Source: an uncultured cyanobacterium (GTDB taxonomy: Bacteria; Cyanobacteriota; Cyanobacteriia; PCC-6307; Cyanobiaceae). Taken from it: 11,887 nt of DNA. The DNA is taken from NCBI GenBank assembly GCA_903831165.1, contig CAIKWV010000597.1, positions 1 to 11,887 of the forward strand, read 5' to 3'. The notes beneath the pieces were generated by a model. The model saw only the letters and a program-made list of their open reading frames with translations, was not told the origin of the DNA and ran no database searches. Positions 1-11,887 of this stretch are shown here, one piece after another. The translations under genes were made by a program, and so were the position numbers. Position 1 is the stretch's first letter, and each line of letters begins with the position of its first letter.

Positions 1-1508
1 AGATCGTGGCCGGCAACATCCGCCGCAGTGCCGGCAAGCGCCAGTATGCCTCCGACGATCTGGAGGCCTCCCGCGCCAAGGACAACCTCTGGCAGCAGGA
101 CAGCGAGGGCAACTGGCGCATCGATCCCCAGCGCGATGCCCTGCGCATGGCCAACCACACCCGGGTGTTCCACACCCGCCCCAGCCGCGAGGTGGTGCTG
201 GAGGCCGTCAACAAGCAGTTCCAGTCCGGTGAAGGGGCGATCCAATTCGCCCCCGAAGCGATTGCCCGCTCCAATGCCGACCTGCTGCCCACCCCAGAGT
301 TGCGCGAGGAGTTCATCGGCATCTACTGCGACCAGGGCCGCGGGGAGGCCGGTCGCTGGCTGCAACTGCACCATCCGGGCATCGAGGCGGCCGAACTGGA
401 GCATCGCCTCGGCCGCTACGGCCTCAATCCCTGCGGCGAAATCCTCGGCGCCGACTTCCACTGCAACCTGGCCGAGGTCCATCTCAACCAGATCGATCCC
501 CACGACTACCGGGCCCAGGAGGAGGCCTTCACGGCCGGTGGCATTGCCGTGGCCTGCCTGCTCAACCATCGCTTCGAGGTGGAGCGCTATCGCCAGAGCC
601 GCGCCTGGGATCCGATTGTGGGGGTGAGCTTCACCGGGCTGTTCGATTTCTTCGTGCACGCCTTCGGCACACCCTGGCTGCAGTGGTGGGAAGCGGGCCG
701 CCCCGACAGCGAAGAAGGGCGGGCTTTCCGCGCCGAGGAGGCTCGCTACCTGGGCCGCTGGAAGGAGATCGTCAACCGGGCGGTGGGTGAATACTGCGAC
801 CGCCATGGCATCCGCCGGCCCAATCGCTGCACCACCGTGCAACCGGCAGGTACCAAGAGCCTGCTCACCGGCGCCAGCCCCGGCTGGCATCCCCCCAAGG
901 CCCAGCGCTTCATCCGCCGCATCACCTTCCGCAAGAACGACCCGGTGGCGCTGGCCTGCATGGAATACGGCTACACGATCGTGCCCAGCCAATCGGACAA
1001 GGACGAACAGGGGCGCCTGCTCGATGATCCGTTTGATCCCCGTTGCACCGAATGGCTGGTGGAGATCCCCACCGAAGTGAGCTGGGCCAACATTCCCGGG
1101 GCGGACCAGGTGGAGATCAACAACTTCTCGGCGCTGGCCCAGTTTGATTTCTACATGCAGGTGCAGCAGCACTACACGGCCCACAACACCTCCGCCACGG
1201 TCGAGTTCCGCGAGCACGAAATTGAGCCCCTTGCCGATGCGATTCATCGCGCCATCGACAACGGCCAGGGCTATATCTCCGCCGCCCTGCTGGCCCGCTT
1301 TGATGCCAATGCCACCTTCCCGCGGCTGCCGTTCGAGCCGATCGATGCGGCCACCTATGGCCGGCTGTCGGCGGAAGTTGTAGCCCGGCGCCGCACGGCC
1401 GACTTCTTTGAAGCCCTGCGCCGCTATGACGGCGGCGAATTGATGGAAGCCGGTCCAGCAGGTTGCGATTCGGACAAGTGCCTGCTGCCGCTGGCCAAGC
1501 CAGCCTGA
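1..1508 (+). CDS. nrdJ: Adenosylcobalamin-dependent class II ribonucleotide reductase, 5'-truncated by window edge
   Basis: Reduces ribonucleoside triphosphates to deoxyribonucleotides in the cytoplasm using a B12-derived radical. The frame is open from base 3 and the true start lies upstream, so the GTG at 6 is only the first start-like codon. Counting from it, 500 residues are visible. The NPCGEI motif at 141-146 holds the thiyl-radical cysteine C143 with N141 and E145, and C154 follows 11 residues later. This is the same spacing as N406/C408/E410/C419 of the monomeric Lactobacillus leichmannii enzyme (numbering from memory). A QPAGTKS loop lies near 280-286. The C-terminal CDSDKC (C487, C492) is the swinging cysteine pair that is re-reduced by thioredoxin. 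The offset implies about 265 missing residues and a full length near 765. No intein is seen in the visible part. The monomeric NrdJ type is usual in picocyanobacteria. GC is high, about 68% in a sampled line. Confidence 0.95.
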   Translation, partial: IVAGNIRRSAGKRQYASDDLEASRAKDNLWQQDSEGNWRIDPQRDALRMANHTRVFHTRPSREVVLEAVNKQFQSGEGAIQFAPEAIARSNADLLPTPELREEFIGIYCDQGRGEAGRWLQLHHPGIEAAELEHRLGRYGLNPCGEILGADFHCNLAEVHLNQIDPHDYRAQEEAFTAGGIAVACLLNHRFEVERYRQSRAWDPIVGVSFTGLFDFFVHAFGTPWLQWWEAGRPDSEEGRAFRAEEARYLGRWKEIVNRAVGEYCDRHGIRRPNRCTTVQPAGTKSLLTGASPGWHPPKAQRFIRRITFRKNDPVALACMEYGYTIVPSQSDKDEQGRLLDDPFDPRCTEWLVEIPTEVSWANIPGADQVEINNFSALAQFDFYMQVQQHYTAHNTSATVEFREHEIEPLADAIHRAIDNGQGYISAALLARFDANATFPRLPFEPIDAATYGRLSAEVVARRRTADFFEALRRYDGGELMEAGPAGCDSDKCLLPLAKPA

Positions 1509-1518
1509 ATCCGGTTTG

Positions 1519-1544
1519 CGGCCGTTGCAGCCATGCAGCGGCCG
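1519..1544 (+). terminator. Strong hairpin after nrdJ, likely transcription end
   Basis: Arms 1519-1529 and 1534-1544 pair over 11 bp with one G-U, around the 4-base loop GCCA, starting 10 bases after the nrdJ stop. There is no T-run, so it is not a textbook intrinsic terminator. Cyanobacterial gene ends often have hairpins without U-tracts. It may instead stabilise the mRNA 3' end. Confidence 0.55.
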
Positions 1545-1903
1545 AGGCAAGAATCAATCGGAGGCAGGCAGCATCGCCGGCCTCCCGGCTGGGTCGAAAC
1601 CGAACACAAGACTGGTTTCGGGCTTGTATTGCAGGCCTGAACAGCACCAGTGGATTCCATCCTTTCGGCAGCCCATGCTGTTGATCAACGAATCAACCCA
1701 GCTTGCATTGTCACTTCTAAACTCAAAAACACTGACGTGCTTTAGTGGGCCCTGAACGGTACCGAAAGAATGCTTGCTGGTTCTCATGCCAGGATTGATT
1801 GCCGATCCAAAGGCAGAGCATCGGCACAGGGAAGTTAGAGCAGTTGCTACTCAGAAGGCGAGCCAATGAGATGGCCTGCCTACAACCAAGCCCGAAAGAC
1901 CAT
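1545..1903. other. Convergent intergenic region between nrdJ and siaD
   Basis: About 360 bases between two genes that end toward each other. Short frames exist on both strands, but none shows recognisable motifs or a convincing start. GC falls along this stretch from the nrdJ level to that of the sia genes. I see no RNA gene and no clear terminator for siaD. Confidence 0.5.
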
Positions 1904-2710
1904 TCAGGGTGCAACCACATATCGATCCCGACCGCGACGCTTCGCCACCAACAAGGCCTCATCAGCACGGCGAAAAGTATCAGCGTAAGTTTCACCAGAA
2001 ACATGTTGGGCCAGTCCAATGCTGGCGGTGATTCCCACCTCGGCGCCATCACAATCGAGAGCGATTAAACGGACAGCCGTCAGCAGCCGCTGGACCACGA
2101 CTTCGGCCTCATGGAGATCAGCGTCGGCAAAAAGTCCAAGAAATTCTTCGCCACCCCATCGGGCACAAAGGTCTTGGTCACGGATACTGGTTTTGAATTT
2201 CTGAGCCAATTCGACCAGCATGCGATCACCGAAATCATGACCATAGGTATCGTTGACTAACTTAAAGTGATCAGCATCCAGAACCACCAAAGAATAGGTT
2301 GATCCATCAGCCAGACTGCGCTCATCGGCTTGGCGGCAACTTTCACTCATCAGCCGACGATTCGCAATCCCTGTCAACAAATCATGGGTGGAAGCCTCAT
2401 GCAGGGCGACATTAAGATCCTTGAGCATCGACTGATAGCGATCAGAGATCCGCAACACTCGCTCTAACAGGCGGATCTGCCGGTCATAACGCCTGGAGAG
2501 CAGACGCACCCGCTCGCGGGCGGCATTCTGATAACGATCGGAAATATTCGTGATGCGTTCAAGTCGAGCCAGCTGCCAGGCAACCGAGCACCAGAGCTGT
2601 TGCAGCACCTCACGCATGGGATGGTCAAGGTATTGCTCGTCAGCCAACATCTCCTGCACCCTTTTCTCGAGGACCTCGTCAAGCTTCTGGGATCCGCGCA
2701 GGAGAGGCAT
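1904..2710 (-). CDS. siaD: SiaD-type diguanylate cyclase (GGDEF), biofilm/aggregation regulator
   Basis: Makes c-di-GMP from two GTP. From the ATG at 2710 it has 268 residues; an in-frame TTG at 2716 overlaps the siaC stop and would add two. Residues 1-108 form a helical, charged stalk typical of SiaD; in P. aeruginosa this N-terminal part is bound by unphosphorylated SiaC, which activates the enzyme. The motif ISDRYQ occurs twice in the stalk, 32 residues apart (56-61 and 88-93). The GGDEF domain spans about 109-268. It has DLLTGIANRR at its entry, the D-A-D-H-F-K-L-V-N-D-T-Y-G-H metal/GTP segment near 145-158, and an active-site GGEEF at 186-190. An RDQD inhibitory I-site lies five residues before it (177-180), so product inhibition is expected. 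It is last gene of the operon, 2 bases after siaC. GC is low (42% in bases 2221-2280). The enzyme should be active. Confidence 0.88.
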   Translation of the reverse strand: MPLLRGSQKLDEVLEKRVQEMLADEQYLDHPMREVLQQLWCSVAWQLARLERITNISDRYQNAARERVRLLSRRYDRQIRLLERVLRISDRYQSMLKDLNVALHEASTHDLLTGIANRRLMSESCRQADERSLADGSTYSLVVLDADHFKLVNDTYGHDFGDRMLVELAQKFKTSIRDQDLCARWGGEEFLGLFADADLHEAEVVVQRLLTAVRLIALDCDGAEVGITASIGLAQHVSGETYADTFRRADEALLVAKRRGRDRYVVAP

Positions 2711-2712
2711 TC

Positions 2713-3108
2713 TCAACGACCCAGAGCACGAATCTCGAAGCTGAAGCTATAGTCCTCCTTGAATTCCTCACCCAACTCCGAGGCGCGCGGGTTGCGGTTG
2801 TCATACAACCAAACCACGCTGACCTGCTTGCCACCATCGCAAGCCTCTTGCAAGAGGTCAAAGATATCAATCATTGCCCTGATACTGCTGGTATTCAGAT
2901 AGCTCAGCTGCAGTTCCACCTCAAGCGATCGCTCTGCCTGGCTGAGGAATTGCTCGGTCCACTCAATGATCTGGGCGAAAAACTCGTAAGTATTCTCGGG
3001 ATAGGACTCACCGATCATCACCAGCTTGCCACTCTGCCAGTCAGCCTCTACACCCGGGCTGAACTGGGAGCTGGGAAGACTGAGATTGTGTTGTTCTACA
3101 GGGGTCAT
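2713..3108 (-). CDS. siaC: SiaC-family regulatory phosphoprotein (DUF1987)
   Basis: Small cytoplasmic switch protein. In P. aeruginosa, SiaC is phosphorylated by SiaB and dephosphorylated by SiaA, and only the unphosphorylated form binds and activates SiaD. The ATG at 3108 gives 131 residues; a TTG at 3117 overlaps the siaB stop and would add three. The diagnostic segments are all present: DWQSGKL, GESYPENTYEFF, then YLNTSSIRAMIDIFDLL, then a VVWLYDNRN strand and an EEFKEDYSF C-terminus. The threonine of LNTSS (T73 from the ATG) corresponds to the known phosphosite Thr68 of P. aeruginosa SiaC. The fold resembles STAS anti-sigma-factor antagonists. It lies 5 bases after siaB and 2 bases before siaD, which suggests translational coupling. 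The family assignment is firm. The partner roles are inferred from the intact four-gene set. Confidence 0.9.
   Translation of the reverse strand: MTPVEQHNLSLPSSQFSPGVEADWQSGKLVMIGESYPENTYEFFAQIIEWTEQFLSQAERSLEVELQLSYLNTSSIRAMIDIFDLLQEACDGGKQVSVVWLYDNRNPRASELGEEFKEDYSFSFEIRALGR
2925..2932. repeat. HIP1 octamer GCGATCGC inside siaC
   Basis: Perfect 8-bp palindrome that is over-represented in many cyanobacterial genomes. Its presence inside siaC supports a cyanobacterial host and some residence time of the operon in such a genome. Confidence 0.8.
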
Positions 3109-3113
3109 GGGCT

Positions 3114-3662
3114 TCAAATGATGGCACGGAGACTGAAAAAGGCCTTACCCTGATCGGCTTCACCCAGATTAGCCTCCAAGGGTTGACTCGATTTACGGGC
3201 GATCTCAATCAGGCCCAAGCCGGCACCCGTGCTGCGATCCGCCTGACGAGGCTGTCGCAACTGCTGCTTGTAAAGCGACTTGAGCTCTGCTTTATCAAGA
3301 TGGGCAAGATTTTCGATACGAGCAAGCAGCGCCTCACCATCAGCCAAATCAATGATATTTCCCGCCGATACGGCATAATGACCACCTTCAACTTCAGCGA
3401 TGACAACCGTGGCCGAAGCATCCTTATCGCCATAGCTCTTGGCAGTGGCATAATGGCGTATGTTTTGGCTCATTTCGATATAAACGCTGAACACATCCAT
3501 CGCCGCGGACTGGCTTGACTGGGTAGATTCAATATGATCCTTGAGAGCAACACCAATTTCGCCAATCAATGTCCTTGATATGGGGCCATTGAAACAAATC
3601 AAAATTCGTTGGCCATTGAAGAAATCTCGCAACGAAGAGAGACTACTCGAAAACATATTCAT
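3114..3662 (-). CDS. siaB: SiaB-family protein kinase (GHKL/anti-sigma-like)
   Basis: 182 residues from the ATG at 3662 (a second ATG lies two codons in, at 3656). SiaB proteins are threonine kinases of the GHKL/RsbW-like fold that phosphorylate SiaC and so turn down the cyclase. Visible motifs are an N-box with E63, Q66-N67 and H70 (EMSQNIRHYA), an AGNII segment near 99-103 in place of the G1 box, and a glycine-rich G2 loop TGAGLGLIEIA at 145-155. The C-terminus ends in a beta strand (AFFSLRAII), as usual for this fold. It starts 15 bases after the siaA stop. A GAGG upstream is too far away (about 13 bases) to be a confident ribosome site. The kinase family is recognised with good confidence and its substrate is inferred from the adjacent siaC. 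Confidence 0.87.
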   Translation of the reverse strand: MNMFSSSLSSLRDFFNGQRILICFNGPISRTLIGEIGVALKDHIESTQSSQSAAMDVFSVYIEMSQNIRHYATAKSYGDKDASATVVIAEVEGGHYAVSAGNIIDLADGEALLARIENLAHLDKAELKSLYKQQLRQPRQADRSTGAGLGLIEIARKSSQPLEANLGEADQGKAFFSLRAII

Positions 3663-3677
3663 CAGAACAACTCGACC

Positions 3678-4916
3678 TCAGTCGAAGCGAAAAGAAAGCA
3701 TGGTGATGTCATCTCGCTGGGGATAGGCGCCTCGGAAATCGGACAGTGCCTGAGCGAACGCCTGCCGCTGCTCAGACAGGGGTTTGCGAGCATGCTCCAA
3801 CAACAGGGCGGTGAAGCGATCGCTGCCAATCGAAAAGCCATGCTCACCTCCCGACTGATCGAGATAGCCGTCTGTGGTCAGATAATAGGTGAAACCAGGC
3901 AGCAATGGCAGTTCTTGGTCGCTGTAGGTGCCAAGCCGGCGCTCACACAACGCACGCGATGCACCGGCCAGACAATGAATCTGGTCACCATCGCTCCAGT
4001 ACAGCGAGATTCGGGCACCAGAGAACTTGAGTGAACGCGTTTCAAAATTAAGGGCCACCAGACCCATATCCATGCTGGTGGCAATCGCCTTGGAAAGACG
4101 ATCATCCATCAGGATACTGCGCATCGCCGCATCAGTGCAGCTGAGGATCGCTGCGGGCGATCCGATCCCCACATCTCGGATCGAACGATCCACACCAGCC
4201 CGCGCCATCATGGTCATCATGGCACCGGGTACACCGTGGCCGGCACAATCAGCAACACCAGCCAGACAACGGCCGGCATCGGCGTGAAAAAGATAATAAT
4301 CACCACCAACAATATCCTTAGGTTGCCAGAGAATGAAGTAATCTTTACCGAAAGCTTCTTTCAGCTGCTTGTCCGGCAAAATAGATCGCTGCAGAACCCC
4401 TGCATAACGAATTGAATCCGCGATCTGACGGTTGGCCTCACGCAGTTGACCATTGGCAGCATCCAGCTCACCATACGCCGTGCGCATATTAGTGAGAACT
4501 GTGTTAAAGCCATGCACCATTCTGTAGAGCTCATCATCACCAGCAACACTCAACAAGTCACTTTCATCACCAGCCTCAATCCGACGAACCTGACGAGAAA
4601 GACTAGCAAGTGGTCGAATGATGCGACTATCAATGATCAAGAAGGACAGCACGGCCAGCAGGGCCAGCAACAAAGTGAGGGCGACAAAGACATAGTCAGC
4701 CGCACTGTGATCGTGACGTTGAAGCAGAGACTGGGTGGAAACAACAATCAAGTAACCAAGCACCAGGCTGTTGACCACCGTGATCACGATGAAGGTGCTC
4801 TGAATCGACAGTTGACCGCGTGAACGTAGAAGTCCACGCCTCAAGCTCCTGATCCCGTTAACCAGGTGTCGACGCTGAAGGGTGGAACGGTCAGAGGCTG
4901 GCTGGCGACTGTTCAT
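3678..4916 (-). CDS. siaA: SiaA-type membrane PP2C/SpoIIE phosphatase with HAMP, lacking a large periplasmic domain
   Basis: Dephosphorylates SiaC and so promotes c-di-GMP synthesis in the known system. From the ATG at 4916 it has 412 residues; a TTG at 4958 would add 14. Residues 1-36 are basic and cytoplasmic. TM1 is about 40-61, followed by only about a dozen outside residues (polar, QSLLQRHDHSAADY), and TM2 is about 74-95. A HAMP linker follows (93-146, with the RPL at its start and the DDELYRM segment), then a coiled connector ending DSIRYAGVLQRSILP. The PPM/SpoIIE phosphatase domain has GGDYY (204-208), ADCAGHGVPGAMM (222-234), TTDG (347-350) and RDDITML (401-407), all metal-site motifs. 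P. aeruginosa SiaA is, from memory, about 660 residues with a large periplasmic region between the TMs, which is missing here. It is first gene of the operon. A HIP1 octamer lies inside it at 3816-3823. Confidence 0.86.
   Translation of the reverse strand: MNSRQPASDRSTLQRRHLVNGIRSLRRGLLRSRGQLSIQSTFIVITVVNSLVLGYLIVVSTQSLLQRHDHSAADYVFVALTLLLALLAVLSFLIIDSRIIRPLASLSRQVRRIEAGDESDLLSVAGDDELYRMVHGFNTVLTNMRTAYGELDAANGQLREANRQIADSIRYAGVLQRSILPDKQLKEAFGKDYFILWQPKDIVGGDYYLFHADAGRCLAGVADCAGHGVPGAMMTMMARAGVDRSIRDVGIGSPAAILSCTDAAMRSILMDDRLSKAIATSMDMGLVALNFETRSLKFSGARISLYWSDGDQIHCLAGASRALCERRLGTYSDQELPLLPGFTYYLTTDGYLDQSGGEHGFSIGSDRFTALLLEHARKPLSEQRQAFAQALSDFRGAYPQRDDITMLSFRFD
3816..3823. repeat. HIP1 octamer GCGATCGC inside siaA
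   Basis: Second perfect HIP1 copy, in the phosphatase domain of siaA. Confidence 0.8.
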
Positions 4917-4984
4917 AGGACACACTTGGATCAATACCGTGGAAGAAACGTCTGTCAATCAACGCGGAGAACCTTCAACCGCTA

Positions 4985-5013
4985 ATGACAAACCTGTTCA
5001 GAAGTGAGGTAAA
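4985..5013 (-). promoter_or_regulatory. Possible sigma-70-type promoter for siaABCD
   Basis: On the minus strand, TTTACC (5008-5013, 4/6 match to the -35 box) lies 17 bases before TGTCAT (4985-4990, 4/6 match to the -10 box). Transcription would begin near 4977, about 60 bases before the siaA ATG. The match is weak and rests on position and spacing only. Confidence 0.25.
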
Positions 5014-5734
5014 GTCAGTCGATCATCATCACGGGCAGTGGTACGGCGCGAAACCCGACACTGGTCAATTGCTGGCGATGTTGAAGCAAGTCGGAAGGCC
5101 GAATCGTAGCGTTGACTTTAGCTGGAGCCTCAAAAATGGGGGGCAACTCAGATCAGGTCTTCAAACAACAGAACATAGCCAGCAACCCTCATCGGGCAAT
5201 AGGCAGCCACTCGGTTCAGCTTCACAACCCAGGTCGGGTTCGCCTGCGATCAAACTGAGAAGCGACCCAGCTCGGCCTTGACTCTGGACGGACACGACGG
5301 CGGCGCAAGCGAAAATCGTTCCGATCCATGGCAGGTCGAAGGGCGGCCCCGGCTCGCGGCTAGCGACTCCAGGAAATCAAGCCAAGGCTCAGAAGCGATG
5401 AGCGCCAAGTCCTGATCCGGCCAGCGGTGCTGGACTCGAGTTCCAAGGAAGCGCCATGGCTGGCGGCAAGATTGGATGAGGCATCGAAAGCCCTCACGCC
5501 AGACCCTCGGCCTCGAACCAGGCCCGGGGAGAGCCCTTGAAGACGGCTCGAAAAGATGCCGGGGTATGGGCTGAAGAGCTTGACCGTCATGCTGCAGCCG
5601 AATGTGAGCCAGCAACGACGGCCGGACTGCAGGGTTCGATTGAAATCACCGGACTGGAGCGCGGGCGCGCCTCCAAGGCCCTGGCCGTGGGAGAATGGTG
5701 CGCGATGCCGCGGCTGAGGCTGTGGGATCGAGGT
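5014..5734. other. Gene-poor region upstream of tRNA-Ser
   Basis: About 720 bases with no recognisable protein gene. The longest frames here (minus strand about 5250-5974, plus strand 5537-5881) are low-complexity in character or run through the tRNA, and show no family motif. A short minus-strand segment near 5370-5450 (reading WPDQDLALIASEPWLDFLESLA) looks mildly protein-like and may be a relic. A possible siaA promoter lies at the left edge. No tRNA promoter could be picked with confidence. Confidence 0.4.
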
Positions 5735-5819
5735 GGAGGGGTGGTCGAGTGGTTGATGGCTCCGGTCTTGAAAACCGGCGAAGGGAAACCTTCCGCGGGT
5801 TCGAATCCCGCCCCCTCCG
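5735..5819 (+). tRNA. tRNA-Ser (anticodon TGA)
   Basis: An 85-nt cloverleaf without encoded CCA. Acceptor arms GGAGGGG (5735-5741) and CCCCTCC (5812-5818) pair fully, followed by discriminator G at 5819. The anticodon stem-loop is CCGGT-CTTGAAA-ACCGG with anticodon TGA, reading UCN serine codons. A long variable arm (GAAGG-GAAA-CCTTC) marks a class II tRNA. The T-arm is GCGGG (5795-5799), loop TTCGAAT, CCCGC (5807-5811). Four T residues follow almost directly. It stands alone between the sia operon and a decayed integrase, and tRNA-Ser genes are common integration sites. Confidence 0.96.
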
Positions 5820-5914
5820 TTTTGACAGGATTCCGAGGCAGACGAGGACGTCCGAGAACCGTTGCAGCGCATGGTCTCTGACTGAATTGACCGTCCTGAA
5901 TGATCCTGAGTCAT

Positions 5915-5944
5915 CCGCCTACAACCGCCTACAACCGCCAACAG
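5915..5944. repeat. 10-bp tandem repeat, about 2.8 copies
   Basis: Unit CCGCCTACAA occurs twice exactly (5915-5924, 5925-5934) and a third time with two changes (5935-5944). It lies about 95 bases beyond the tRNA 3' end and 105 bases before the integrase relic. That is where direct repeats bound by an integrase arm domain might sit, but this role is a guess. Confidence 0.7.
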
Positions 5945-6050
5945 CGACGGTATGGCCGAATGCGACAGGATCAATACCGTCAGCTTCGACGACCCGAGCG
6001 CGTATCCCTATCGCTGACCTGCTGACGTCCATCGCGCCATCAGCGTTCTG

Positions 6051-6480
6051 ATGCTGCGCACCAGGCTCAATGACAAGGCGATCCAGGCTCTGCGCCCTGA
6101 ACCGGTCAAGACTGGGACCGAGCATCACGACCGCTCAACACCAGCGCAGGGCAGTAGAGAAGGTCAACCGGAGCTTCATGCAGATCGCCGAGACCTGGTA
6201 TGCGCATCACAGTCCCAGCTGGAGTAGCCGCTACTACCGGGACATGCGCAAGTAGCTGGATCACTTCGTGCTTCCAGCCCTCGGTGATCTGAAGGTCGGG
6301 ACCTCTGGCCGCGACGCTACCGAAATCCGTCTGCTGGCCCTGATCATCGTCAGAGGCGCCAACCAACAGGCCCGACGCTGCAACGATGTGGTGCAGCGCG
6401 TGATCAAGCATGTCGTGGATCTGGACGTACACCAGGACAACCATTGCTGCAGGGATCTGAGTTCAGGCAGCGATCGCCGA
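6051..6480 (+). pseudogene. Decayed tyrosine recombinase (P4-like phage integrase) fragment
   Basis: Remains of a site-specific integrase in at least two frames. Beginning at the ATG at 6051, one frame reads MLRTRLNDKAIQALRPEP, like the arm-binding N-terminus of P4-type integrases (typically LTDKAIKALKP). The frame then shifts between about 6105 and 6165. The next frame reads SFMQIAETWYAHHSPSW, then RYYRDMRK, an in-frame TAG at 6253-6255, then LDHFVLPALGDLKV, RGANQQARRCNDVVQRV and KHVVDLDVHQDN to about 6445. This is the SAM-like core-binding domain. Much of the segment between the two domains is gone and the catalytic domain (R...HxxR...Y) is not found, so the gene is dead. It has the same orientation as tRNA-Ser and begins 231 bases after it, the usual place for an integrase next to its attachment site. 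A HIP1 octamer at 6470-6477 marks the end of recognisable similarity. Confidence 0.72.
6470..6477. repeat. HIP1 octamer GCGATCGC
   Basis: Third perfect HIP1 copy, at the distal end of the integrase relic. Confidence 0.8.
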
Positions 6481-6522
6481 CAGGGAAGATCCTCAGGAAC
6501 AGACCGACGGATCTGGCAACCG

Positions 6523-6769
6523 TCACTGCTGACACACCGCCTCCACTGCAGCGGCCTCAGCTTCTTCTGCACTGCGCTGCAAGGCGGTGGAAAGCTGAGC
6601 CAGCCTGGCTTCTGCACCATCATCCGGGAAATCAAGGCTAAGGTCATGCCGCAGCACCTGCTCGTCAGATCTGAGTGCGGCCGCCACGACGTAGTCGATC
6701 AAGGCCAACATCTGACGCAGCTCTCTGCGGAGGTTGAAGAGCGCGGTAGCGGATCGGGGGAGTGCTCAT
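6523..6769 (-). pseudogene. Small hypothetical protein with a one-base disruption in a poly-C run near its start
   Basis: The minus strand has an open frame ending at 6523 that reads like a real small helical protein: SATALFNLRRELRQM, then LALIDYVVAAALRSDEQV, DLSLDFPDD and a charged AEARLAQLSTALQRSAEEAEAAA helix. Within that frame the first ATG is at 6711 (62 residues), but protein-like sequence continues upstream of it. An ATG at 6769 is one base out of frame. Removing one C from the five-C run at 6756-6760 would join it, giving MSTPRSATALFNL and about 82 residues. I do not recognise a family. It overlaps nothing else. It could be a recently broken gene, a sequencing error in a homopolymer, or a shorter gene starting at 6711. 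Confidence 0.4.
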
Positions 6770-7013
6770 CGCCGCAGACTGGCTGGAAGGCGCCCTCACG
6801 ATGCCGTCAGGCCAACGGATTCTCAATCGCCCCCGCTCAGCGGTAGTCGGCCGCCGCCGCCTATGGATGCCTGGTGGCCAGCACCAGCGGAAGCAGCAGG
6901 GCCTGATCGATGCACAGCGGTTCGGCCGAATCGGGCCCCTGATCTCGGGCGATCCCAGGAGGGGTCCTAGCAGTACCGCTGGCAGGCAGACGTCACTGGC
7001 CGCTTAAGGAGAG
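6770..7013. other. Short region without a clear gene
   Basis: Plus-strand frames (to about 7007) look like noise. On the minus strand a 43-codon open stretch near 6870-6990 reads SAEPLCIDQALLLPLVLATRHP before a stop. It looks protein-like but has no start and no recognised family; a relic is possible. Confidence 0.3.
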
Positions 7014-7034
7014 TTGGGGACGATGCAACCCCAA
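7014..7034 (-). terminator. Small hairpin just after the alkylsulfatase stop
   Basis: TTGGGG (7014-7019) pairs with CCCCAA (7029-7034) around a 9-base loop, 2 bases beyond the minus-strand stop at 7037. There is no T-run on the minus-strand side, so termination is only suggested by position. Confidence 0.3.
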
Positions 7035-7036
7035 GC

Positions 7037-8791
7037 TCAGCCCCCTGCTGTGCTGGCCGGCTCAGCCTGGGAGAAGGGATCCGCCTTGGCGCTGGAATCA
7101 GGCTCCTCAATGGGCGCTGCCGTTGAGCGGTCTTGATTGGTCCCCGGCATGATGTCGAAGGATGGCGAGAATTGAATCAATACGTCGCGGAATTGTTGCA
7201 ACAGCTGGCCATCACCCTCCAGCCTTGCGGTGCCTGCAGCAATCAAGGCGAACAAGGTGGTAGAGCCAGCCATCACCAACTCCAGATCGCAGCGGTTGAT
7301 CACAAGCGTGAGGTCAGGGCTCTCGAGTTGGAAGCCCTTGATGTTGGTCAGGGTTGAGTTGTTGAGTTCAACAATGAATTGCTCGCCATTATCTGGTGTC
7401 TGCAGATTCATCGTGAATCGCAGCCCCTTAGCTTTGCTGCTGTCCACCCGAATCGCCAAGAAGTCAAGGAATAGCTCTGTCGACAGGGCTATGACCAAAT
7501 CAGGGTTGACAGGTTGGGCGGCAACTCCACTGGGGAAGCCATTGCGCAGCTCGAAAGCGGCTGCAAGAAAGCTGTTGCGTACACTGGGGCTTTCTTTTTG
7601 ATAACCAATCTGCTCAAAGACGTCAGCAAGCAGATCTTTAGCAGATTGGTTGTCAGGCTCGGCGTAGACAAGCTTGTTGACGATCTCCATCGCTTCCCGG
7701 TATCGACCTTCCTGGTGCAACTCCTTACCTTTGAGCAAGATCTTCTCGGCGCCCCCCATCATCTCGACATACAACGGAGCTGAATCGCCGGGCGAAAGGG
7801 GAATCAATGTTGCCGGATTGGCGTCCCAGTACCCCAGGTAGCGATTGATCACGGCCCGGCTGTTATGCTCCTCCGAACCGTGATAGCTGCGGGCAGCCCA
7901 TTGTTGCTGCAAGTCTTCAGGGAGCTTGTAGACATTATGAATCTCGTTGATCGTCACGCCCTGATTGGCCTGGTGCAGTACTTCATTGTGCAGGTGAGCA
8001 TAGACATCACGCTGGACCCGCATCACTTCCTGAATGCGGGCATTACCCCAGCGTGGCCAGCTATGCGAAGCAAACATCACCTCCGCCTCCTGTCCAAACA
8101 GATAGAGAGCTTCGCTGATCTTCTTGGACCACTCCAAGGCATCGCGAACCAGGGCACCGCGAAGGGTGTAGATGTTGTGGATCGTGCCGCAGATATTCTC
8201 GGCAGCCCAGAAGGCCTTCCAATCCGGGAAATAGGTGTTCATCTCCGCCGGTGCCTCGGTACCTGGGGTGTTCTGAAACACCATCCGGACACCATCGATC
8301 ACAATCTCTTCCAGGTCCTTTTCGATGGTCCGATTGGGCTCGATCAGCCCGACTCTGCCTGAGGCTGCGTTCTTGCCGATCGATTGATCGACGTGGCCAA
8401 AGGGACTGCGCGGCAATAGGAGTCCATATTGGAAGAAGGCACGCCGGTTCATGGCATTGCCGGAGTAGACATTCTCGGCAACGGCATGTTTCATGAAGCC
8501 GACGGGGGCGAGCAGCTGCACCCTGCCGCTTTCGACATCAGCCGGATCCACCACCCCTCGAATGCCGCCAAAGTGATCCACATGGCTATGGGAATAAATC
8601 ACGGCCACAACCGGCCGCCGGCCAAGGTGTTCATTGACCAATTCGAGAGCGGCCTGGGACGTTTCCTTGCAGGTGAGAACATCATAGAGAATCCAGCCTG
8701 TATCCCCCTTGATAATGGTCATATTGGCCAGATCAAACCCCCGCACCTGATAGATCTTGCCAGGCAGAACTTCATATAAGCCATAAGCCAT
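7037..8791 (-). CDS. Alkylsulfatase (SdsA1/BDS1 type), main part, out of frame with its N-terminus
   Basis: 584 residues from an ATG at 8791 that lies inside a heptamer repeat. Type III alkylsulfatases hydrolyse alkyl sulfates such as SDS to alcohol and sulfate with two zinc ions. The metal site is complete: H68, H70, D72, H73 (SHSHVDHFGG), E179 (TPGTEAPAEM), E198 (WAAEN) and H243 (FASHSWPRWGN). These spacings equal those I recall for P. aeruginosa SdsA1 (H169, H171, D173, H174, E280, E299, H344). The usual segments GFMKHAVAENVYSGNAM and HNIYTLRGALVRDAL are present. A helical dimerisation domain follows (about 275-425), then an SCP2-like C-terminal domain (about 440-550) and a polar tail. The frame lacks the first ~105 residues of the enzyme, which lie in the upstream overlapping frame. 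Whether re-initiation at 8791 makes a stable protein is unknown; I expect loss of function unless the repeat slips back. Confidence 0.85.
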   Translation of the reverse strand: MAYGLYEVLPGKIYQVRGFDLANMTIIKGDTGWILYDVLTCKETSQAALELVNEHLGRRPVVAVIYSHSHVDHFGGIRGVVDPADVESGRVQLLAPVGFMKHAVAENVYSGNAMNRRAFFQYGLLLPRSPFGHVDQSIGKNAASGRVGLIEPNRTIEKDLEEIVIDGVRMVFQNTPGTEAPAEMNTYFPDWKAFWAAENICGTIHNIYTLRGALVRDALEWSKKISEALYLFGQEAEVMFASHSWPRWGNARIQEVMRVQRDVYAHLHNEVLHQANQGVTINEIHNVYKLPEDLQQQWAARSYHGSEEHNSRAVINRYLGYWDANPATLIPLSPGDSAPLYVEMMGGAEKILLKGKELHQEGRYREAMEIVNKLVYAEPDNQSAKDLLADVFEQIGYQKESPSVRNSFLAAAFELRNGFPSGVAAQPVNPDLVIALSTELFLDFLAIRVDSSKAKGLRFTMNLQTPDNGEQFIVELNNSTLTNIKGFQLESPDLTLVINRCDLELVMAGSTTLFALIAAGTARLEGDGQLLQQFRDVLIQFSPSFDIMPGTNQDRSTAAPIEEPDSSAKADPFSQAEPASTAGG

Positions 8792-9104
8792 AAGCCATAT
8801 TCAAGATGGCTTGGCGCTGCTGAGAGGGGTGAATCGTGTCAAATACACTATCGAAGCCTTTGAGCAGAAAGTCATAGCTGCCCATGTCCCACGCCACATG
8901 ACCGTCCTCGGCCATGATCTGCATGTAAGCAGGAGCAGCGATAAAGCCTTGCTTGGATTCTTCGAAATCGCGCTCGTCTTCGAATGGCAGCTGTTGGCGA
9001 AACAGATTTTGATGATCGATAGTAAACCTGGATGCCGGTTTGCCTTTAGCGTCAAAATGCTGATTGTTAAGTGGCGACGACGCTGCCTGATTCGATTCTT
9101 CCAT
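8772..9104 (-). CDS. Alkylsulfatase, N-terminal part, cut off by repeat-caused frameshift
   Basis: From the ATG at 9104 this frame has 110 residues; a GTG at 9185 would add 27 that do not look family-like. It contains the conserved start of type III alkylsulfatases: QLPFEDERDFEESKQGFIAA, then a V-W-D segment (HVAWDMGSYDFLL), then DTIHPSQQRQAILNMAYG. It then runs into WLI and a TGA at 8772-8774 because of an extra 7-bp unit. With two units instead of three it would read ILNMAYGLYEVLPGKIYQV straight into the next frame, giving about 686 residues in all. No signal peptide is seen, unlike the exported Pseudomonas enzymes, so the product would be cytoplasmic. It overlaps the downstream frame by 20 bases. 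Confidence 0.75.
   Translation of the reverse strand: MEESNQAASSPLNNQHFDAKGKPASRFTIDHQNLFRQQLPFEDERDFEESKQGFIAAPAYMQIMAEDGHVAWDMGSYDFLLKGFDSVFDTIHPSQQRQAILNMAYGLWLI
8776..8799. repeat. Heptanucleotide tandem repeat (3.4 copies) inside the alkylsulfatase gene
   Basis: On the plus strand, unit AGCCATA occurs three times without change (8779-8799), preceded by a partial ATA (8776-8778). On the coding strand this is TATGGCT x3. Because 7 is not a multiple of 3, each gain or loss of a unit shifts the frame. Two copies give the family-like reading, three copies the broken one. Confidence 0.95.
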
Positions 9105-9455
9105 GAGCGTGAGTGGGATTAGTTCTGGCAAGCCTAGTCGGTCCGGCCCAGCTCTGGCACTGGCACTGCCATGGGCAGGCGCCACTTGTCCAGAGCCGAT
9201 AGCTTTACGATGGCAATCTCAAGATCTGCCGTTTAGGAGATGATGACGTCAGGCTCCCTGGCATAACCATCCATTCAGCCCTACATTAATTGATCAATCC
9301 TGTCGAGGCTCGAATCTCTGTGACTGATTGGAACCGGGCAGTCGATGACATTGTGTCATGTGCTCATGATGCGGGGCCGCCTGATCAAACCGTCTAGGTC
9401 GGATGCCGATGCTGGTCTGCGGGTGTAAGGATTCGGGAATCTCGCCGCACTGCTG
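9105..9455. promoter_or_regulatory. Divergent control region between alkylsulfatase and outer-membrane channel genes
   Basis: 351 bases between divergent starts. It contains the palindromes TGACGTCA (9244-9251) and ATTGATCAAT (9289-9298) and a stronger inverted repeat at 9345-9359 listed separately. The part near 9145-9180 has a short TGGCAC direct repeat. I could not fix -10/-35 boxes for either gene with confidence. Confidence 0.45.
9345..9359. promoter_or_regulatory. Perfect 6+3+6 inverted repeat, candidate operator
   Basis: ATGACA-TTG-TGTCAT is a perfect inverted repeat with a 3-base spacer, 97 bases before the beta-barrel gene start and about 240 before the sulfatase start. Its size and symmetry fit a dimeric transcription factor. 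The regulator is not in the window. Confidence 0.4.
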
Positions 9456-10478
9456 ATGGCTCTACTGCCACATCTTCGCTGGTTGCTGACTGGATTGCTA
9501 GCCATCGGGCATGGGTCCGTCCTGGCAAGGGCGGACGCCGCTTCGGCTGGATCTGCAGCTCAGCCAGGATTCAACAGGAGCGCCGTGACACTGGCGGAGG
9601 CCTTGACCCAGGGGGCTGGCCAGAGCGCCCCATCTGGCACGGCCAACAAAGAATCGGCCACTGATTCTGACTCTCAGCCCGTTCTCGAACAAGAAGCACG
9701 GGAAGGAAATCGTGAAGCCCTGGCGAAGGAGGCTCAGAACCCCATTGCCAATCTGATCAGCTTTCCGATTCAGTGGAACGCGACTCCGGCCAGTCAATGG
9801 GCTCCGCGGTCGATTGATCCATCTGCAGAAGCCAACCGGACCCTCAACGTCTGGAACGTTCAGCCTGTCGTTCCATTCAACCTGAATAAGGATTTTCTTC
9901 TGATCAGCCGCACCATTGTTCCGGTCATTCAAAGACCCTTAACAGGCAATACTGACATTATCGGCATTGGGGACATCAGTCCCAGCTTGTTTCTTGTGCC
10001 ACGCACCAACAGCCGCCTCCAGCTTGGATTCGGTCCAACCCTGGTGATACCCTCAGCAACCGATGTGCGGCTGAGCAGTCAACGCTGGAGCGCCGGCCCT
10101 GCAGCGGTAGCTGTTTATACATCAGGTCCGCTGGTGGCGGGCATGCTGGCTAACAATATCTGGTCGTTTGCTGGCGAGGGCGGGCGCAAGATCAACTCCA
10201 TGCTCATCCAACCTTTCATCAACTTCAACCTTGCCAATGGCTGGTATCTCGCCAGTTCCCCGATCATCACCGCTGACTGGACTGCCCATCAAGGCAGGGG
10301 CTGGACCGTGCCGATTGGCGGTGGATTCGGGAGGATCTTCCGTCTCGGTAGCCAGCCCTTCAATGCTTCCTTTCAGGCATTTTGGAATGTGACGCGACCC
10401 GAGGTAGTCGGCGACAGGCTTCTCGGACCTGTCACCCTCCGCCTGCAGATTCAGGCATTGTTCCCAACCGGCGGCTAG
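9456..10478 (+). CDS. Outer-membrane beta-barrel protein, transporter/channel-like (phenol-degradation MetA-like family)
   Basis: 340 residues from the ATG at 9456; an in-frame stop lies 30 bases upstream, so this is the earliest ATG. Residues 1-27 form a signal peptide (basic, then LLTGLLAIGHGSVLA, then ADA). A polar low-complexity linker follows to about 90. From AQNPIANLISFPIQWN (about 92-107) onward it shows alternating beta strands of a barrel: LNVWNVQPVVPFNL, LISRTIVPVIQRPL, GIGDISPSLFLVP, LQLGFGPTLVIPSATD, WSAGPAAVAVYTSGPLVAGMLANNIWSFAG, ANGWYLASSPIITADW, WTVPIGGGFGRIF and LQIQALFPTGG at the end. These match cyanobacterial and proteobacterial outer-membrane proteins annotated as neuromedin-U-like or MetA-pathway transporters; their substrates are mostly unknown. 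It is divergent from the alkylsulfatase and followed by a BASS carrier gene, which suggests passage of an organic anion or amphiphile. Confidence 0.8.
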   Translation: MALLPHLRWLLTGLLAIGHGSVLARADAASAGSAAQPGFNRSAVTLAEALTQGAGQSAPSGTANKESATDSDSQPVLEQEAREGNREALAKEAQNPIANLISFPIQWNATPASQWAPRSIDPSAEANRTLNVWNVQPVVPFNLNKDFLLISRTIVPVIQRPLTGNTDIIGIGDISPSLFLVPRTNSRLQLGFGPTLVIPSATDVRLSSQRWSAGPAAVAVYTSGPLVAGMLANNIWSFAGEGGRKINSMLIQPFINFNLANGWYLASSPIITADWTAHQGRGWTVPIGGGFGRIFRLGSQPFNASFQAFWNVTRPEVVGDRLLGPVTLRLQIQALFPTGG

Positions 10479-10552
10479 CAACCTGCCGAGCACTCAGGCT
10501 CTCCCAGCTCCAGCATGACTTCGACACTGATCCAACTGAGGATGTAATTCCT

Positions 10553-11398
10553 ATGGCCATCTTGACGTTGACGCTGCTCGCCGGCGTGCTGCTGCTGGTG
10601 GTGGCCATCGGCATCGGGGCTCGCCCGGGGTGGGCGTTGTTGCTGCTGCGCAGGCCATGGCTGGTGCTGCGCGCCATGGGTGCGATGTATGTGGCCATGC
10701 CTGCTTTCGTGTTGCTGCTGGTGTGGATACTGCCCCTGCAAAAACCAGTCAGTGCCGCGCTTCTGAGCCTGGCGATTTCGCCCGTGCTTCCTCCCTGGGG
10801 CCGAAAAGCTGCTGTGGTCGGCGGCCGCAGCGACGACGTCATCGGTCTGCAGCTCCTGTCCTCCGGACTTGCCCTGCTGGTGATCCCGTTGATGCTCTGG
10901 CTGGTCGAGCACGTCTTCAGTGTCCAGACCACTCTCGATCCGCTGGCCGTGGAGCTGGTGCTGCTCGTCACGGTGGCGGCGCCTCTGGCTCTCGGCATGG
11001 GCACCGCCCGCTGGGCTCCGCAAGCTGCGCCGCGGCTGGCTGCTGTTGCTGAGCGGGTAGGAGGCGTGCTCCTGCTGCTTGGCGGCGTGCTGCTGATCGT
11101 GCTGCGTGGCCCCGCGATTCTGGGCGTGATCGGACAGGGCACGCTGGGCGCCATCACTGCTGTGGTGATCGCCGGCTTGCTGATCGGGCATGGGCTGGGC
11201 GGACCAGATCCCCGCATGCGAGGAGTTCTGGCATCGGCCACGATCTACCGGCACCCAGCCATCGCTTTGATTCTGGCCTCGGGTTCGGGAATGCAACCTG
11301 AGGACGGCGTGATTGGCACAGTTCTGCTCTACATGCTGGTCTCCCTGTTGCTCTCGATGCCCTACGAGCGCTGGCGGCGAAGGGTGATCGGAGCCTGA
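10553..11398 (+). CDS. BASS/SBF-family transporter (bile acid:sodium symporter-like)
   Basis: 281 residues from the ATG at 10553. The frame is open further upstream to 10382, but that would overlap the beta-barrel gene and the added residues are not hydrophobic. A GAGG lies at 10538-10541, 11 bases before the ATG. The protein is highly hydrophobic with about nine membrane segments: 3-22, 32-53 (after the RRPW loop), 57-75, 99-116, 130-150, 165-187, 190-215, 230-245 and 250-270, roughly. Family-like features are the LAISPVLPPWGRKAAVVGG loop after the third segment and ATIYRHPAIALILA, like the ATAGRN.ALAL segment of BASS carriers. These carry organic anions with sodium across the inner membrane. 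It starts 74 bases after the beta-barrel gene on the same strand, so co-transcription is likely. Substrate unknown. Confidence 0.75.
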   Translation: MAILTLTLLAGVLLLVVAIGIGARPGWALLLLRRPWLVLRAMGAMYVAMPAFVLLLVWILPLQKPVSAALLSLAISPVLPPWGRKAAVVGGRSDDVIGLQLLSSGLALLVIPLMLWLVEHVFSVQTTLDPLAVELVLLVTVAAPLALGMGTARWAPQAAPRLAAVAERVGGVLLLLGGVLLIVLRGPAILGVIGQGTLGAITAVVIAGLLIGHGLGGPDPRMRGVLASATIYRHPAIALILASGSGMQPEDGVIGTVLLYMLVSLLLSMPYERWRRRVIGA

Positions 11399-11887
11399 TG
11401 AACAAATCTGTGCGTCAAGTCGGTCTATGGCTTGCTCGTCCAGCGCTGAATTGATGCATCCAGCGACAGCGTGACGATGGCTCGACAGCGCCCCATGCTC
11501 CAATGGCGAGCCAGGCCCGACCCTTGCCGCGGCGGGGATCCGGAGGGCGGCCTGCGGACCCGGCTGTGCCACCCGAGGACCATCAAGCCGGAACCTCCCC
11601 TTAGCAGGGGCTATGCCCAGATGAAGCCGCCGCCAGGCTCCGGGGCCCGTTCGTCGTCACAGCCTCAGCCGCTCTGGATGTGCAGCGTGAGGGATTCAGA
11701 GCTCGCTATCCGGTGTCAACGACGTCATCGCCATCGCCGTTGGCACCGGGCATTGCTCTTCAGATCGACTGGGGATGAACTCTGTTGAATCCTAAAAAAG
11801 ATCCCCGCTCAGCAACCGCCAAGCGGCGGAAGCGCTGGACTCGTCAGGATTGACTCAAGCAAGCCGCCGTAGTTGGAGAAGTTTTAC
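11399..11887. other. Region without an intact gene; weak relics
   Basis: About 490 bases after the BASS gene with no convincing gene. Plus strand 11691-11795 reads LSGVNDVIAIAVGTGHC, resembling one RCC1-type repeat (usually VVAIAAGxxHxLAL), then loses similarity. Plus strand 11785-11853 reads MNPKKDPRSATAKRRKRW to a TGA, then LKQAAVVGEVL to the window end, possibly the start of a gene broken by a stop or continuing outside. CCCCTTAGCAGGGG near 11597-11610 could form a 4-bp hairpin but has no T-run. Confidence 0.3.

Follow-up and report, generated by a model that had tools for sequence, protein, structure and literature searches.

A gene for an alkylsulfatase, an enzyme that degrades detergents, in the window, by which we mean the whole 11,887-base contig of an uncultured picocyanobacterium of the family Cyanobiaceae that was analysed here, is broken by the expansion of a seven-base tandem repeat and is otherwise well kept. 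We assign a probability of about 70% to the reading that a chance two-copy heptamer gained one unit, leaving a recent loss-of-function allele of a gene carried as dispensable cargo of a tRNA-Ser island. An earlier, sequence-only reading of this DNA had also described a well-conserved alkylsulfatase broken by repeat expansion, and on this point the tract, the homologues, and the low dN/dS all agree with it.

Within the window, Tandem Repeats Finder places an array of period 7, with 3.4 copies and a 100% match, at 8776-8799; its unit is ATAAGCC, or TATGGCT on the coding (minus) strand, where the tract reads (TATGGCT)x3 followed by TATA. The gene is present as two overlapping minus-strand frames, and the break between them coincides with the three exact seven-base copies. 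The N-terminal piece (8772-9104, within a listed frame of 8772-9185) most likely starts at the ATG at 9104, which corresponds to the ATG of the intact sister gene described below, and it ends in ...ILNMAYGLWLI at a TGA at 8774-8772. The C-terminal piece, 584 residues long (7037-8791), opens with MAYGLYEVLPGKIYQV at an ATG that lies inside the repeat at 8791, and it overlaps the upstream stop. The two frames share 29 bases, and the interval 8772-8800 is wider than the array as it also takes in the stop and this overlap.

The 584-residue frame has the domains of a type III (SdsA1-type, BDS1) alkylsulfatase, namely a metallo-beta-lactamase domain (PF00753), an alkyl sulfatase dimerisation domain (PF14863), and an SCP2-like alkyl sulfatase C-terminal domain (PF14864), with PF02036 just over its cut-off. 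All three are shared with Pseudomonas aeruginosa SdsA1 (2cfu), the closest solved relative of this piece (E 1.1e-193), which aligns from chain residue 104 on. The motifs HSHVDH (68), PAEMN (181), AENICG (197), and HSWPRW (243) all lie in this frame and align with SdsA1. The metal-site motifs are preserved downstream of the break, and seven residues within them presumably bind the metal. Unlike SdsA1-type alkylsulfatases, the window gene lies in two frames, so its product is probably inactive; a single open frame of about 650-700 residues, split here at 8772-8800, is found in four related loci (L002, L003, L004, and L008). The gene is the only alkylsulfatase match in its own genome, which is 64% complete.

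The sister gene is that of Synechococcus sp. GreenBA-s, whose locus (L008) is 91.3% identical to the window in DNA over 4,540 bases, carries two copies of the heptamer, and encodes an open frame of 686 residues. In this natural allele two copies go with one uninterrupted frame, and two copies are probably the older state. The protein P0001 (96% identical, 686 residues) reads through the repeat site, as do all of P0001 to P0006. Among the best 120 of 7,997 scored homologues, 116 read straight across the site, and the other four start at or after it; the peptide there is NMAYGLYEV in 112 of the 120, NTAYGLYEV in two, and NMGYGLYEV in two.

At the DNA level the repeat is far less widespread than the peptide. 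The site is present in 82 of the 87 loci that we compared, a set in which L001 stands for the window and the pairs L002/L013 and L003/L015 each represent one contig; two exact heptamers occur only in the window and in L008. Elsewhere among the 82, synonymous codons interrupt the heptamer copies, and the tract is not maintained across orthologues. Since the peptide is conserved and its codons vary, the tract looks like a codon-choice by-product of one small clade and not like a repeat that is kept. A search for the same break elsewhere covered 120 listed of 146 N-terminal hits, in which fewer than 40 residues follow the motif in 38, at least 40 follow in 58, and the motif is not shown in 24. 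None of the 38 short fragments has the out-of-frame ending of the window; identity to the closest fragment is 78%. Three short metagenomic alkylsulfatase fragments (P0183, P0195, and P0211) end a few residues from the MAYGLY motif, at contig ends or other breaks.

Both pieces still bear the mark of purifying selection. Compared with L008, the C-terminal piece has a dS of 0.209 and a dN of 0.017 (dN/dS about 0.08), and the N-terminal piece a dS of 0.327 and a dN of 0.047 (dN/dS about 0.14). When amino-acid changes were polarised at positions where the outgroups P0002 and P0003 agree, nine were derived in the window and ten in L008, with ten left unassigned. Neither the polarised changes nor the dN/dS against L008 gave any sign of accelerated or relaxed evolution of the window allele. 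As purifying selection is still visible and relaxation is not, the break is recent relative to the split between the window and L008, in keeping with the age proposed for it from the sequence alone.

To place the tract against its genomic background, we surveyed the 296,989 bases of its genome that could be read, made up of the window and 46 of 79 contigs (the remaining 33 consist of N and do not contribute). The survey returned 29 heptamer tracts of at least two copies and one of at least three, which is the window's. In thirty simulations under an order-3 Markov model, heptamer tracts of at least two copies averaged 39.9 and none had three, and GreenBA-s has 111 tracts of at least two copies in 1,161,807 bases, one of them with at least three. 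From these counts, two-copy heptamers are no commoner than the background predicts, and the three-copy tract exceeds chance and is rare but not unique. Other units reach three copies in the own-genome survey as well (nine tetramers, one pentamer, and one octamer). In GreenBA-s, contig L135 holds 3.7 copies of the heptamer GCCCTAA at 11284-11309 and 3.4 copies of the octamer TCAGAGCT at 14688-14714.

The broken gene lies beside a probable integration site. A tRNA-Ser (TGA) gene, the likely target, occupies 5734-5820 on the plus strand, and the remnant of a tyrosine integrase of phage type follows at 6066-6453 on the same strand, with residues 2-24 in one frame and residues 80-193 in another that contains an internal stop. 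No match to the catalytic part of an integrase was found at the remnant. Taken alone, the remnant piece reaches Phage_int_M in Pfam only below the cut-off (E 0.049), matches no phage record, and gave just two chance-level hits in the PDB (E 0.91 and 1); a full-length homologue of 426 residues (L231) has Arm-DNA-bind_3, Phage_int_M, and Phage_integrase domains. Integrase homologues occur in seven of 42 genomes of the genus, the window's own included, and full-length ones lie near tRNA-Ser(TGA) in three of the five loci read, which suggests that this tRNA gene is an integration hotspot in the genus. The window resembles tRNA-borne islands with a phage-type tyrosine integrase, in that its tRNA adjoins an integrase of the type found there in relatives, present as a remnant only. 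Unlike such islands, its integrase is dead, and no att repeat or far end was found: no word of at least 11 bases from the tRNA recurs in the window or L008, and the contig may stop short of the far end.

The alkylsulfatase belongs to a block (6895-11431) that GreenBA-s shares at 91.3% identity but carries in a different genomic place. In GreenBA-s, one contig (L111) holds the ribonucleotide reductase, sia genes, and tRNA-Ser in the order of the window, and the alkylsulfatase block occupies a separate contig (L008); the rest of L111 has no match over 500 bases to the block. The edge of the block in L008 adjoins what reads, by eye, as an IS3-like transposase. Across the window's genome and GreenBA-s, 35 alignments of more than 500 bases, the window included, average 81.8% identity, and the ribonucleotide reductase that neighbours the block is 86.7% identical, although an 883-base stretch of a further contig (L155) is, at 92.9%, as close as the block. 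In a sample that takes in part of both genomes, this pattern fits lateral movement of the block. A plasmid origin was considered and set aside, as no plasmid record covers 80% of the block: the largest coverage among 31 matching records is 36%, at 67.1% identity, and the nine that match at 80-90% identity are not among the best 20 of the 31. A phage origin fared no better, with one matching phage record, at 4%. Within the block, a plus-strand frame of 340 residues at 9456-10478 has no Pfam match, and a similar stretch lies near the alkylsulfatase in L002 and L003, arranged differently.

Alkylsulfatases are scarce in the genus, with matches in five of 42 genomes: the window's own, those of L002, L003, and L004 (one open frame each), and that of another species of the genus (G026). 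The last has a remnant (L005/L007, G026:C5) with three stops, two TAG and one TAA. On the minus strand of the window, at 1904-4958, GGDEF, SiaC (PF09345), DUF6272, and HAMP-SpoIIE genes stand in a row as a siaABCD-like operon, some 2 kb away from the alkylsulfatase. In P. aeruginosa, aggregation induced by SDS is under the control of SiaA/D (PMC4768041), and we considered whether the operon and the alkylsulfatase form a joint SDS response. We rejected this pairing: in GreenBA-s the sia genes with tRNA-Ser and the alkylsulfatase block are on separate contigs, and in the genus SiaC occurs in 19 of 42 genomes and the alkylsulfatase in five of 42, both together in the window's own genome only.

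Our results raise the question of whether the heptamer might be a switch, as the sequence-only reading had proposed in calling the locus phase-variable, with copy number shifting often and reversibly and the frame turning the alkylsulfatase on and off. The unit of seven is indivisible by three and lies in coding sequence near the 5' end, and both pieces are otherwise intact and under purifying selection; such a non-triplet unit in the 5' coding part resembles known switch loci and is a counterpoint to our preferred explanation. The Escherichia coli K1 gene neuO is a parallel, with a tandem heptamer (AAGACTC) in its 5' coding region whose copy number sets the frame; alleles with as few as three units exist, in a range of 3 to 53 units with 20 the commonest in 64 genomes (PMC13001214). 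In Haemophilus influenzae, heptamer tracts are called from three units, a threshold that the window barely reaches at 3.4 copies, and the hmw promoter tracts of that species hold 13-38 copies, according to PMC2651432; the hmw tracts lie upstream of genes, whereas the window's tract is coding. Unlike neuO and hmw, whose tracts as described in these papers are mostly longer, the window has three copies, its sister two, and the tract is not kept in relatives. A single length state is known in the window's lineage, the other being in a lineage 91% identical; the exact two-copy tract is missing beyond L008 among the 82 loci with the site, and the conserved peptide MAYGLYEV accounts for the tract. 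Moreover, our survey of 297 kb, or roughly one tenth of the genome, shows no other heptamer of at least three copies, and the gene adjoins a dead integrase and is absent from most genomes of the genus searched. We therefore do not uphold phase variation, with a tract of minimum length, derived from a peptide, not kept beyond the sister, and with no second length state seen in the lineage, and regard it as quite unlikely. The more specific idea, a slipped-strand switch of a surfactant sulfatase on a tRNA-Ser island with two copies ON and three OFF, appears very unlikely. To our knowledge, no catabolic enzyme of this kind is phase-variable in cyanobacteria, and a literature search judged by titles and abstract openings found none.

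The organism might also carry two copies and an intact gene, with the third added by an assembly or local consensus error. The assembly is fragmentary (640 contigs, 64% complete), and the gene is well conserved apart from the break, but frame errors do not look rife, and sequencing reads are usually much longer than the 24 bases of the array. In a control of 70 gene matches to GreenBA-s, seven of them in the window, five were spread over more than one frame, and the alkylsulfatase was the only clear split gene. In L221 the reference frame looks off-frame, and another long frame is open; L229 appears twice, once with two stretches that align to the same part of the reference and once with a frame switch ahead of the likely start; and L212 probably reflects an off-frame reference. 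A generally error-ridden assembly is thus improbable, although a local error is possible, and overall we consider this explanation unlikely. A working enzyme made despite the break, by re-initiation at the ATG at 8791 or by ribosomal frameshifting that joins the frames, is highly improbable. That ATG does overlap the upstream stop, as had been pointed out, and the metal-site motifs are all downstream, but a shortened re-initiation product would start with no visible ribosome-binding site and drop about 100 residues. Matches to a Shine-Dalgarno sequence ahead of 8791 do not exceed 3 nt, which is weak evidence since the same holds ahead of 9104, and by eye the 29-nt overlap holds no slippery heptamer. 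The N-terminal stretch that re-initiation would lose aligns, in the intact sister L008, with all six solved relatives; the alignment begins at residue 21 for five of them and at residue 31 for the sixth. It also falls within the catalytic domain of SdsAP, which its authors define as residues 42-401 (PMC5426288). As the downstream frame lacks these roughly 100 aligned residues, alkylsulfatase activity has presumably been lost in the window allele.

Recent loss of function remains the explanation that we favour. Within a conserved coding stretch, the codons GCT TAT GGC TTA for part of the peptide MAYGLYEV would have formed a two-copy heptamer fortuitously, to which slippage or tandem duplication may have added one unit in the window's lineage. 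The additional seven bases shift the frame, so that translation ends after about 110 residues, and the SdsA1-type alkylsulfatase would thereby have recently lost its function. It was probably dispensable, the cargo of a tRNA-Ser(TGA) island that may have entered as one block and whose integrase is already dead. Were copy number found to vary within populations, it would mean that free-living picocyanobacteria subject a catabolic enzyme to contingency switching, which would be unexpected. As favoured here, it would stand as a clear and recent example of a laterally moving catabolic gene lost through one small slippage event.
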